The translations under genes were made by a program, and so were the position numbers. This document shows, in pieces, positions 1-64,000 of a stretch of DNA of 64,000 nt. Location: assembly GCF_000024845.1 (NCBI RefSeq), contig NC_013501.1:2212874-2276873 (forward strand). Direction: 5' to 3'. Numbering within the stretch: the stretch's first letter is position 1; each line of letters begins with the position of its first letter. The DNA comes from Rhodothermus marinus DSM 4252 (GTDB lineage: Bacteria; Bacteroidota; Rhodothermia; Rhodothermales; Rhodothermaceae). The notes under the pieces are model-generated. The model saw only the letters and a program-made list of their open reading frames with translations, did not search any database and had not been told where the DNA came from.

Positions 1-14
1 AACGCACCGGATCC

Positions 15-1133
15 ATGTCGCAGACACCCCATGCGAAACGACTGGCGCGCCTGCAGCAGCTCCTGCAGGAAGCCGACATAGACGCCGTGGCCCTGAATGC
101 CAGTCCCACGCTGACCTACCTGACGGGCCTCGAAGTGCACCTGTCGGAGCGACCGGTGGTGGGCATCTTTCCCGCTTCGGGAAAGCCGGCCCTGGTGCTT
201 CCCGAACTGGAGACCGGCAAGCTGGCGTCGCTTCCGGTGGCGCTCGAAGCCTTTCCCTATGGCGAAAACCCGGACGCCTGGCCTGACGCGTTCGCACAGG
301 CGCTGCGCTTCTGTGGCCTGACGCGGGCGCAGCTCGGCGTTGAGCCGCAGTGGTTTCGGTTTCTGGAGCTTCGGTTGCTGGAAAAAGCCGCGCCGGAGGT
401 GCGCGTCACTTCGGCCGAGCCGGTGATCATGCGCCTGCGCAGCCAGAAAGACGCGGCCGAGGTGGCCGCCACGCGCCGGGCGCTGGACGTTGCCTGGCGC
501 GCGCTCGAAGCGACGCTGCCGGTAATCCGGCCGGGCGTCACCGAACGGGACGTGGCGGCCGAACTGACGCTGCAGCTGCTGCGGGCCGGTAGCGATCCAG
601 CGCTGCCGTTTTCGCCCATCGTGGCTTTCGGGCCGGAAAGCGCCAACCCGCACGCCGTGCCCGGCGACCGGCCACTGACGCCACCCACGCTCATTCTGAT
701 CGACTGGGGCGCACGCGTCGAGGGCTACTGCGCCGACCTGACGCGCATGTTCGCCTTCGGTCCGCTCGACGACGAACTGGACCGCATCGTCCAGATCGTG
801 CTGGAGGCCAACGAGGCGGCCCGGGCCCGCGTCGCACCGAGCGTACCGGCCGGCGAGGTGGACCGCGCCGCCCGCCAGGTGATCGAACAGGCGGGCTACG
901 GCCCCTACTTCATCCACCGCACCGGCCACGGACTGGGACTGGAGATCCACGAGCCCCCGTACATCCGGGGCGACAACTCCGAGCTGCTGGCGCCGGGCAT
1001 GCTCTTTACCATCGAGCCCGGCATCTACCTGACGGGACACGGCGGCGCCCGCGTCGAAGACGACGTGCTCGTCACCGAGACAGGCGCCGAAACGCTCAGC
1101 GACTACCCGCGCACGCTGCGCCGCCTGGATTAA
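15..1133 (+). CDS. M24 family Xaa-Pro aminopeptidase/dipeptidase
   Basis: A 372-residue cytosolic metallopeptidase that removes N-terminal residues before proline or splits X-Pro dipeptides. The N-terminal half (about 1-130) is the creatinase-like domain and the rest is the pita-bread catalytic domain. The dinuclear metal ligands are visible: Asp in IDWGARVEGYCADLTR (both Asp), His in HRTGHGLGLEIHEPPY, Glu in FTIEPGIYL and Glu in GGARVEDDVLV. There is no signal peptide. It converges on the RuBisCO-like gene and the two stop codons share TTAA (1130-1133). Motifs do not separate PepP from PepQ; the length is closer to PepQ. The family assignment is firm, the exact substrate is not. Confidence 0.93.
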   Translation: MSQTPHAKRLARLQQLLQEADIDAVALNASPTLTYLTGLEVHLSERPVVGIFPASGKPALVLPELETGKLASLPVALEAFPYGENPDAWPDAFAQALRFCGLTRAQLGVEPQWFRFLELRLLEKAAPEVRVTSAEPVIMRLRSQKDAAEVAATRRALDVAWRALEATLPVIRPGVTERDVAAELTLQLLRAGSDPALPFSPIVAFGPESANPHAVPGDRPLTPPTLILIDWGARVEGYCADLTRMFAFGPLDDELDRIVQIVLEANEAARARVAPSVPAGEVDRAARQVIEQAGYGPYFIHRTGHGLGLEIHEPPYIRGDNSELLAPGMLFTIEPGIYLTGHGGARVEDDVLVTETGAETLSDYPRTLRRLD

Positions 1134-2263
1134 GCGAGATCCGGATCGGAAAGTGCGGCGGCAGCCTCGGCCACACTCTCGACCAGGGCACGTGCCCGGG
1201 CCGTCAGTTCCGGTCCCGGATGAGCCCGGAGCAGGCTACCGCCGATGAGCAGCATGACGTCGCGCCCGAAGAACTCAACCAGTTCGCGCGCCCGCTCCAC
1301 CTGCATCCCACCGGCCGGCACCGGCAGCGCCGGCCGGTACGGTCCCCAGGGCTGGCGTGCCCGCTCGGCCAGTGCCCGGCATGTCGCCCGACTGTAGCTG
1401 AACCGTCCGCCAAAGCTCGGGAAGATGATCATGTCGGCCCCGTACAGACGGAACAGCTTCCCGAGCAACGTTTCAGGCAGGATGCGCTGCGCGCCGGCAA
1501 AGCTGGGATGGGCCAGCACGGGCACCTCCAGATGCCGCGTGACCAGCTCGTAGAAGAACGGCAATCCCAGCAACATGGGCGCCAGCAGCACGGCCCCCAC
1601 GCCACACTGCTGGGCGATTTCCGCCTGGCGCAGCACCTGCGAAGGCGTTCCCGACAGGCTGGGTGCGTACACGACGCGCCTGCCGGTGCGCGCCGACACC
1701 TCCTGCACCACTTCCTGGCAGCGCCGCACGCGCTCCTCGAACGGGGCAAACGGATGATCGGCCCAGTAGTGATCGTCCTTGATCACGTCGATACCGCCCT
1801 CGGCCAGACTCCGGCACAGTACCGCCAGCTCGTCCACCGAAAGACCCACCGGCTTCAGCGCCGAGGCCGTCAGCGGCCGATCGTGCACGCCCAGCAATGC
1901 CCGCACCCCTTCGATCCCGAATCGGGGGCCGGGGAAGCGATCGAACAGCGCAGGCGGCAGCTCGAAGTCTTCCAGTATGACCTGTTCGTGCAGCGAGGCG
2001 TTGCCGAACAGCACGTTGACGAACTGGGCCGGGTCCACGCCGGCCGTTTCGACAGGCAACTGCAGCACCAGCCGGGCCCCGCCCGCTTCCAGCGGCTCCA
2101 GTTCCACGATCTCACCCATCAGGCGCTCGCGTACCACCGGCACGCGCAGCGCCACCTCTTCGGGCGTTTCGACGGTCTGCTCCAGCAGCAGCGCCCGGGC
2201 AAAGGTCCCCTGTTCCTCGGAAGGTACCTCCAGGCGATAGACAACTTCCAGGCGGGTATCCAT
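1130..2263 (-). CDS. RuBisCO-like protein (form IV, large-subunit fold)
   Basis: A 377-residue RuBisCO large-subunit homologue. The TIM-barrel motifs are recognisable: KPVGLS (the K175 region), GGIDVIKDDHYWADHPF (the carbamylation-lysine region, with KDDH instead of KDDE), VLAHPSFAGA (the H294/R295 region, with R replaced by P) and IFPSFGGRFSYSR where RuBisCO has catalytic loop 6 with K334. Loss of the second metal-ligand Glu and of the loop-6 Lys argues against CO2 fixation. Such proteins usually act as enolases or isomerases in sulfur or sugar-acid metabolism, but no mtn-type neighbour is present, so the substrate is unknown. Start at 2263 was chosen because GGGAG lies just upstream; the longer frame to 2323 would run across a terminator hairpin. 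Confidence 0.88.
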   Translation of the reverse strand: MDTRLEVVYRLEVPSEEQGTFARALLLEQTVETPEEVALRVPVVRERLMGEIVELEPLEAGGARLVLQLPVETAGVDPAQFVNVLFGNASLHEQVILEDFELPPALFDRFPGPRFGIEGVRALLGVHDRPLTASALKPVGLSVDELAVLCRSLAEGGIDVIKDDHYWADHPFAPFEERVRRCQEVVQEVSARTGRRVVYAPSLSGTPSQVLRQAEIAQQCGVGAVLLAPMLLGLPFFYELVTRHLEVPVLAHPSFAGAQRILPETLLGKLFRLYGADMIIFPSFGGRFSYSRATCRALAERARQPWGPYRPALPVPAGGMQVERARELVEFFGRDVMLLIGGSLLRAHPGPELTARARALVESVAEAAAALSDPDLA

Positions 2264-2290
2264 TGAGGGCTCCCTGTTGGTTGAAGATAA

Positions 2291-2320
2291 AACAGGCGAC
2301 CCGTAGCCGAGTCGCCTGTT
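2291..2320 (-). terminator. Rho-independent terminator of the T9SS cargo gene
   Basis: A perfect 10-bp inverted repeat (AACAGGCGAC / GTCGCCTGTT) with a 10-nt loop. On the minus strand it is followed by a T-rich tract (TTTTATCTT). It lies 30 bases past the stop codon of the gene ending at 2351 and before the start of the RuBisCO-like gene, so it separates two transcription units. Confidence 0.8.
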
Positions 2321-2350
2321 CATCCTACGTCTGACCGTACAATTGTTTTC

Positions 2351-4198
2351 CTATCGTTGATACAAAACAACCCGGCTGAACTGATGGCCGCTTACCTGCA
2401 GGCGCACGACGTACAGCCCGGAAGGATGCCCGTCGGCCACCCAGCGCACCACGTAGCGTCCGGCCGGCAGCACTTCGTCGACGAGCGTGGCCACGCGCTG
2501 GCCCAGCAGGTTGAAGACCTCCACGACGACCGGGCCACTCTGGGCCAGCGAAAACGGCACCATGGTTTCCCGGCGGAACGGGTTGGGATAGTTGGGCTCC
2601 AGCGCAAACAGCCGGGCTGTCTCTCCCGCGATCGGCTCGACGGCCGTCGCGCGCACCATGGACCGACTGCCCAGCAGCGAGCCGTCCTGCATGTCGACGT
2701 AGAACACGCGCCCGACCTCCACTTCCTGCTTGGCCGGCACGGCACTGCCCAGCGAGTCTGCCAGGTACCTCAGATGCAGGTAAGCAATCACCCATACCGG
2801 CGTAGAGGGATCCTCGTACACGAACTCGGCCACTTCACTCAGCGGCGCAAACAGCCCGGCCAGCATGGTCACCAGTACCTCGTTATTGGCGGCTGCTCTA
2901 AAATCGGCCCCACCGCCGGCCTCGGCTGCCGCTACCGCCTCGTCAGAATCTGCAAAGGATGTCGGCAACATCGGGAACGGCCCGGTCAGCTCCAGTTCCG
3001 AGGCCCCGCCGAGCGGAAGCGGAAGCAGCGTTCCCGACGATCCCTGTACCATCAGCACGATCTGCGGGTCCTCGCCACTTCCGACAAACAGATACACCCA
3101 GAGCAGGGCTTTGCCGTCAGGTACTCCTTCGGCCAACTCGAGCAAGGGAAGCGAGGCTGAGGCAATGCCTGAAAGGCTGGCCGAGCCGCCTGCCATCAAC
3201 GCGGCCATCTCGCCAGCGGCTGCTACCTGCTGCGCCGCGGTGATCCGATCCAGCTGGAACCCCTGGCCCATCAACATGAGCCCGGACACGTCTTCGCCGC
3301 TTACCTGGATCGAGTCGGCCTCGCCGTCCATGTCTTCGTCCAGCATGGCAAAGCCGATGCGCAGCCGACCAAGTGTCCGGTCATAATGCACCAGAAAACC
3401 CTCGACCACGTACCAGCCGTCTATCACATTGGTAATGCGGAACGTCCCTTCGGCCGTCACCACGCCTACACCGGCCGGATTGCCGTAGCGGTCCGCAAGC
3501 GTGACGATCATTCCCGCGGGATCCATCTGCTGCATCGTCGCGGCGCCGCGTTTATGCAGGGCTGGCCGATGCACGGCCTGTACGACGGGATCCAGCAACG
3601 ACGGCACAGGCTGTTCCCGACCGGCTACGCGGGGGCGCGTCAGCGTGCGGAGCAGCTCCATCCGGCCGTTCAGCGCCGTCTCTCCCGGCGCGACCCGGAA
3701 TGCCTCCTCGCCGCCCGCCGACTCCAGCATCACCATGCCATCTACCGTGACGCCGCCGAGCGCCTCGCCCGTAGCATACTGCAGGACAAAGGCCCGAAGG
3801 GCCACCTCGGACTCCGAAACAACCAGTTCCGGAATCGTCCAGGTGTAGGTCGTCTGTGCCAGATGCGTGACCTGGAACGACAGGGTGCGGCCGTCTTCGC
3901 TGAGCGTTCCCCCGGCGACCTGCTCGCAGGGCGAGCTGCCGCCCACCAGAATCTGATCGCAGGGATGTACGCCGATGCCAAGATCCAGCAGCGAATCCAG
4001 ACCGGCTTCCAGTAGCGAATCTGGCAGGGGTGCAGAAAACGTAAAGGACACGGTGGTTTCCGAAGCGACTCCGGTAGCGCCCGACGCCGGGGTCGAAGCG
4101 ACCACCTCGAATCCGGTAAGCTGGGCACGGGCACTTCCGGCGGCCAGCACGAGGCAGAGCAGGACCAGCCCCACCCGCCCGTTGTAGCGAGCGTTCAT
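2351..4198 (-). CDS. Secreted Ig-like protein with T9SS type A sorting domain
   Basis: A 615-residue exported protein of unknown specific role. It begins with a Sec signal peptide (VGLVLLCLVLAAGSARA, then QLTG) followed by a bacterial Ig-like domain (STPASGATGVASETTVSFTF). The middle is an Ala/Gly-rich region without recognised motifs. The last 80 residues form a type IX secretion C-terminal domain: NYPNPFRRET, then VVEVFNLLGQRVATLV, then GRYVVRWVADGHPSGLYVVRL. The protein should therefore cross the outer membrane through the T9SS and be anchored or released after sorting. The start has a strong Shine-Dalgarno (AGGGAGG). A terminator follows the stop, so it is probably monocistronic. Confidence 0.85.
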   Translation of the reverse strand: MNARYNGRVGLVLLCLVLAAGSARAQLTGFEVVASTPASGATGVASETTVSFTFSAPLPDSLLEAGLDSLLDLGIGVHPCDQILVGGSSPCEQVAGGTLSEDGRTLSFQVTHLAQTTYTWTIPELVVSESEVALRAFVLQYATGEALGGVTVDGMVMLESAGGEEAFRVAPGETALNGRMELLRTLTRPRVAGREQPVPSLLDPVVQAVHRPALHKRGAATMQQMDPAGMIVTLADRYGNPAGVGVVTAEGTFRITNVIDGWYVVEGFLVHYDRTLGRLRIGFAMLDEDMDGEADSIQVSGEDVSGLMLMGQGFQLDRITAAQQVAAAGEMAALMAGGSASLSGIASASLPLLELAEGVPDGKALLWVYLFVGSGEDPQIVLMVQGSSGTLLPLPLGGASELELTGPFPMLPTSFADSDEAVAAAEAGGGADFRAAANNEVLVTMLAGLFAPLSEVAEFVYEDPSTPVWVIAYLHLRYLADSLGSAVPAKQEVEVGRVFYVDMQDGSLLGSRSMVRATAVEPIAGETARLFALEPNYPNPFRRETMVPFSLAQSGPVVVEVFNLLGQRVATLVDEVLPAGRYVVRWVADGHPSGLYVVRLQVSGHQFSRVVLYQR

Positions 4199-4239
4199 GA
4201 TTCCCTCCCTGTGGTTGATGATAGAAAAAGCGTCATACC

Positions 4240-6045
4240 CTACCCGGAGCGGGCGGGCATCGGCTGCGAATCCTGCATGGCCTGAGCCGCGAGCGCCTCG
4301 GCCTGCGCGATGAGTTCCTCGATCGCCTGCAGGCCTTCATGCCAGAACTGCGGGTCGGTCAGATCGACACCCAGCCGACCTACCAGCACGTGCGGCCAGT
4401 CCGAGCCGCCGGCTTCGAGCAGTTGCAGATAGCGCTCGGCAAAGTCGGGGCCTTCCTGCCGGTAGCGCGCAAAAAGCGCCAGCACCAGCAGCTCGCCGAA
4501 TGCATAGGCGTACACGTAGCCCGGCGTGTGAATGAAGTGCGGGATGTAGCTCCACCAGTAGCGATAGTGATCGCCGAGCACCACACTCCCGCGAAACATG
4601 TCCTGCTGCGTCTCGATCCAGAAATCGCAGAACGCTTCCGTGGGAAGCTCGCCCTGCTGGCGCCGGGCGTTGTGCATGCGGTCTTCGAAGCGATTCATGG
4701 CCACCTGGCGGAAAACCGTGGCCATCGTATCGTCGATTTTGCCCATCAGCATGGCCAGCCGGTTGGACGGGTCGGCCTCGGCCGCCAGCAACCGCTCGAA
4801 AACCAGCATCTCGCCAAAGACAGAGGCCGTCTCGGCCGTGGTAAGCGGTGTGTCGGCCTGGAGAATGCCCTGCTTGCGCGACAGGTACTGGTGCACGCCA
4901 TGGCCCAGTTCGTGCGCCAGCGTTTGCACGTCACGGATCGTGCCGGTATAGTTGAGCAGGATATACGGATGGGCGCTCGGCACGGCCCCATGGCTGAATG
5001 CCCCGCTGCGCTTGCCCGGCGTCATGGCCGCATCGATCCAGCGACGTTCGAAGAACTGTGCCGCAATTTCTCCCATGCGCGGATGAAAGGCCCGGTAGGC
5101 TTCCTCGACCAGCTGGCGGGCTTCCTCCCAGCGATAGCGCGTGCCGGCCTCCTTCAGCGGCGCGTAACGGTCGTAGTCGTACAGTTCATCCAGCCCCAGC
5201 AACCGTCGCTTGAGCTCGTAGAAACGGGCTACCAGGTCGTAGCGCGCGGTCACCGCCCGGATCAGCGCCTCGACCATTTCGTCGCTGACCTCGTTGGCCA
5301 GGTTGCGGCTCTCGATCCAGGTCCGGTAGCCACGCAGGCGGTCGTCCGAGGCTTTGTCGGCCAGCACCGTGTTGAAGATGTAGGTCAGCTCGCGAATGCG
5401 TGGCTTGAGCCCTTCCGTAAAGGCCAGCGCCGCCTGCCGCCGCACCTCCCGGTCCGGGTCGTACAGTTTGGCCAGCACCTCCTGCTCGGTCAGCAGCTGG
5501 CCGTTCAGTTCAAAGCGCAGGCTGCCGAGGAGCTCATCGAAGAACCGGGTCCAGGCATCACGACCGGTAACGCGCTTTTCGGCGAGAATCTTTTCTTCCG
5601 GCTCGCTGAGCAGGTGCGGACGCAACCGCTGCTGCAGCTCCAGGTAGTGCCGGTAAGGTCGCAGCGCCTCGGTCTCCATGAGCTGGCGGGCACGTTCCGG
5701 CTCGACGGCCGCCCATTCCAGCTCCAGAAACAGCAGTTGCTGAGAAGCCTGCGTATAGCGCTCCCGCACATGCTGCAAGAGCGCACCACGGGCCGGATCC
5801 TCCGTATTGGTGCTCCAGTGCAGGTAGGCGTAGGTGTAGGCGCGGCCCAGCCGGTCCAGAATCGCCTCGTAGCGGCGCAATGCTTCGGCCAGTTCCTCGG
5901 CCTCCAGCGAGCCAATCCGACCGTGATAGGTTCGGGCAAATGCCTCGGCTTCGGCCAGCGCCTGCTCCAGATCCTGCTTCAACGCAGCCTCATCCGGGTA
6001 CAGATCGGTCAGATCCCAGCGAACGTTCTCGGCTCCGGTCTGCAT
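4240..6045 (-). CDS. pepF: Oligoendopeptidase F (M3 family)
   Basis: A 601-residue zinc endopeptidase that degrades short oligopeptides in the cytosol. The gluzincin motif is LAHELGHGVHQYL (HExxH), with the third ligand Glu in TAETASVFGEMLVFE about 25 residues on. The N-terminal PepF helical domain starts WDLTDLYPDEAAL and the C-terminal part has the conserved YVYAYAFGELLVLALF. Length is typical of PepF. The frame is open back to 6165, but homology begins near the Met at 6045, so that start was used; it lacks a strong Shine-Dalgarno. It is divergent from ytxJ, leaving about 160 bases for both promoters. Confidence 0.94.
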   Translation of the reverse strand: MQTGAENVRWDLTDLYPDEAALKQDLEQALAEAEAFARTYHGRIGSLEAEELAEALRRYEAILDRLGRAYTYAYLHWSTNTEDPARGALLQHVRERYTQASQQLLFLELEWAAVEPERARQLMETEALRPYRHYLELQQRLRPHLLSEPEEKILAEKRVTGRDAWTRFFDELLGSLRFELNGQLLTEQEVLAKLYDPDREVRRQAALAFTEGLKPRIRELTYIFNTVLADKASDDRLRGYRTWIESRNLANEVSDEMVEALIRAVTARYDLVARFYELKRRLLGLDELYDYDRYAPLKEAGTRYRWEEARQLVEEAYRAFHPRMGEIAAQFFERRWIDAAMTPGKRSGAFSHGAVPSAHPYILLNYTGTIRDVQTLAHELGHGVHQYLSRKQGILQADTPLTTAETASVFGEMLVFERLLAAEADPSNRLAMLMGKIDDTMATVFRQVAMNRFEDRMHNARRQQGELPTEAFCDFWIETQQDMFRGSVVLGDHYRYWWSYIPHFIHTPGYVYAYAFGELLVLALFARYRQEGPDFAERYLQLLEAGGSDWPHVLVGRLGVDLTDPQFWHEGLQAIEELIAQAEALAAQAMQDSQPMPARSG

Positions 6046-6202
6046 ACGACTTGTCTTTTTTGAAATCCCCTGTTGCACGAAACGAATGCGCTCAGGAAAC
6101 GTCTCACGCCACACCGCAACGAAGGGTTGCAAGGTCAAGATCCGAGGGGTGCAAATATCCCTCATCCTTTTTTTGCCATTAAAGCCTGCAACTTTTTGCC
6201 CG

Positions 6203-6583
6203 ATGCGACCGGAAGTGCCGGACCTTTCGCTTACTCCGTTGACGGATGAAGCGGGGCTGGAAGCAGCCCTGGCCCACTCCTACCGGGAGCCGATCCTGCT
6301 GTTCAAACACAGCCGCTGGTGCGGCATCAGCCATCGCGTGCGCGAAGATGTGCTGCGGGTGGCTGCCGCGCGATCGGTGCCACTCTACGAGGTGGTGGTT
6401 CAGACGGCCCGGCCGGTCTCCGATGCCATCGCCCGTCGCCTGGGCATTCGCCACGAGACTCCCCAGGCTTTCGTAATTTACCAGGGCCAGGTGGTTTTCC
6501 ATGCCTCCCACTACGCCATTACACCCGATGCGCTCAATGAGACACTGGATCAACTGGACCGCGCCTGTTCTTCTGACGGGTAG
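6203..6583 (+). CDS. ytxJ: YtxJ family bacillithiol-system thioredoxin-fold protein
   Basis: A 126-residue thioredoxin-fold protein of the YtxJ/DUF2847 family, associated with bacillithiol redox chemistry (a monothiol bacilliredoxin-like role). The diagnostic stretch is LLFKHSRWCGISHRVRED, in which the CxIS motif replaces CxxC. The C-terminal ETPQAFVIYQGQVVFHASHYAI is the cis-Pro and beta-strand region. It starts at the ATG at 6203; upstream codons are open but not family-like. Its 3' end overlaps the TlpA-like lipoprotein gene by about 55 bases in another frame, so the two are probably co-transcribed. Bacillithiol synthesis genes are not in the window. Confidence 0.85.
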   Translation: MRPEVPDLSLTPLTDEAGLEAALAHSYREPILLFKHSRWCGISHRVREDVLRVAAARSVPLYEVVVQTARPVSDAIARRLGIRHETPQAFVIYQGQVVFHASHYAITPDALNETLDQLDRACSSDG

Positions 6584-7100
6584 CCTGCTGCTGATCGGAT
6601 GTCGGCCGAAAGCCCCCGAACAGGCAACCGCCTCGGAGCAGGTGCCGCTATCCGGAGTAGATGAAATCAAGCCGCCCCGGCCGGCGCCGGACTTCGAGGC
6701 GCCGGGTCTGGACGGCGCGCCGTTCCGACTGAGCGCCCACCGGGGCTCGGTGATCCTGCTGAATTTCTGGGCTACCTGGTGCCTGCCGTGTCGCACCGAA
6801 ATTCCCGACCTCATTGCCCTGCAGCGCGAACTGGGCGACCGGGGACTGCTGGTGGTGGGCGTCTCGACCGACGAAGAAGGCGCCGAAGTGGTGGCGCCCT
6901 TTGTAAAGAACTTCAAGATCAACTACCCTGTCGTGCTGGACGACGGCTCGGTCTCCGAAGCCTACGGGGGCGTCTGGGCCCTGCCCACCACGGTGGTCAT
7001 CGATCGGGCCGGTCGCATCCGCTACGAGATCATCGGCATCTTCCCGACGAAGGAAATGCGTCCCCGGCTGGAAGCTCTGCTCGACGAATCGGCTTCCTGA
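6528..7100 (+). CDS. TlpA-like lipoprotein thiol-disulfide oxidoreductase
   Basis: A 190-residue lipid-anchored thioredoxin-fold protein for extracytoplasmic redox work. It has an N-terminal hydrophobic segment ending in a lipobox (LLLIGC), a spacer rich in Pro/Glu, then an AhpC/TSA-TlpA domain with FWATWCLPCRTEIPDL (CxxC active site) and the cis-Pro segment WALPTTVVID. It acts in the periplasm, reducing disulfides or supporting cytochrome c maturation; the client is unknown. The start lies within the 3' end of ytxJ. ATG at 6528 or 6537 both precede the signal, and neither has a clear Shine-Dalgarno. Confidence 0.9.
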   Translation: MRSMRHWINWTAPVLLTGSLLLIGCRPKAPEQATASEQVPLSGVDEIKPPRPAPDFEAPGLDGAPFRLSAHRGSVILLNFWATWCLPCRTEIPDLIALQRELGDRGLLVVGVSTDEEGAEVVAPFVKNFKINYPVVLDDGSVSEAYGGVWALPTTVVIDRAGRIRYEIIGIFPTKEMRPRLEALLDESAS

Positions 7101-7103
7101 GCC

Positions 7104-7751
7104 ATGAAGCACCGCGCTGTGGACGAGTGGCTGGCGCTGCTTGCGCCAGCGTTCCGGCAGCCGCTGCGTCAGGTGGAAGACCTGATCAACGCCGATCCGG
7201 AGTTGCAGCAGTGGCTGCAGGAGGCGGCTTTCCAGGCGGCCATGGAAGCCTCCTGGCAATCCGATCCCTACGCGCTGAGCGCCGCCTACCAGCGGCTGCA
7301 GGATGAATTGAAGGCGCGTTTCGGTGAACTGGCGGAAGCCATCGCTCGGATCACCCACGGGCTCGGCCGCCTCCGGTTGAACTGGCAACCCGATGCGCCG
7401 CACTACAGCCGCGTCGAAATCGACTTCGGGCGCGACTACACGGTGGATCTGTTCATGACGCTGACCGACCCGCTACGCGATGCGCTGCAGCGATCCCTTG
7501 AACGCCTGCGCGCTCTGATCCCTCTGGACGATCCCTACCCCCGTCGGCCCCACCAGGCCACTGCCCTGCTGTTCTATCAGGGACAGGCACCGGCCCTGCG
7601 ATTGCTCGACCACCTGACTCCGGCCGGACGCCAGCAGACGGCCATCATCTTCCTGACCGATCGGAAGCCTTCCTCCGAAATGCCTCCGGAAACCGCGCTG
7701 CAGGTGCTGCATGCCTATCTCTCAGGCACCTCCGAAAGCGACCGGAGCTGA
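7104..7751 (+). CDS. Uncharacterised 215-residue protein
   Basis: Not recognised. The frame follows the TlpA gene by three bases, suggesting the same operon. The first 95 residues look helical and contain Gln/Glu-rich amphipathic stretches (LQQWLQEAAFQAAMEASW, then YQRLQDELKARFGELAEAI). The second half looks alpha/beta (RVEIDFGRDYTVDLFMTL, ATALLFYQGQAPALRLLD, TAIIFLTDRKPS). There is no signal peptide, transmembrane segment or Cys motif. Its last 37 bases overlap the convergent gene ending at 7715. Coding potential is supported by regular codon use and tight packing, not by homology. Confidence 0.7.
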   Translation: MKHRAVDEWLALLAPAFRQPLRQVEDLINADPELQQWLQEAAFQAAMEASWQSDPYALSAAYQRLQDELKARFGELAEAIARITHGLGRLRLNWQPDAPHYSRVEIDFGRDYTVDLFMTLTDPLRDALQRSLERLRALIPLDDPYPRRPHQATALLFYQGQAPALRLLDHLTPAGRQQTAIIFLTDRKPSSEMPPETALQVLHAYLSGTSESDRS

Positions 7752-8155
7752 CCTTCTCCATCGATCTGCCACCCCTGCCATCCTTCGTCCAGCTCGACCC
7801 ACAGACGGGCGCCGGGCTCCAGAAATTCGCTGAGCAACCAGGCGAGCTGCTCGGGATCCTCCACCGGAATGGCTTCGGCAATCGGCTCCAGTTCGTCTTC
7901 ACTCACCCGGAAATAACCCAGCGCAAAGGGCAATGGTCCCTCAAAAGGCGTGCTGATCGTCTGATAGAGCCGGCTGTGCCGACGCAGCAACTGGACCAGT
8001 TCCGGCCGCTGCCACCGCTGGTCGGCCGGTGTCAGGTACAGAAACGATCGACGCAGAAACAGCCGCTCGATCAGGATTGCCAGCGTCTCCTGCCGATCGC
8101 TCCGAATCCGGGCCTGCTCCAGGCGAATCCGCCGTAGCGGAGCGGTTGCTGCCAT
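7715..8155 (-). CDS. Uncharacterised 146-residue protein
   Basis: Not recognised. It is a soluble protein with a basic N-terminus (PLRRIRLEQARIRSDRQET) and an acidic, Trp-containing C-terminal half (EDPEQLAWLLSEFLEPGARLWVELDEGWQGW). It starts five bases after the stop of the 337-residue gene upstream, so the two form an operon and probably act together. The tail overlaps the convergent 7104-7751 gene by 37 bases. No metal or nucleotide motif is visible. Confidence 0.65.
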   Translation of the reverse strand: MAATAPLRRIRLEQARIRSDRQETLAILIERLFLRRSFLYLTPADQRWQRPELVQLLRRHSRLYQTISTPFEGPLPFALGYFRVSEDELEPIAEAIPVEDPEQLAWLLSEFLEPGARLWVELDEGWQGWQIDGEGQLRSLSEVPER

Positions 8156-8160
8156 GCAGG

Positions 8161-9174
8161 TCAGGCCGTTAATGTTTGCGGCATTCGATCGTCAGAAGTG
8201 TATGCCGAAGGTGTGTTCAGGTGCCGCTCATTGATCTGGAGTAGCGCGCCGTCGCTCACCAGTGCTTCCAGTTCACGATACAACTCCAGCGCGCAGGCTT
8301 TCAGGCGGGGCTCGTCGTCCAGCACGTCGGTCAATCCGGCCTGCTTCAACGCATCCACCAGATTGATCAGCGACTGGGTGGCCCCCACGCGGTAGCCTAC
8401 CTGATCGTCGGCCGAACCATTCAGGTGCGCCCGAAACAGCATGTAGCGTTCGAGCAGACCGGTCAGCACTTCGATCAACCGCGCCTCGCCTTCCACGCTG
8501 AGACGCATGCGCCGATCGACCTCCAGCCGCTGTACGGCCAGTGCGGGTTCCGTGACGCCCGTCAGTTCGACCAGCTCGCGATAGGCGGCCTCCAGGGCCT
8601 GCAGGCGTGCCAGCACCCGCGCATAGTCGTCCCCTTCGTCGAACAGCAACACAAGCGTCTGGCAACCTTCGCGGGGAACCCTTGAACTGTCCAGCGCCGC
8701 ACAGATCAGCCGGAGCACCTGACGCAACATCTGAAGCCGGAGATGCAGGTGGTGCGCCGCCCGCATCAGCACACCGAACGCCTCGTCACTGGCCGAACGC
8801 ACGAACTGCTCGAAAGCCTCGTAAAAGCCATGTAGATCAGCCGCAAATCCCTGCAGGGCTTCCTGCTCGTTCCCGGAGCCCTCGAAGTGCGCCGTCAGCT
8901 GGCGCACTTTCTCCCGAAGCTGGATCAGCTCATGGAAGATCTGTCCGACCGGAAACGTCTCGCTCTGACGGCGCACTTCGTAGAAGGCGTCGCGAACGGC
9001 GTGATGCTTCCGGGAAAACAGGGTTCGGTTTCGGCTCGTCAGCCCTTCCATCAACTCGACGCCGAGCCGGTCGTAAGCACGCGCCAGCACAAAGATGTAG
9101 CGCACGAAATGCCGGTCCTTGTCCGTCGCGCGAAGCAGCGTGTGCAGATGCTGCGTCAGCTCGTAGGTCGTCAT
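8161..9174 (-). CDS. Uncharacterised helical 337-residue protein
   Basis: Not recognised. Almost the whole protein reads as amphipathic alpha helix, with many Leu/Arg/Glu heptad-like stretches (AAHHLHLRLQMLRQVLRLI, ARLQALEAAYRELVELTG) and no signal peptide or membrane segment. It begins MTTYELTQHLHTLLRATDKDRHFVRYIF. It is the first gene of a two-gene unit with the 146-residue gene. The composition suggests a structural or scaffolding helical bundle, but this is only inference. Confidence 0.65.
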   Translation of the reverse strand: MTTYELTQHLHTLLRATDKDRHFVRYIFVLARAYDRLGVELMEGLTSRNRTLFSRKHHAVRDAFYEVRRQSETFPVGQIFHELIQLREKVRQLTAHFEGSGNEQEALQGFAADLHGFYEAFEQFVRSASDEAFGVLMRAAHHLHLRLQMLRQVLRLICAALDSSRVPREGCQTLVLLFDEGDDYARVLARLQALEAAYRELVELTGVTEPALAVQRLEVDRRMRLSVEGEARLIEVLTGLLERYMLFRAHLNGSADDQVGYRVGATQSLINLVDALKQAGLTDVLDDEPRLKACALELYRELEALVSDGALLQINERHLNTPSAYTSDDRMPQTLTA

Positions 9175-9244
9175 GCGGCACCTCTACGAAGTCCGGGGTC
9201 GATCCACGCCATCCTTTCTAATAATCGACCCCGTGGCTTTGAGA

Positions 9245-9628
9245 TTAAGCAACCGCTTTATCCGATGCCGCATTCGTCGATCCGGACCGCGCAGCAAGCC
9301 CCTTCCTGGCGAAATGGAGCACCGCAGCCACGACCGCCAGTCCCAGGGCCACCACCAGGAAGCCCCAACCCGGGTGGCCGAGCCAGCTTCCCAGCCCCAG
9401 CGCAGCGGCCACCAGCGCAAACACGACGGCCAGTCCGGCCAGCATGCCTACCAGCAGGCGCAGCAGCAGCTGGCGGATGCGGGCTTCAATTCGTTCCTCG
9501 ATTTCCAGCTGGGTAAGTGTCAGCCGAAGCTCCACCCAGGCACGCAGGTCTTCTACCAGCTCCTGCATCTGCCGGCGCAGGCGCTGCAGGTGCTGCGAGG
9601 GCATCTCGGTTTTCGGCGGTGTATTCAT
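9245..9628 (-). CDS. Phage holin superfamily / YqjE-like membrane protein
   Basis: About 127 residues with an amphipathic N-terminal helix rich in Arg/Glu (MQELVEDLRAWVELRLTLTQ), then two transmembrane segments (LLVGMLAGLAVVFALVAAAL and WGFLVVALGLAVVAAVLHFA). This layout is typical of the Actinobacteriophage-holin-III/YqjE type (PF07332-like), which in free-living bacteria is a small inner-membrane protein of unknown role rather than a lysis protein. ATG at 9628 was taken; ATG at 9634 is equally possible. It is divergent from the Nfu_N gene. Confidence 0.65.
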   Translation of the reverse strand: MNTPPKTEMPSQHLQRLRRQMQELVEDLRAWVELRLTLTQLEIEERIEARIRQLLLRLLVGMLAGLAVVFALVAAALGLGSWLGHPGWGFLVVALGLAVVAAVLHFARKGLAARSGSTNAASDKAVA

Positions 9629-9703
9629 GACCATCACTGTTCAATGGAACCCGGACCAACGCCGGGCTTTTCGTTTAGCGTTTTTCAAAAAAACCACCCG
9701 ATA

Positions 9704-10012
9704 ATGCGTTTCTGGAAAAAATCGTCCGCACCGGGTCTGCAATCACACCCCACCCCCAACCCCAACAGCCTCAAATTTACGGCGCCCGGACAGACTTTTA
9801 TCGACAAGGGCCTGTTGAGTTTTCGTTCGGCCGAGGCGGCCGCCGCGCATCCGCTGGCGGCTGCGCTGTTTGCCATCGAAGGCGTCTGCGACGTGCTGAT
9901 TCTTCCAGAGTTCGTCACCGTGACCAAGCGCCCCGACGTCCCCTGGGAAGCCATCGAGGCGCCGGTGATGGAAGCGCTGCGTGCGTATCTGGCCGAGCGC
10001 TCCGGAAGCTGA
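9704..10012 (+). CDS. NifU/Nfu N-terminal (Nfu_N) domain protein
   Basis: A 102-residue protein that is an isolated Nfu_N domain: SHPTPNPNSLKFTAPGQTF, then an Ala-rich helix, LFAIEGVCDVLILPEFVTVTK and a C-terminal helix. In larger Nfu proteins this domain sits ahead of the CxxC iron-sulfur scaffold domain; here there is no CxxC, so it cannot carry a cluster alone. It may act as an adaptor in Fe-S delivery, which is inference. It converges on the LuxC-like gene with only five bases between stops. Confidence 0.8.
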   Translation: MRFWKKSSAPGLQSHPTPNPNSLKFTAPGQTFIDKGLLSFRSAEAAAAHPLAAALFAIEGVCDVLILPEFVTVTKRPDVPWEAIEAPVMEALRAYLAERSGS

Positions 10013-10017
10013 GCGGG

Positions 10018-11100
10018 CTACGCCAGCAGTTCGCGCAGAGCTTCGATAGCCGTCCCGACCGGATCGGGAAACGGTGGCCGGTGTGCGTGGCCGGGCGTCG
10101 TCCGTCCGGGCAATTGCGGTAGTTGCCGCAGAAGCGCAGGCCGGGCGACAACGACCGACACTTCGGCCGCATGCGCCTCCAACCACTCCGCCACCTCCAC
10201 AGGATCGCGATAGGGCACCCAGCGCAGGTGGCCCGGCGTCTGCACTTCGGGCGCGCCCCTGCTGACGAGGAATTCCAGCCCTTCGCCATAGGCGTGGGGA
10301 ATGCCGGCCGCCTTCAGCCATGCCTGCGGCATCTTCAGGCGTCCGGGCGTGGCCGGATGGGCCGGAAACACCCCGCGAAAATGCGACAGCGCTTCGAGCA
10401 ACGCGTCCGGCCGTAGCGACTCGGGCGCCCAGAGCAGCCGCACGCTCCGGGCGCCGAACCCTTCAAAAAGCAGCGCGTCTTCGGCCAGCCCTTCCAGTTC
10501 GTCCGGTGTCTCCCGGCCATCCAGCACGGCCACGCCGTAACGCATCGGGAGCAGCCGCACCCGTTCGGGTGGCCGTCGAACCCGTGCCAGCGCTTCCTGC
10601 ACCTCCTGATGCACCGCCTCGTCCCCGACCACTACCAGCACGTCGGCTGCTTCCAGACGGGTTTCCAACCGCGGCTCGGTGTCGAGCTGGATCGTATCGA
10701 CCGCCAGCGCCTGCAGCAGAGCACCGATCAGCGTGGCGGCCGGTTCGGCGAGCACCAGCGTGCCCCGATGCCCGCTCAGCCAGAGCAAGAGCGCCTCCTG
10801 CCAGCCGGCCAGCGGCGCGCGGTCGGTCTGCCAGAGCAGCACGGTGCGCCCGGAAGGCGGAGGCAGGCTTTCCACAAAACGGCGCAGCACCGACTCCGTA
10901 AGCACATGCATCTGCTGGTTCAGCGCAAACGCCGCAGCTTCCTCGGTCAGAAAGTCCGAAGCGGCCAGCGCCTGCGCGACGGCTTCCTGGCGCTCCGGCC
11001 ACGACGGCTCGCGCCATCGGCGGGCCAGCTCGAGCAGTCGCTGCATGCGCTCAGTAAGCGCCGCTTTTACTGATCGCCCTGTGGAAGGCGAATCAGGCAT
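10018..11100 (-). CDS. LuxC-like acyl-CoA reductase family protein
   Basis: A 360-residue protein resembling the LuxC-type acyl-CoA/acyl-protein reductases common in Bacteroidota. Signals are SDFLTEEAAAFALNQQMHV, VLLWQTDRAPLAGWQEALL (the nucleotide-binding entry region) and LLWLSGHRGTLVLAEPA, then the C-terminal RWVPYRDPVEVAEWLEAHA. Classical LuxC reduces fatty acyl groups to aldehyde using NADPH. The catalytic Cys is not obvious to me, so activity is uncertain. It overlaps the upstream thioredoxin-fold gene by 34 bases and ends a three-gene minus-strand operon. Confidence 0.65.
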   Translation of the reverse strand: MPDSPSTGRSVKAALTERMQRLLELARRWREPSWPERQEAVAQALAASDFLTEEAAAFALNQQMHVLTESVLRRFVESLPPPSGRTVLLWQTDRAPLAGWQEALLLWLSGHRGTLVLAEPAATLIGALLQALAVDTIQLDTEPRLETRLEAADVLVVVGDEAVHQEVQEALARVRRPPERVRLLPMRYGVAVLDGRETPDELEGLAEDALLFEGFGARSVRLLWAPESLRPDALLEALSHFRGVFPAHPATPGRLKMPQAWLKAAGIPHAYGEGLEFLVSRGAPEVQTPGHLRWVPYRDPVEVAEWLEAHAAEVSVVVARPALLRQLPQLPGRTTPGHAHRPPFPDPVGTAIEALRELLA

Positions 11101-11648
11101 CCGAATGCACCCGTTTCGGTCGTCTCCGGTGCCTTGCCCTGCAGCAGCGCCTCCAGCGCCGCTTTCAGATAGGCCTGCTGGACATTGGAGGCGTCGCCCG
11201 GACTGTCGTCGATCGCGCCCCGATAGACGAGCCGGTTGCGGGCGTCAAAGACAAACACCTCGGGCGTGCGCGAAGCCCCCAGTGCCCGGGCCAGCGCCGC
11301 CTCCTCGTCCTTCAGGTAGGGCATCGGGTAGCCTTTGCGCTGCACCTGCTGTCGGCTGGCCTCCAGCGACTCCTGCGGGAAAGCCTCCGGATCGTTGGCG
11401 TTCACCAGCACAAAGGCAATGCCCTGCGCTTCGTAAGCATCGGCCAGCTCCTTCAGCCGGGCTTCGTAGCGATCGACCCAGGGGCAGCGGTTGCTCCAGA
11501 ACACGATCACCAGCCCACGCGCGCCCCGAAGCTGCGCAAGCGTCACCTGCTGCCCGTCGGTCGAAGGCATCGGCCGATCGGCCAGCGGTAGCTGCGCCTG
11601 TGCCGGCCAGGCGACCAGCAATCCCAGAAGTAACCAGAAGTGTCTCAT
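11067..11648 (-). CDS. Exported redoxin/thioredoxin-fold protein
   Basis: A 193-residue protein with a cleavable signal peptide (MRHFWLLLGLLVAWPAQA, then QLPL) and a peroxiredoxin-like thioredoxin fold. The active-site region is VIVFWSNRCPWVDRYEARL, a single Cys followed by PWVDRY rather than CxxC. The conserved SRTPEVFVFD provides the cis-Pro, and a C-terminal GAFGCLIR Cys is typical of this family. It likely acts in the periplasm. It starts four bases beyond the TlpA-like gene stop and overlaps the LuxC-like gene. Confidence 0.8.
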   Translation of the reverse strand: MRHFWLLLGLLVAWPAQAQLPLADRPMPSTDGQQVTLAQLRGARGLVIVFWSNRCPWVDRYEARLKELADAYEAQGIAFVLVNANDPEAFPQESLEASRQQVQRKGYPMPYLKDEEAALARALGASRTPEVFVFDARNRLVYRGAIDDSPGDASNVQQAYLKAALEALLQGKAPETTETGAFGCLIRLPQGDQ

Positions 11649-11652
11649 AGGC

Positions 11653-12135
11653 TTACCGGTTGAGCAGTTTTTGCACCTGCTCGACCAGTTGGTCATAGGT
11701 TGTTTTACCTTCCCAGAAGCCCCGCAAATTTCCGGCCATATCGTACAGAAAGGTGGCAGGCAGGGCTCCGGTCCACTCCGGACTGAAGGCTCTTACAAAC
11801 GCATCATCGGCTCCCTGCTTCAGAAAAGAGAAGCGTACGCCCTGCGATTGCAGAAACCGACGCACCGCCGGCAATTCGTCTTCGAAGTCGGCCGATACGA
11901 AAAAGACGCGCACCTGCGACGAATCGTACTGTTGCTGCAACCGCACAAATGCGGGAAACTCCTCCACGCAGGGAGCACACCAGGTGGCCCACATATTGAC
12001 CACTTTTACGGTCGCCGGACTTTCCCGAACGACCTCCAGGATTTCGGTGGCCGTGGCGGGCCGCACCGTCTGGGCCCATCCGGATCCGACCAGCAGCAGC
12101 GCCCCAAAAAGCCCGCTCAGAAATTGCCTGCCCAT
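11653..12135 (-). CDS. TlpA-like periplasmic thioredoxin
   Basis: A 160-residue protein with an N-terminal signal peptide (FLSGLFGALLLVGSGWA, then QTV) and a TlpA/ResA fold: VVNMWATWCAPCVEEFPAF (CxxC), ALPATFLYD (cis-Pro) and the C-terminal YDQLVEQVQKLL helix. It is the promoter-proximal gene of a minus-strand operon with the single-Cys redoxin and the LuxC-like gene. ATG at 12135 was preferred to the open frame back to 12180 because the signal peptide begins there. Role: extracytoplasmic thiol-disulfide exchange. Confidence 0.85.
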   Translation of the reverse strand: MGRQFLSGLFGALLLVGSGWAQTVRPATATEILEVVRESPATVKVVNMWATWCAPCVEEFPAFVRLQQQYDSSQVRVFFVSADFEDELPAVRRFLQSQGVRFSFLKQGADDAFVRAFSPEWTGALPATFLYDMAGNLRGFWEGKTTYDQLVEQVQKLLNR

Positions 12136-12193
12136 TGCTCCAGTTTTGTTTGCGCTCTGACCCGAAGGTACGGCGATCATCTGTGAGGGTTTC

Positions 12194-13780
12194 TCAGCGA
12201 ACCGGCACGCGCGCCACGGGATAGTAACGTCCCGGTGCCAGGTGATCTTCCAGCAGGCCCCAGGCCACCAGCCCGTCGTCGGAGCGGGGCTCCAGCAACA
12301 GGGCGGCCAGCCGCCCCGTGCGTCCGTCGACGGTGACCAGACAACTCCCGGCCGGCGCGGCCAGCGTCTGTCGCTCGTAGGTCCCCCATACCTCCTGTCC
12401 CCGGTGCCCCTGGTAGGGCCGGTCGGCCACGGCCACCGAGTCGATCCGGAAACGCTCGACCTCCAGCTGAAGCCCGGCTTCCACCGGAACGCAGGGGATG
12501 CCGTGCACCTCGAGCAGATCCCGCACGCGGTCGAGTCCGGCCGGAATCAGATAGCCCCGGGGGATGGAGATCGTCTCGGTCGGTGCAAAGCGATCGTAGA
12601 GCGGCAGCATCTCCGGAAGCACCTCCGGACGGCGCTGCAGCATGAGCTGTCCGGTGTAGGGATGGCGCAGCGAATCGACCGTCCCCAGCAGAATGAGCGC
12701 CGGCTCCGGCGCCCGGTCGATGCGGGCGCGCAGCGCGATCGGCTCGCCCACCGGCGAAGCCTGCCGCACCTGTTCGACCAGCGAACGGATCTCGGAAGCC
12801 CGGGCGGCCGCAAACGAAAGCACCGCTTCGAGAAAGGCATACGTCGCCTCGATGCGCTCCTCGAACGTCGCGTACGCGTAGGCTTCGCTGAGCAGCCCCA
12901 GCATGCCCCGGAGGCCGACGTAGTTCGTGCCGAAGCGGGGTCGATGGTCGAAGGTGTACCAGCCGGGCGGCCGGTCGCTCCCCGGCCAGGGCAGGTTGCC
13001 GTAGTAGAAGAACTTCCACCGATGCTTCGTCCAGATCGTATCGTTGACGGCCGGCAGCCAGACCCGGCGCAGGTAGTCCACCAGCGGTTTCGGTGTGGAC
13101 GGGTGCAACGGCGGCGCGTAGGTGAGCGGATAGGCGTGGTAGGTGCCGTCCGTCGTGTGCAGATCGATGAAAATGTGCGGATCGTACGCACGCAGCAACC
13201 GGAGCAGCGAGCGCGTCTCGGGCGCATCGGCTTTCATAAAATCTCGGTTCAGATCGTACCCCTGCGCATTGGCCCGCTGACCCATGCCCCCGACAGGCCC
13301 GTTCTGCAATGGACGGTTGTAGAGACTGATGCGCTCGTTGCCGTCGGCGTTGTAGATGGGGGCCACCAGTAGCACGAGCGAGTCGGCCCACTCGGCATAC
13401 ATCCCGGCGGCCAGCGCCCGCAGCAGCATCAGGGCCGCTTCCTTGCCGACCACCTCGCCACCGTGGATATTGGCCAGAATCAACACGCGCAGCGGCGCCG
13501 ACGCAGCCCGCACGCCGTCGCCCGTTGCATTCACCACGTTCCCGTAGATCACCAGCGGTAGCGCGCGGCCTTCTGTCGTGTACCCGAAGCGCGTCACCTG
13601 AATCCGGTGCGAACTGGCCTCCAGCACGTCCAGAAACGCCAAGACCTCGTCGTAGCGCGTCGTCTCGGCAAAGCCCGTGGCCTCGGCCCGCGTCTGCAGA
13701 AAGGCCAGATCCACGCCCTGCCCGAAAGCCATCCGGGCCAGCAACAGCATCAGCAAAAGGCAACCGCCACGCATGTTCAT
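12194..13780 (-). CDS. M14 zinc carboxypeptidase
   Basis: A 528-residue exported metallocarboxypeptidase. The signal peptide is CLLLMLLLARMAFG after MNMRG. The zinc site is visible as HGGE in LANIHGGEVVGKEAAL (HxxE) and the later His in IFIDLHTTDGTYHAYPLTY, with a substrate-binding RDF in YDLNRDFMK. The C-terminal third is a beta-rich accessory region. ATG at 13780 overlaps the stop of the NSS transporter (ATGA), so they are translationally coupled: peptide trimming and amino-acid uptake are likely linked. A second in-frame Met at 13774 is also possible. Confidence 0.92.
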   Translation of the reverse strand: MNMRGGCLLLMLLLARMAFGQGVDLAFLQTRAEATGFAETTRYDEVLAFLDVLEASSHRIQVTRFGYTTEGRALPLVIYGNVVNATGDGVRAASAPLRVLILANIHGGEVVGKEAALMLLRALAAGMYAEWADSLVLLVAPIYNADGNERISLYNRPLQNGPVGGMGQRANAQGYDLNRDFMKADAPETRSLLRLLRAYDPHIFIDLHTTDGTYHAYPLTYAPPLHPSTPKPLVDYLRRVWLPAVNDTIWTKHRWKFFYYGNLPWPGSDRPPGWYTFDHRPRFGTNYVGLRGMLGLLSEAYAYATFEERIEATYAFLEAVLSFAAARASEIRSLVEQVRQASPVGEPIALRARIDRAPEPALILLGTVDSLRHPYTGQLMLQRRPEVLPEMLPLYDRFAPTETISIPRGYLIPAGLDRVRDLLEVHGIPCVPVEAGLQLEVERFRIDSVAVADRPYQGHRGQEVWGTYERQTLAAPAGSCLVTVDGRTGRLAALLLEPRSDDGLVAWGLLEDHLAPGRYYPVARVPVR

Positions 13781-15285
13781 TCTTCTGTTTGCACCGGGAT
13801 CGGAAGCTGCATCCGACGCACCAGCCAGTCGTTCAGCAGATAGCAGGCCACCAGCGCCACACCCCACTGCACCAGGCACGTCATTACCGAGTAGGGCACA
13901 AACGGATCGTACCACCGCTCCGGCGCATACACCACCCCTGCCTGATAGAGCCACCAGCCCAGCAGCACCACCGCCTCCAACGGCACCACCCATCGCATCA
14001 GCACATCCCACCCCCGCCCCAACTGCCAGTCCCACGCATTCACCGCGATCGTCTCCGCCCGCAGACGCGCCGGACCGTAGCGCATCACCGCCAGCGCCAC
14101 AAACGCGCCCGAAAGCATCAACGCCACGCCCCAGACGAAATCCTGATTGCCGAACACCGTCAGGTTCAGTGCCGAGGGCAACCCCAGCAGCCAGGCCACC
14201 ACGCCCACCCCCACCAGCGCGCGCGATCGCCGAACACCCAGATCCATCAACACGCGCGTGGCCAGCTCCACCATCGCAATCAGCGAACTGAAAGCCGCAA
14301 ACGTCAGCCCCACGAAAAACAGCACGGCCAGCACCCGGCCCATCGGCATCTTCGCAAAAAGCTGCGGCAGCCAGATAAAGGTCAGCCCCGTCGAAGCCGG
14401 ACCGCTCGTGCGCATCACCTCCAGCACCTCGGCCCGCGACAGCTCCGCCCCCAGCACCGCGAACACCGTCCCGAAGATCGTCAGCGCCGCCAGCAGCGAC
14501 ACCGTATTGTTGCCCACGCCCGTCAGGAAAGCGTTCTGCACCACGCCGTGCTCGCGCCGCATGTAGGCCGCATAGGTCAGAATCAATCCCCAGCCCGCGC
14601 CCGTGTCCCAGGCGTTCTGCGTGAGCGCCTCCAGCCACAGCCGCGGCTGCGCCAGATCGCTCCACTGCGGCGTAAACAGATACCGCACGCCCTCGAAGGC
14701 CCCTTCCAGCGTCAGCGCCCGCACCAGCGCAACCAGCAGAATCACCAGCAGCGACGGAATCAGAAACCGGTTGGCCCGCTCGATGGCCCGCACGCCCGTC
14801 CAGATCACCGCCACGGCCAGCCCGAGCGCCAGCGCCTGAAACACCACCGGCCAGAGACTCCCCTGAAACCCGTCCCAGAACTGCTGCGCCGCTTCCGTAG
14901 AGCTCGGCAGCGGACGCAACAGCAGGCCTCCCGCATAGTAAAGACACCAGCCCGTTACGACCGCATAGTAGCACATGATGGCCGTCGAGACCAGCGCCAC
15001 GAACGCGCCCAGCCAGGCCATCGAGCGTCCGCCCACACGCGCGAACGTCCCGATCACCCCCATCCGGCCTTTCTGCCCCAGCGCATACTCGGCCACGATC
15101 AGCGGCACGCTCCAGAGAAACAGAAACACCACCCACACCAGCAGAAAAGCCCCGGCGCCCAGATCGCCCCCGTTCTGCGCGGCAATGCGGGGAAAACGCC
15201 AGATGTTGCCCGTCCCCACCGCGATCCCCAGCACGCTCAGCAGCAACCCCAGCCGCGAAGAGAAATGCTGTCGCGATTCCTGCAT
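13777..15285 (-). CDS. Neurotransmitter:sodium symporter family transporter (SNF/NSS)
   Basis: A 502-residue inner-membrane protein of the LeuT/NSS family with about 12 hydrophobic segments. The signature is at the N-terminus: RLGLLLSVLGIAVGTGNIWR, with the unwound TM1 (G-x-G-N-x-W-R-F-P) that binds Na+ and substrate, followed by FPRIAAQNGGGAF-type sequence (here NGGDLGAGAFLL). It should import amino acids with sodium. It is coupled to the M14 carboxypeptidase downstream by an ATGA overlap. It is divergent from the polyprenyl synthase gene with about 155 bases between. Confidence 0.93.
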   Translation of the reverse strand: MQESRQHFSSRLGLLLSVLGIAVGTGNIWRFPRIAAQNGGDLGAGAFLLVWVVFLFLWSVPLIVAEYALGQKGRMGVIGTFARVGGRSMAWLGAFVALVSTAIMCYYAVVTGWCLYYAGGLLLRPLPSSTEAAQQFWDGFQGSLWPVVFQALALGLAVAVIWTGVRAIERANRFLIPSLLVILLVALVRALTLEGAFEGVRYLFTPQWSDLAQPRLWLEALTQNAWDTGAGWGLILTYAAYMRREHGVVQNAFLTGVGNNTVSLLAALTIFGTVFAVLGAELSRAEVLEVMRTSGPASTGLTFIWLPQLFAKMPMGRVLAVLFFVGLTFAAFSSLIAMVELATRVLMDLGVRRSRALVGVGVVAWLLGLPSALNLTVFGNQDFVWGVALMLSGAFVALAVMRYGPARLRAETIAVNAWDWQLGRGWDVLMRWVVPLEAVVLLGWWLYQAGVVYAPERWYDPFVPYSVMTCLVQWGVALVACYLLNDWLVRRMQLPIPVQTEE

Positions 15286-15441
15286 GGCCGAACGAAACTT
15301 CCGTCAACGTTCGCGCACAAAAATACGAGCTTTCGACACAAGGTGCGAGCGCCGGCCGCACTTTCTGCAGGGCCGCGGCCAAACTTCTACCGGCCGTGGT
15401 CGTTTCAGCGGCAAGATGTGCCACCCGTAACCACTACCGGC

Positions 15442-16446
15442 ATGGCCGTGCGTGCTACCCCCCCGGATCAACCGCGTGTCATCTCCCTGAAAGACATCCA
15501 GCGCCCCGTTGCGGAAGAGCTGAAGCACTTCCAGCGCTACTTCCGCGATGCCATGCGCACCTCGGTGCCGCTGCTCGATCACGTCGCCCGCTATCTGCTC
15601 CGCCAGAAGGGAAAGCGCATCCGCCCGCTGCTGGTCCTGCTGACGGCCAAACTGTGCGGCGGCATCACGGAAGCCACCTACCGCGCGGCCGCACTGGTGG
15701 AACTGCTGCACTCGGCCACGCTGGTGCACGACGACGTGGTGGACGGCGCCGAACAGCGCCGCGGCATGTTTTCCATCAACGCCATCTGGAAAAACAAGGT
15801 GGCCGTGCTCTTCGGCGACTTCCTGCTCAGCCGGGGCCTGCTGCTGGCGCTGGACCACCGGGACTACGACACGCTGCACGCGCTGTCGGACGCCGTGCGC
15901 CGCATGAGCGAAGGCGAGCTGCTGCAGATCGAAAAGTCGCGCCACCTGGACATCGACGAAGCCACCTACTTCCGCATCATTTCCGACAAAACCGCCTCGT
16001 TGATCGCCGCCTGCACCAAATCCGGGGCCCTCAGCGCAACCGACGATCCCCGGGTAATCGACGAGATGTACCTTATGGGCGAAAAGCTGGGGCTGGCTTT
16101 CCAGATCCGCGACGACCTGTTCGACTACGGCGAAGAGGCGGGCAAGCCCATCGGGAACGACCTGAAAGAGAAAAAGCTGACGCTGCCGCTCATCTACGCG
16201 CTCCGGATGGCGCCGTCTTCCGAGCGCCGCCGCATCCTCCGGATCGTGCGCAAGAAGAAAAAAACGCGCGACGACATTCAGACGGTGGCCGACTTTGCCG
16301 AGGCGTATGGGGGCATGGCCTACGCCCGCGCGCGCATGGAGGCGCTGGCCGGCGAAGCACGGGCCATTCTCGAGCGCTACCCGCCCGGCGACGCCCGCGA
16401 CGCACTCATCGACCTGGTGGACTATACCGTCACGCGCAATCGGTAA
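15442..16446 (+). CDS. Polyprenyl synthetase (trans-isoprenyl diphosphate synthase)
   Basis: A 334-residue all-helical prenyltransferase making linear isoprenoid diphosphates, probably for quinone side chains. First Asp-rich motif: LVHDDVVDGAEQRRG (DDxxD). Second: AFQIRDDLFDYGE (DDxxD). KGKRIRPLLVLL is the conserved substrate-binding segment. The residue ahead of the first motif (LLHSATLVHDD) suggests a medium to long product, but chain length cannot be read reliably. The frame is open far upstream; ATG at 15442 matches the family start. Confidence 0.92.
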   Translation: MAVRATPPDQPRVISLKDIQRPVAEELKHFQRYFRDAMRTSVPLLDHVARYLLRQKGKRIRPLLVLLTAKLCGGITEATYRAAALVELLHSATLVHDDVVDGAEQRRGMFSINAIWKNKVAVLFGDFLLSRGLLLALDHRDYDTLHALSDAVRRMSEGELLQIEKSRHLDIDEATYFRIISDKTASLIAACTKSGALSATDDPRVIDEMYLMGEKLGLAFQIRDDLFDYGEEAGKPIGNDLKEKKLTLPLIYALRMAPSSERRRILRIVRKKKKTRDDIQTVADFAEAYGGMAYARARMEALAGEARAILERYPPGDARDALIDLVDYTVTRNR

Positions 16447-16546
16447 CGTGCTTGAAAAGTTCGTGGCGGTCCGGGCAAAAAAGGCCACGTTGCCCTAAAT
16501 TGAGACCGACCGGTCTGCTGCAACCAACCCATCCGTCGGAGACGCC

Positions 16547-17293
16547 ATGCCTTCGCTCTACCTGCTGGGAACCGGCGCGGCCGTGAGCGATCCGCACCGC
16601 ACCACGACCATGCTGGCCGTAGCCGACGAAGCCTCGCTGATTGTGATCGACTGCGGCGGCGACGTCGTCCAGCGCCTGCTAGCCACCGGACTGGATCCGG
16701 TAAAACTGACCGCGTTGATTCTGACCCATGAACATCCGGACCATACCAGCGGCTTTCCGCTCTTCATGGAACGCATCTGGCTGCTGGGCCGCCGCGAGCC
16801 CATCCCGATCTACGGCATCCATCCGGCCATCGACCAGGCCCGACGCTGCTTCGACACGTACAACACCTCGACCTGGCAGGGCCTGCCCGAACGCGACTGG
16901 CATGAGGTGCCCTACGAACCCGGCGCGCTTGTGCTCGAAAACGACCGCTGGCGCGTGCGCGCCTGGCCGGTCGTGCATCCGGTTCCCACGGTGGGGTTGC
17001 GCTTCGAGCATTTGCCCACGGGCCGCGTGATCGCCTACTCCTGCGACACGGAGCCGACCGACGCCGTCGTCGAACTGGGCCGCAACGCCGACATCCTGGT
17101 CCACGAAGCCACCGGCGAAGGTCCGGGCCACACTTCTCCCGAAGACGCCGCCCGTCAGGCGGCCCGGGCCGGAGCCCGACGGCTGCTGCTGGTCCACCTG
17201 CCGCCCGGGATCACCGGCGCGGACCTCGAGCCGGCCCGCCGGCACTTCGCCGCCACCGAACTGGGCGAAGAGCTGGGCCGCTACGACCTCTGA
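16547..17293 (+). CDS. MBL-fold metallohydrolase (RNase Z-like family)
   Basis: A 248-residue metallo-beta-lactamase fold protein. Metal ligands: LTHEHPDHTSG (HxHxDH), His in VVHPVPTVG, Asp in AYSCDTEPT and His in LLLVHLPPG. The fold order and the GTGAAVSDPHR start resemble RNase Z/ElaC-like and phosphodiesterase members, but the tRNA exosite arm is absent, so tRNA 3' processing is unlikely to be its main job. Substrate unknown. The stop codon abuts the convergent symporter. Confidence 0.85.
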   Translation: MPSLYLLGTGAAVSDPHRTTTMLAVADEASLIVIDCGGDVVQRLLATGLDPVKLTALILTHEHPDHTSGFPLFMERIWLLGRREPIPIYGIHPAIDQARRCFDTYNTSTWQGLPERDWHEVPYEPGALVLENDRWRVRAWPVVHPVPTVGLRFEHLPTGRVIAYSCDTEPTDAVVELGRNADILVHEATGEGPGHTSPEDAARQAARAGARRLLLVHLPPGITGADLEPARRHFAATELGEELGRYDL

Positions 17294-18676
17294 TCAGGGA
17301 GCCGCCACCGGCCGGGGTGGTGCCGGCGTGCGCTCCAGCAACATACCGATCAGGTACGTCCCCAGCGCGGCGGCCAGCGAGTTCAGGTACGGGTGCGGCC
17401 AGTTCAGCAGATAGGCGCCCAGCACCCAGGAAAGCATACCCATGCCCAGCGTGGCCAGCGCCGTGCGCGGCCCGCCCCGCCGCGAAAACAGCCCGAACAG
17501 GATCACCACGAACAGCCCGGCACTCCCGAAAGCCGACGCCTCCTCCACCAGCGCATAGACACCCTCGGCATACAGCGCTCCCACGTAGGCCACGATCCCG
17601 AAAAAGGCCACGCCGCCCCGGGCGATCCAGACCTTCTGGCGCTCCGTCAATCCAGGAAACAGCGGCACGATCAGGTTGTGCGAGACCAGCGACGAGGCCA
17701 CCAGCAACGCGCTGTCGACCGTCGAGAGAATGGCCGAAACCAGCGCGCCGGCAAACGCCACGAACAGCACGCCGTGCAGATAGCGGGCGGCCAGCAGTGG
17801 CAGGAGTTGCTCCGGATGTTCCAGGCCCGGCATGATCTGCGGCCCCAGCAGCCCCAGCGTGACCGGAATCAGGCCGACGAGCAGATAGAGTCCGGAAGCC
17901 ACAAGCGACGAGCGGCGGGCCACCTCGGCCGAACGCGCCCCCAGGATACGAGCCACCAGCTCGGCCGAAAGCACCGAGCCCACTACCGGAATGGCCCAGG
18001 CTTCCAGGGCATCCAGCCAGGAGGCGTAGCCGTGAAAGGGATTGATGCGCTCCACGGGTACGGCCGCCAGCGTCACCCCTTCTTGCTGCCAGACGGCTAT
18101 CCCGACCACAATCAGCCCGATGATCAGCGCAATGCCCTGGATCAGATCGGTCCAGGCGTCGGCCAGCAGACCGCCCGAGATCGTATAGACCACCACGACG
18201 GCGGCCGCCAGCGTGATCGTCAGGTCCACTTCCCAGCCCGACGAAGCTGCCAGCACCTGCCCGAAGGCCCGGATCTGCGCGGCCGCCCAGAGCAGCCCGG
18301 AAGGGACCATCAACAGCACGGCCATGCGCTCGACCGTCGGGCTGTAGCGCTGCCGGAACAGATCGGCCAGCGTGGTCAACCCCCGTCGCCAGAGCGGCAC
18401 GGCGAACAACAACCCCATCAGCAGCAGACACAGGCCGTAGCCGAATGGATCGGCTGTGCCACCGGCCAGCCCTTCGGTATAGATCGACCCGGCCGAACCG
18501 ATACAGGTCTCGGCTCCGAACCAGGTGGCAAACACGGTGAACGTGGTCAGGCCGTAGCCCAGGCTACGACCGGCCACCAGATAGTCGGCCTCCGTACGCA
18601 CGCGACGGGAAACCCAGGCGCCGATCAGTAGCTGCGCCAGCACGTACAGGCCGATCCCCAGCAATACCGGCGGCAT
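17294..18676 (-). CDS. Sodium:solute symporter (SSS family)
   Basis: A 460-residue membrane protein with about 12-13 hydrophobic segments. The N-terminus ends the first helix with RRVRTEADYLVAGRSLGYG, the classical SSS entry, followed by FATWFGAETCIGSAGS. A conserved SAILSTVDSALLVASSLVSH segment (TM8 sodium-site region with adjacent Ser/Thr and Asp) is present. It imports a small solute with Na+; the substrate cannot be inferred. It sits 54 bases downstream of the T9SS plug gene on the same strand. Confidence 0.92.
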   Translation of the reverse strand: MPPVLLGIGLYVLAQLLIGAWVSRRVRTEADYLVAGRSLGYGLTTFTVFATWFGAETCIGSAGSIYTEGLAGGTADPFGYGLCLLLMGLLFAVPLWRRGLTTLADLFRQRYSPTVERMAVLLMVPSGLLWAAAQIRAFGQVLAASSGWEVDLTITLAAAVVVVYTISGGLLADAWTDLIQGIALIIGLIVVGIAVWQQEGVTLAAVPVERINPFHGYASWLDALEAWAIPVVGSVLSAELVARILGARSAEVARRSSLVASGLYLLVGLIPVTLGLLGPQIMPGLEHPEQLLPLLAARYLHGVLFVAFAGALVSAILSTVDSALLVASSLVSHNLIVPLFPGLTERQKVWIARGGVAFFGIVAYVGALYAEGVYALVEEASAFGSAGLFVVILFGLFSRRGGPRTALATLGMGMLSWVLGAYLLNWPHPYLNSLAAALGTYLIGMLLERTPAPPRPVAAP

Positions 18677-18730
18677 TTCAGGCAGGCAGCAACGGGTGGG
18701 CGGATCGGTAAAAACGGGCCGGTGAACGCC

Positions 18731-20047
18731 TCATTGTCCGGTTTGATTCCCGATGCCCAGCAGCCGATCACTTCCCCGACTCGCATCGCGGTAGTAGACG
18801 AACGCCGTATAGATGTTCTCGGACCGCGGAAGGGCCCCGGCATTGGCCCGAACCGATCGCACGCCGTCCAGCACGTATCGATAGGCGTGCCAGCCCTGCT
18901 TGACGAGCGCTTCTCCTTCGTAGCGCCGTCGATCCGGATTCCAGCGCATCCGGTAGGAAGGCCTCCGGAGCCACCCGGAAAAGCTCCCCACCAGCCACAG
19001 CGGCTGCCGCCAGGGGCGTTCCGGCTCCAGTCGGAAATGCACGCGCACGTACTCGGCCGTCCGGTGCGGATCACCCGGCGCGTCGCGCACGACCCCGCCG
19101 ATCACCGACTGGCCCGCCAGCAGCGGATCGGTGTCGCTCCCGCCAAAACGCACGTAGTCGGGTGCCAGCCAGACCTCCGGCGGCACCGCCGAGCGTTCCA
19201 CCCGTTCGATCTGCCCGCCCGGCCGGAGCACGCTAAGATCCAGCAAGTAGTCGGCCGGCTCCGGCGGAAACGGCTCCTCCAGCAGAAAGCTCAGCACCGG
19301 CTGCTCGTCCAGTAACGCCCGGCGACTACAGCGCATCGCCTCGAAAGCGCCGTTGCGGGCAAAGCAGACCACGTAGTCGAACACAGCCCCGGCCAGCTCG
19401 TCCGGCGGCCGGAAGCGGGCCATCAGCTGCACCGACGGGAAAGCCTGCGCGCCCGGGAAATTTGCCGGACTGACCTCCACCCGCGTGCGGCCTTCCACCA
19501 CAAAGAAGGGACGCTCGAACAGCACGGCCTCCTCCTGCCCCTGCTCGGTAACGCGCAGAATGTAGTTGCCGCTCAGGCGAAAGCGGATGTTGTCGTTGGG
19601 GAAGCGATAGACGTAATGCTGGTAGGGAATGGCCGTGTGCTCCGAAGGCGCATAGTCGGTCAGATCGTCCCGCGCAAATGCCTCGAGGTACTCGATAGGC
19701 ATCAGGTCGCGCCGCCACGCGTGATCGGCATGGTAGAAGTAGACCGAAAGCGGCCGTCCCCGATCGGTCAGCAGATCGAACCGGAGCGTCAACCTCTCGC
19801 GGCCGCCCAGCAGCAGGATCGGCCATTGCCGCTCGTCGTCTCCCCGGTAGAGCTGGACCTGCCCCACCGTTTCGGCGTCGGGTTGCAGTTCGGGGCCCAC
19901 CGTCGAGACCGTCGGCGCCGGACGTTGTGCGGCACGCGACCCCTGCCGGCCGCTTTCACGGGCGCCCGCACAGGCCATCACCAGGCACAGTAGGCACAGC
20001 AGACCGAGCGGCGCTCGGGATATATGTTGTGCAGCCATGTACGCCAT
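18731..20047 (-). CDS. Type IX secretion system plug protein (DUF5103)
   Basis: A 438-residue lipoprotein-like envelope protein. The N-terminal hydrophobic stretch ends in a lipobox (LLCLLCLVMACAG). The mature protein matches the DUF5103/Plug pattern: VGQVQLYRGDDERQWPI, LTLRFDLL, YFYHADHAWRRDLMPIEYLE, HYVYRFPNDNIRF and SGNYILRV. Plug seals the periplasmic side of the SprA translocon of the T9SS. Start at 20047 has AGGAGA eight bases upstream; ATG at 20038 is an alternative. It overlaps the upstream metallopeptidase-like gene by 70 bases in another frame. Confidence 0.85.
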   Translation of the reverse strand: MAYMAAQHISRAPLGLLCLLCLVMACAGARESGRQGSRAAQRPAPTVSTVGPELQPDAETVGQVQLYRGDDERQWPILLLGGRERLTLRFDLLTDRGRPLSVYFYHADHAWRRDLMPIEYLEAFARDDLTDYAPSEHTAIPYQHYVYRFPNDNIRFRLSGNYILRVTEQGQEEAVLFERPFFVVEGRTRVEVSPANFPGAQAFPSVQLMARFRPPDELAGAVFDYVVCFARNGAFEAMRCSRRALLDEQPVLSFLLEEPFPPEPADYLLDLSVLRPGGQIERVERSAVPPEVWLAPDYVRFGGSDTDPLLAGQSVIGGVVRDAPGDPHRTAEYVRVHFRLEPERPWRQPLWLVGSFSGWLRRPSYRMRWNPDRRRYEGEALVKQGWHAYRYVLDGVRSVRANAGALPRSENIYTAFVYYRDASRGSDRLLGIGNQTGQ

Positions 20048-22140
20048 GCGATCGTCTCCTGCACGCAGGCGGCCAGATTGAAAGCGCCGGCTCTTCGCAA
20101 CGAGGCCACCAGCGCCCGACCGTCTGCGATCGTGTTCAGGGAATCTCCCACACAGCCCAGCCGCCACCACTGCACCGCCCGGTGGAGCGTCGCGTCCCAG
20201 CCCGGCGGTAGCGTCTGTGCCCAAGATACGTTCAGCACGCCGATGTTGCAGCGCTCGCGGGGATTTTCGAGCCGGCGCAGCAGGTGCCGGAGCGAATCCG
20301 GCCGAGCCGCCACCGCGTAGCGCAACGCAAGGGCACCGCGCCCGCTCAGATCATACGACGGCCAGGCATAGTAGAGCGTTCGGTACAGCGCCCGCGCCGA
20401 GTCGGCCGCCCCGGTAAGCGCCAGCGCATCGGCCCGGTGCAGCCGGAGGCGTAGCGTCCGGGTCGTGTCGGCTCCGGCCAGCCGCGCCCGGACCGTATCG
20501 GCATGGCCCCGGAGCAACTGCAGATGCGCCCAGCGTTCCAGCGCCGGAAGAAAGTCGGGCTTCTGGCGCAGCGCCTGTGTCAGCAACCCCTCGGCCCGGA
20601 GCGTGTCGCCCCGCACGAGCGCCCACCGGGCCGCCTCGTACAGGCGCGCGTGTGCCGGCACGTAGTGCGGGCAGCGTCGCTCGAACAGCGACGGCACGTC
20701 AAAGCGGCGCTTCATGAGCGCGTAGGCGCTCCGGTCCACATAGGGCATGCGCAGAAGAAACCGTTCCCAGTCGGCCAGCAGGCTGTCGACCCCGCGGCCG
20801 TAAGCCGCCCGAAATGACCACCCTCTGTACACCTGACGTAGCGGCGCCGGCCCGTAGCGATCGAGCAGATAGCGCACGAACGAACCGGTCAGCGTATAGG
20901 CCACGGCGCTGCGGCTCGTCCAGAACCCCCGGGGGCTGAGCAGCGCCGCGACCTGTTCAGTGAGCAATGCGTTGCGGTCCCGGGCCAGCGTGGCGGCCAC
21001 GGCCGCCTGCTCATGCGGCGTCGGGCGTCCGTCCGGCGGCTCCACGGCCACCGCCAGCCCCTCGACCAGGCCGATCCGCGGCGAAATGCCCAGCAGCGGA
21101 ATGCCCCAGCCGCGCACGAGCACATGCGCCAGCTCGTGCGTAATGCTTCGATCAAAGCGGTCCAGCAGCAGGTGCACCTGCGGCCCTGCCAGCCAGACCA
21201 GCGCCACGCTCGTGTAACGCGCCCCGGTCAGCTGCGCACGCCGCTCGGGATCGCCAAAGACGAACACCTGCACGGGCTCAGGCTCTGCAATGCCCAGGCG
21301 CCGGGCCAGCCGCTCGTAGTCGTAGGCGGCCCGGAGCGCCCGCAGCTTCGCTTCCTCCGGCGTCATCCATTGGAGATCGTAGTGCAGCGTTACCGCTCCC
21401 TGCGTCACTCGACCGGGAAGTGCACGCTCCAGCGCCGCCGTGGACGTGTTGAACCCCAGCGGCACGGCCAGCAGATAGAAGACGCCCAGCAACAGCGTAA
21501 TGCCGCTCAGCGCCGGCCACCATCCGGGCTGCAACAGATGGGGCACCCGGTGGAAGCGAGCCACCAGCGCCAGCCACAGCGCCCAGAGCAGCGTCAGCGC
21601 CCGGAAACTCAAGAGCCCCGGACGCAGCGCCGGGTCTTCGTCGTAGAGCGGCCCGAGCACGCCTCCGAAGACATGGTTGTACGTGTAGAGCTGGGGATGA
21701 AGTAGCAGATCGTAGGCAACCGGCAACGTGCACAGGCCCAGCCCGATCCCGACCAGCCAGCGGCGGCCGTGCTGCACCCCCGCACTGTGCAGCGCCTCGG
21801 CCAGCGCCACGGCCAGCACGACGCTTGCGGTCGGAAACAGCAGGAAAAACCCCAGACCGCGAAGGTAATCGCAGTTGGGCCGCCAGAGCACCGTCAGCGA
21901 GAGCAGGGTCCAGGGAATCAGGAGCAAAAGGAGCTGCCAGCGCAAAGCGTCCGCCAGACGACCACCCCGCCTGAAATGCCCCCACGCCCACCAGCCCGCC
22001 ACGAAAAAGGCCACCAGGGCTACCAGCGCGGCCGACTCCACGTGCAGCAGTCCCAGTACAGGCACCGGCCAGAGCGCCACGCCCAGACCGGCATAGACCA
22101 GGCCGCAGCCTGCTATCCCCGGCGTTCGCCCGCGCGGCAT
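19978..22140 (-). CDS. Polytopic membrane protein with HExxH metallopeptidase-like domain and helical repeats
   Basis: A 720-residue protein in three parts. Residues 1-230 contain several transmembrane helices. Residues about 240-400 are a peptidase-MA-like gluzincin domain with ITHELAHVLVRGW (HExxH) and GLVEGLAVAVEP, the expected third-ligand Glu. Residues 450-720 read as TPR-like helical hairpins (AEGLLTQALRQKPDFLPALE, LHRADALALTGAADSARALY). Topology and motif suggest a membrane-bound protease or chaperone facing the periplasm. It overlaps the T9SS plug gene, so co-transcription is likely. The exact family is not certain. Confidence 0.75.
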   Translation of the reverse strand: MPRGRTPGIAGCGLVYAGLGVALWPVPVLGLLHVESAALVALVAFFVAGWWAWGHFRRGGRLADALRWQLLLLLIPWTLLSLTVLWRPNCDYLRGLGFFLLFPTASVVLAVALAEALHSAGVQHGRRWLVGIGLGLCTLPVAYDLLLHPQLYTYNHVFGGVLGPLYDEDPALRPGLLSFRALTLLWALWLALVARFHRVPHLLQPGWWPALSGITLLLGVFYLLAVPLGFNTSTAALERALPGRVTQGAVTLHYDLQWMTPEEAKLRALRAAYDYERLARRLGIAEPEPVQVFVFGDPERRAQLTGARYTSVALVWLAGPQVHLLLDRFDRSITHELAHVLVRGWGIPLLGISPRIGLVEGLAVAVEPPDGRPTPHEQAAVAATLARDRNALLTEQVAALLSPRGFWTSRSAVAYTLTGSFVRYLLDRYGPAPLRQVYRGWSFRAAYGRGVDSLLADWERFLLRMPYVDRSAYALMKRRFDVPSLFERRCPHYVPAHARLYEAARWALVRGDTLRAEGLLTQALRQKPDFLPALERWAHLQLLRGHADTVRARLAGADTTRTLRLRLHRADALALTGAADSARALYRTLYYAWPSYDLSGRGALALRYAVAARPDSLRHLLRRLENPRERCNIGVLNVSWAQTLPPGWDATLHRAVQWWRLGCVGDSLNTIADGRALVASLRRAGAFNLAACVQETIAWRTWLHNIYPERRSVCCAYCAW

Positions 22141-22156
22141 TTACATGTAGGTCCGC

Positions 22157-23035
22157 TCAGAGTAGCTTGATCGTGATGCCCAGCGAGAACACCTCCTTGA
22201 GCTGGACTTCGCTGCTCACGTCGCGATCGTAGAGCGCCACCACTTCCAGGCTGGTGCCCAGCCAGCTATTGACCTGCATCTCCAGCAGATTTTCCCAGAG
22301 CATGTCGGGCAGGTCCGGCTTGTTGAAAGCCGCAAAAAGCCCCAGGCGCGACTTCAGCCGCACGTTTTCGAACAGCTCCCGGTCCAGCTCCGTGCGCGAC
22401 TCGACGCCCACCTCGAAGCGCACGGCCTGGTCCGGCTCCAGACCATAGAGCGTACGCAGGCGCTTGATCAGCACGATCGTTTCCTTGGCACCCACGCCCA
22501 GCCGTTGCCGAAACCAGCCGTCCGGCTGGTAGGTGAGACCCAGCGCCTGGTTGAAAATGGCCGGCGCAAGCAGATCCGACACTTTGACCGGCGGCTTGCG
22601 CCCGTCGCCGAACGGATTCTTGGTGTAATTGTAGCCTGGAGCGAACTGCGTGCGCAGATCGGCCGACATCGTCGGATTGAACAGGCTGAAAAACCCATCG
22701 CCCCGATACTGGAGCGAAGCGGCCAGCCGGATCAGGTCCTCGGCCTTGCGCACCTCCAGCGTGTCCTGCTTGACCACGCCCAGCGTCAGCCGCACGTCGT
22801 AGAGCTGCCGCCACGACGGCGAAATTCGCTCGAACGTACCGTTGACGGCACCCGAGAGCGCCAGCGCGTTCAGGCCACCCTCGGCCCAGTTGCTGAACGC
22901 CGCCTGCGTGGCCGAAAGGCGTGTGCTCAGGCTTTTCTTCCAGACCACCTGCACCGTATCGGCCTCCTGAGCCAGCACATTCCCTGAAATCAGTCCAGCA
23001 AAAAGAAAAACTATCCACTTGTTTTTAAGAAACAT
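22157..23035 (-). CDS. DUF3078 outer-membrane/periplasmic protein
   Basis: A 292-residue exported protein with a signal peptide (WIVFLFAGLISGNVLA, then QEAD). The mature sequence matches the Bacteroidota DUF3078 family: WKKSLSTRLSATQAAFSNWA followed by EGGLNALALSGAV, and a series of alternating strands ending GITIKLL, consistent with an outer-membrane beta-barrel. Function unknown. The start at 23035 has a near-perfect Shine-Dalgarno (AGGAGGT). It lies 17 bases upstream of the metallopeptidase-like gene and begins this envelope cluster. A terminator separates it from the histone-like gene upstream. Confidence 0.85.
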   Translation of the reverse strand: MFLKNKWIVFLFAGLISGNVLAQEADTVQVVWKKSLSTRLSATQAAFSNWAEGGLNALALSGAVNGTFERISPSWRQLYDVRLTLGVVKQDTLEVRKAEDLIRLAASLQYRGDGFFSLFNPTMSADLRTQFAPGYNYTKNPFGDGRKPPVKVSDLLAPAIFNQALGLTYQPDGWFRQRLGVGAKETIVLIKRLRTLYGLEPDQAVRFEVGVESRTELDRELFENVRLKSRLGLFAAFNKPDLPDMLWENLLEMQVNSWLGTSLEVVALYDRDVSSEVQLKEVFSLGITIKLL

Positions 23036-23068
23036 ATCTCTAAACACCTCCTGCACCTGTATCCAACA

Positions 23069-23099
23069 AAAAAGGCTATGCTCGAAGCATAGCCTTTTT
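23069..23099 (-). terminator. Terminator of the histone H1-like gene
   Basis: A perfect 14-bp inverted repeat (AAAAAGGCTATGCT / AGCATAGCCTTTTT) with a 3-nt loop, 35 bases past the histone H1-like stop codon on the minus strand. The T run on the exit side gives a classical intrinsic terminator. The A/T arms make it symmetrical, but no plus-strand gene reads into it. Confidence 0.85.
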
Positions 23100-23133
23100 A
23101 CGAAGCAACAGTACAAAAGGAAAGGCGCATCCG

Positions 23134-23310
23134 TTACATGGCCTTCTTTTTCTCCTGAACTTCTACGCGGATCTCCTGGGCCAGCTTTTTCAGTTCCTGC
23201 ATCGCCTTACGGATGCGCGTGCCGGCGGCCTTGTTACCTTTTTCGTAGAACTTTTTGAAATCCTGCTCCAGTCCCAGGACAAGATCGCGGAGTTGATCGA
23301 AGCGGCTCAT
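23134..23310 (-). CDS. Histone H1-like (Hc1-type) small basic protein
   Basis: A 58-residue protein beginning MSRFDQLRDLVLGLEQDF and continuing FYEKGNKAAGTRIRKAMQE, LKKLAQEIRVEVQEKKKAM. This matches the short histone H1-like/Hc1 proteins found in Bacteroidota and Chlamydia-type families, which bind DNA through Lys-rich helices and may compact the nucleoid. It has a perfect Shine-Dalgarno (AGGAGGT) five bases before the ATG and its own intrinsic terminator, both of which support a highly expressed short gene. The KGNKAAGTRIRKAMQELKK core is the most diagnostic part. Confidence 0.88.
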   Translation of the reverse strand: MSRFDQLRDLVLGLEQDFKKFYEKGNKAAGTRIRKAMQELKKLAQEIRVEVQEKKKAM

Positions 23311-23409
23311 AGGGGACCTCCTTCGGTTTTGGTTTCAGGGAACGAGCACCCATGTATGCATGGGTGCGGTGTTATTTGTGTCCCAACTTAACACACGGCT
23401 CGTACTGTG

Positions 23410-24051
23410 TCAAGAAGAAAGCGCGTTGTTTCCCTGAAAAACTCCCCGTTTCACCGCTTCCGGAAGTTCTTCCAGCTGTCCGATCCAGAAATCAATACGC
23501 TTATTTTTAAGCACTTTACCTATAGGTTCTTCGAGTTCATTGCGCAGCAGTGCGATCACGACCTCCGACATGCAGCCTCCGGCCAACGCGCCCAGCACCT
23601 CGGCCGCCGGTGCCTCGACGATCTGTTCAGTTTCCGTGGCCACCAGCGTGGACACGACGGGCCAGACGCCCTGCCGGAGCAACTGCACCAGCCACGCCGT
23701 GCGTCCCACCCGCAACGCGCCGGTGGCCGTGCGCCGGAGTAGCCCGCGATCGCTCCCCTGAATGCCCACGGCCGGAATCAGCAGTTCGTTCAGACCGGCC
23801 ACCAGCCGCTGGTTCGTTTCCCGGATGCCGCGTTCGACGAGCGCTCGTTCATGCGCACTCTGGACCACCAGCACCCCCTCCCGGCGTTCAGGCATGTAGC
23901 CCTCGGCCTCCAGCAGTTGTTCGGCCCGTCCGCCGCTGCCGTGCACCAGCACCATCGGCGCGGGAAGCTGCTTCAGCACCCGCGCCAGCCGTTGCACCAG
24001 CAGCAGATCTTCCAGATGACGATCGTCCAGGTACAGAATACCGATGCGCAT
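23410..24051 (-). CDS. Degenerate acetylglutamate kinase-like protein
   Basis: A 213-residue protein with the order of an amino-acid-kinase fold. It has APMVLVHGSGGRAEQLLEA (the NAGK glycine-rich loop region), then ERREGVLVVQSAHERALVE, GIRETNQRLVAGLNELLIPA and VGIQGSDRGLLRR, which track the NAGK segments around substrate binding. The usual N-terminal K-x-GG phosphate loop is absent (MRIGILYLDDRHLED) and the ATP-binding C-terminal lobe is short. Arg biosynthesis neighbours are missing. It may be a regulator or a diverged enzyme. Start at 24051 has GGGAAAG upstream. The homology call is by eye. Confidence 0.6.
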   Translation of the reverse strand: MRIGILYLDDRHLEDLLLVQRLARVLKQLPAPMVLVHGSGGRAEQLLEAEGYMPERREGVLVVQSAHERALVERGIRETNQRLVAGLNELLIPAVGIQGSDRGLLRRTATGALRVGRTAWLVQLLRQGVWPVVSTLVATETEQIVEAPAAEVLGALAGGCMSEVVIALLRNELEEPIGKVLKNKRIDFWIGQLEELPEAVKRGVFQGNNALSS

Positions 24052-24185
24052 GATCTTTCCCGTTTCGATTCCCTTCACAACAACCCATTTACCTTGAAGA
24101 TTCTTCCACCGGCTCTTGAAACCGAGCGAGCCACTTCGTTCCTTACAGCAGCCGGTGGTCCGCCAACCCGTTCACGCAAGCCCCT

Positions 24186-27100
24186 ATGCATCGCTTCAGC
24201 CATCTGCACTGCCACACCCAGTATTCGCTCCTTGACGGTGCCGCCCGCATTCAGACGCTGCTGGAACGGGCGGCCGAATACGAGATCGAAGCCGTCGCCA
24301 TCACCGACCACGGCAATCTGTTCGGCGTGCCGGAGTTTTACCGCACCGCCGAAAAGATCGGCATCCAGCCAATCATCGGCTGCGAGTTTTACCTGACGCC
24401 CACCAGTCGCCACGATCGCAACGAGCGCACCCGCTACCATCAGGTGCTGCTCGCCAAAAACGAAACGGGCTACCGCAACCTGATCAAGCTCTCCTCGCTC
24501 TCCTACCTGGAAGGCTACTATTACAAACCGCGCATCGACCACGAGCTGCTGACGCAATACCACGAAGGGCTGATCGCCACCACCTGCTGCCTGCAGGGCG
24601 AGATTCCGCAGACGATCCTGCACAAAGGCGAAGAGGCCGCCCGTAAACTTTTCGAGTGGTATCTGGAGCTGTTCGGCGAGGACTATTACATCGAGATTCA
24701 GGATCACGGGCTGCCCGAGCAGAAGAAGATCAATGCCATTCTGCTCCGGTGGGCCCGTGAGTACGGCGTCAGGGTGATCGCGACAAACGACGTGCACTAC
24801 GTCGATCGCACCGACTTCGAACCGCACGACGTGCTGCTCTGCCTGCAGACGGGCAAGGACATGTCGGATCCGAGCCGGCTGCGCTTCGACAACGACCAGT
24901 TCTACCTGAAAAGTCCGGCCGAGATGCGCCAGGCGCTGCTGTCCGACATCGAGCCGCGCCTGGTCGACGAGATGATGGCCAACACCGGCGAGGTGGCCGA
25001 CAAATGCCGCTTCCAGCTTCCCACCGGCAAGCTGCTCATGCCGCATTACCCGATCCCGCCCGAGTACAACGGCGACATGGACGCCTACCTGCGGGATCTG
25101 GTCTTCGAGGGGGCCCGCCGTCGCTACGGCGATCCGCTTCCGCACGAAGTGGCCGAGCGCCTGGAGCACGAGCTGGCCATCATCAAAAAGATGGGCTTTG
25201 CCGGCTACTTCCTGATCGTGCAGGACTTCACCACGGCTGCCCGACGGCTCGGCGTGCGCGTCGGTCCCGGACGCGGTTCGGCGGCCGGTAGCGCCGTGGC
25301 CTACTGCCTGGGCATCACGAACATCGACCCGCTCAAGTACGACCTGCTCTTCGAGCGCTTCCTGAACCCCGAGCGCGTCTCGATGCCCGACATCGACATC
25401 GACTTCGACGACCGCGGCCGCGGCAAGGTCATCGACTACGTCGTGCAGAAGTACGGCCGGGAGAACGTCTGCCAGATCATCACCTTCGGCACGATGGGCG
25501 CCAAGATGGCCATTCGCGACGTGGCCCGCGTGCTGGGGATCCCGCTGGCCGAAGCCGACCGCATCGCCAAGCTCATCCCCGACGGCCCCAAGGTCACGCT
25601 GGCCCAGGCCTACGAAGAGGTGCCCGAACTCCGCGCCCTCAAGGAAAGCAACGATCCGCAGATCCGCAAACTGCTCCACTATGCCGAGGTGCTCGAAGGC
25701 TCGGTGCGCCACACCGGCGTGCATGCGGCCGGGGTCATCATCGCGCCCGGCCGCGTGAGCGACTACGTGCCCGTGGCCGTCGCCAAGGGCAAAGACAACG
25801 ACACGGTCACCACCCAGTACGACGGCAAGTGGATCGAGGAGTTCGGGCTTCTCAAAATGGACTTCCTGGGGCTGAAGACGCTTACCATCCTGAACGACGC
25901 GCTTCAGCTCATCAAAGAAAACCACGGCATCGAGATCGACCTGGATCAGATTCCACTCGACGATCCGAAGACGTTCGAGCTGTTCCAGCGGGGCGAGACG
26001 GTCGCCATCTTCCAGTTTGAATCCGAGGGCATGCGCGAGTGGCTGCGCAAGCTCAAGCCCACGTCGATCGACGACCTGATCGCGATGAACGCGCTCTACC
26101 GGCCGGGCCCCATGGATCTGATCCCCAACTACATCGCCCGCAAGCACGGTCTGGAGCCCGTCGAGTACCCCCATCCTCTGCTCGAACCCGTCCTGAAGAA
26201 CACCTACGGCATTCCCATCTATCAGGAGCAGGTCATGCAAATGGCTCAGGTAATGGCCGGCTATACGCTCGGACAGGCCGACCTGCTACGCCGCTGCGTT
26301 GCTGAAGGTACCCTTATCGTAGATGCCCGCACCGGCCGCCGCGTCCCTGTGGAAGAAGTCCAGCCCGGCATGGAAGTCTGGTCGCTGGGCCCCGACCTCC
26401 GCCTGCACCGCGTTCCTGTACAGGCCCGATTTGACAACGGAATACAGACCGTTTACAAAGTCCGGACGCGCACAGGTCGCACCATCGAACTAACCGCCGA
26501 ACACCCACTACTGACGCTGCAGGGCTGGAAGCATTTGTGCGATTTGAAAGTGGGCGACGCGATCGCCGTTCCGATTTCCCTTGCTACAGAAGGCGATCTC
26601 TCCCCTGATCCAGCCCGCGTTAAACTTCTGGCCTACCTGCTGGGCGATGGCAACACGGTACATCGCACACCCCGCGGCGACGCCCCGACCGCCCGTTTCT
26701 TCACCTCCTCGCCGGCACTTCGCAACGACTTTCTGAATGCAGTCCAGACGCTGGGAGGACAGGTTCGCATTTACAAGCACCCGATCACCGGCGTCGAGAC
26801 GATCTACTGCACCGCTCCGAAAGGACAGGCGGACCCTGTGCTCACGTTAATTCGCGAAGTTGGTCTGATCGGACGTGCCCATGAAAAGCGCGTCCCCGAG
26901 GAGGTCTTTCGCTACACGCAGGCCGCCTTGCGTCTTTTCCTGGGCCGTCTCTGGAGTACGGATGGTTCTATTGAGAAAAAACGCCTGTCTTATTGCTCCA
27001 CCAGTATGGAGTTGATCGAGGATATTGCTCATCTACTTCTTCGACTGGGCATCAACACAATACGCCGTCAGCGCACTACCACCCATCGTCCCGCCTTTGA

Positions 27101-29009
27101 ACTGGTTATTACCGATCAGCGCGACATCGTTCTATTTGCTCGCCAGATTGGCCCTTACCTTGTCGGGGACAAAAAGAAACGCCTGAAGGCACTCGTCCGG
27201 CAAGCGCTGCAACGCGTGCGCAATCAATCGATTTATCTGATTCCAGCAGAAGTCGGTCATTTGGTTCGTGCGGCAAAAGTTAAAAGTGGACTGAGCTGGA
27301 CACATGCCGGAGCTCGGGTCGGGGTGCCCGGCACTTCGCTATCGGCCGGATTGAATCTGAAAACACCACGCCGAGCTCTCTCTCGCCACCGAACGGCGCT
27401 GCTCGGACGAGCCTTTGCTGATGAAACTTTACTGGCCCTTTCCGAGGGTGAGGTGCTCTGGGATCCCATCGTTGAAATCACCCCAGTTGGACGCAAACGC
27501 GTGTACGATCTTGCCGTGCCGCCCTTCGCCAACTTCGTTGCCCAGGACATTGTTGTGCACAACTCCATGGGCAAGAAGAAGGTAGAGGAAATGAAAAAGC
27601 ATCGGGAAATCTTTGTAGCCGGTGCGGCCGAGCGAGGCGTTGACGCGGAAACGGCCAATGCGGTCTTCGACATGATGGAGAAGTTCGCCGGGTACGGGTT
27701 CAACAAGTCGCACTCGGCGGCCTATTCCATCGTGGCCTATCAGACGGCCTATCTGAAGGCCAACTACCCGGCCGAGTTCATGGCGGCGGCGATGACCAGC
27801 GAAATGGGCGACACGAAGAAGCTGGCCGTGGTGCTCGACGAAGCCCGCCGCATGGGCCTGGAGCTGCTGCCGCCTTCGATCAACCGGAGCCAGGCACACT
27901 TCACCGTCGAAGACGGCCGCATTCGCTTCGGCCTGGGCGCCATCAAAGGCGTGGGCCTGGGTGCCATCGAGGCCATTCTCAAAGCCCGCGAAAAGCACGG
28001 CCCGTTTCGCACCATTTTCGACCTGATACGTCACCTGGACCTGCGCGTCGTCAACAAAAAGGTGCTCGAGTCGCTGGCGCGTGCCGGTGCGCTCGACGAG
28101 CTGGAAGGACACCGGGCCCAGCTCGTCGAGGCGATCGACCTGGCCGTCCAGTACGCGCAGAAGGTACAGGCTGACCGGATGGCCGGACAGGCCTCGCTCT
28201 TCGGCGAAAGCGGCACGCGCACGGCCCTGCCGCCGCCCAATCTGCCGGTGGTGCAGCCCTGGTCGCGTGCCCGCTGCCTGAAGGAGGAGCGCGAGCTGAT
28301 CGGCTTTTACGTGACGGGGCACCCGCTCGAAGCCTATCGCGCCGAGGTCAACGCCTTTGCCACCACCACGCTGGCCGAGCTGTCGCGCACGCTGGAGGAG
28401 GCGGACATGCCTCGCAACGGATCGACCAACGGACACACAAACGGCACAACGAACGGCCATGCGTACCGTCCGGCCCGTCCCCGTCATCGCATCTGCGGTA
28501 TCATCACCGAAGTGCAGCGGCGCATAGGGCGCAACGGCCGGCCGCTCGCCTTTGCCTCGATCGAAGACTTCACCGGTCAGGGCGAGCTGGTCATCTTTTC
28601 CTCGGTGCTGGAACGCGTCATGCCCTATCTGGAAGTGGACGCCGTTGTGCTCGTCGAGGGCCAGGTCGAGGTGCGCGGCGGCAGCGTCAAGGTGCTGGTG
28701 GACGAACTGTGGCCCATGTGGAAGGTGCGCGACGAGCTGGTCGAGGCGCTGGTGGTGCAGCTCGATCTGGAGCAAGTGCGGCCCGAGCAGCTCGACCGCT
28801 TCCACGCGCTCTGCCGCGAGCATGCCGGCCGCTGCAAGCTGTACTTCGACCTGCTCAGCCCCGACTTTCCGGGCGGCCGCCAGCGATTGCTGAGCCGACG
28901 CTGCCTGGTCGAGCTCAACGATACGCTGATGCAACAGACGCTGCGCCTCTTCGGCGCCGAGGCGATTCGCCTGGAAAGCCGCCGCCTGTCGGCCCCGGTG
29001 CGTTCATGA
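24186..29009 (+). CDS. dnaE: DNA polymerase III alpha subunit, interrupted by an in-frame intein
   Basis: Replicative C-family polymerase, 1607 codons; 1184 residues after removal of a 423-residue intein (residues 704-1126). The N-terminal PHP domain starts FSHLHCHTQYSLLDGAARIQ. The catalytic PDIDIDFDD lies at residues 401-409, matching the two catalytic Asp of E. coli alpha. The intein splits ADLLRR from SMGKKKVEEMKKHREIF, the polymerase fingers region. A helix-hairpin-helix region and an OB fold (RHRICGIITEVQRR onward) follow. A linker at residues 1411-1425 contains four Asn-Gly pairs (NGSTNGHTNGTTNGH). The gene is monocistronic as far as visible. Confidence 0.97.
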   Translation: MHRFSHLHCHTQYSLLDGAARIQTLLERAAEYEIEAVAITDHGNLFGVPEFYRTAEKIGIQPIIGCEFYLTPTSRHDRNERTRYHQVLLAKNETGYRNLIKLSSLSYLEGYYYKPRIDHELLTQYHEGLIATTCCLQGEIPQTILHKGEEAARKLFEWYLELFGEDYYIEIQDHGLPEQKKINAILLRWAREYGVRVIATNDVHYVDRTDFEPHDVLLCLQTGKDMSDPSRLRFDNDQFYLKSPAEMRQALLSDIEPRLVDEMMANTGEVADKCRFQLPTGKLLMPHYPIPPEYNGDMDAYLRDLVFEGARRRYGDPLPHEVAERLEHELAIIKKMGFAGYFLIVQDFTTAARRLGVRVGPGRGSAAGSAVAYCLGITNIDPLKYDLLFERFLNPERVSMPDIDIDFDDRGRGKVIDYVVQKYGRENVCQIITFGTMGAKMAIRDVARVLGIPLAEADRIAKLIPDGPKVTLAQAYEEVPELRALKESNDPQIRKLLHYAEVLEGSVRHTGVHAAGVIIAPGRVSDYVPVAVAKGKDNDTVTTQYDGKWIEEFGLLKMDFLGLKTLTILNDALQLIKENHGIEIDLDQIPLDDPKTFELFQRGETVAIFQFESEGMREWLRKLKPTSIDDLIAMNALYRPGPMDLIPNYIARKHGLEPVEYPHPLLEPVLKNTYGIPIYQEQVMQMAQVMAGYTLGQADLLRRCVAEGTLIVDARTGRRVPVEEVQPGMEVWSLGPDLRLHRVPVQARFDNGIQTVYKVRTRTGRTIELTAEHPLLTLQGWKHLCDLKVGDAIAVPISLATEGDLSPDPARVKLLAYLLGDGNTVHRTPRGDAPTARFFTSSPALRNDFLNAVQTLGGQVRIYKHPITGVETIYCTAPKGQADPVLTLIREVGLIGRAHEKRVPEEVFRYTQAALRLFLGRLWSTDGSIEKKRLSYCSTSMELIEDIAHLLLRLGINTIRRQRTTTHRPAFELVITDQRDIVLFARQIGPYLVGDKKKRLKALVRQALQRVRNQSIYLIPAEVGHLVRAAKVKSGLSWTHAGARVGVPGTSLSAGLNLKTPRRALSRHRTALLGRAFADETLLALSEGEVLWDPIVEITPVGRKRVYDLAVPPFANFVAQDIVVHNSMGKKKVEEMKKHREIFVAGAAERGVDAETANAVFDMMEKFAGYGFNKSHSAAYSIVAYQTAYLKANYPAEFMAAAMTSEMGDTKKLAVVLDEARRMGLELLPPSINRSQAHFTVEDGRIRFGLGAIKGVGLGAIEAILKAREKHGPFRTIFDLIRHLDLRVVNKKVLESLARAGALDELEGHRAQLVEAIDLAVQYAQKVQADRMAGQASLFGESGTRTALPPPNLPVVQPWSRARCLKEERELIGFYVTGHPLEAYRAEVNAFATTTLAELSRTLEEADMPRNGSTNGHTNGTTNGHAYRPARPRHRICGIITEVQRRIGRNGRPLAFASIEDFTGQGELVIFSSVLERVMPYLEVDAVVLVEGQVEVRGGSVKVLVDELWPMWKVRDELVEALVVQLDLEQVRPEQLDRFHALCREHAGRCKLYFDLLSPDFPGGRQRLLSRRCLVELNDTLMQQTLRLFGAEAIRLESRRLSAPVRS
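26295..27563 (+). mobile_element. DnaE intein with LAGLIDADG homing endonuclease
   Basis: Codons 704-1126 of dnaE. It begins with Cys (CVAEGTLIVDARTGRRVPVE, block A), has TAEHPLLTLQGW (block B with TxxH) and ends NFVAQDIVVHN before Ser+1 of the C-extein: a class 1 intein with all nucleophiles intact. Two dodecapeptide motifs, LLAYLLGDG (814-822) and FLGRLWSTDGS (918-928), keep both catalytic Asp, so the homing endonuclease may be active. Base composition is more A/T rich than the exteins (hand count 29/60 G+C at 26941-27000 versus 39/60 at 25381-25440), consistent with later acquisition. Confidence 0.95.
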
Positions 29010-29068
29010 ACGGCGGGCGCCAGTCCTGAACGGCACCTGTATCTTGCACGGGCACCGGTAGCGCGCAG

Positions 29069-29140
29069 CGGCACTTCGCTTACGCTCTGTGCTGATTACG
29101 AACGCGTTTGTAGCAAAGCCACGGAGGCGTCATCCGAAGT
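29069..29140. repeat. Dispersed intergenic repeat, copy A
   Basis: The 274-base gap between dnaE and groEL holds a stretch resembling two elements near 41.5 kb. Shared blocks are AGCGGCACT.CGCT, GTGC, TTACGA and ACGCGTTTGTAG, followed by CGGAGGCGTCATCCG. No reading frame of note is present. Function unknown. Confidence 0.55.
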
Positions 29141-29223
29141 GCGCTACGCAGAAGGGCCCTTCGCTTCGCGCCTGACCACAGGCCCGCACGGCTTCCAGAC
29201 AAAATGTTGTGCAGGTAACAAAA

Positions 29224-29254
29224 AAGCGGGGCTGCCGGTGTGGCAGCCCCGCTT
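29224..29254 (-). terminator. groEL terminator
   Basis: A perfect 13-bp G+C-rich stem (AAGCGGGGCTGCC / GGCAGCCCCGCTT) with a GGTGT loop, followed on the minus strand by a T run. It lies 30 bases beyond the groEL stop and ends the groES-groEL transcript. Confidence 0.9.
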
Positions 29255-29283
29255 CGGGGTTGCGGGGGTGTGTCAGGGCGCGC

Positions 29284-30933
<1,650 letters not shown>

Positions 30934-30989
30934 TCACCGGTTTCCGGACCACGGGTCACGAAAAAAGCGCCACGAACGATTCGCAGCGC

Positions 30990-31292
30990 TTACTTCTCCT
31001 CTTCGATAATCCCCAGGATGTCGGTCTCCCGCATGATGAGATACTCCTCGCCGTCGATCGTGATCTCGGTGCCGGCATACTTGCCGTAGAGCACCTTGTC
31101 GCCCTCCTTCACGCTCATCTCAATCTTGGTCCCGTTCTCCACACGCCCGGGACCGACGGCGATCACCGTACCCCGCTGCGGTTTCTCCTTGGCCGTGTCC
31201 GGAATGTACAGACCGCTTTCGGTCTTCTCCTCCGGCGGCTCCGGCTTGATTACAACCCGATCGCTCAGCGGCTTAATTTTAACCTTCGCCAT
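30990..31292 (-). CDS. groES: Co-chaperonin GroES
   Basis: A 100-residue Hsp10 lid. It starts [20 protein letters not shown] and has the mobile loop [19 protein letters not shown], then [10 protein letters not shown] and the C-terminal [14 protein letters not shown]. The ATG at 31292 has GGAGGT eight bases upstream. It is the first gene of the groESL operon, with CIRCE about 80 bases upstream, so heat-shock control through HrcA is expected. Confidence 0.98.
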
Positions 31293-31370
31293 ATCGCGCA
31301 CCTCCATGGTTTTTTACGGTTGGTGGATGAAGCAACCCCGATCAGATTTTTAAGGATTGATCAAGATTTG

Positions 31371-31397
31371 TTAGCACTCTCATTTCGAGAGTGCTAA
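31371..31397 (-). promoter_or_regulatory. CIRCE operator (HrcA-binding site)
   Basis: TTAGCACTC - 9 bases - GAGTGCTAA, a perfect match to the CIRCE consensus, centred about 90 bases upstream of groES. HrcA bound here represses groESL until heat or misfolded protein titrates GroEL. hrcA itself is not in the window. Confidence 0.97.
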
Positions 31398-31524
31398 GCC
31401 TTCAACCGATCGTTTTTCGGGCGAGTTCCTGCCCTCCGTGAAGAAATCTCAAAACAAACTGGCATAGAACGGCCAGAATGTGTAGCTTTAAAGGACACAG
31501 GGTTTATCCTTCAATTTTATAACC

Positions 31525-31992
31525 ATGGCGTTACAATCGTCCCGCGTTCCTCTGCTGGCGGCCGGCGTCACCGGCCTGCTTCTGCTGCTGATCTCGCTGC
31601 CGCCGTTCGTGCCGCCTTCGATCCGGGCGTTGCTCATGGCGGCCTTCGCGCCGGTGTGCCACCAGTTGCCTGACCGTTCGTTCTGGATCGACGGAGTTCA
31701 GCTGGCCGTCTGCCAGCGCTGCTATGGAATCTATACCGGCCTTTTTCTGGGATCGCTGCTGCTGCCGCTGCTCGGCGACGGGGCGCGGTGGATTTACCGG
31801 CGGGCGCCTCTGGTACTGAGCGGGGCGCTGTTGCCTCCGGCGCTGGACTGGGGCCTGCAGCTTGTGCACCTCTGGCACAACACACCGCTTACGCGCACGC
31901 TCACCGGCCTCTGGTTCGGGCTGGGAGCCGGACTGCTCCTTGCGGCAACGCTGCGCTATGCGCCCCGGAAAACCCAACCCTGTCCGGCCTGA
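31525..31992 (+). CDS. DUF2085 membrane protein
   Basis: A 155-residue inner-membrane protein with four hydrophobic segments. The family mark is the Cys-rich region: APVCHQLPDRSFWIDGVQLA, then VCQRCYGIYTGLFLG, which gives the C-H-Q and C-x2-C-x-G-x-Y-x-G pattern. The Cys/His cluster could bind metal; function unknown. It is divergent from groES across the CIRCE region and is followed after 38 bases by another small membrane protein. Confidence 0.85.
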   Translation: MALQSSRVPLLAAGVTGLLLLLISLPPFVPPSIRALLMAAFAPVCHQLPDRSFWIDGVQLAVCQRCYGIYTGLFLGSLLLPLLGDGARWIYRRAPLVLSGALLPPALDWGLQLVHLWHNTPLTRTLTGLWFGLGAGLLLAATLRYAPRKTQPCPA

Positions 31993-32030
31993 TCTTTTCG
32001 GATAACTGTCCACCAAAACGATAACGGCTT

Positions 32031-32525
32031 ATGCAAGAGAAGCTCCCCTCCATCCTGCTGGGCGGCGCGGTCGTAGGCGTCGCCAACGTGCTGATTGCCC
32101 AGATTCCGGTCGTCGGTGGCTGCCTGGCCTGCCTGCTGTACATCGGGGCCGGGATGCTGGCCGTCTGGCATTACACGAATGCCTATCGGGTGACGCTTCC
32201 CGGTGGTCAGGGCGCTGTCATGGGCCTCCTGGCCGGCATCGTGGCTGCCCTGACCAGCGGCGTGCTGAGCATTCTGCTGATCCGCATCGGTGTGCTGCCC
32301 GACCCGATCGCCGCCATGGAGGCCAGCGGCCAGTTGAGCCAGATGCCGCCCGAGCAGGCGGAAATGACCGTGCGTGTCGTCCGCATGTTAACCGGCCCGC
32401 TCGGCCTGCTGATCGGCGCGGTGATCGGTGGCCTGATCGGGCTGATCGGCGGCGTCATCGGGGCCGCCACGTTCAAGAAAGGCCCGGCTGAGGAAGACAC
32501 GTCGGCTTCATCCGAGGTGATCTGA
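32031..32525 (+). CDS. Small membrane protein of unknown function
   Basis: A 164-residue protein with four hydrophobic, Gly-rich helices (SILLGGAVVGVANVLIAQIP, LLYIGAGMLAVWHY, MGLLAGIVAALTSGVLSILL and a C-terminal GLLIGAVIGGLIGLIGGVIG). A central polar loop (EASGQLSQMPPEQAEMTVR) separates the two pairs. It resembles DUF4199-like Bacteroidota proteins in layout, but I cannot assign a family. The 3' end overlaps a convergent gene by 18 bases. Confidence 0.7.
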   Translation: MQEKLPSILLGGAVVGVANVLIAQIPVVGGCLACLLYIGAGMLAVWHYTNAYRVTLPGGQGAVMGLLAGIVAALTSGVLSILLIRIGVLPDPIAAMEASGQLSQMPPEQAEMTVRVVRMLTGPLGLLIGAVIGGLIGLIGGVIGAATFKKGPAEEDTSASSEVI

Positions 32526-33002
32526 GCCGATCCGGGGCCGCCAGGGACGCCGCGCCCGGGGCGGCCCCAGCAACTCGGCCAGTACGATGGCTTCACGGAC
32601 GCCCTCGCGCTGCCGCAGGCGTCCGAGCCAGAAACGCGCCCGCGCCTGACTCCGGGTGGGCTTGGAGTCCGACGGGGATTCTTCGTCGAGCTCTGGCACA
32701 CTGCTGAGCGAGGTTTCCGGCGGAGACGTCTCCAGACTGTGGAACTCGGGCGCCCGGCTTTCCAGCGTGCGCGTCTGCTCCAGGCTGTGAAACTCTTCGT
32801 CCGCGGACGCCCGCCTTTCCCGTTTCGTCTCGGGCTCCGGCCAGCGCAGGGCTTCGCGGATCTCACGCAACGCCTCCTCCAGAGCCGGATCGGGCGGCGA
32901 AGCCGTCCGGGACGGCTGCTTTTTTGCACGCGTCTTTTTCCGACCGGCGGCCAGCAGGCCGTACGTGATAAAAATCAACAGAAGGATTTCCAGCAGGTTC
33001 AT
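32508..33002 (-). CDS. Single-pass membrane protein with acidic/Ser-rich cytosolic region
   Basis: A 164-residue protein starting with one transmembrane helix (LLEILLLIFITYGLLAA) followed by a basic cluster (GRKKTRAKKQ), so the rest is cytosolic. The body is low complexity and carries a repeated FHSLE motif (EEFHSLEQTR and PEFHSLETS). The C-terminus (FWLGRLRQREGVREAIVLAE) recovers a helical, conserved-looking segment. Function unknown. ATG at 33002; GTG at 33005 is possible. Confidence 0.6.
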   Translation of the reverse strand: MNLLEILLLIFITYGLLAAGRKKTRAKKQPSRTASPPDPALEEALREIREALRWPEPETKRERRASADEEFHSLEQTRTLESRAPEFHSLETSPPETSLSSVPELDEESPSDSKPTRSQARARFWLGRLRQREGVREAIVLAELLGPPRARRPWRPRIGSDHLG

Positions 33003-33149
33003 CACTCCGCTCGGGCTGCGCTACAGCAAAGCATACTGAACCGTCCGCCAATGGTTGCATGCTCTTACCGGAAAAAGGCGAACAGCATGGCTACAGGTGT
33101 CCCGATCGGCCATCCATATACCCTGCACCTGCGCATCGACGACCCCATC

Positions 33150-34301
33150 TTACCGCACAGGATTCTGTCCGAAAAGATCGGGCTGGAGGCGGCGCTGCTT
33201 GAGCAGTTCGATCAGGCGGCGGTTGGCGCGGGGAAATGCGTAGTGGTCCAGTTCGTTCAGCGGCACCCAGCGTAGCGGCAATCCGGCCCGCGAGCGCGGC
33301 ACGCCTTCCAGAAGCGTGCAGGGAAATGCATACAGCGTCACCCGGAAGTGGGTATAGGCATGGCGCACCGTGGCCAGACAGGGCCCCACCGCCACGCGCA
33401 CGCCCAGTTCTTCATGCAACTCGCGGGCGCAGGCGGCTTCGAGCGATTCGCCCGGTTCGCGCTTGCCCCCCGGAAACTCCCACAGCCCGCCCAGCAGTCC
33501 GTCTTCCGGCCGGCGCTGGATGAGCACGGCCCCTTCTTCGTTAAACAGTAGCCCCAGGGCCACTTCGTAATGCGGCACCGAAGCGCGCGGCGTCTGCACC
33601 GGAAAGGCCGTCGGATCGCCCATTGCCCGCGCCCGGCACACCTCACGGAGCGGACAGTCGTTGCAACGCGGCTGCACAGGCGTACAGACGGTGGCCCCCA
33701 GTTCCATCAGCGCCTGGTTGAACGTCCCGGGCTCCTCGTCCGAGATCAGCGCGTCGGCCACCTCCTGCAGCGCCCGACGCGTGGCCGAGGCCCTGGCGTC
33801 GTCCGCCACGGCCAGCACGCGCGTCAGCACCCGGATCACGTTGCCGTCGAGCACAGCGCGAGGCTCCCCGAAGGCGATGGAAGCCACGGCGGCCGCCGTA
33901 TAGGGTCCGACGCCGGGCAACCGACGCAGCGCCTCGTAGGTGGTCGGCAACCGGCCGCCATGCTCCGCGACGAGCTGGCGCGCTGCCCGGTGCAGGTTGC
34001 GGGCCCGGGCATAGTAGCCCAGCCCCTCCCAGCAGCGCAGCACGTCGTCGAGCGAAGCGGCCGCCAGCGCTTCGACGGTGGGAAAGGCTCTGAGAAACCG
34101 TTCATAGTACGGGCCGGCCTGATCGACCCGGGTCTGCTGCAGCATCACCTCTGCCACCCAGATGCGGTAGGGATCCCGCGTGCGCCGCCAGGGCAGATCG
34201 CGTGCGTGCCGGCGATACCAGTCGATCAGCCCGTGAAACGTCTCCCGAAGGGCGGGCGTCAGACGATCCAGATACGACCTGGACGAAGCGCGGCGGCTCA
34301 T
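33150..34301 (-). CDS. mutY: A/G-specific adenine glycosylase MutY
   Basis: A 383-residue base-excision repair enzyme that removes adenine opposite 8-oxoG. The catalytic Glu is in VAEVMLQQTRVDQA, and LPGVGPYTAAAVASIAFGEP is the helix-hairpin-helix, followed by the catalytic Asp in AVLDGNVIRVLTR. The iron-sulfur ligands are C-x6-C-x2-C-x5-C in CTPVQPRCNDCPLREVC. The C-terminal Nudix-type 8-oxoG reader has a complete Nudix box (GGKREPGESLEAACARELHE, then ELG). ATG at 34301 overlaps the ATG of the divergent outer-membrane gene (CATG); an upstream in-frame start at 34367 is possible. Confidence 0.95.
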   Translation of the reverse strand: MSRRASSRSYLDRLTPALRETFHGLIDWYRRHARDLPWRRTRDPYRIWVAEVMLQQTRVDQAGPYYERFLRAFPTVEALAAASLDDVLRCWEGLGYYARARNLHRAARQLVAEHGGRLPTTYEALRRLPGVGPYTAAAVASIAFGEPRAVLDGNVIRVLTRVLAVADDARASATRRALQEVADALISDEEPGTFNQALMELGATVCTPVQPRCNDCPLREVCRARAMGDPTAFPVQTPRASVPHYEVALGLLFNEEGAVLIQRRPEDGLLGGLWEFPGGKREPGESLEAACARELHEELGVRVAVGPCLATVRHAYTHFRVTLYAFPCTLLEGVPRSRAGLPLRWVPLNELDHYAFPRANRRLIELLKQRRLQPDLFGQNPVR

Positions 34302-35886
34302 GGACAACTTCCGGCGGTTTGCAGGCAGATGCCTGGTGTACGTCGGCCTGCTGATCGGGTTCGGCACGAGCCGTCTGCTTTACGCCCAGTCCTCTCCGCC
34401 TTCCGACAGCGTGTCGCGTGTTGCCGCTTCGTTCAGGCTGGGTACGATTCGCATTCTCGAGAGCGGTCCGCTTTCGGCCGAAGTCGTTCGAGCCGCGCTG
34501 CCGTTTCGACCGGGAGATCGCCTGAACGCCGAGCGGCTGCAGGCCGGACTGGAAGCCGTCGCCCGCCGCTACGCCGAGGCGGGCTATCCGCTGGCCCGCG
34601 TCATCATCCGCCAGCTCGACCAGGATCCCGCTCATCCCGACCGGTTGCTGCTGGCCCTTGCCGTGGAGCCCGGCCCTTGCCTGTACCTGGACCGCATCGT
34701 GCTGCGGGGCACCCGACGCACCCGCCCGGATTTTGTCGCCCGGCTGCTGAACCTTCAGATCGGCCGCAGGCTACGCGCCTTCAACCCGGAGCGCATGCAG
34801 GAACGACTAACCGCCACGGGCCTGTTTCGCCGCGTCGATCCGCCGGAGCTGTACCTGACCGGCGACACCACGGCCGCCCTGGTCTTTCCGCTGGAAGAAG
34901 CCCCGCCCGGATCGTTCGACCTGCTGCTGGGCTACCAGCCACCCGGTGCAGGTGCCGGTGGCGTGGTGGGCAGCGGCCATCTGCAACTTCGCCACCTTTT
35001 CGGCGCCGGCCGGGAACTGGACGTGCAACTGGAGCGACTGCCCGGCCGTGTCAGCCGCTTTCGGCTGGAGGCGGCCGATCCGTTCCTGCCGGGCACGTCG
35101 TTCTCGCTTCGCCTGGGTTTTGCCGGACACCAGCAGGATTCCACCTACAACCGTCAAGATTTCCGGCTGGTGCTGGGCTACCGCTTTCCGTCCGGCCTGC
35201 AGCTAACGGCTTCCTGGCGGCGCGAGGCCACCCGTCCCGGTCCCGCCGGCCTGCGCCTGGAAGACGGACGGCAACGCATCGCCCGGGGGACGGCCACGCT
35301 GTTCGGCGTTGGGCTGCGCTGGGAGCAACTGGATCACCCGCTCGCACCGCGCCAGGGGCTGACGCTGACGGTCCAGGCCGAGCGCGGCCGCAAAACCTGG
35401 AGCGCCCGCCAGGTGAGTGGTGGCGATACGCTCCGGGTACACGAACGCTTCCGCCAGGATCGCCTTGAAGCCATGCTGCGCTTCTACGGCCCCCTGGCCG
35501 CCCGACTCGTGCTCGTCGGCGGCGGCGAGCTGGCCCTGCTCCGCGCCGACCGGTACGACGCGGCGGATTTCTATCGCCTGGGCGGCGCCCGCTCGCTGCG
35601 CGGCTATAACGAAGAGCAGTTTGCCGGCCACCGGACTGCCCGCCTGCTGGCCGAAATTCGCTACCTGTTGACGCCGCCGACCTTTATCTTTGGATTTCTG
35701 GATCTGGGCTACGTGGCCACGCCATCGCTGCCCGGCACCGAGCCCCGAACGGCCTGGCATCCGGGCTACGGGCTGGGCCTTCAGCTTCAGACCGGCGCGG
35801 GGCTGCTCAACCTGAGCTACGCGCTGAACCCGGACGAGCCGCTGCTGGACGGCCGGATTCATCTGCAACTGGTTTTTGCGCTCTAA
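34300..35886 (+). CDS. BamA/TamA-family outer-membrane protein (POTRA + beta-barrel)
   Basis: A 528-residue exported protein: signal peptide ([18 protein letters not shown], then QSS), POTRA-like repeats ([40 protein letters not shown]) and a C-terminal Omp85-type barrel with [20 protein letters not shown], the conserved barrel motif with RGY, ending HLQLVFAL with a terminal aromatic/Leu strand. It is shorter than BamA (fewer POTRAs), nearer TamA or a patatin-less Omp85. The start overlaps that of mutY on the other strand, and rsmE follows after two bases. Confidence 0.9.
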
Positions 35887-35888
35887 TC

Positions 35889-36608
35889 ATGACCACCACC
35901 TTCTACGCGCCTCCGGAGGCCTTCCGCGACGGGTGGGTCCGGTTGCCCGACGACGAGGCCCACCACGCCGTGCGCGTGCTGCGCCACCGGCCGGGCGACG
36001 AAGTGATCGTCGTGGACGGCGTGGGCGGCTGGCACCGCCTGCGCCTGGAGCTGGTGGATCGCCAGGGCGTGCAGGGCCGCGTGCTGGAAACGCGCCGCGA
36101 CGTCGGCGAACCGCCCTATCGCCTGACCATCGGGCTGGCGCTGCTCAAGCAGACCGCCCGCTTCGAAACCTTCCTGGAAAAAGCCGTCGAACTGGGTGTT
36201 GCGGCCATCGTGCCGCTGCTCACGGCCCGCACCGAGCGCACGCATTTTCGTCCGGAACGCGCCCGTCGCTTGCTCATCGCCGCCATGAAGCAGTGCGGCC
36301 GCAGCCGCCTTCCGCTGCTGCATGCGCCCCGGCCATTTGCGGAGGTGCTGCACGATCCGGCCGCGCTCCGCCTACTCTGCCACGAGCAGCCCGACCGCCC
36401 GCGCCACCCCATACACGAACTGCTTCGCCGACCGGTCGGCGACGCGCTCGTGCTCGTCGGCCCCGAGGGTGGCTTCACCAGCGACGAAGTCCTTCAGGCC
36501 GAAGCGGCCGGCTTCCAGACGGTGTCGCTGGGCGCGCGTCGCCTTCGCGCCGAAACCGCCGCGCTGGTGGCCGCCAGCGCGTTTCTGATCTGTCAGGACC
36601 ACCGATAA
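35889..36608 (+). CDS. rsmE: 16S rRNA m3U1498 methyltransferase RsmE
   Basis: A 239-residue SPOUT-class methyltransferase that methylates U1498 of 16S rRNA. The N-terminal PUA-like domain starts FYAPPEAF and [17 protein letters not shown] (the HHxxVLR mark), followed by [31 protein letters not shown] and the SPOUT knot [13 protein letters not shown] ending [17 protein letters not shown]. Starts two bases after the Omp85-type gene and reads on toward the YbjQ-like gene. Confidence 0.96.
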
Positions 36609-36625
36609 ACCAGACCGGAAGAACC

Positions 36626-36952
36626 ATGCTCAAAAGTACAACCTCTTCCATCGAAGGACGCCGCATCACGAAGTACCACGGGATCGTGACCGGCGAGGCC
36701 ATTCTGGGCGCCAACGTTTTCCGGGATCTGTTTGCCGGCATCCGCGACATCATCGGCGGACGCTCGGCCGCCTACGAAAAAGAGCTGCGCAAGGCGCGCG
36801 AGCTGGCCTTCGCCGAAATGGAGGAAGAGGCCCGTCAGCTCGGCGCCAACGCGATCGTAGGCATCGACATCGACTACGAGACGATCCAGATCGGTGGCGG
36901 CGGCAACATGCTCATGGTCAGCGTCAGCGGCACGGCCGTCACCGTGGCGTAG
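36626..36952 (+). CDS. YbjQ/UPF0145 heavy-metal-binding-like protein
   Basis: A 108-residue protein of the YbjQ/UPF0145 fold: [38 protein letters not shown], an acidic/basic helix, and [19 protein letters not shown]. The family forms stable beta-rich oligomers; its biochemical role is not known despite the heavy-metal label. It starts 17 bases after rsmE. Confidence 0.9.
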
Positions 36953-37048
36953 GTGCTTCGATTTTTGAAAGAAAATTGCCGGGACCCGCGTGACGGAAGT
37001 CCGTCCGTCGTAGTTTGGGCCGAGTCGCTGACAGACCAAACATTACGC

Positions 37049-37603
37049 ATGGCCGAAGAACAGACGCTCAGGTCCGAGCAGGTTTTCGACGGACGCCTGC
37101 TCAAGGTGTATCGAGACGAGGTGGCATTGCCGGACGGCCGCCATTCGGTGCGCGAGTGGATCGATCATCCGGGCGCCTCGGCCGTGGTGCCGCTGTTTCC
37201 GGACGGCACCACCGTGCTGGTGCGGCAGTTTCGCTATCCGCCCCGTCGCTTTTTTCTGGAGGTGCCGGCCGGCAAACTGGACCGTCCCGGCGAAGATCCG
37301 GAAACCGTAGCGCGACGCGAACTGGAGGAAGAGACCGGCTGGCAGGCCCGCACGCTGATCCACCTGGCCTCGCTCTATCCCTGCATCGGCTACAGCAACG
37401 AACTCATCCATTTCTACCTGGCCCGCGATCTGGAGCCGGGCCGCCAGCAACTGGCCGAAGGGGAATGGCTCGAGGTGGTGCGCATGCCGCTGGAAGAAGC
37501 CTTCGCCAAAGCCCGGCGCGGTGAAATCGCCGACATGAAATCGACGGCCGCCCTGTTGCTGGCCGAAGCCTTTCTTCAAAAAAACGACAAGGCTGTTGGA
37601 TAA
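37049..37603 (+). CDS. Nudix hydrolase (ADP-ribose pyrophosphatase type)
   Basis: A 184-residue Nudix protein. The Nudix box is GKLDRPGEDPETVARRELEE, then ETGW (G-x5-E-x7-REUxEExGU), preceded by QFRYPPRRFFLEVPAG, which is typical of ADP-sugar pyrophosphatases. It probably hydrolyses ADP-ribose or related sugar nucleotides. The start at 37049 was preferred to an upstream ATG at 36953 because homology begins there. It is about 60 bases upstream of secG. Confidence 0.93.
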   Translation: MAEEQTLRSEQVFDGRLLKVYRDEVALPDGRHSVREWIDHPGASAVVPLFPDGTTVLVRQFRYPPRRFFLEVPAGKLDRPGEDPETVARRELEEETGWQARTLIHLASLYPCIGYSNELIHFYLARDLEPGRQQLAEGEWLEVVRMPLEEAFAKARRGEIADMKSTAALLLAEAFLQKNDKAVG

Positions 37604-37628
37604 AAGGCGCCCCCTGCCGTATCTTTGC
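37595..37628 (+). promoter_or_regulatory. Candidate Bacteroidota-type promoter for secG
   Basis: TATCTTTG at 37620-37627 matches the Bacteroidota -7 box TAnnTTTG, with TTG at 37596-37598 as a -33-like element 21 bases upstream. It lies about 40 bases before the secG ATG. Promoter use is inferred from motif and spacing only. Confidence 0.5.
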
Positions 37629-37666
37629 AGGACCGATTGCCACGACCTCAACATGCGCGGACGCTC

Positions 37667-38020
37667 ATGTTTACGTTTCTGATCATTCTGATTACGCTGA
37701 TTGCGATCCTGCTGGTGCTGGTGGTGCTGCTGCAGAGCGGCCGCGGCGGCGGCCTGGCCGGCATTGCCGCGGGCGGTGCCCAGCAGGTGCTGGGAGCCCG
37801 TCAGGCGCCCGACATCCTGGAAAAGACCACGTGGACGCTGGCCGTCATCTTCATCGTGCTCTGCATTCTGACGAACTTCACGATCGACACGACCGAGCGC
37901 CGCGAGAGCATCATTCAGCAGCGGGCGCAGCAGGAAGAGGTGCAGCCCACCGTGCCGCCGGCCGAGCAACAGGCCACACCACCTGCTCCGTCGGGCAACC
38001 AGCAGAACGAACAGAACTGA
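37667..38020 (+). CDS. secG: Preprotein translocase subunit SecG
   Basis: A 117-residue inner-membrane component of SecYEG. Two hydrophobic helices (MFTFLIILITLIAILLVLVV and LAVIFIVLCILTNFT) flank the conserved cytosolic loop SGRGGGLAGIAAGGAQQVLG. A low-complexity, Gln/Pro-rich tail follows. ATG at 37667 was chosen over 37625 because the first helix begins there. A hairpin terminator follows the stop. Confidence 0.92.
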   Translation: MFTFLIILITLIAILLVLVVLLQSGRGGGLAGIAAGGAQQVLGARQAPDILEKTTWTLAVIFIVLCILTNFTIDTTERRESIIQQRAQQEEVQPTVPPAEQQATPPAPSGNQQNEQN

Positions 38021-38040
38021 GCCGCATCCTTTCGGCAAAG

Positions 38041-38075
38041 AAGAAGGGCCGCTCTGGAGGGCGGCCTTCTTTTTT
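38041..38075 (+). terminator. secG terminator
   Basis: Hairpin AAGAAGG-CCGC / GCGG-CCTTCTT with one bulged G and an 8-nt loop, ending in a run of T on the plus strand. It lies 20 bases past the secG stop codon. Confidence 0.75.
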
Positions 38076-38236
38076 ATGCAGGCGAAGAGGGGCACACGAC
38101 GACCCGTCCCCATCGCGTAAGGCGAACCACCGGGATGGCACCATCCCGCCCCGGCGCATCAGCGCGCACATTCATATCGCGCCGAACGACGTCGCTCCAG
38201 ATACGGTGGCCTGCCTCAGGACGGGCACCCAACAAA

Positions 38237-38267
38237 AAAGCGCCCGCCTTTGGAAGGCGGGCGCTTT
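38237..38267 (-). terminator. Terminator after the tRNA-His/tRNA-Glu pair
   Basis: A perfect 14-bp stem (AAAGCGCCCGCCTT / AAGGCGGGCGCTTT) with a 3-nt loop, followed on the minus strand by a T run. It lies two bases beyond the tRNA-Glu 3' end and closes the tRNA transcription unit. Confidence 0.85.
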
Positions 38268-38268
38268 G

Positions 38269-38341
38269 TGCCGCGTACGGGATTTGAACCCGTGTTACCG
38301 GCTTGAAAGACCGGCGTCCTAGACCCCTAGACGAACGCGGC
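38269..38341 (-). tRNA. tRNA-Glu (TTC)
   Basis: Full cloverleaf on the minus strand. Acceptor GCCGCGT pairs with ACGCGGC, the anticodon loop is CTTTCAA (anticodon TTC), and the T arm is CGGGTTCAAATCCCG. The CCA end is not encoded. It is downstream of tRNA-His in the same direction. Confidence 0.97.
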
Positions 38342-38357
38342 AGGTACAGAGAAAAAG

Positions 38358-38432
38358 GGTGACCGAGGGGACTTGAACCCCCGACCTCCAGGGCCACAAC
38401 CTGGCGCTCTAACCAGCTGAGCTACGGTCACC
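38358..38432 (-). tRNA. tRNA-His (GTG)
   Basis: Cloverleaf on the minus strand with acceptor GTGACCG pairing with CGGTCAC, anticodon arm CCAGG-TTGTGGC-CCTGG (anticodon GTG) and T arm GGGGGTTCAAGTCCCCT. A G precedes the acceptor (G-1) opposite C73, the histidine identity pair, here genomically encoded. CCA is not encoded. It is 16 bases upstream of tRNA-Glu. Confidence 0.97.
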
Positions 38433-38531
38433 ACGTCGTGGTGAGAGACTGCAATTTAGCAGAACGGCGCTTGTTTCTCAAGGATCCGGACCCGCTCCGG
38501 GATAAACTTTTGGTGGACGGACCGTGAGTCT

Positions 38532-40859
38532 TCATCGAAGAATCGCCACCTTGCCGTAGGCGGTGCCCTCGCCGTTCTGTCCGACGGCCACGATCAGATA
38601 GACGCCCGAAGGCACCGGACGCCCGTAGCGATCGCGTCCGTCCCAGCGCACGCGGCCTCCCCGCGTTTCGAAGCTGGTCACCAGGCGGCCGTCTACCGTT
38701 ACGATCCGTAGCTCGGTCGCTTCGACCAGGCCTTCAATGAACACCATCGCGTCTTCTTCCGGCCCGACGCGCACCGGGTTCGGGTAAACAAACAGCGGCC
38801 GCGCCTGTTCCGCCGGCGCGATGGCGTCGCCCTGGTAGCTGACGAGCCCGGCGGCCGTCGCCAGAAAGACGCGTCCGCTCCGCGCATCGACGGCCACGGC
38901 CTGCACCACGTCGGACAGCAGCGGGCTGTTCTCCTGTGTGAAATGTTCGGCAATCCGGAAATCCACGCCTGCCTGCTCGACCACATAGACGCCGTCGTCG
39001 GTGGCCACCCAGAGCCGGTTGGCCGGATCGACGGCCAGGTCGTTCACCGAGAGGCCGCTGAGCAGAAAGGGGTTTTCGCCGGGCTGCCGGTCGGCCGCCA
39101 GCGGCCAGACGGGCACCGTGTTGGGATCGGCGGCCGCGAACGGGTTGTTAAGCACGTAGGCGAGCCCTTCGGTGGTGCCGATCCAGACGCGGCCGTCGCG
39201 ATCTTCGGCCAGCGCCTGCACGGCCACGCCCGGCAGACCCTGCCCCCCACCGCCCCGCTCGCTCAGGTAGCGGCAGGCGTCGTCGTCGGCCCGCGCCGGA
39301 TCGTCGCCCGGATCATAAAGGATCAGCCCCGTATTGATCCGCAGGTTGCCGCGGCTTACCGCCACGATCCAGAGCTGGCCGTACTCGTCCACCAGCAGCC
39401 GCCCCAGCGTCGTGCTGAGCGAGTTGATGCAGGATGGGATCGGCGCGCGCTGCCAGGTGCCGTCGGGCAATCGCACGTGCAGCGGATGAGGTGCGGTCAG
39501 GTTGGCCACCCAGAGCCGCCCTTCCGGGTCGGATCCCAGTCCCCGCACGATGATGAAGCTACTCGTGCCGGCGGCCGGCTCCAGCGTGGAGTTGGTGGCG
39601 TCGTAGAAAATCAGCGTGCTGTCCGGTGCGACCTGCACCAGCCCGTTCCCATCAGATCCCACCCAGACGTTTCCGGCCGCGTCGGCATACACCGGCCGAA
39701 ACGCCGAGCGCCCACCCAGTATAGCGGGTAGAAAGGCCGTCCATCGTCCGTCAGGGGCCATCCGGTGAAACCCGGCCGTGCCGCCGGTCGCCACATCGGT
39801 GGCCCACAGGTTGCCGGCGGGATCGATCGCCAGATCGGCAAAGACGTTCACATAGGGTCCGTCGGGCAGGATCTTTTCCAGAACGTCCAGGCCTGTCGCC
39901 CCGGCATCGGGCACGGCCGCCCGCAGCAGGCCGTTTTCGCCATCACCGATCCAGAGCGTCTCGCCGTCGGTAGCCAGCCGCAGCGGACGTCCCAGGCTGT
40001 CGCTCCCGAGCGTCTGCACCGATGTCGTCGCGTCGACACGCAGCACCCGATTGCCGGCCGTCCCCAGCAACAGATCGCCCAGTGGTTGCAGGTCGGTGAC
40101 GGCCTCGCCCTCCCAGCGAAGCTCGTAGCTCCCATCAGGCTGCCGCACCGCCAGCCCACGCTCCAGCCCGACGTACAGGGTCTGGCCGTGCAGGGCGATC
40201 GAACGCACCGGCAACTGGCCGTCCAGCCCCTCAGACTCCATCGTCCAGGCGCCCGGATCCTTCAGGTTGGGATGGCTCAGCGGTGCGTAGGCCACCCCCT
40301 GGGCCGTGGCCAGCCAGAGCGTCGGCTGCCCGTCGGGACCGGGACCGACCGTCAGATCATAGACGGCCATGTCCGAAAACGTGCCGAATTGCGTGTAGGT
40401 ATCGCGCACGACCCCGTTCACCGGATCGAACACGACCACGCCGAAAGCCGTGGCCACCAGCAGTGTATCGCCCTGCATGCGCAGCCGGAAGATCTGCCGG
40501 TCCGGGAAGCGCTCGGCTCGTGCGATGTCGAAAAAGGCGCGAATGGTACCGCCGGCCGGATCGAGCCGGTCGATCACGCCATCGCCGTAGCCGATCCAGA
40601 GCGTCTGCCGCCGGGCATCCCAGGCCAGCGCCCGGACGCCCACCTGATGCAGGCCCTCGACGGCCGTAAAGCGCTGCAGGCTACCGTCTTCCGGGCTGTA
40701 GCGAAACACCCCACCGCCGGTCGCCACCCAGACGCTTGAAGGAGCCAGCGCCAGATCGGTTACCTGTCGCATCGAAGTATGGGCCTGCCAGCGACCGGCC
40801 GGTTGCGCCTGAACGCTTCCGAGCAGCCCCATCAGCACCAGCAGCCACAGCCCGCGCAT
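38532..40859 (-). CDS. porZ: PorZ-like T9SS surface protein (beta-propeller with C-terminal sorting-like domain)
   Basis: A 775-residue exported protein. Signal peptide (LWLLVLMGLLGSVQA, then QPAG) and WQAHTSMRQVTDLALAPSSV at the start, a PorZ N-terminal signature. The middle carries two-component-regulator-propeller repeats (ALAEDRDGRVWIGTTEGLAY; DLAVDPANRLWVATDDGVYV), which build two beta-propellers. The C-terminal segment FVYPNPVRVGPEEDAMVFI, with YGRPVPSGVYLIV, is T9SS-CTD-like. PorZ belongs to the attachment complex that delivers anionic LPS to sortase PorU. The first ribH base follows closely, so the two are co-transcribed. Confidence 0.85.
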   Translation of the reverse strand: MRGLWLLVLMGLLGSVQAQPAGRWQAHTSMRQVTDLALAPSSVWVATGGGVFRYSPEDGSLQRFTAVEGLHQVGVRALAWDARRQTLWIGYGDGVIDRLDPAGGTIRAFFDIARAERFPDRQIFRLRMQGDTLLVATAFGVVVFDPVNGVVRDTYTQFGTFSDMAVYDLTVGPGPDGQPTLWLATAQGVAYAPLSHPNLKDPGAWTMESEGLDGQLPVRSIALHGQTLYVGLERGLAVRQPDGSYELRWEGEAVTDLQPLGDLLLGTAGNRVLRVDATTSVQTLGSDSLGRPLRLATDGETLWIGDGENGLLRAAVPDAGATGLDVLEKILPDGPYVNVFADLAIDPAGNLWATDVATGGTAGFHRMAPDGRWTAFLPAILGGRSAFRPVYADAAGNVWVGSDGNGLVQVAPDSTLIFYDATNSTLEPAAGTSSFIIVRGLGSDPEGRLWVANLTAPHPLHVRLPDGTWQRAPIPSCINSLSTTLGRLLVDEYGQLWIVAVSRGNLRINTGLILYDPGDDPARADDDACRYLSERGGGGQGLPGVAVQALAEDRDGRVWIGTTEGLAYVLNNPFAAADPNTVPVWPLAADRQPGENPFLLSGLSVNDLAVDPANRLWVATDDGVYVVEQAGVDFRIAEHFTQENSPLLSDVVQAVAVDARSGRVFLATAAGLVSYQGDAIAPAEQARPLFVYPNPVRVGPEEDAMVFIEGLVEATELRIVTVDGRLVTSFETRGGRVRWDGRDRYGRPVPSGVYLIVAVGQNGEGTAYGKVAILR

Positions 40860-40862
40860 GGT

Positions 40863-41330
40863 TCAATCCAGCTTGCGCATCAGATCGATCATCTCCAGCG
40901 CCGTCAGGGCCGCCTCGGCCCCTTTGTTGCCGGCTTTCGTGCCGGCCCGCTCGATGGCCTGCTCGATCGTGTCGGTCGTCAGCACCCCGAAAATTACAGG
41001 CACCTCGGTGTCGAGCATCGTGCGGGCCAGTCCCTGCGCAGCACCCCCGGCCACGTATTCGAAGTGGCTGGTGGCTCCCCGGATAACGGCCCCCAGACAG
41101 ATGATCGCGTCGTAGCGGCCCGAACGGGCCAGCTTGCGGGCAACCAGCGGCATCTCGAACGCACCGGGACAGCGCACCACCGTCACCTGGTCCATATCAA
41201 CCCCCTGGCGCTGGAGCACGTCCAGCGCCCCTTCAAGCAGACGCTCCGTGATAAAATGATTGAAGCGGCTGACCACGATGGCCAGCCGAACTCGCTCCGG
41301 ACGGTAGTGGCCTTCGATAAAAACGGGCAT
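40863..41330 (-). CDS. ribH: 6,7-dimethyl-8-ribityllumazine synthase
   Basis: A 155-residue enzyme of riboflavin synthesis that condenses 5-amino-6-ribitylaminouracil with dihydroxybutanone phosphate. It has [49 protein letters not shown] (the catalytic His after GATS) and [16 protein letters not shown]. It is followed after three bases by porZ, an odd pairing of metabolism and secretion. I see no FMN riboswitch core upstream. Confidence 0.97.
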
Positions 41331-41478
41331 GGTCTTTCAGAACGACTTCGCTGAACGATTGCTATCCCGAGTTGAAAAATAGCACATTCGATCCGTTTCG
41401 GCTATGCTCGGCGCTCCTTGTCTGCACCATGCAGCTCAACATAGCAGACCACGAAAGCGCCAGTCAACCTGTTTCTCC

Positions 41479-41554
41479 GACGGCACGTCGCTTCGCTTCA
41501 TGCCCTGTTACGAGCAAAAACGCGTTTGTAGTACGCTACAGGCGTGAGCCGAAG
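41479..41554. repeat. Dispersed intergenic repeat, copy B
   Basis: It shares GACGGCAC-TCGCTTCGCTTC, TGCC, TTACGAGC, ACGCGTTTGTAG and GCGTGAGCCGAAGC-type blocks with copy A at 29069 and copy C at 41569. The exact shared core with copy A is AACGCGTTTGTAG. Confidence 0.55.
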
Positions 41555-41568
41555 CAGCGACCTGTCTG

Positions 41569-41655
41569 AGCGGCACTACGCTGTGCTTCGTGCCTAGCTA
41601 CGAGCAGGTTTGCAATGAGCCGCGGTGGCGGGTGTCATCCGTGCGAACCCGAGGC
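41569..41655. repeat. Dispersed intergenic repeat, copy C
   Basis: Adjacent to copy B in the same orientation: AGCGGCACTACGCT, CGTGCCTAGCTACGAGC, GGTTTGCAATG, AGCCGCGGTGGCG and GTGTCATCCG. It lines up with copy A over most of its length with small gaps and runs almost to the PHP stop codon. Confidence 0.55.
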
Positions 41656-41659
41656 TGCC

Positions 41660-42499
41660 CTACGCACGCGTTGCCTGGAGCGTCGCGCGCAACCGCTCCA
41701 CCCGCGGATACGGGATCGTGCAGGCGCCGAGCAGGGCGTCGTCTTCGGGCCGGTGCCCGTGATAATCGGACCCGCCCGTCTCCAGCAGCCCGAAATCCCG
41801 GGCCACCTGCCGGTAGTGCTGTACCAGGTAATAACTGTGCGCGGGATGGATCACCTCGATGCCGTCGATGCCGGCCTGCAGCAGTGCCCGGAAGACCCGA
41901 TCGCGCAGGTGCTCGCCCGGGTGGGCCAGCACGGCGATGCCACCCGCCTCGTGCAGGACGGCCACAGCTTCTTCGGCCGTCCAGGCCGGCTTGGGCACGT
42001 AGCCGGGGCCGCCGGGCAGCAGATAGCGCTGAAATGCCTCTCTGTAACTTTCGGCATAGCCAGCCGCCACGAGCGCCCGCGCCACATGCGGCCGCCCCGG
42101 CACGCCGTGGCCGACGGCCGTCTGCACCTGCTCCTCCGAAAGTCGCACGCCGACTTCCTGCAACCGCGCGAGCATGGCGGCCAGCCGTTCCTCTCGCGCC
42201 TTTCGGTAGGCGGTCAGTGCTTCGCGCAGCGCCGGATGATCCGGATCGAAAAAGTATCCCAGCAGGTGCACCTCCTCTTCTTCGACCTGCACGCTCAGCT
42301 CCACGCCGGGTATCACGACCATGGCCCATCGAGCGGCTGCCTGCCGGGCCTCCTCCAGGCCGTCGATCGTGTCGTGATCGGTGATCGCCACGCAGTAAAG
42401 TCCCGCCTCCCGGGCCCGTCGTACCAGCTCGGCCGGCGAAAGCCGGCCATCGGAACGGCTCGTGTGCAGGTGCAGATCGGCGCGGCGCAGGTCGAACAT
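41660..42499 (-). CDS. PHP-domain phosphoesterase (TrpH/RNase AM-like)
   Basis: A 279-residue metal-dependent phosphoesterase. It starts RADLHLHTSRSDGRLSPAEL (HxH motif I) and has YCVAITDHDTIDGLEEA (motif II), IPGVELSVQ (the GxE Glu), IAVLAHPGEHLRD (motif III His) and TGGSDYHGHRPED (motif IV DxH). The family removes 5' nucleotides from RNA or hydrolyses 3',5'-nucleotide bisphosphates. It stands alone, divergent from the HIT gene. Confidence 0.92.
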   Translation of the reverse strand: MFDLRRADLHLHTSRSDGRLSPAELVRRAREAGLYCVAITDHDTIDGLEEARQAAARWAMVVIPGVELSVQVEEEEVHLLGYFFDPDHPALREALTAYRKAREERLAAMLARLQEVGVRLSEEQVQTAVGHGVPGRPHVARALVAAGYAESYREAFQRYLLPGGPGYVPKPAWTAEEAVAVLHEAGGIAVLAHPGEHLRDRVFRALLQAGIDGIEVIHPAHSYYLVQHYRQVARDFGLLETGGSDYHGHRPEDDALLGACTIPYPRVERLRATLQATRA

Positions 42500-42614
42500 A
42501 CCGTTTCTCCGTCAGGTGCCCCTTTGCAACGTGCAAATTCCCCTTTAGTTTTAAGCCGGGCCGGATTTTTCCCGGCGGGCGGGCGTAGGAACGACGAACC
42601 AACCCGAAAACGCT

Positions 42615-43151
42615 ATGAAGCAGCTGTGGAGTCCCTGGCGTTCGCAGCACATCGAACGTGTGGTCGAGCAGCCGCTCAGCCGGCCGGGCGAGCCCTCGCT
42701 GTTCGTGCGCCTGGCCGCCGAGAACCGCGATGAGGAAAACCTGATCCTCTGGCGCGGCCAGCATGTTTTTGTTATCATGAATCTCTATCCTTACAATAAC
42801 GGCCACCTGATGATCGTGCCCTACCGTCAGGTGGCCGACTACGAGGCGCTGACGCCCGAGGAGCAGTGTGAAATGGCCCAGACCGTCGCCCGCTGCATTC
42901 GCTGGCTCAAGTATGCGTTGAAGCCCGACGGCTTCAACGTGGGCATGAACATCGGCAAGGTGGCCGGCGCCGGCATCCCGGACCACGTGCACCTGCACGT
43001 GGTGCCCCGCTGGGAGGGCGACACGAACTTCATGCCCACGCTGGCCGAGGTGAAGGTCATTCCCGAAGCGCTCCGCGACACCTACCGTAAGCTCCGGACG
43101 GCCATCGAAGCGCTGGAGTCCGACCACGAAGCCCCTGCCACTACCTCCTGA
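42615..43151 (+). CDS. HIT family hydrolase
   Basis: A 178-residue HIT-domain protein. The HIT motif is GIPDHVHLHVVPRWEGD (HxHxH with the catalytic His), and MNLYPYNNGHLMIVPYRQV is the upstream strand with conserved NGHLM. The length and N-terminal KQLWSPWRSQHI match the AP4A-phosphorylase/HIT branch. It probably acts on dinucleoside polyphosphates. It is followed by the flippase-like gene after five bases. Confidence 0.94.
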   Translation: MKQLWSPWRSQHIERVVEQPLSRPGEPSLFVRLAAENRDEENLILWRGQHVFVIMNLYPYNNGHLMIVPYRQVADYEALTPEEQCEMAQTVARCIRWLKYALKPDGFNVGMNIGKVAGAGIPDHVHLHVVPRWEGDTNFMPTLAEVKVIPEALRDTYRKLRTAIEALESDHEAPATTS

Positions 43152-43156
43152 CCCGC

Positions 43157-44239
43157 ATGTCGCTCTCCCCACAGGCTCCCTCCCCGAACGGCCGGGCGCC
43201 CTCGCCCTGGCGGGCCCGTCTGCTGGGTTCGGTGGCATTGAGCCTGGTAGTGCTGGGCGTCGTCACCTATTTTACGTTCGACTGGAAGGCCTTTGTCGAG
43301 GCGCTCAACGAGGTCAATCCGCTGCTGCTGACGCTGGGCATCGGGACGCTGGGTCTGCGCGTGCTCTTTGGCGCCTGGCGGCTGCACTACGTCTCGCATC
43401 GGCACCTGACGCTCCGAGCGGCCGCCCGCTGCCAGCTCGTGTGGGACTTTTCGTCGAACGTGACGCCTTCGGCCATCGGCGGCGGCCCGTTCGCCGCGCT
43501 GTTCATCGCCCGGGATCAGCGCCTGCCCCTCGGCGAAGCCACTGCCATTCTGCTGTTCGCCATCCTGCTCGATCAGCTTTTCTTTGCCTTCACCATCGTG
43601 CTGATCCTCGTGGCCCTGCCTTTCATGCCCGTCCTGCCCTCGGCCATGGGCACGGTGGGCGGCGGCACGTTCGTGCTCTACCTGGGCCTCGGGCTGGGCT
43701 GGGTGGCCTTTTTCGCCTACACCACGTTTTTCCGGCCGGAGCTGATCGAACGCCTGGCCCGGCGCATCCTTCGCTTCCGGCGGCTGCGTCGGTTTCGTGA
43801 GCGTGTCATCCAGGAGCTGCTCAGCCTGCAGGAACGCACACAGCTCATCCGCTCCCAGCCGCCCGGTTTCTTCCTGAAGGGTTTCCTGCTGACCACGGCG
43901 GCCTGGATCAGCCGTCATCTGCTGCTCGTTTTTCTGGTGTGGAGCGTCTATCCCGAGGCCGACGCCGTGCTCGTCTTCATGCGCACGCTGGCCATGACGC
44001 TGGGATCGGTCATTCTGCCCACGCCGGGCGGTTCCGGCGGCGTCGAGGGACTCTACGTGCTGTTCATCGGCCCGCTCATGCCCCGTCACTTCGTGGCACC
44101 CACGCTGCTGCTCTGGCGCCTGCTCAGCTACTACGTGTTCATCGCGATCGGGCTGTTCCTGACGGGCCACCACATGCAGCGGAGCCTGCGTCGGCGTCGC
44201 CAGTTGCGTCCGGCCCCGGAACCCGCCGAAGAGTCATGA
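43157..44239 (+). CDS. Lysylphosphatidylglycerol synthase TM/UPF0104 flippase-like membrane protein
   Basis: A 360-residue protein with about seven to eight hydrophobic segments. It contains the UPF0104 marks GLRVLFGAWRLHYVSHRH, SSNVTPSAIGGGPFAALFIA and VILPTPGGSGGVEGLYVLFI. Relatives are the flippase half of MprF and uncharacterised lipid transporters. Substrate unknown. The stop overlaps the next start as ATGA, so it is co-translated with the DUF72 gene. Confidence 0.88.
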   Translation: MSLSPQAPSPNGRAPSPWRARLLGSVALSLVVLGVVTYFTFDWKAFVEALNEVNPLLLTLGIGTLGLRVLFGAWRLHYVSHRHLTLRAAARCQLVWDFSSNVTPSAIGGGPFAALFIARDQRLPLGEATAILLFAILLDQLFFAFTIVLILVALPFMPVLPSAMGTVGGGTFVLYLGLGLGWVAFFAYTTFFRPELIERLARRILRFRRLRRFRERVIQELLSLQERTQLIRSQPPGFFLKGFLLTTAAWISRHLLLVFLVWSVYPEADAVLVFMRTLAMTLGSVILPTPGGSGGVEGLYVLFIGPLMPRHFVAPTLLLWRLLSYYVFIAIGLFLTGHHMQRSLRRRRQLRPAPEPAEES

Positions 44240-45300
44240 CGCCCGCCGAGCTCGAAGCACGCCTTGCCCGCATCGAGGCGTACGACCTGCGGGGGGTGCA
44301 CCCGAACCTGCGGCTGGGCACGGCCAGCGACCGCTACGCGGGCTGGATCGGCCAGATCTATCCCGAGCACTACCGCCGCGAGATCAAAACGCGGCCGCGC
44401 CGCCTCGAAGGCCGCACCTTCGAAGAGCGCGTGCTGCCCGTGGCCTCGGTGCGCGACTACTTTGAGCACTTCGACGTGCTGGAGCTGGACTTCACCTTCT
44501 ACCGCCCACTGCGCGAGGCGGACGGCCGTCCCACTGCTTCGCTTTTCACGCTGCAGCAGTACGCCATGCACGCCCCACCCGAGGCCCGCTTTCTGCTCAA
44601 GGCGCCCCAGCAGTTCTTTGCGGCCACGCTGCGCCGCACGCGGGGCGGTCGCGTCATCTACGAGGAGAACCCGCATTACCTCGACGCCGAGGCCTGTCGC
44701 CGTCAGTTTCTCGAGCCGGCCCGCGAGGTGCTGGGCGAGCGCCTGCTGGGCGTGATCTTCGAACAGGAGTACCGACGCGTCGGCGAAAGCCCCGATCCGG
44801 AGGCCAACATTGCTGCGCTGGACGCTTTCTTCGACGCGCTGGACGGCGGTGTGCAGGCCCATCTGGAGCTGCGCTCGGCCCATCTGCTCACGCCGGCCTA
44901 CTTCAACTGGCTGGCCGCACGCGGCCTGGGGTTCGTCTTCAGCCACTGGACCTGGCTGCCACCGATTCGCCGCCAGTGGCGCCTCTGCGGCGAACGCTTC
45001 ACGGCGGCCGACCGCAACGTCGTCGTCCGCCTGCTCACCCCGCTGGAGATGACCTACGCCGAGGCGTACGCCCGCGCCTATCCCTTCGACCGCCCCGTGC
45101 CCGAACTGGCCGGCACCCGCCAGGCCCGCGATATGGTGCTCGATGTTACCGCGCTCGTATTTCGCGCGGCTATAGAAGGCGCGGTCGTGAACGTGATCGC
45201 CAACAACCGGGCCTGGGGCAACGCGCCCGATCTGGCCCGTGCGATCGCCCGCCGCGTGCTCGAAGAAATGCGCCGCCGAAGCCTTCGGGCCTCGGATTGA
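44236..45300 (+). CDS. DUF72 family protein
   Basis: A 354-residue TIM-barrel-like protein: LRLGTASDRYAGWIGQIYPE, VLELDFTFYRP, FLLKAPQQFFAATLRR, HLELRSAHLLTPAYFNWLA and FVFSHWTWLP. The DUF72 family is widespread and still without a firm activity. It carries an N-terminal extension ahead of the usual start. ATG at 44236 overlaps the flippase-like stop, so the pair may act together. Confidence 0.8.
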   Translation: MTPAELEARLARIEAYDLRGVHPNLRLGTASDRYAGWIGQIYPEHYRREIKTRPRRLEGRTFEERVLPVASVRDYFEHFDVLELDFTFYRPLREADGRPTASLFTLQQYAMHAPPEARFLLKAPQQFFAATLRRTRGGRVIYEENPHYLDAEACRRQFLEPAREVLGERLLGVIFEQEYRRVGESPDPEANIAALDAFFDALDGGVQAHLELRSAHLLTPAYFNWLAARGLGFVFSHWTWLPPIRRQWRLCGERFTAADRNVVVRLLTPLEMTYAEAYARAYPFDRPVPELAGTRQARDMVLDVTALVFRAAIEGAVVNVIANNRAWGNAPDLARAIARRVLEEMRRRSLRASD

Positions 45301-45490
45301 TTTCAACCAACGTTCACAAAGACTTCATCCCACAGAACAAAGCCGTCACTAAACTTTGCGGCTACTGACCTGATGCAACCTCCCTTGCGACACCTTCTCC
45401 CACTCGTTTCTGCCCTGACAGGCGCCCTTTTCCGCCTGCGTCCCTGATTTTTTCTGTCCCGTTCCACCCCAAACCCTGATGCAAACCGCC

Positions 45491-46027
45491 ATGAAACCGC
45501 GTAGCCATGCCTTCGGTGTATCCGCGCTGTTGCTGATGCTGAGCTTTGCGCTGCTATCGAGCGGATGCCAGAAAGAAAACCCGGTGCAGGTGCTGCCCGA
45601 AGATGTGGCGGGCACCTACGACTTCACCCACTTCATCTTCATTCCGGATGCGGCGGCCATCGCACCGGCCAACGTGCTCGACACGCTGGTGGCCGAAAAC
45701 ACGAACCTGCGGCTGACGGCCAGCGGCCAGTTTGTGCTCAGCTACCAGTTCATCAACGGCCCCGAGTCGCTGATTGCCGGCACGTTCGAAGTGGATGAGC
45801 GACGCATCACCCTGCGCGCTTATCCGGGGGCCGAGGCACAGCTCACCTCGCTGCTGCTCGACTCGCCGCTGGTGCTCAACCGCACGGACGTCGACGGCGT
45901 GCTGGAGGCCAGCATTCGCAAAACCGTGGATCTGGCCGCCTTCTCGAACCGGTACCGGGGTGTACCTCCGGTCGAAGGTACCCTGCGGCTGCGGCTGGTG
46001 CTGCGCCTGAACGCCCCTGCTTCCTGA
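45491..46027 (+). CDS. Lipoprotein of unknown function
   Basis: A 178-residue lipoprotein with signal peptide ALLLMLSFALLSSGC (lipobox LSSGC) and a mature region of alternating strands: GTYDFTHFIFIPDAAAIAPA, LTASGQFVLSYQFI and EGTLRLRLVLRL. The layout resembles small outer-membrane-linked lipocalin-like proteins, but I recognise no family. It is followed by the two-barrel protein after about 30 bases, so they are probably co-transcribed and act together at the outer membrane. Confidence 0.75.
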   Translation: MKPRSHAFGVSALLLMLSFALLSSGCQKENPVQVLPEDVAGTYDFTHFIFIPDAAAIAPANVLDTLVAENTNLRLTASGQFVLSYQFINGPESLIAGTFEVDERRITLRAYPGAEAQLTSLLLDSPLVLNRTDVDGVLEASIRKTVDLAAFSNRYRGVPPVEGTLRLRLVLRLNAPAS

Positions 46028-46058
46028 CCGCCCCGTCCACCAAGCCGGAATGCAAGCC

Positions 46059-48323
46059 ATGAATCGCTGGATACTACGGGCAATCCTGCTGGCCCTGCTC
46101 GCTCCTTCGGCGCGGGCCCAGGTGGGAGGGGTCAGCTACACCTTCTCTCCCTCGGTCGAATACAGCCGCTTCGAGAAAAACGCAGGGCTGAAGGACAACT
46201 ACGCCTTTGGTGGCACCATGGGGCTGGGCCTGGGCCGCTACGTCGAACTCAAAGTGCTGGGTCTGATCGGACGGCACGACACGCGCCTGGGCCGGCTCGG
46301 CGGCGCCGATTCGACGCTGGCTCCCCGACTGCGTCAGCTGCCCACCCGTTCGGTGCGTACCGAGCGCTGGGGACTGGCCCTGCAGGTCAACCTGCTGCCG
46401 GGACCGATCGTGCCGTACCTGACGGCCGGCACGGGTCTACTGCGCTTCCGTCCCGAAGATGACCTGCGCACCAGCGAAAGCGTCTATCTGATGGGCGGCG
46501 GCGGGCTGATGTTCACGGTAGCCTCGCGCTACGCCATTTTCGCCCAGGTGGAAAACCTCGCCTACCGGTACAATCCGGGCGCGGCGTTTCTGCGCGGCGA
46601 GGACCTGAACCGCGCCAACCTGCAGCCGGCCAACTTCCGCCAGGTGCTCGTCACGAACTGGATGGGACGTGCCGGCATGCGCCTCTACCTGGGCGGCACC
46701 ACGTCCGAAGTGGAGGAAGGGTTGTTTTCGCAACATCCCGCCAACTGGCGGCCGGTCATCGATCCGTTCGTCGGACAGCTCCGCTTCAACCGGGCGCTGG
46801 ACTTTCCTTCCTCGCAGCGCATGGGCGGCTTCTATCTGGGGCTGGCGCTCGGCCCCACGCTCAACCTGCGCGGCTTCTACTGGCGGGCGCTCGACTCGGG
46901 CCGGCTGACGGGTACCGAGCCGATGGAAGCCTACGGCGCCGATCTGTACCTGTCGTTTGCCGACGCGCCGGTCACGCCCTACCTGTCGCTGGGCGGCGGC
47001 TACCTGAACGTGCTGAGCGGCTACCGGGGCCGTGGCGGTAGCACGCCCGACGATCAGGTGTTCGCCTCGGCCGGCGTGGGCGTGAGCGTACTGCTGCTGG
47101 AGGCCCTGCAGCTTCAGGCCGGCGTACAGGGCATCTTCATGACGCGGGACGGCATCGACAACCGGACGGCCCCGGCGCAGGTCTACGGGAGCACGCTCTA
47201 CACGGTGGGCTTCAGCTTCCGGCCCGGTCGGCTCAGCTTTCTGCAGCCCCGCCCGCGTCGGGCTGCCGAGCCATCCGCTCCGTTGATCACCGAAGGCGAA
47301 GCGCCGACGGCCGAGCCGACCGCTTCGCCCGAGCTGGAAGCCCGCCAGCGACTGCTGGCACTCCGGGAGGCGGCCCTGACGGCCGAAATCGCCCGGGCCG
47401 AGGCGGCGGGCGACTCGCTGCTGGCCGCCCGGTTGCGCGCCGAACGGGAGCGACTGCAGGCCGAAATGATGGCGGCCATCGTGCCGCCAACGAGTGCCAC
47501 GGCAGCGACCACTGCACCTGCAGCTCCCGCCCGCCAGATGATCACACTTCCGGCTCCAGAGCAGGGAGAACTCTACGTGCGCTACGGACCGGGCAGTTCG
47601 CCGCTCGTCGCCGCCCAGCAGCCGGCAACGCCGGCCGCGGCCGCCCCTGCGCCGACCACAACGCCCACCTCGCCGGAGCTTCAGGCGCTGGAGCAACGCC
47701 TGCTGGCACGGCTCGAAGCCATCGAACGCGACCGCCAGGAGCTGGTCCGGCTCGAAAGCCGCCTGGCCCGCCTGGAGACCCTGCTCCAGCAGATCGGCCG
47801 GGGTGAAACGACCGTGCGCATTCAGGCGGCCGATACCACCGTGACCGTGCGTCCTGAAGCAACCCCGTCGGAAGGGAGCTTCCTCCAGGGCTTCCGGGGA
47901 GTGGCCGTCTTCGGGGGCGTGAACGCGCTCGGCGCACCACGCCAGCTTCTGATCGGCGTGCGCGGCGACTATGGCACCTGGCTGGGCGGTCGCCTGCACC
48001 TGTGGCCCGAGGCCGTGCTGAGCTTCGCCGGGGGCACCAGCGGCTACAACCTGAATCTGAATGCCACCACCCCGCTACCGGCCCTGCCGGCGCCGCCCCT
48101 GCTGAATCGCATAGACCTTGACGCCGAGCCCTACATCGGCTTCGGACTGGGGCTGCTGGCCTTCAGCAATCCGCCCCGCGGTGTGGCCGGCATCCAGACG
48201 GTCTGGAACCTGATCCTGGGAGCCGAGCGCGCCTACGGGCCGGGCGTCCTGTTCGCCGAGTACGTGAGCATGAATTTCTTCTCATTCAACCGCCTGCAGA
48301 TCGGCTACCGCCTGGCCTTCTGA
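46059..48323 (+). CDS. Outer-membrane protein with two beta-barrel regions joined by a coiled coil
   Basis: A 754-residue exported protein. Signal peptide (ILRAILLALLAPSARA, then QVGG). Residues about 20-400 form an outer-membrane-barrel-like region with repeated aromatic-rich strands (AFGGTMGLGLGRYVELKVLG). Residues 410-500 and 560-610 are helical with heptads (ELEARQRLLALREAALTAEI; ELQALEQRLLARLEAIERDR), separated by Ala/Pro/Thr linkers. The C-terminal 130 residues are a second beta-rich region ending FSFNRLQIGYRLAF, with a terminal Phe as in barrel proteins. Function unknown. Confidence 0.75.
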   Translation: MNRWILRAILLALLAPSARAQVGGVSYTFSPSVEYSRFEKNAGLKDNYAFGGTMGLGLGRYVELKVLGLIGRHDTRLGRLGGADSTLAPRLRQLPTRSVRTERWGLALQVNLLPGPIVPYLTAGTGLLRFRPEDDLRTSESVYLMGGGGLMFTVASRYAIFAQVENLAYRYNPGAAFLRGEDLNRANLQPANFRQVLVTNWMGRAGMRLYLGGTTSEVEEGLFSQHPANWRPVIDPFVGQLRFNRALDFPSSQRMGGFYLGLALGPTLNLRGFYWRALDSGRLTGTEPMEAYGADLYLSFADAPVTPYLSLGGGYLNVLSGYRGRGGSTPDDQVFASAGVGVSVLLLEALQLQAGVQGIFMTRDGIDNRTAPAQVYGSTLYTVGFSFRPGRLSFLQPRPRRAAEPSAPLITEGEAPTAEPTASPELEARQRLLALREAALTAEIARAEAAGDSLLAARLRAERERLQAEMMAAIVPPTSATAATTAPAAPARQMITLPAPEQGELYVRYGPGSSPLVAAQQPATPAAAAPAPTTTPTSPELQALEQRLLARLEAIERDRQELVRLESRLARLETLLQQIGRGETTVRIQAADTTVTVRPEATPSEGSFLQGFRGVAVFGGVNALGAPRQLLIGVRGDYGTWLGGRLHLWPEAVLSFAGGTSGYNLNLNATTPLPALPAPPLLNRIDLDAEPYIGFGLGLLAFSNPPRGVAGIQTVWNLILGAERAYGPGVLFAEYVSMNFFSFNRLQIGYRLAF

Positions 48324-48346
48324 ACGATCATCCCGGCACCGATCAC

Positions 48347-48382
48347 AAAAAAGCGGCCTTCCACGCGGGGGGCCGCTTTTTT
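48347..48382. terminator. Bidirectional terminator after the two-barrel gene
   Basis: A perfect 12-bp stem (AAAAAAGCGGCC / GGCCGCTTTTTT) with a 12-nt loop and A/T runs on both sides. It is 23 bases beyond the plus-strand stop and can also stop transcription from the small minus-strand gene ending at 48415. Confidence 0.85.
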
Positions 48383-48414
48383 ACTCGGGGATCCGCAACA
48401 CCCGGCGCCAGTGC

Positions 48415-48579
48415 CTACCAGCGTCGGGCGCTGCCCTTTCCTTTGGGCACCAGCCGCATCCGGCTCAGCAACGCCCGCACCTGCCGGGCCGAGGCCTGCG
48501 CGCCCCGCTGCAACGAGCGATACGTGCGCTGCCAGAAGCCCGGCCGTCTTTCCTCCCGCGGATCTTTCGGCGTCGTCAT
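48415..48579 (-). CDS. Candidate 54-residue Arg-rich protein
   Basis: An ATG-to-stop frame reading MTTPKDPREERRPGFWQRT, then AQASARQVRALLSRMRLVPK. It is basic and probably helical. AGAGG lies nine bases upstream of the ATG, and the bidirectional terminator just beyond its stop supports a convergent transcript. No family recognised. Confidence 0.45.
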   Translation of the reverse strand: MTTPKDPREERRPGFWQRTYRSLQRGAQASARQVRALLSRMRLVPKGKGSARRW

Positions 48580-48735
48580 ACCTCACGGCCTCTGGACTAA
48601 CTTCACGAAACGCTACCGCCACCCCAACAGGTGGTTTCTACCGGATTTAAACCGATGTGTAATACAGAACCGGCGATTCACTGATGCATGATGGCGGCAC
48701 ACCCCGAGTGCCGGACATGAGTCGCGGGTATGATC

Positions 48736-48758
48736 GGGCGGACACAGGGGTCCGCCCC
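48736..48758. repeat. Palindromic GGGCGGAC...GTCCGCCC repeat
   Basis: GGCGGAC-ACAGGG-GTCCGCC with the flank CCCTACG. This type of short G+C-rich palindrome recurs in intergenic regions of many bacteria and may be a non-autonomous dispersed element. Here it is one of two in the gap. Confidence 0.5.
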
Positions 48759-48790
48759 TACGGGATAGGGAAAACGTCAAGAATCTGATA

Positions 48791-48813
48791 GGGGCGCACC
48801 ACCGTGCGCGCCC
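48791..48813. repeat. Palindromic GGGGCGCAC...GTGCGCGCCC repeat
   Basis: GGGCGCAC-CACC-GTGCGC, with the flank ATAGGGGCG also seen next to the first unit (CTACGGGATAG), so the two may be pieces of one element about 80 bases long. Confidence 0.5.
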
Positions 48814-48957
48814 GTGCTCCCCCACATGCACCATGATGTTCCAGAAATCGCGTAAAACAATTTATCAGACGTCATGGTACATGTGCGCAGCCTCCATGAC
48901 TCCCACCCTCCCGCCAACGCGCAGAAATCATCCGTGCAATAACGGAACAAAATCCAA

Positions 48958-49518
48958 TTACCCCTGCGCCGCGCGACGAAACTGAACCGCAGCCCCGAGC
49001 CAGAGCGCCGTAAAAAAGACGGTCCCGACCACCACATCGCGCGGCCAGTTCGCCCCCTCGGTGCCCCAGCCGGCCACCAGCGCCAGCCCGCCGGCCACCA
49101 TCTGCGCCAGCGCCACGATCAGCATAACCCACGCCATACCCTGCGGGCGAAAGCGGACGGCAACCGCCCCCAGCAGTCCGACGCCCAGCACGCCCGCGTA
49201 CATCAGATTGGCCGGATTGTCCTCGCTGCCGATCAGCCCCACGGCCAGACTCACCCAGATCAGCAGAAACGCCGCCGCCAGCGCCAGTCCGACACCCCAC
49301 CGATAGGCCGCATGATCCGCCCTGCCGGCCAGAAATTCATAGGCCAGCCCGACGCCCAGCAGCATGGCACCCCAGACGACAAAGTCACCCGCGCTCCAGT
49401 TGAACTGCGCGCTGAGCAGCGTTGCCGGCACCGGCAACAGAAACAGCACGCCCACCATCGTCCAGAGCACGCCGTGCCACCGGCGGGTTGGTCGCTCTTT
49501 TTCGACCGGTTGCTTCAT
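48958..49518 (-). CDS. Six-helix membrane protein of unknown function
   Basis: A 186-residue inner-membrane protein with about six hydrophobic helices (VLWTMVGVLFLLPVPATLL; DFVVWGAMLLGVGLAYEFLA; WGVGLALAAAFLLIWVSLAV; and others). The N-terminus is Lys/Glu-rich (MKQPVEKERPTRRWHG) and cytosolic. It resembles small DUF-type Bacteroidota membrane proteins in which two helices flank a Gly-rich turn, but I cannot name the family. ATG at 49518 was chosen over an upstream frame start at 49623 because the membrane region begins just after it. Confidence 0.75.
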   Translation of the reverse strand: MKQPVEKERPTRRWHGVLWTMVGVLFLLPVPATLLSAQFNWSAGDFVVWGAMLLGVGLAYEFLAGRADHAAYRWGVGLALAAAFLLIWVSLAVGLIGSEDNPANLMYAGVLGVGLLGAVAVRFRPQGMAWVMLIVALAQMVAGGLALVAGWGTEGANWPRDVVVGTVFFTALWLGAAVQFRRAAQG

Positions 49519-49606
49519 GAACCTGCATTCGTTGTCCCGTTCTGGTGTCCCAAACGTCCCGCTGGCCGCCGGGTTGCCGGACGACGAAGAGAAAAACTCC
49601 ACGTCG

Positions 49607-51298
49607 TCACCAGGTGTAGACATACCGGAGCACCGTCAGCAATTCTGAAAACCCACCGGCGGCGCGTTCCGTGCGTCGCAGCTGTTGATCGAGGCTCAGC
49701 GTTCCCCGATAAGGCGACGGCAATTGATAGCGAAGGCCCCAGCGCAGCATCAGTTGCGTGGCGGTATCGACGGTCGTCAGGCGAGAAAGACCGGCGCTGG
49801 CCTGCAGCTGTAGTCCGGACCGCAGCGGATACTGCGCTGCTTCGCTGAAAGCCCAGATGCGTGTGCGCCAGCGGGGCATCCGCGTATCGGAAAAACTGAG
49901 CGTGGTGCTCAGCCGGAGCCGGGAAGGCATCTGGTAGCTATGTGCCAGTGTGAGCGTATGTGTGCGGTTGTGCACGCCGTCGGGATGTGTGAAGGTTCGG
50001 TCTTCCGAATCCTGAAAGCTGTACGTCAGGCTCAGCGTGTGCAGGTGGCCGTTCTGCTGCAACATCAGCCGGGGGGTCAGGCTCAGGCTCCGGGAAATGT
50101 TCTGCAGACGCAACGTGTCGGCCCGGGGCCTGAGCTGGAAGCCGTAGTTGCTGAAAGCTGCATCCAGTCCGAACCGAGTCTCGGGTTGCCAGGAAAGGTT
50201 CACGGCCACGATGGTGCGTGCCGTGGTGGCCAGCCGACTCTGGCGCAGGTTGTTGTAGCGCAGACCACCCCGCATACTCACCACCAGTCCCATGCGACGT
50301 AGCTGCAGCCGTGGTGCAACGGTCAGATCCAGCACGTCGCTTTCCAGTTGAGGCTGCCCGAGCGTCGTGTAGCCCGGCCCGATCCAGCGCCCGCCCAGCG
50401 CCACCGAAAAGCTGCTCGCCGGCTCCACGGTCAGTTCGGCCTCGGCCGCCCCATCGATATTCGACGAATGCCGGGGTGTGAACAGCCACGAAGGGATCGA
50501 GATGCCGATCTCGAGCTGATCGGATCGCAGATCCCGGCTGAAAGCTCCCACGGCTACCTCGCTCCGCCAGCGCACGTATCGCCCCAGCCGTAGCCCGGTC
50601 TGCAGAGAAGCCACTGTGTTTTCCTGCGGTGCAACCGCCATCCGTACAGGGCCATCAGGCGTCAGAAGCCACCGCAGCGACTCTCCCCGTGTCGTATCGT
50701 CCTTCTGATGGCTGACCGTCAGCAATACCTCGGTGGCACCCTGCTGAATACCCACCTGAACCGCCCAGAAATTGCGCGCATAACTCCCCGACAATCCGGC
50801 ATCCAGATCGGCTTCGCGGGGCGAGCGCGTGCGGCCATACAGAACCACCAGGCGCAGGGGACCGGGCGTCAGTTCCATCCCGGCCCCCCGCACCCGGATG
50901 CCGCCAAGGGTCAGGGGAGTGAGCGGACGTGTGAACGAACCCAGATGCAGTCGCAACCAGGGACCAATGCGCGGGCTGATACCAACCTGGTTGAAGGGCT
51001 GCAAACCCGGCAGGGTGACCCCCGGGGCTCCCTGAAATCGGCGTTCCTGGGTGCTTAACTGAAGTTCCAGCGGGATTTCCAGCCAGCGTCCGATGGATAC
51101 CACCGAACGTGCAAACAACCGTCCGTTCCAGGTAGGACGATAGGCGGCCGCCGGAGCGGACTCACTCGCCGAGAACTGTTCACCCGTCAGGCTCAGGCTC
51201 CCTGAAAACCGCACCGGCTGGCCGAAACATGCCGTACTCACCAGAACCAGCACCACCAGGGCAAGCCCGCCCTGCATCAGCCTGCTCATGGCCGTCAT
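49607..51298 (-). CDS. Large outer-membrane beta-barrel protein
   Basis: A 563-residue exported protein. The signal peptide (LMQGGLALVVLVLVSTACFG, then QPV) precedes a long series of alternating strands with Arg/Tyr/Leu patterns (WLEIPLELQLSTQERRFQ; RLHLGSFTRPLTPLTLGG; HTLSLTYSFQDSEDRTFT) that end in LLTVLRYVYTW, a terminal aromatic residue as in porins. This is a large barrel with no plug domain, unlike TonB receptors. The ATG at 51298 overlaps the stop of the TANFOR-like gene (ATGA), so the two are co-translated and may form a surface pair. Confidence 0.8.
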   Translation of the reverse strand: MTAMSRLMQGGLALVVLVLVSTACFGQPVRFSGSLSLTGEQFSASESAPAAAYRPTWNGRLFARSVVSIGRWLEIPLELQLSTQERRFQGAPGVTLPGLQPFNQVGISPRIGPWLRLHLGSFTRPLTPLTLGGIRVRGAGMELTPGPLRLVVLYGRTRSPREADLDAGLSGSYARNFWAVQVGIQQGATEVLLTVSHQKDDTTRGESLRWLLTPDGPVRMAVAPQENTVASLQTGLRLGRYVRWRSEVAVGAFSRDLRSDQLEIGISIPSWLFTPRHSSNIDGAAEAELTVEPASSFSVALGGRWIGPGYTTLGQPQLESDVLDLTVAPRLQLRRMGLVVSMRGGLRYNNLRQSRLATTARTIVAVNLSWQPETRFGLDAAFSNYGFQLRPRADTLRLQNISRSLSLTPRLMLQQNGHLHTLSLTYSFQDSEDRTFTHPDGVHNRTHTLTLAHSYQMPSRLRLSTTLSFSDTRMPRWRTRIWAFSEAAQYPLRSGLQLQASAGLSRLTTVDTATQLMLRWGLRYQLPSPYRGTLSLDQQLRRTERAAGGFSELLTVLRYVYTW

Positions 51299-53652
51299 TC
51301 CTGCACGACGATGGCCAGGTAGAGCGCATCTTTCGAAACAAAGCCCCAGACCGGTGGCACGGGCGCCCGCCGATCCCACATCTTGCGTTCGTTGTATTCC
51401 CCTTCCGCAATCCCGAAAATGCTGGAGGCTTCGTTGTCCATTCGCTGCGTTCCCGACGGCTGTCCGGGATCGGTGGTCGGTGGCTTCGGAGGGGCAAGGC
51501 GAAACCACATCCTGCGTTCGTTGTATTCCCCTTCTGCAATCCCGAAAATGCTGGAACCGTCTCCACCCGTTCGGCTCTCGGGTTGAAGGTTCATCTGAAT
51601 GGTGGTGGGGAAGGGCAGCCAGATGCGGGAAGGCTGGAAGGTGCCTTCCACCATGAACCCGATCGTGCGCACGCCCCTTCCTTTCCCCAGATTGTCCTTG
51701 ATTTCCCCGGTTGTTCTGAACCACCCTGCCCCTGCATCGCCGAAGACGAGCAGGCTCAGGACCGGACGGCTTGTCCGCTGCGTTTCCGAAGGCATACCGG
51801 GGTCCACCGTGGGCGGTTCGGGCGGAAGGATCCGATCCCACATTTTGCGTTCGTTGTATTCCCCTTCTGCAATACCGAAAATGCTGGAGGCTTCGTTGTC
51901 CATCCGGGCACTGCTCTGCTCAGGAGCGAACAGGTCGGTGAGCCCGGCATCCCGGACCAGCCGGTTGCCCGCTTCGATGCGATAGGGAAGGGCGGGAATA
52001 CAGTCGGTAGGACTGGTAGGTCCCGGCGACCCCGGAGGAATGGGCAGCCCCGGACAGGGGAAAGGCACTCCGGGGGGATCTCCTCCCTGTCGTCCGGTGG
52101 CGTCGAAATCGATCTCCAGAAGCGAGTGCGACCCGCCGTGGACCCGTCCGGTGGCGTCGAAGTCGATCTCCAGAAGTGAGTGCGACTGACCGATGACCGA
52201 GGAGACACTTCGGGCCTGAAGCCGGATCATGTTGTCGCCTTCCTGCGGCCGGGGTGGCCCAACCCGTTCAAAATCCTTTTGCAGACCTTCAATAAGCTCC
52301 ATAAACTCATCCCGGGAAAGGGTATCGGGCAGGCGAAACTCAAAAAGGACCAAGTGGAGCGTGGGCGGCGTTCCGGGATTTGCAGTTCGAGACTCGGATT
52401 CAATGATGGCGTAAATGTCAGATTCACGGAAGGGGCTTGCACTTCTTGCTTCAGATTCATTGCCGGATCCCTCGCTTGAAGTATTATTGCCCGTATCGTT
52501 TGTCTGACGGGCTCTCATGTTTCTAATGGCATTCATGGCAACATCATGACGAGCTTTTATTCCATTAGAAGTTGTACTGAAGCGTCTTGACTGGATCTGG
52601 ATCTGTGGCCGGCCGTCGCTTCCGGGCACCATCTTGACCTCATAGATCACCGCCCGCTCTCCCTTGACCTCCTGGGTCGAGGGCGTCCCGCCGGGCAGTT
52701 GCCCCCGGAGTTCCAGGGTGCCCCTGTAGAGATCCAGCAGGTTCACCCGGAAGTGCAGCATTCCGGCAAATTGGACCGATGCGGCGGCATTCGAAGTATC
52801 GGGTTCCTCGGCGCCAACGGGACGGAAACTCTCGATGGTACTCCAACCGTCGTTTCGTCCCATTGGCTGACCATTCACCACATGCTGCACGCGCCAGACC
52901 AGGTCCACCGCGTCGGGATAGGTGAGAAGATCCGGATCGGTGGGCAGATAGGGGTAACTGGTCGCCGCAACTTCCGTGGTAAACAGCAGGGGGTTTTCGC
53001 TCATGGCCTGCTCGGGCGTCTGGCCTTCGAAGCGTGGCTTGATGACCAGCCGATAGGCACTGGCCGCAAACTGCGGCGTGGCCGGTGTCCATCGAAAGAC
53101 GGGAGGCCGCTGCATCACGTTCACCACGGTACCTCCTACCGGCTCCAGCAACACGGGCGGGTCGGGCAGCACCACGGCAAAGTGTGGACAGGGGATCGTT
53201 TCCCCCAGTCGTTGCCCGTCTGCGCTTACCACCCACAGACACAGCTCGTAGCCGCCTTCCGGCAGCGCTCCGCTCGTGGCCACCCGCTCGGCCTCGGCCT
53301 CGTCGTAGTCGATGGCGTCAAGCGCCACCGCTTCGCGCCAGCTCAGGCTCACCGCACCGCCGGCGGGCAGATCGAAACGCGGCAGACTCGGATGCTGATC
53401 ACGGATCCGGGCCAGCACCTGACCGCCCTCGCGTGTAAGCTGACCACCCAGGGTCAGCCCTTCAAGTGGCTCCGGGGTCGGATTGATTACAAGGATGCGA
53501 ATCTGGGCCTCGTTCCGCTCCCATTCGCTCAGATACGGCGACAGATTGGATCCGAGCGGAAACTGGACCTGCAGTTGCACCTGTGCCTGCGCCGATACCA
53601 CGAAAAGCAACAGTCCGACCCAGCGCAGCACATAGCGTGACCCTGTTTTCAT
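51295..53652 (-). CDS. TANFOR-like secreted protein with in-frame repeat units
   Basis: A 785-residue exported protein. Signal peptide (LRWVGLLLFVVSAQA, then QVQLQVQF) and an N-terminal region with the feel of TANFOR-type surface proteins: SPYLSEWERNEAQIRILVIN, LPEGGYELCLWVVSADGQ and RPPVFRWTPATPQ. The C-terminal half holds two motif families: SHSLLEIDFDATGR twice (52090-52131 and 52144-52185) and SSIFGIAEGEYNERKMW or its variant three times (51376, 51505 and 51838), partly preceded by MDNEA. Repeat copies are near-identical even at silent sites. Function unknown; TANFOR assignment from memory of the family. Confidence 0.7.
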   Translation of the reverse strand: MKTGSRYVLRWVGLLLFVVSAQAQVQLQVQFPLGSNLSPYLSEWERNEAQIRILVINPTPEPLEGLTLGGQLTREGGQVLARIRDQHPSLPRFDLPAGGAVSLSWREAVALDAIDYDEAEAERVATSGALPEGGYELCLWVVSADGQRLGETIPCPHFAVVLPDPPVLLEPVGGTVVNVMQRPPVFRWTPATPQFAASAYRLVIKPRFEGQTPEQAMSENPLLFTTEVAATSYPYLPTDPDLLTYPDAVDLVWRVQHVVNGQPMGRNDGWSTIESFRPVGAEEPDTSNAAASVQFAGMLHFRVNLLDLYRGTLELRGQLPGGTPSTQEVKGERAVIYEVKMVPGSDGRPQIQIQSRRFSTTSNGIKARHDVAMNAIRNMRARQTNDTGNNTSSEGSGNESEARSASPFRESDIYAIIESESRTANPGTPPTLHLVLFEFRLPDTLSRDEFMELIEGLQKDFERVGPPRPQEGDNMIRLQARSVSSVIGQSHSLLEIDFDATGRVHGGSHSLLEIDFDATGRQGGDPPGVPFPCPGLPIPPGSPGPTSPTDCIPALPYRIEAGNRLVRDAGLTDLFAPEQSSARMDNEASSIFGIAEGEYNERKMWDRILPPEPPTVDPGMPSETQRTSRPVLSLLVFGDAGAGWFRTTGEIKDNLGKGRGVRTIGFMVEGTFQPSRIWLPFPTTIQMNLQPESRTGGDGSSIFGIAEGEYNERRMWFRLAPPKPPTTDPGQPSGTQRMDNEASSIFGIAEGEYNERKMWDRRAPVPPVWGFVSKDALYLAIVVQE
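51376..51441 (-). repeat. In-frame repeat MDNEA-SSIFGIAEGEYNERKMW, last copy
   Basis: The third copy (in reading order) inside the TANFOR-like gene, followed by DRRAP. Together with 51838-51903 and 51505-51555 it forms a family of near-identical 51- to 66-base units separated by 80-300 bases of diverged linker. Confidence 0.85.
51505..51555 (-). repeat. In-frame repeat SSIFGIAEGEYNERRMW, middle copy
   Basis: The same unit without the MDNEA prefix (GGDGSSIFG instead) and with Lys changed to Arg. It is followed by FRLAPPKPPTTDPGQPSGTQ, which matches DRILPPEPPTVDPGMPSETQ after the first copy, so the duplicated block is longer than the core. Confidence 0.85.
51838..51903 (-). repeat. In-frame repeat MDNEA-SSIFGIAEGEYNERKMW, first copy
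   Basis: The first copy in reading order (nearest the N-terminus), in front of DRILPPEPPTVDPGMPSETQR. It differs from the last copy at only a few silent bases, evidence for recent duplication or gene conversion. Confidence 0.85.
52090..52185 (-). repeat. Tandem in-frame repeat SHSLLEIDFDATGR
   Basis: Two 42-base copies (52144-52185 and 52090-52131) separated by 12 bases (encoding VHGG). They encode the same 14 residues and differ at only a few third positions. They sit just before a Pro/Gly-rich linker in the TANFOR-like protein. Confidence 0.85.
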
Positions 53653-54105
53653 GGCACCCTCCTGATCTGCGTTGAACCAGAAATAGAGTTACCAGGAAAA
53701 GTCAGGTCCTCAATCGGTCAAACTACGTGCCTTCTAATGTGAAGAATATATGATGCCCCAGAAGCAAATGCAAGCGTGCAGGATACTATTTGCAGACAAA
53801 AATGGATTATTCAAGCCTCTGCATATTTTGAAACGTGCCGTTGTACGCCTATCCGATAAAATCCAGAAACTCAGATGTTTGCCAGATCGTGATCCAACCG
53901 GATTCAACTATTCGAACCTGCTGAAAAGGGTTATCGCCTGACTGCTACAGGCCCTTTCTTTCAGATGTAAAACTTGCGAGCAGATATGATAGAATGCACA
54001 CCTCCTGAACTTTGCACAATCGTACCGCGCCGGCTCCACGGCTCCCATGGAATGACCCCATCTGTGTTCCTTTTTTGCACAGGAACGTGTGCTTTCTGCA
54101 CAGCC
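53653..54105. other. 453-base A/T-rich intergenic stretch
   Basis: No supported gene. The 53750-53941 open frame is short, A/T-rich and has no Shine-Dalgarno. On the minus strand CAAACTA at 53719-53725 reads TAGTTTG, a -7-like box about 67 bases upstream of the TANFOR-like gene. The remainder shows no structure that I can name. Confidence 0.6.
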
Positions 54106-56817
54106 TCACTGGCTTTCTATCACGATACGAGCCGGACGCAGACCGGGGGCGCTGGCCGTGACGGTAATAGTGCCGGGCATGCCACGCCGGGCGCGCACGA
54201 TGGCCAGCACCAGCCCGTTGAAGGCCGGCCGCTCATCCGAAGAAAACGGAATGAAGCTGGTCGGGTCGCCGTTGGCCGTGGCCACCAGCTCGCCGGGTCC
54301 TTCGACGGTGAAACGCACCGGATTGTCCGCCGTGGGCACGGTTCGCCCTTCTGCATCGACCACCCGCACCGTGATGAATGCCAGGTCGTAGCCGTCGGCC
54401 TGGATCCGGACACGGTCCGCCTCGGCGGCCAGCGCGGTCGGCTGGCCGGTGGTCTGCACGACGGCTTCGGCCCACTTCCGGCCGTTTTTATAGGCCACGG
54501 CGCGTAGTTCGCCGGGCTCGTAGCGCACGTCGTCCCAGCGCAGGCGGTACTGGTAGGGCCCTTTTTTCTTGCGGCCGAGCGATCGGCCATTGAGGAACAG
54601 TTCCACCTCGTCGCCCGAGGTGAACACATGCACGGGCGTGATCTCCCCCACGCGATCCGGCCAGTTCCAGTGGGGCAGGATATGCACCATCGGTAGCTCG
54701 GGACGCCAGCGGGCCTGATACAGGTAAAACCGATCCTTTTTGAAACCGGCCAGATCGATGATCCCGAAATAAGAGCTGCGCGAACTGTAGTAGGGCGTGG
54801 GCTCGCCCAGATAGTCCCAGCCGCTCCAGACGAAACCGCCGGCCACAAAAGGATGGAGTTCCTGCACGAAAAACACCTTGTCCACCGAAGAGCCAAAATC
54901 CGCCGTATATAGCTCATAGCCGCTTACCTGCCTGGTAACCGGATCACCCCCCTGGCCTTCACGAACAGGTGCACTCAGGGCATCTGTAACTGGAAAGAGA
55001 TAGGCGCCCCGCGAACTTACAGCGGCCGCATTTTCACAACTGATAATCATTTTTGTAGGGAAATGTATGCGAAATGCGCTGTAAAGGGGTGGTGTGGTGA
55101 TCCCCTGCAAACCAGTATAGGCCGGCATGTCCCGGATCCCTTCACCCTGATAGTTCAGGCAGATGACGTCCACCACCTCGGGCATCGGCGTCCCCGGCCG
55201 GGCGAAATTCATAGACGCCGTCACCGGCCGCGTGGGATCCTCCTCTTTGATGATGCGGGCCAGTCGCCGGGCCAGCTCGGCCCCCTCGCGGCCGCTTCCC
55301 TGCTCGCCCACTTCATTGCCGAAGCTCCAGAGAATGACCGACGGGTGGTTGCGGTCGCGGCGGATAAAGGCGCGCAGGTCCTGCTCGTGCCAGTCCGGAA
55401 AGATCAGGTGGAAGTCGAGCGGGGTTTTTCGCATCTCCCAGACGTCGAAGATCTCGTCGAGCACGAGGAAGCCCATGCGGTCGGTAAGCTCCAGCAGCTC
55501 GGGAGCTGGCGGGTTATGGGCGGTACGAATGGCGTTGGCGCCCATCTCACGCAGCAGTTCGAGCTGGCGCTCGGCCGCCCTTCGGTTGAAGGCCGCGCCC
55601 AGCGGCCCCAGGTCGTGATGCTGGTTAACGCCTTTGATTTCGATGCGCTCGCCGTTGACCAGCAGCCCGCGCTCCGGATCGAACCGCAGCGAGCGGATGC
55701 CGAAGCGGGTTTCGTAGCGATCGACCGGGCGGCCGTCGAGCCACAGCGTGGTGACGGCCACGTAGCGGTGAGGCGTCTGCGTGGGCGGAGGTCCCCACAG
55801 CTTCGGGTTGCGAACCGTCGCCATGCCGGACGCCGTAGCCTGCCCCTGCGCCGGTACCCGCACCTGCCGGGGCGGGAACGCGGCGACGGCATCGCCCCGT
55901 GGCCGGTCCTCTTCGCCCAGCTCGAAGATCTCTGTCGTAACGCGCACCGAGACGGCCCGGGCCCATCGGTTTTCGATGGTCACATCCAGCACAACGGTGG
56001 CCGAGTCGGTCGAGACGTAGGGTGTGCGCACGAACGTGCCCCATTGCGCCACGTGCACCGGATGCGTCTTGACCAGCCAGACGTTGCGGTACAATCCACC
56101 GCCGGGATACCAGCGCGACGAGCGTGGAAGCACCTCAAGTCGGATGGCAAGCTGGTTTTCCGCGCCCCAGCGGACGTATGGGGTCAGATCCACGCGCCAG
56201 GAAGCGTAGCCGTAGGGCCAGCCACCCACCAGGTAGCCGTTCAGCCAGACGACGGCGTGAGCCATCGCGCCCTCGACGTCCAGGTAGATCGCCCGCTCCG
56301 AATCGGCGGCCGGGATGAAGATTTTCTTCCGGTACCAGGCCACGCCCGGGCTGGGCAGCCAGCCCATGCCGCCGTCCACCTCGGGATGTGGTTGTTCCAC
56401 GAAGGGGCCCCGAATGGCCCAGTCGTGCGGCAGGTCTACTCGTTCCCAGCCGCTATCGTCGAAGTCCGGCTGCACGAACGGGAAGTCACGCCCGGGATGT
56501 CCCGGGGGTCGCCTGTAACGTCGGGCCGGATCTTTGATGAAAGGATTGCCCGTGGGCAGAATCCAGGGCTTAAGGACGATCGCCTCCTTCGGTGCTCCGG
56601 CGGTGTCTGCATCCATCCGGTACATCGGCCACACGTCGTAGACCAGTCCGTCGGCTTCCGCCCGGGAGGGGTACTTGAAGAAGCGCCAGTCTTCATTAAG
56701 CAAAACCCGCTCGCGCAGCAGCTCCTGCGCGGGTTGTGCCTGCAATGGCAGGATCGTCAGCAGCAGGAGCAGCCCGCCTCCTAAAAACATCCGATAGCGA
56801 GAACCGGAGATGCGCAT
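54106..56817 (-). CDS. Glycoside hydrolase family 2 protein (beta-galactosidase/glucuronidase type)
   Basis: A 903-residue exported GH2 enzyme. Signal peptide (MFLGGGLLLLLTILPLQA, then QPAQE), then the sugar-binding jelly-roll (WERVDLPHDWAIRGPF; AVVWLNGYLVGGWPYGYAS), an Ig-like domain and the TIM barrel with GVNQHHDLGPLGAAFNRRA, the acid/base Glu in ILWSFGNEVGEQ and the nucleophile Glu in KMIISCENAAA. It ends with Ig-like/Big domains (DRVRIQADGYDLAFITVRVV; GTITVTASAPGLRPARIVI). The specificity is not readable. Start ATG at 56817; a frame start at 56838 is also possible. A palindrome upstream is a candidate operator. Confidence 0.93.
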   Translation of the reverse strand: MRISGSRYRMFLGGGLLLLLTILPLQAQPAQELLRERVLLNEDWRFFKYPSRAEADGLVYDVWPMYRMDADTAGAPKEAIVLKPWILPTGNPFIKDPARRYRRPPGHPGRDFPFVQPDFDDSGWERVDLPHDWAIRGPFVEQPHPEVDGGMGWLPSPGVAWYRKKIFIPAADSERAIYLDVEGAMAHAVVWLNGYLVGGWPYGYASWRVDLTPYVRWGAENQLAIRLEVLPRSSRWYPGGGLYRNVWLVKTHPVHVAQWGTFVRTPYVSTDSATVVLDVTIENRWARAVSVRVTTEIFELGEEDRPRGDAVAAFPPRQVRVPAQGQATASGMATVRNPKLWGPPPTQTPHRYVAVTTLWLDGRPVDRYETRFGIRSLRFDPERGLLVNGERIEIKGVNQHHDLGPLGAAFNRRAAERQLELLREMGANAIRTAHNPPAPELLELTDRMGFLVLDEIFDVWEMRKTPLDFHLIFPDWHEQDLRAFIRRDRNHPSVILWSFGNEVGEQGSGREGAELARRLARIIKEEDPTRPVTASMNFARPGTPMPEVVDVICLNYQGEGIRDMPAYTGLQGITTPPLYSAFRIHFPTKMIISCENAAAVSSRGAYLFPVTDALSAPVREGQGGDPVTRQVSGYELYTADFGSSVDKVFFVQELHPFVAGGFVWSGWDYLGEPTPYYSSRSSYFGIIDLAGFKKDRFYLYQARWRPELPMVHILPHWNWPDRVGEITPVHVFTSGDEVELFLNGRSLGRKKKGPYQYRLRWDDVRYEPGELRAVAYKNGRKWAEAVVQTTGQPTALAAEADRVRIQADGYDLAFITVRVVDAEGRTVPTADNPVRFTVEGPGELVATANGDPTSFIPFSSDERPAFNGLVLAIVRARRGMPGTITVTASAPGLRPARIVIESQ

Positions 56818-57311
56818 AACAGCCAGGCGTTGCCTCACCGAATATTTTCAGAAAAACTATAATGCCACAGAATCGCAAACAACAATATCAAAACGCTTCA
56901 ATATTGTTCACAGAAACCAAACAAATCATTCGATGTAAATGAAATAGCTGGTTTCGGACGCAGACGGCTTTTATCGCGTTCAGCCTCCAGGAAACGGCGG
57001 TGCTACCGTACCCTTATCTCCTGAAAGAGCGCGTGGTCGGTGGCCTCCCGGGTCAATCCGGTCCTGGTCACTCCAGCGGTGCCTGCAAGCCATAGCCGGC
57101 CGATAGGTCCCCGCGAACGACGGCAATCCTGGACGCAGGTCCGGGAACGCCATTTTGCAATCGCTCACCAGATCGGACAGACAGGTTGACCACAGCATTT
57201 GAACGGGATAAAGCGGGCACGTTTTCAGTGGACCGGCAACAGCCAGAAATGGCCGGGTGGGTGTTGCGGTCGTGTTTCCATACGCGACAGCAACCAGTTT
57301 CGCAACGAGAT
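56818..57311. other. 494-base intergenic stretch upstream of the GH2 gene
   Basis: No gene seen. The first 120 bases are A/T rich and contain the candidate operator at 56881-56908. The remaining 350 bases are G+C-rich without a frame of coding character. Confidence 0.6.
56881..56908 (-). promoter_or_regulatory. Candidate LacI-type operator upstream of the GH2 gene
   Basis: A 28-base imperfect palindrome: arms AACAATAT / ATATTGTT (perfect 8 bp) around a CAAAACGCTTCA centre, symmetric about the CG at 56894-56895 with 11 of 14 positions paired. Centred CG palindromes are typical of LacI/GntR-family operators. It lies 64 bases upstream of the GH2 ATG. No regulator gene is adjacent. Confidence 0.45.
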
Positions 57312-57572
57312 ATGGCGACAGAAAACCGGGCTTTAGCACAAGCCATTGCAGAGGCGCGAGAGTTCGAGCCCGACCGCTATCCGGGAGGGCTCAAAATGGC
57401 TTTCTTCCGGCTGATGGACGTGCCCCGGGACGAAGCGCCCGAGCTGTGGGCGGAACTGCGCCGGGCGCTTCGGGAAAATCCGCACCTGAGGGATCCGGAC
57501 GTTCGCGCCTTTCTGGAGCGCTCCGACCTGGCCGAGCGCGGCTACTGGTGGTTCGATCCGGACCGATGGTAG
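57312..57572 (+). CDS. Unrecognised 86-residue acidic protein
   Basis: Begins MATENRALAQAIAEAREFEP and continues LKMAFFRLMDVPRDEAPELW, ending SDLAERGYWWFDPDRW. It is soluble and acidic with a helical core and an aromatic-rich C-terminus, and it has no recognised family. The frame is open upstream to 57186 but composition and start favour 57312. It is isolated, followed by a possibly decayed stretch. Confidence 0.55.
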   Translation: MATENRALAQAIAEAREFEPDRYPGGLKMAFFRLMDVPRDEAPELWAELRRALRENPHLRDPDVRAFLERSDLAERGYWWFDPDRW

Positions 57573-57754
57573 CCGGCCATACCCTGCTCCGTCCATGACG
57601 AGTCCCCGGACTTCCAGCTTCCGGGCCAGGCGTTAACGTGCAAGCGCCTCGAGCCGATACGGAAAGCCGCACGGATCAGCTTCAAGGCCACCTCTTTGCC
57701 CAGCACGTCCCACACCAGGCGGCCGTCCTCTTCAGATCCTCGTACTCGAAGTAA
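57573..57754 (-). pseudogene. Possible decayed reading frame
   Basis: The minus strand reads DYFEYEDL in one frame and then, after an apparent frame change, EEDGRLVWDVLGKEVALKLI, RAAFRIGSRRLHVNAWPGSW in another. The second part has the composition of a real protein but no start, and the frame breaks make it look like a remnant. It lies just beyond the stop of the second tandem small gene. Low certainty. Confidence 0.3.
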
Positions 57755-57991
57755 TCAGCCGTCTTCCTCCGGCTCACCGCCAAGGGCAATGTCCAGGTCG
57801 CGCCGATAGCGCTCGCTGTCGATCCCCAGCCGTGCTTCGAGCGCCTTCAGCTCGCTGTAGGTGAGCTTGCCCAGCGCGAAGGCTTCGGTGATCCGGCCCC
57901 AGAGAATGAGCCGGGCGGCCTCCGTCAGCACGCCCTTTTGCCGGGCGCGCTCGATGACCTCTTCGTACTCCGGGTAAAATGAACCGCTCAT
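57755..57991 (-). CDS. Small 78-residue paralog 2 (tandem pair)
   Basis: Reads MSGSFYPEYEEVIERARQ, then KGVLTEAARLILWGRITEAF, LTYSELKALEARLGIDSERY and RRDLDIALGGEPEEDG. It aligns without gaps to the gene upstream, 43 of 78 residues identical, including the LTxxAxLIxWGRIxEA core, xLTxxELxxLEAxL and GEPEED tail. It overlaps that gene as ATGA. No family recognised. The pattern suggests a small helical dimeric protein. Confidence 0.7.
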   Translation of the reverse strand: MSGSFYPEYEEVIERARQKGVLTEAARLILWGRITEAFALGKLTYSELKALEARLGIDSERYRRDLDIALGGEPEEDG

Positions 57992-58224
57992 GCGTCTTCC
58001 TCCGGTTCGCCGGTCATGGCTACGTCCAGGTCGCGCAGGTAGCGACGGCGGTCGATCTCCAGCAGCGCTTCGAGCCGCTCGAGCTCCTCGAGCGTGAGAT
58101 CGCCCCGGCCGTAGGCTTCGGAGATGCGGCCCCAGAAGATCAGCTGGGCCTCGGTGGTGAGATAGCCGCCCCGGCGGGCACGCTCCAGCGTATCGCGAAG
58201 TACTTCGAAGTAAACGCCGCTCAT
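57988..58224 (-). CDS. Small 78-residue paralog 1 (tandem pair)
   Basis: Reads MSGVYFEVLRDTLERARR, then GGYLTTEAQLIFWGRISEAY, LTLEELERLEALLEIDRRRY and LRDLDVAMTGEPEEDA. It is the first of two tandem copies with equal length. The stop overlaps the second ATG, so both are made from one message, consistent with a heterodimer or with recent duplication. No family recognised. Confidence 0.7.
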   Translation of the reverse strand: MSGVYFEVLRDTLERARRGGYLTTEAQLIFWGRISEAYGRGDLTLEELERLEALLEIDRRRYLRDLDVAMTGEPEEDA

Positions 58225-58622
58225 GGCTCCCGGCTTTCGATCGCCGCCGTATCGCCGCCGTGTGCGGCGGCGGGTGGCGAGGGCCGGCACACGCACAGCC
58301 CGACCTGGCGGAGGGTTTCTTCAATAGCTCGCGCTTCTTCTACGCGCAGATCGCTTCGGCGATCGAGCCGGAGCCTGACGGCGTCGCAACTGATGCCACT
58401 CCGCTATGCACCGCGAGCAGACGGCCGAAGGGGCGTGCTTGCGACCACCGCTCCCCGTAGTCCGGCGCGGCGGCCGCGACGTGCGATGTCCAAAATCCAG
58501 AGGACCCTCGCCAAAAATTCGAAAAGCCGGTAGATACACTGACCTACCGGCTTTTCCAGCGGAACGCTCGAGAGAAACCTTTACGCTCTCTAAAAAATCA
58601 ACGGCTTATAGAGAAATCCTTG
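58225..58622. other. 398-base intergenic stretch before tRNA-Ser
   Basis: G+C-rich, with GCCGCCGTAT/GTGTGCGGCGGCGG-type short repeats near 58240-58275 and the tRNA-Ser terminator at 58521-58556. A minus-strand frame near 58256-58390 (VRLRLDRRSDLRVEEARAIE) has coding-like composition but no start. I call no gene. Confidence 0.5.
58521..58556 (-). terminator. tRNA-Ser terminator
   Basis: A perfect 13-bp stem (GAAAAGCCGGTAG / CTACCGGCTTTTC) with a 10-nt loop and T-rich exit on the minus strand, 67 bases past the tRNA-Ser 3' end. Confidence 0.75.
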
Positions 58623-58710
58623 CGGAGGGGGAGGGATTCGAACCCTCGGTGCCCGCAATGGGCACAACGGTTTTCGAGACCGCCCCGTTCGACCGCTCCG
58701 GCACCCCTCC
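58623..58710 (-). tRNA. tRNA-Ser (CGA)
   Basis: An 88-base class II tRNA on the minus strand. Acceptor GGAGGGG pairs with CCCCTCC, the anticodon arm is GCGGT-CTCGAAA-ACCGT (anticodon CGA), a long variable arm follows (TGCCCATTGCGGGCA), and the T arm is GAGGGTTCGAATCCCTC. Discriminator G; CCA not encoded. Confidence 0.96.
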
Positions 58711-58864
58711 GGCGCCCGTAAACGAACAACCCCGCCGTGAGGTTCTTTCAGCTTCCTGCAAAGAAGGTCTTTTTGACCTCGCTTTTTTCCAACGCCTGAG
58801 CCCCTGTGATTTTTCGGCAATCGTCTGATTTTTCTGGGCGTTCCGTCGTATTTTGAAGCCAGGC

Positions 58865-60196
58865 ATGCATCGCTCGACGGCTGGGGCTGTGAAGCAGAGT
58901 CGCTTCAAAATCTTTTCGGATCCGGTGCACGGATTCATCTCCGTGCCCAAGAACCTGCTGCTGGAGCTGATCGAGACGCCCGAGGTGCAGCGCCTGCGAC
59001 GCATCCGGCAGCTCGGGCTGGGCCACCTGGTATTTCCGGGCGCCGAGCACACACGCTTCAACCACGCGCTGGGTGCCATGGCGCTCATGCAGGAGGCGCT
59101 GGCCAACCTTTCAGAAAAAGGCACGCCCATCTCCGAAGAAGAGCACCTGGCCGCCTGCGCCGCCGCGCTGCTGCACGACATCGGCCATGGGCCGTTCTCC
59201 CACACGCTCGAACACCAGCTCATCGAGGGTTTCCGGCACGAAGCCATGAGCCGCCGGCTCCTGCTGCGCCTGAACGAACGCTTTGGCGGCGCGCTGGAGC
59301 TGACCATCAAGATCTTCGACGATGCGTACGAACGCCCCTTCTTCCACCAGCTCGTCTCCAGCCAGCTCGACATGGACCGCCTCGACTACCTGCGCCGCGA
59401 TTCGTTCTACACGGGCGTGGTCGAAGGCAAGGTCGGCGTGCAGCGCATCATCAAAACGCTCCGGGTGCATCCGACGGAAGGCGGGCCCGACAGCCGCATC
59501 GTGATCGAGTCGAAGGGCATCTATGCCGTGGAAAACTTCCTGATCGCGCGGCGGCTCATGTACTGGCAGGTCTATCTGCACAAGACAGTGCTGGCGGCCG
59601 ATGCGCTGCTGCGGGCCATCATCCGACGCGCCCGCACGCTCCTGCAGCGCGGCGACGAGGACGCGGCCGCCCGTTGCTCTCCGGCGCTTCGTTTCTTCCT
59701 GGAGCATCCGCTCCACGCCCCGGAAGCGCTGGATCGGGACGACGTAATCGAGACGTTCTGCCAACTCGACGACGTGGACGTGCTGTTCAGCCTGAAGCAG
59801 TGGAGCCAGGCGCGCGATCCGGTGCTGGCCGACCTGAGCCGCCGCTTCATTCACCGCCGCTTTTTCCGGACCACGTTTCTGGCCGCGCCACCCTCCGAAG
59901 CGCAACTGGCAGCCTGGCACGAGCGGGTGGCCCGGTGGCTGGTGCAGGAAGGGATCGTCCCGGCCGCACTGGCCGACGAAGCCGCTTCCTACTACCTGAC
60001 GGCCGATGCCTCGGAGCATACGGCCTACGAGACCGACGCCGACCCGATTCCCGTCATCGACCGCGACGACCAGATCCGCGAACTCTCACGCACGACCGAA
60101 GCAACCGCCATCGACGCGCTGGCCCGCTACGTGGTCAAACCCTACCTCTGTTTGCCCAAGGAGGTGTCGGTCGAAGCTCCGGCGCTTTCGTCCTGA
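58865..60196 (+). CDS. HD-domain phosphohydrolase (SAMHD1/dGTPase-like)
   Basis: A 443-residue metal-dependent phosphohydrolase. The HD site is visible: His in EHTRFNHALGAMAL, HD in ALLHDIGHGPFSHTLE and Asp in SQLDMDRLDYLRRDSFYTG. FKIFSDPVHGFISVPKNLLL and EVQRLRRIRQLG are the family's N-terminal mark. Relatives hydrolyse dNTPs or other nucleotides. The frame allows a TTG at 58853; ATG at 58865 was used. TATTTTG at 58849-58855 could be a -7 box, giving a nearly leaderless message. The tail overlaps the convergent GNAT-ABC gene by 55 bases. Confidence 0.93.
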   Translation: MHRSTAGAVKQSRFKIFSDPVHGFISVPKNLLLELIETPEVQRLRRIRQLGLGHLVFPGAEHTRFNHALGAMALMQEALANLSEKGTPISEEEHLAACAAALLHDIGHGPFSHTLEHQLIEGFRHEAMSRRLLLRLNERFGGALELTIKIFDDAYERPFFHQLVSSQLDMDRLDYLRRDSFYTGVVEGKVGVQRIIKTLRVHPTEGGPDSRIVIESKGIYAVENFLIARRLMYWQVYLHKTVLAADALLRAIIRRARTLLQRGDEDAAARCSPALRFFLEHPLHAPEALDRDDVIETFCQLDDVDVLFSLKQWSQARDPVLADLSRRFIHRRFFRTTFLAAPPSEAQLAAWHERVARWLVQEGIVPAALADEAASYYLTADASEHTAYETDADPIPVIDRDDQIRELSRTTEATAIDALARYVVKPYLCLPKEVSVEAPALSS

Positions 60197-62376
60197 TCGG
60201 ACGCGCCCTGCTGATCTTCGGCGCGCAACCGCACCCAGAGCTGGTGACCGGGACGCCGACGGATCGGCACGGGTCGATCCAGACGGCGGGCGCGCTCCAT
60301 CACCCAGGCGTAGAGCGGACGCCCCTGCGCGTAGGCTTCGAGCGTTTCGGCGTCGGCCAGATGCTTGTCGGCATGGGCGCCGAGCTCCTCCACGGAAAAC
60401 GGTCCCCGTGTTTCCCGGATTTCGGCCGTGCCGATCACCTTGCCTCCGCTGATAATCCCGATGCGCCCGCGCACACGCGTGGGGTGCTTCCGGATTTCCC
60501 AGGTTTTCTTACCCTCCACGACGAAGCTGGCGTACGGCTCGCGGATGAACAGGCCCAGTTCGGGCAGTTCGTCGGCCCGAAAGAGCGTGCCATAGCCGAC
60601 CATGTAGATGGTGTCGGGCTCCAGCACGCGAAGCAGTTCAGGCCGGTGCGTCACCAGCACCAGCGTGATGCCGTGCGTGCGGGCCAGTTCGGCCAGCTTG
60701 CGTCCCACCCGGGCGGCCATGCGCGGGTCGAGATGCGCCGCAAATTCGTCGATGAGCAGCAGATTGGGCCGATGCGCCAGCGCCCAGGCCAGTTGCACGC
60801 GGGCTTTCTGTCCGGTGGACAGCTCCGCGTAGGGCGCCCGGAACAGCACGGCGTCGGCCAGGCCGGCCGCGTTCAGGATCTCGATGGCCAGTGCGGCATC
60901 GCCCGTAATCCGATAGAGCGACTCCAACACGGGCTGCGTGCCCAGCTCTGGCTCGGCCTCACCGGGAATCAGCGCCTGCAGCCGCACGTTGTCGGGCATC
61001 CGGATCTCCCCTTCATCGGCCCGGTAGAGCGGGTCGTCCCGCCCGGTGGCCGCCCCGATCAGCATTCGGAGCAGTGTGGTCTTGCCGCTTCCCGAAGCGC
61101 CCACAATGGCGTTGACCGTGCCCGGCTCCAGCCGGAAGTCGGCATCTCGGAAGACATAGGTCTGAATCTCGCGCTCTTCCACGCCGAAAGCTTCCAGCGC
61201 CTCACGCACCGGTTCGGAAAGTCCTTCCAGATTTAGCCGGTTGTGATACGTTTTGGTCACCCGGTGCAGCACCACCGGTCCGCTCAGCGGCTCGACCGGC
61301 GTAAAGCGCGGGCGATAGAGCCGTCCGCCATGCGCCCGGGCCAGCTCGTCTTCCTGCAGAAAGCGCTCGATGGCCTCGCGGGCCGTCTCGTCCAGCGGCA
61401 GGTAGAGCGCCGGACGGCCCGAGCCCGTCTCGAACAGAAAGACGAACCCGGCCTTCTCCATGAACGGATGGAAACGGGCCATCTGCGCCACGGTCTCGAC
61501 AGCCCGTTTGGGCAGGCGCATGTCGGGTATCCAGCGCTCGCGCACCCAGTCCATCATGCAGTGCAGCGCCTGCACGCCCAGTCCGTCGGCGCGGTAGTCC
61601 GGATGCACCACCACGCGCGCCAGTCGGGCCACGGGCGAGCGGGCGCGGGCCAGCACCTTCCCCTGCTCGTCCCACCAGGCTTCGGGCGGCACGTCCTGAT
61701 TAGGATGGAACGGATGGTCGAACCATTCCGGCGGAAAGATACGGCGGCGGATGTCGCGGTCGAGCGTCCCGTCGGGACGGCGGCGGTGCAGCAGCGGCAG
61801 CGGCGGATCGACGCGCACGTAGCCCACCACCTCGGGTTCGTAGGGCTGGCGGTCGAGCAGTTCCAGCACCAGAAAGCGCGAGGCACGGGTGGCGTCTTTC
61901 AGGTCGTGGAAACGCATGGGGCCGTGTCCGGCCGGGCAGTCCGGCCGGGCGTTGGCGGCCCGATAGGTGCCGCACCGCTCACAATACCAGAGGGCCAGCA
62001 CGCGCTCGCGCGAGGCGTAGTGGTACTGTTCCAGTTCGACGATGGCCGCGTAGTCGCGCTCGTAGCGGGCCTCGCGGGCACGTAGCCGGTAGCGGTAAAG
62101 CACCCGGTCGGAAAAAAGCGAACGACGCTCCAGCGTGTAGATGCGCTCGAACAGCGGCCAGACGGCCACGCGGGCCGTCCGAAGTGAATAGTCGTCGAAG
62201 CCGGGCTGCGGCTTTTCGGCGGCGAGCTGCACGCGCTGGCCCACGCGCAACCACTGCGCCACCGTGCCCGTCATGGGCAGCCGCCAGCGATTGCCGTCGT
62301 CGGTCTCGACCTCCACAAAGGCCAGGTAGCGATAGGACGGCCGCGCCAGCTCGATATTTTTAATCTGCCCCCGCAT
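60142..62376 (-). CDS. Zinc finger + GNAT-like + ABC ATPase + ASCH fusion protein
   Basis: A 744-residue four-part protein. Residues 1-130: beta-rich domain with no name. 131-155: CERCGTYRAANARPDCPAGH (C-x2-C-x11-C-x3-H), zinc-finger-like. About 160-330: GNAT-like, with RVVVHPDYRADGLGVQAL (R-x-x-G-x-G acetyl-CoA loop at 262-267). 405-605: ABC ATPase with Walker A GASGSGKTT (426-434), signature LSTGQKARVQLA (519-530), Walker B LLLIDEFAAHLD and VTHR (H-loop His 577). About 608-705: ASCH domain (GLFIREPYASFVVEGKKTWE). No transmembrane part, so not a transporter; RNA modification or handling is plausible but unproven. Confidence 0.85.
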   Translation of the reverse strand: MRGQIKNIELARPSYRYLAFVEVETDDGNRWRLPMTGTVAQWLRVGQRVQLAAEKPQPGFDDYSLRTARVAVWPLFERIYTLERRSLFSDRVLYRYRLRAREARYERDYAAIVELEQYHYASRERVLALWYCERCGTYRAANARPDCPAGHGPMRFHDLKDATRASRFLVLELLDRQPYEPEVVGYVRVDPPLPLLHRRRPDGTLDRDIRRRIFPPEWFDHPFHPNQDVPPEAWWDEQGKVLARARSPVARLARVVVHPDYRADGLGVQALHCMMDWVRERWIPDMRLPKRAVETVAQMARFHPFMEKAGFVFLFETGSGRPALYLPLDETAREAIERFLQEDELARAHGGRLYRPRFTPVEPLSGPVVLHRVTKTYHNRLNLEGLSEPVREALEAFGVEEREIQTYVFRDADFRLEPGTVNAIVGASGSGKTTLLRMLIGAATGRDDPLYRADEGEIRMPDNVRLQALIPGEAEPELGTQPVLESLYRITGDAALAIEILNAAGLADAVLFRAPYAELSTGQKARVQLAWALAHRPNLLLIDEFAAHLDPRMAARVGRKLAELARTHGITLVLVTHRPELLRVLEPDTIYMVGYGTLFRADELPELGLFIREPYASFVVEGKKTWEIRKHPTRVRGRIGIISGGKVIGTAEIRETRGPFSVEELGAHADKHLADAETLEAYAQGRPLYAWVMERARRLDRPVPIRRRPGHQLWVRLRAEDQQGASDQDESAGASTDTSLGKQR

Positions 62377-62480
62377 CGGATCGTTCTATCAGCATGGCGG
62401 TTGCAAAGCTCGCTTCGATAACGTTTTTTATGGCGGGCGTTCCTGTGCTGACCCCAGGAATTTCGTGTTTGTAACAGCCT

Positions 62481-63512
62481 ATGACCACGGCGTTTGGCTT
62501 CAATCCTTCGCACGCCCGGCATTATGAGCCCGGGCATGTCGAGCGGCCGGAGCGGCTCGAAGCGATCCGGGAGCGGCTTTCGTCTTCGCCAAACTGGAAC
62601 CGCTTACAGCACGTCGAACCGCTGGCGGTCGATCTGGACGTGGCCCGCCTGGTGCATCGCCGAACCTACCTGGAGCGGTTGCAGCAGGCACTGCACCGGG
62701 CTCCCACCCGCCTCGACCCGGACACCTACGTTCAGCCCGAGAGCCTGACGGTCGCGCTGGAAGCCGTCGGCACCCTGCTGGCCGTCACCCGGGCGGTGCT
62801 CGACGGCCACGCCGACAACGGCTTTGCGGCGATTCGCCCGCCGGGCCACCATGCCACGCCAGAACGGGCCATGGGCTTCTGCCTGCTGTCGAACGTGGCC
62901 ATTGCCGTCCGCTGGGCCCAGCAGACCTTCGGCGTCGAGCGCGTGGCGATCGTGGACTTCGACGTGCACCACGGCAACGGCACCCAGGAAGTTTTCTACG
63001 AGGACCCGAACGTGCTGTTTATCAGCGTGCACCAGTTTCCGCACTACCCCGGCACCGGCCGCATGGAAGAGATCGGTGAGGGACGTGGCCGGGGTACCAC
63101 GGTGAATGTACCGCTGCCGCCTTTCACCGGCGATGCCGGCTACCTGGAAGTCTTCCGCCGGTTGCTGGGACCGATCGTGCGCCGATTCCGTCCCGAGGTG
63201 CTCTTCGTCTCGGCCGGCTACGATGCGCACTGGCGGGACCCGCTCAGCGCGATGCAGCTGACCGTGGCGGGCTTTGCGCAACTGGTGTATGAACTGATGG
63301 AATGGGCCGATGCCTACTGCGACAACCGGCTGATCGCCGCGCTCGAAGGCGGCTACGATGCCGAGGCGCTGGCCGCCAGCGTGGACGCCACCGTCGTCCG
63401 CCTGCTCGATCCGGTGGCCGAAATCGAAGATCCAATCGGCCCCTCGCCCCATGAGCCCGCCGACGTACGGGATCTGATCTACGAACTCCGCCTGCTGCAC
63501 AAAGTCGCCTGA
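62481..63512 (+). CDS. Histone deacetylase superfamily (acetoin-utilisation-like) deacetylase
   Basis: A 343-residue zinc deacetylase. Active-site marks: IRPPGHHATPERAMGFCLL (the two His), IVDFDVHHGNGTQEVFYED (zinc Asp and His), SVHQFPHYPGTGRMEEIG and VSAGYDAHWRDPLS (zinc Asp), then LEGGYDAEALAAS. Bacterial members remove acetyl groups from proteins or polyamines. It starts about 100 bases past the divergent fusion gene and is followed after four bases by the tryptophanase gene, suggesting an operon. Confidence 0.94.
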   Translation: MTTAFGFNPSHARHYEPGHVERPERLEAIRERLSSSPNWNRLQHVEPLAVDLDVARLVHRRTYLERLQQALHRAPTRLDPDTYVQPESLTVALEAVGTLLAVTRAVLDGHADNGFAAIRPPGHHATPERAMGFCLLSNVAIAVRWAQQTFGVERVAIVDFDVHHGNGTQEVFYEDPNVLFISVHQFPHYPGTGRMEEIGEGRGRGTTVNVPLPPFTGDAGYLEVFRRLLGPIVRRFRPEVLFVSAGYDAHWRDPLSAMQLTVAGFAQLVYELMEWADAYCDNRLIAALEGGYDAEALAASVDATVVRLLDPVAEIEDPIGPSPHEPADVRDLIYELRLLHKVA

Positions 63513-63516
63513 AGCC

Positions 63517-64000
63517 ATGCGTACGATCATCGAGCCGTTTCGCATCAAGGTGGTCGAGCCCCTGCGCATGACCACCCGCGAAGAGCGCCGGCGGCTGATC
63601 CGCGAAGCCCACTACAACCTGTTCAACCTGCACGCCGACGACGTGCTCATCGACCTGCTGACCGACTCGGGCACCTCGGCCATGAGCAGCGCCCAGTGGT
63701 CGGCCATCATGCGCGGCGACGAAAGCTACGCGGGTTCGCCTTCTTACTACCGCTTCGAGGCGGCCGTGCGCGCGCTGATGCCTTTCCGCCACATCATCCC
63801 CACCCATCAGGGACGCGCGGCCGAAAAGATCCTGTTCAGCATCGTCGGCGGTCCGGGCCGTATCATTCCGAGCAATACGCACTTCGACACGACGCGCGCC
63901 AACATCGAGGCAACCGGCGCCGAGGCGGTCGATCTGGTCATTCCGGAAGGCCGCGATCCCGAAAGCCGTCACCCCTTCAAAGGCAACATCGATCTGGATC
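63517..64000 (+). CDS. tnaA: Tryptophanase / tyrosine phenol-lyase family (partial at window end)
   Basis: 161 codons visible and the frame runs off the end. It starts MRTIIEPFRIKVVEPLRMT, with the family marks LIREAHYNLFNLHADDVLID, LLTDSGTSAMSSAQWSAIMR, GDESYAGSPSYYRFEAAVR and IPTHQGRAAEKILFS, then NTHFDTTRANIEATGAEA. This is the PLP-dependent beta-eliminating lyase family; the PLP-binding Lys lies beyond the window. Tryptophanase is somewhat favoured, but tyrosine phenol-lyase cannot be excluded. It follows the deacetylase gene after four bases. Confidence 0.9.
   Translation, partial: MRTIIEPFRIKVVEPLRMTTREERRRLIREAHYNLFNLHADDVLIDLLTDSGTSAMSSAQWSAIMRGDESYAGSPSYYRFEAAVRALMPFRHIIPTHQGRAAEKILFSIVGGPGRIIPSNTHFDTTRANIEATGAEAVDLVIPEGRDPESRHPFKGNIDLD

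Follow-up and report, generated by a model that had tools for sequence, protein, structure and literature searches.

We propose that two adjacent small genes of Rhodothermus marinus DSM 4252, designated imm1 and imm2, encode immunity proteins orphaned by the decay of a prophage. Today they would most likely give passive protection against related toxins, and we assign this reading as a whole a probability of about 75%. This predicted identity is supported by gene order, and the "immunity" label draws on the gene order at two toxin loci, the size and charge of the proteins, and the pattern of decay. The pair lies in a window of 64,000 nucleotides of contig NC_013501.1, the whole stretch of DNA that was analyzed, and positions refer to this window unless another contig or locus is named.

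Layout and relatives of the gene pair

Both genes are encoded on the minus strand. The first, imm1 (57988-58224), is an open frame of 78 aa running from ATG to TGA; the second, imm2 (57755-57991), is likewise an open frame of 78 aa, and the stop of the former and the start of the latter share the sequence ATGA (57988-57991). BLASTP aligned the two products without gaps (E=3e-28), with 43 of 78 residues identical (55%) and 54 of 78 similar, bearing out the initial annotation, which had described equal-length paralogs with this identity overlapping as ATGA. Both genes, their order, and the ATGA overlap were also found in G002, the genome closest to that of the window (G000). A GGAGGA run is located immediately 5′ of the imm2 start. 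The open frame that ends at the imm1 start (58222) was without a phage relative.

The comparison of G000 with G002 revealed 10 nonsynonymous and 18 synonymous changes in imm1 and imm2 together, on about 342 and 114 sites, respectively. Nonsynonymous changes were depleted, a sign of purifying selection, in a binomial test (p=1.3e-5 for both genes, p=0.02 for imm1, and p=1.6e-4 for imm2), although these p-values are only indicative because the test involves just two genomes in a recombining mosaic region. Given this synonymous-site bias and the relatives of the genes in two further Rhodothermus genomes and two phage contigs, imm1 and imm2 appear to be more than a chance pairing. The bias and the GGAGGA run before imm2 also favor the predicted translation of the pair.

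The initial annotation had described the family as unknown, and searches of Pfam, NCBIfam, PHROGs, and PADLOC with imm1 and imm2 returned sub-threshold chance matches only, and no known housekeeping family was matched in these library profile searches. A sequence search of the PDB found a designed helical protein and similar entries but no convincing chain. The structure model of the immunity protein was confident (pLDDT 85.8) and helical, with four helices, and a fold search with this model gave a best E of 1 and no known immunity fold. The family proteins are acidic, with pI values of 4.4-4.7.

Homologs of the pair were found in four of the seven genomes of the genus, and 395 genomes sampled across the phylum added a single distant homolog. 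While a single-sequence search of genome contigs returned nothing, a profile search of these contigs had one sole match, in the Rhodothermus MAG G006. A search of viral contigs detected a 91%-identical homolog in two IMG/VR contigs, which are nearly identical in DNA and were therefore counted as one phage. An alignment of seven family sequences contained 29 invariant columns, including the LT..A.LI.WGR..EA core already seen in the initial annotation and a D..RY..D.D.A..GEPE tail. In this alignment, imm1 grouped with the phage/G006 type (91% protein identity to the phage homolog; 94% DNA identity over 179 bp), and imm2 with the homolog from genome G003 that follows an intact CdiA_C domain. An EEYA tail present in the single-copy homologs is missing from both imm1 and imm2. 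The distant homolog, of 78 aa (E=1.7e-7), comes from a different family of the phylum (G303; contig L064, 1492-1728) and overlaps a short upstream open frame near the contig end; no toxin was seen beside it there, and it possibly represents a further toxin-immunity context.

The phage toxin locus and its decay in Rhodothermus

In the phage contig L031, the homolog (1904-2149) is a single copy directly downstream of a 385-aa gene (754-1911), whose 3′ end it overlaps in a start/stop arrangement. The C-terminal domain of the 385-aa product, encoded at 1522-1908, matched CdiA_C (PF18451; E=2.1e-8, above the Pfam cut-off). The contig belongs to a tailed phage, with Terminase_3, Portal_Mu, and a major head protein, and a tape measure in its sister contig. 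The toxin-immunity block lies on the strand opposite to the portal and terminase genes, with the toxin gene inverted and two genes from the portal, and adjoins a divergent gene matching phrog_836, "late transcriptional activator."

Published work (PMC9990079) classes SitA3 and the CdiA-CTII of B. pseudomallei 1026b, both members of PF18451, as tRNases with a PD-(D/E)XK fold. A DEYWEFKT stretch, conserved in both Rhodothermus-type CdiA_C domains (those of L031 and G003), would fit a PD-(D/E)XK nuclease site. The toxin domains are basic (pI 9.3-9.7), opposite in charge to the acidic immunity proteins, which, together with retention of the small genes without the toxin, is consistent with a possible neutralization. 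The two toxin copies are diverged versions of one toxin domain; a different toxin domain was not seen, and phage and plasmid records contained no relatives of the domain. Its structure model was poor (pLDDT 59), and the fold matches obtained with it were disregarded for this reason.

The N-terminal half of the phage toxin resembles phage proteins encoded beside the portal gene, that is, in the MuF position. In phage contig L055, a homolog without a toxin domain (45% over 92 aa) ends soon past a shared GGGYNCRH motif. It directly follows a gene presumed by its position to encode the portal, and the next morphogenesis-region gene comes after it with no imm-like small gene. Pelagibacter phages likewise encode toxin-less homologs (E=1e-3) between annotated portal and scaffold genes. 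PF04233 (MuF1), a profile that marks the MuF superfamily, had no match in the phage records G040 and G041 or in Pfam scans of the toxin protein, and TIGR01641 reached only E=0.05 with the N-terminal half, below the cut-off. Since the L055 and Pelagibacter phage homologs lie near the portal, and since Jamet et al. (2017, PMC5576092) added MuF3 and MuF4 on the grounds that they immediately follow the portal gene, the N-terminal half may be described as MuF-like by position rather than as a proven MuF member.

Rhodothermus genomes carry this locus in a series of decay states. In G003 (locus L010), an open CdiA_C domain (PF18451; E=2.9e-7, above cut-off) is retained with an intact imm homolog directly downstream, and a frameshift interrupts the region of the toxin gene that encodes the N-terminal part. 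This remnant adjoins an aconitase-like gene and tRNA-Ala(CGC), both of which also border the phage contig at its far end, and its gene order is collinear with that of the phage, with most phage genes missing. It is a second, independent locus of the predicted toxin-immunity type; both there and in L031, the small gene directly follows a known C-terminal toxin domain, as in polymorphic toxin-immunity systems, whereas the window itself is toxin-less. A second imm homolog in G003 (locus L012, 7340-7545) is broken; it borders a stretch of N, and no toxin was seen there. In G006, an intact imm homolog follows a stop-ridden toxin remnant.

The genomes G000 and G002 each contain two intact imm homologs. 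Neither a CdiA_C domain nor phage terminase relatives were detected anywhere in these two genomes, and because the toxin domain is not detectable, the predicted immunity genes imm1 and imm2 are considered orphaned there. The small gene has stayed open in three lineages although the toxin is damaged (G003 and G006) or gone (G000/G002). Since imm1 is of the phage/G006 type and imm2 of the G003 type, the pair is probably a union of variants specific for two toxins and not the product of a recent duplication.

A trace of the phage remains next to the pair in the window. The frame-broken stretch noticed earlier after the two genes (57573-57754, minus strand) is indeed a remnant, that of a decayed Mor/C-like phage activator gene; compared with its phage counterpart, it has lost about 14 bases in one deletion and 11 in another and contains frameshifts. 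Positions 57667-57744 show 92% DNA identity over 79 bp to positions 235-313 of L031, and the remnant also has a protein match within its own genome (E=1.3e-6). Intact relatives of this now broken copy match the phrog_836 late transcriptional activator profile with E=1.8e-5 and 5.8e-5, values to be read in light of PHROGs having no curated cut-off; no Pfam model matched them. The remnant is not a third paralog of the pair.

Proposed orphan immunity and competing explanations

We suggest the following sequence of events. The intact phage would encode a two-part toxin, in which a part resembling portal-adjacent head proteins is followed by a C-terminal CdiA_C nuclease with a PD-(D/E)XK fold. As proposed for MuF toxins (PMC5576092), it would travel with the phage particle or be set free by lysogens. 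The nuclease domain would cut nucleic acid, with tRNA as the substrate of its known relatives, and this basic domain would be bound and blocked by the small acidic helical protein so that lysogens survive their own toxin. The Rhodothermus lineage would then have lost the toxin and nearly all phage genes. Two diverged immunity genes, each apparently stemming from a different toxin-immunity variant, would have become neighbors coupled by ATGA, and both have stayed intact. Their present role would most likely be passive protection against incoming phages or neighbors with related toxins. A host with two immunity variants would be expected to resist phages bearing either toxin. The more specific proposal that the pair constitutes an anti-phage defense by captured antidotes, in which the two immunity proteins would counter two different variants of a virion-borne nuclease toxin delivered upon infection and so keep these phages from crippling the cell, is offered tentatively, and we put it at clearly less than even odds.

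The strongest competitor of a protective role accepts the immunity origin and holds that imm1 and imm2 are now debris that has not yet decayed and gives no protection. In its favor, the neighboring activator gene is broken, the close relationship of G000 and G002 has left little time for decay, and the degraded homolog in G003 indicates that genes of this family can also decay, a point that counts against our preferred explanation. On the other hand, the strong depletion of nonsynonymous changes between G000 and G002, the two open frames and the ATGA overlap kept intact in both genomes, and the persistence of the small gene in three lineages with a damaged or missing toxin all argue against debris. 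The depletion, together with the conserved frames and overlap, favors a retained function over debris, as an indication rather than as proof, and we consider the debris explanation rather unlikely.

It is also conceivable, though improbable, that the family comprises a structural, chaperone, or regulatory protein of the phage head-packaging region that merely lies behind a toxin-bearing gene. The phage homolog is located among head-packaging genes, and no library names the family as immunity. However, toxin and small gene form a block of their own, with portal and terminase on the other strand, the L055 protein in the MuF position lacks both the toxin domain and such a small gene, and retention after the loss of the phage genes would be unexpected of a structural helper.

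The initial annotation had considered the pair typical of accessory or toxin-antitoxin-like units. This was partly correct, in that the two genes are homologs of a small gene that follows a phage-borne nuclease toxin and lie in an eroded prophage remnant, but the pair is not a toxin with its antitoxin, as both paralogs are predicted to be of the antidote type. Type II toxins and antitoxins are mutually unrelated proteins. Despite the small overlapping genes and the accessory region, a self-standing toxin-antitoxin pair with one paralog as the toxin is therefore very improbable, as imm1 and imm2 are paralogs with 55% identity over their full length, no toxin-antitoxin model in Pfam, NCBIfam, or PADLOC was matched, and in the phages, G003, and G006, the CdiA_C toxin or what remains of it is accompanied by just one of the types.

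The orphan immunity explanation can be placed among known systems. The phage locus is similar to the MuF polymorphic toxins that Jamet et al. (2017, PMC5576092) described in temperate phages. There, a portal-adjacent head-module protein with a C-terminal nuclease toxin usually has directly downstream a small ORF (<150 aa) that is interpreted as an immunity gene, and the Bp1026b-type toxin (cd13442) is among the MuF toxin domains listed there. Unlike these toxins, which come mainly from Firmicutes, the Rhodothermus phage protein has an N-terminal half without PF04233, its block is opposite in strand to portal and terminase, its host belongs to the Rhodothermota, and the toxin is gone in the window. 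The phage and G003 toxin domains share membership in PF18451, above the curated cut-off, with CdiA-CTII of Bp1026b and SitA3 (PMC9990079, PMC8546572), but the delivery part is a phage head-type protein instead of CdiA or the SitA lipoprotein, and the imm1/imm2 family has no convincing PDB match for comparison with the immunity proteins of those systems. Orphan immunity genes of type VI and type VII secretion systems are likewise kept without a toxin, sometimes in arrays of non-identical paralogs (PMC5361080, PMC9484751, PMC10470768); the origin proposed here differs in being a phage-borne toxin of a decayed prophage rather than a secretion-system effector. The Bacteroides prophage toxin Bxa is also a MuF-type toxin with two adjacent immunity genes, Bsi and BAH (PMC11699363), although these differ in mechanism from each other and accompany an intact ADP-ribosyltransferase toxin, whereas imm1 and imm2 are paralogs and the lost toxin is from a different family. 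Immunity proteins that cross-protect against a PD-(D/E)XK effector (PMC12483513) have been described, as has a nuclease with two immunity proteins (PMC13392607). Our literature search, with its incomplete coverage, found no published case in which immunity to a MuF toxin is orphaned.

If correct, the orphan immunity explanation would suggest which partner and function belong to a protein family without a library match, add a thermophilic phage of the Rhodothermota to those with phage-head-associated polymorphic toxins, and provide a natural case of antidotes outliving their prophage. Should the orphan pair protect its host against phage-carried toxin, it would become directly testable whether such toxins affect the cell being infected and favor immunity in hosts.

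The surrounding region

A tRNA-Ser(CGA) gene identified by ARAGORN and Rfam (58622-58710, minus strand) lies near the pair. Its neighborhood varies among Rhodothermus genomes: the distance between this tRNA gene and an HD-domain gene is about 3.7 kb in G003, G004, and G005, compared with 0.14 kb in the window, and the tRNA site is possibly an integration or insertion hot spot. Across positions 54000-64000, the divergence between G000 and G002 is mosaic, with blocks of 0-1% alternating with blocks of about 10%, which suggests recombination. The very low divergence at 58200-58500 had raised the possibility of a hidden RNA, which was rejected since the mosaic contains many such 0-1% blocks and the tRNA was the only Rfam match above the gathering score. 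A weak DNA match at 13405-13461 was taken as chance, being inside an unrelated long reading frame that looks peptidase-like by eye.

An 86-aa open frame on the plus strand (57312-57572) ends beside the activator remnant. Within the genus, it is found only in G000 and G002, each of which has a second copy that is 54% identical and contains an internal TAG, and it matched no family in Pfam, NCBIfam, PHROGs, or PADLOC. Farther away, a block of about 4.5 kb (49578-54128) is present in G000 and absent from the same place in G002; it contains a 785-aa open frame on the minus strand (51295-53652) with internal repeats such as FGIAEGEYNERKMW.

Follow-up and report, generated by a model that had tools for sequence, protein, structure and literature searches.

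A thermophile GNAT-ABC-ASCH protein of Rhodothermus marinus as a candidate nucleic-acid base acyltransferase

To our knowledge, very few RNA acetyltransferases have been described, and all makers of N4-acetylcytidine known so far belong to one family. TmcA/NAT10/Kre33 proteins join an ATPase module to a GNAT domain, in which a His-Tyr pair is presumably catalytic in NAT10. Mom of phage Mu is a GNAT-superfamily modifier of DNA bases. Phage records label a further set of proteins 'MK0520 protein, ABC-type ATPase fused to a predicted acyltransferase domain', and acyl modification of DNA bases by pairs of GNAT and ABC ATPase has been predicted (Iyer et al. 2013, as cited in PMC7824862). The protein described here also joins a GNAT domain to an ATPase, which is an ABC ATPase rather than the RecD-like helicase of TmcA/NAT10, and carries an ASCH domain, of a kind that binds nucleic acids, where TmcA has its own C-terminal part. 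Mom has neither ABC nor ASCH.

The gene was found in a window of R. marinus DSM 4252 DNA, the whole stretch of 64,000 nucleotides that was analysed (Table 1). Pfam detected ABC_tran (residues 410-545, E 3e-16), ASCH (residues 610-680, E 1e-7) and Acetyltransf_1 (residues 239-311, E 4e-5, above the gathering score), and fold matches of the full-length model were ABC ATPases and, for the ASCH part, TTHA0113 (TM-score 0.85 over the target). No transmembrane segments were visible by eye in the chain, and the models consisted of soluble domains. The open reading frame, Pfam and the AlphaFold2 models confirmed the sequence-only reading of a GNAT domain, an intact ABC ATPase without membrane segments and a C-terminal ASCH domain in one soluble protein. 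Full-length orthologues were present in three other Rhodothermus genomes (84-96% identity); in a fourth, the gene lay in two pieces (93-94% identity) split by contig ends. The adjoining genes encode an HD hydrolase and a histone-deacetylase-like protein. An ABC transporter was rejected because there were no membrane domains in cis and no adjacent permease gene, and the model was soluble; an ABC-F translation factor was rejected because there was only one ABC domain instead of two joined by a linker. PADLOC matches touched the ABC part only, and no defence system was therefore assigned.

Table 1. Features of the gene and its product in window coordinates
Feature	Coordinates	Strand	Basis
GNAT-ABC-ASCH protein, whole gene, 744 aa	60142..62376	-	ATG start, no internal stops
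Small N-terminal beta-barrel, residues 1-90	62107..62376	-	AlphaFold2 strands
GNAT acyltransferase domain with large insert, residues 92-330	61387..62103	-	Pfam, AlphaFold2, fold search
His119-Tyr120 pair, end of first GNAT helix	62017..62022	-	42/42 homologues
Zinc-ribbon-like insert, residues 128-160	61897..61995	-	C132, C135, C147, H151 in window
GNAT acetyl-CoA motif RLARVVVHPDYRADGLG, residues 251-267	61576..61626	-	conserved residues
GNAT motif MARFHPFMEKAGF (family form MARYNPFFEKAGF), residues 299-311	61444..61482	-	conserved residues
ABC ATPase domain and preceding AFG motif, residues 370-600	60577..61269	-	Pfam, models
Walker A GASGSGKTT, residues 426-434	61075..61101	-	G426, S428, G429, G431, K432 invariant
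ABC signature LSTGQ, residues 519-523	60808..60822	-	sequence comparison
Walker B and catalytic Glu (LLLIDE), residues 539-544	60745..60762	-	sequence comparison
ASCH domain, residues 603-717, fused form of TTHA0113-type protein	60226..60570	-	PDB 2dp9/1wk2 E 4e-38

The AlphaFold2 model of residues 1-372 (pLDDT 93) had GNAT structures as its best PDB matches. The segment has the fold in the model; what had been described as a GNAT acetyl-CoA loop belongs to a genuine but much larger domain, with the zinc-ribbon insert inside it. In the fold search, the top eight matches were NAT10/Kre33 or pre-ribosome entries containing that protein, making these the nearest solved folds, followed by the TacT/AtaT tRNA acetyltransferases. 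The inserts kept the query-normalised TM-scores low (0.24-0.29), and GNATs acting on many different substrates resemble one another. About 60 homologues were read, and the conservation counts rest on 42 homologues. Residues R251, R254, H258, D260, R262, G265 and G267 of the acetyl-CoA motif were invariant (42/42). P304, F305, E307 and G310 were invariant in the second motif, which is common to the reversed-order ABC-GNAT proteins. The HY pair recurred in archaeal-virus ABC-GNAT proteins (10/10), phage GNATs (2/2) and all 13 readable TmcA sequences, and TmcA also has the HPxxQ/RxxGxG motif in common with the family. The profile GNAT_acetyltr_2 (PF13718) gave E 0.31 with the window protein and E 0.0095 with the best relative, both under the gathering score.

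A beta-barrel (residues 1-85), absent from the sequence-only reading, precedes the GNAT domain; its strands were modelled at residues 2-10, 19-25, 30-35, 48-53 and 77-85, and it may bind nucleic acid. The C-x2-C-x11-C-x3-H finger noticed earlier has its residues in place in the window but is only partly conserved among homologues (C132 41/42, C147 42/42, C135 27/42). Position 150, usually the fourth Cys in the family, is Gly in the window protein, with His151 beside it; most relatives have a C4 ribbon, which several members from archaea and Thermaceae have lost. In the ABC domain, Walker A, signature and Walker B were kept in nearly all homologues; in a Thermaceae copy (L045) signature and Walker B are damaged.

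The ASCH part has both the ASCH fold and the GxKxxExR motif, here GKKTWEIR. In bacterial homologues ASCH was either part of the same chain (one clade, 100/100) or encoded by a neighbouring gene in convergent orientation, immediately adjacent at 22 bacterial loci with overlaps mostly of 4-100 bases. Of the 28 genomes with GNAT-ABC, 21 had ASCH, each as a single copy. ASCH is thus genetically linked to the GNAT-ABC enzyme across many phyla. TTHA0113 of Thermus thermophilus (PDB 2DP9/1WK2), an orphan whose structure was solved in 2004-2006, is a homologue of the fused ASCH but a stand-alone polypeptide, representing the separate form; its close Thermaceae relatives adjoin GNAT-ABC genes. YqfB, an ASCH-type N4-acetylcytidine amidohydrolase with a Lys-Thr-Glu triad (PMC6972931), shares the GxKxxxxR motif, in which the positions of the catalytic Lys and Arg lie. 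The position of its nucleophile, Thr24, is Glu in more than 90% of the ASCH alignment and Thr in none, so that deacylation is not expected. No conserved operon beyond ASCH was found at the homologous loci, where the recurring neighbours PheT, ThiF, AsnC, a TPP enzyme and HhH-GPD were confined to close lineages.

We propose, at roughly even odds (probability about 0.5), that the protein is a soluble ATP-coupled acyltransferase that would use acyl-CoA as donor and acylate (in the simplest case, acetylate) the exocyclic amine of a nucleic-acid base. In the mechanism that we infer, the GNAT domain would do the chemistry, with His119-Tyr120 as the counterpart of the active-site pair in TmcA/NAT10. 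The ABC domain would dimerise with that of a second copy and close on ATP, serving as a motor that opens or positions a structured substrate, like the helicase module of TmcA/NAT10; ASCH, with the barrel and zinc ribbon, would dock the substrate as the targeting domain. If the substrate is a nucleic acid, RNA (tRNA or rRNA) is somewhat favoured over DNA in thermophile cells. Against the proposal, the rRNA and tRNA modifications of T. thermophilus are well mapped, and no unexplained acylated base is known among them. Of the earlier guess at an ATP-driven RNA acyltransferase or repair factor, the RNA acyltransferase agrees with the NAT10/Kre33 and TacT/AtaT folds, the HY pair and the ASCH linkage, and no specific repair role found support.

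Both modules, GNAT and ABC, have homologues in archaeal-virus ABC-GNAT proteins of reversed domain order; in SSU5-like phages the homologous ABC and GNAT are encoded separately (phrog_886/phrog_293/phrog_11143 in phages). The archaeal proviruses carry the gene directly downstream of terminase, and the phage relatives lie in operons with ParB-like genes and terminase. Likeness to the MK0520/COG2401 type extends to the GNAT profile (99.1%, E 5.6e-19, 42% identity over 66 columns), the ABC module (E about 1e-31 for the best member) with Walker A, signature and Walker B, the AFG motif before Walker A, the HY pair, HPxYRxxGLG and YNPFFEKAG (YNPFxEKAG). In the archaeal set read, however, ABC precedes GNAT, and barrel, zinc ribbon and ASCH are lacking. 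Given its order GNAT-ABC-ASCH, the window protein is here called a sister subfamily of this type and not a member; the COG2401 label comes from phage annotation. The homologues did not prove to be a well-studied family. The earlier claim of an undescribed system does not extend to the GNAT and ABC pair as a kind, already labelled and predicted as above; what is new, as far as could be found, is the linkage to ASCH, the spread among thermophiles and an active site resembling that of NAT10.

These viral relatives suggest DNA more than RNA as substrate. The enzyme might acylate a base in the DNA of its own cell as a Mom-like mark, either so that the cell marks itself or because thermophiles took over a viral modification enzyme. 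The terminase-side relatives and the prediction for GNAT and ABC pairs point this way, as do the HY pair shared with Mom (HYS, 6/6), the naming of ASCH as a modified-DNA reader (PMC10853773, PMC12839542) and an HhH-GPD DNA glycosylase gene beside ASCH in Thermaceae. We nevertheless consider this rather unlikely, since no restriction enzyme, mobile-element or viral context was recognised at cellular loci, Mom gave no profile match, and the nearest folds act on RNA. A Mom gene does adjoin a ParB-like gene, as in the phage relatives; direct relationship to Mom was rejected (hhalign probability 0.5%). A viral contig collection scanned with the whole protein yielded no relative, and tblastn against phage and plasmid collections returned mostly ordinary ABC transporters, the only true over-the-length homologue being a Thermomicrobium megaplasmid gene.

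When the PDB was searched by sequence profile, the protein acetyltransferase RimI was the best match (E 0.002), and NAT10 reached only E 0.29. A RimI-like enzyme for a ribosomal or translation protein, tethered to the ribosome by ABC and ASCH, would fit this result, the ribosome binding of ABC-F proteins and possible rRNA binding by ASCH. It is improbable, because in the fold search RimI ranked well behind NAT10 and TacT/AtaT, an HY pair, a beta-barrel and a zinc ribbon are foreign to RimI, and the viral relatives accompany terminase, not translation genes.

The homologues come from Rhodothermus, Thermaceae, Thermomicrobium, Thermoflexus, Bipolaricaulota, vent Chloroflexota and Thermoproteota; nearly all of them belong to thermophilic lineages or to metagenomes of hot environments. 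Among 245 genomes of its class, the family occurred in Rhodothermus only; in Deinococcota it was carried by 33 of 111 genomes, and all of those listed are 2.4 Mb or less. In Thermoproteota, GNAT-ABC (12/220) and ABC-GNAT (31/220) did not overlap, which would happen by chance in an estimated 16% or so of cases, and mutual exclusion is therefore not claimed. Rhodothermus is without PF13718. Five archaeal genomes carry both the family and TmcA, which rules out a general replacement of missing TmcA. Acetylation of a small molecule (for example, one of the long or branched polyamines that are typical in thermophiles), or a role as ABC regulator with GNAT as sensor only, would fit the restriction to thermophiles, the frequency of amines as GNAT substrates and the drug and polyamine acetyltransferases lower in the fold search. 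It is very improbable: the constant ASCH and ATPase link and the viral relatives would stay unexplained, and both enzymes keep their catalytic residues.

For the base acyltransferase, we counted the NAT10/Kre33 folds, invariant HY pair, acetyl-CoA motif, ABC motifs, ASCH linkage, distribution and terminase-side relatives; against it, RimI as best profile match, the low TM-scores, co-occurrence with TmcA, the damaged L045, the well-mapped T. thermophilus RNA modifications and the viral relatives that suggest DNA. It is possible, though doubtful, that the family is a second, thermophile-restricted class of RNA-base acetyltransferase, with an ABC motor unrelated to that of TmcA/NAT10 and ASCH carried or paired, which gene transfer took across bacterial phyla and which is the descendant or the ancestor of a viral DNA-modifying ABC-GNAT pair. 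Thermus thermophilus is genetically tractable, so that the proposal is directly testable. If true, a second, ABC-driven family in thermophiles would bring a new modification of nucleic acids and a novel way of coupling an ABC motor to base chemistry. It would also account for the orphan structure TTHA0113 and connect modification in cells with the uncharacterised enzyme pair that viruses encode beside terminase.

The 744-codon ORF encoding the window protein is a real gene. Three other Rhodothermus genomes keep it at full length with 84-96% identity; in a fourth its homologue lies in two pieces broken by contig ends. The flanking HD-domain hydrolase and histone-deacetylase-like genes were the same in both loci whose flanks were read. 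The gene was absent from one 98% complete genome (G001), where other genes occupy the neighbouring site; it was also not found in G005, but the contig stops at that site, so this absence is uncertain. Pfam analysis of the protein revealed ABC_tran, ASCH and Acetyltransf_1, all above their cut-offs, in agreement with the domain set of the sequence-only reading. An AlphaFold2 model of residues 1-372, built on 42 homologues (pLDDT 93), predicted an N-terminal beta-barrel followed by a GNAT domain (~92-330) with a zinc-ribbon-like insert, suggesting that the segment earlier called GNAT-like does have the fold. The full-length model (pLDDT 87) additionally contained a single ABC ATPase domain and a single ASCH domain, and its tail was disordered from ~708.

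Features in the window and in the loci compared
Feature	Location	Strand	Description
GNAT-ABC-ASCH gene	window 60142-62376	-	744 aa
HD-hydrolase gene	window 58853-60196		convergent with the GNAT-ABC-ASCH gene
Overlap of these two genes	window 60142-60196		55 bases; where GNAT-ABC and ASCH are separate genes, it is the ASCH gene that overlaps GNAT-ABC convergently
DnaE (DNA polymerase III alpha) ORF	window 24186-29009	+	1607 aa; apparent intein, ~CVAEGTLIVD to VVHN|S (by eye)
Long ORF with peptide repeat	window 51295-53652	-	SSIFGIAEGEYNERKMW, at least 3 copies; overlaps a second long ORF, which has repeats too (HFRDCxRGIQRTQDV)
Phage operon	L050:2734-6148; L051:2177-5689		ParB, ParB, ABC, X, GNAT, then terminase and portal
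Mom-like acetyltransferase gene, Microbacterium phage	L163:1-721		overlaps a ParB-like gene
Conserved neighbour of ASCH gene, Thermaceae	L134:4245-4898		HhH-GPD DNA glycosylase
GNAT-ABC copy, Thermaceae	L045:5959-7722		ABC signature (LSAAQ) and Walker B (VEGLAAFLD) both degenerate

A search of the genome collection with the N-terminal part yielded 36 loci in named lineages: Rhodothermus, Bipolaricaulota/Acetothermia, vent Chloroflexota, Thermoflexus, Thermomicrobium, Thermaceae, WOR-3, Poribacteria, Caldisericota, Neomarinimicrobiota and Thermoprotei. Judged from lineage and sampling source, nearly all carriers are named thermophiles or come from hot springs or hydrothermal sites. GNAT-ABC was confined to Rhodothermus in its class (5/245 genomes) and was present in 12/220 Thermoproteota and 33/111 Deinococcota genomes. 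The Deinococcota carriers all measure 1.4-2.4 Mb and the larger genomes listed lack the gene, a split that we read as Thermaceae (with) versus Deinococcus (without). The degenerate Thermaceae copy is perhaps an ATPase-dead version. The earlier description of the system as undescribed stands for the thermophile GNAT-ABC(-ASCH) form, on which no paper was found in the open-licence literature, but not for the ABC and GNAT pairing, a family that already bears a label and for which DNA modification in phages has been predicted in print.

ASCH was fused at the C-terminus in the window protein and 14 loci; in one of these (L020) the contig stops within ASCH, leaving only its start. In 22 other loci, a separate ASCH gene lay directly downstream on the opposite strand, mostly overlapping the GNAT-ABC gene by 4-100 bases, and in one archaeal locus it lay just upstream on the same strand. 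A whole-genome search detected ASCH, as a single copy each, in 21 of 28 GNAT-ABC genomes; most archaeal members are without it. In a tree whose alignment included ASCH columns, informative on fused rows only, the fused proteins formed one clade (support 100/100). Because this clade spans at least seven phyla, the simplest history would be one fusion event followed by transfer among thermophiles. The fused domain corresponds to TTHA0113 (PDB 2DP9/1WK2), a stand-alone T. thermophilus protein. A Thermaceae ASCH gene adjoining GNAT-ABC aligned with TTHA0113 end to end (E 1e-66), and in T. thermophilus HB8 the TTHA0113 gene very likely adjoins a GNAT-ABC gene. A conserved gene adjoins the ASCH gene in four Thermaceae loci (L134, L135, L136 and L138) and was assigned in L134, the one tested. 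YqfB, an ASCH-type N4-acetylcytidine amidohydrolase, uses Thr24 as nucleophile (PMC6972931), whereas the present ASCH has Glu at that position; because of this replacement, ASCH is unlikely to reverse the acyl mark.

Thermoproteota also harbor a second family of ~490 aa in which ABC precedes GNAT, opposite to the window protein. The two families have AFG (ahead of Walker A), HY and MARYNPFFEKAG motifs in common, and their GNAT domains aligned with 99.1% probability (E 5.6e-19). In six of the loci read (L119-L122, L124 and L126), the ABC-GNAT gene lay directly downstream of a long ORF. This ORF was a terminase large subunit in the one locus where it was tested, and tail genes follow it. Because of the terminase-type ORF and tail genes, these loci are proviruses. 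Some Thermoproteota genomes carry two or three copies (G566, G494 and G455, listed with provirus loci). SSU5-like and nickie-like phages encode ABC and GNAT as separate genes, which cover nearly the whole archaeal protein (ABC, E 3e-81; GNAT, E 7e-32), and their GNAT is annotated as 'MK0520 protein, ABC-type ATPase fused to a predicted acyltransferase'. The X gene of the operon varies between phages, with a HEALH (metalloprotease-like) motif in the L050 copy, and the Mom-like/ParB-like overlap in L163 parallels the ParB genes beside phage ABC and GNAT. Finding this pair in three different arrangements strongly indicates that ABC and GNAT act jointly. These viral relatives, together with the prediction of DNA modification by phage pairs reported in PMC7824862, favour DNA as the acylated substrate.

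The solved structures closest to the GNAT model were NAT10/Kre33 (E 1e-5), followed by tRNA-acetylating TacT/AtaT; the likeness was partial (TM-score 0.24-0.29 on the query), and the NAT10 match by sequence profile alone was not significant (E 0.29). H119-Y120 was invariant in 42/42 homologues. The same HY, placed after the first GNAT helix, also occurs in TmcA (as AHYR, 13/13 readable sequences), in Mom (as HYS, 6/6), in phage GNATs and in the reversed family (10/10). In C. thermophilum NAT10, His548-Tyr549 forms the catalytic pair, and His48-Tyr49 is important in Mom; a possible equivalence of H119-Y120 to these pairs offers a lead. TmcA was not found in Rhodothermus, and because it accompanies GNAT-ABC in five archaeal genomes, GNAT-ABC is not just a TmcA substitute.

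The substrate would be a nucleic acid, RNA or DNA, with a probability of about three in four. Against DNA, the fold neighbours of the GNAT model, the thermophile distribution and the apparent absence of a restriction context argue for RNA, which we consider somewhat the likelier of the two. NAT10, TmcA and Mom each modify the exocyclic amine of a base, and we therefore propose that the GNAT domain acylates a base amine. The substrate would be presented by the ABC dimer at the cost of ATP, and bound by ASCH together with the beta-barrel and the zinc ribbon.
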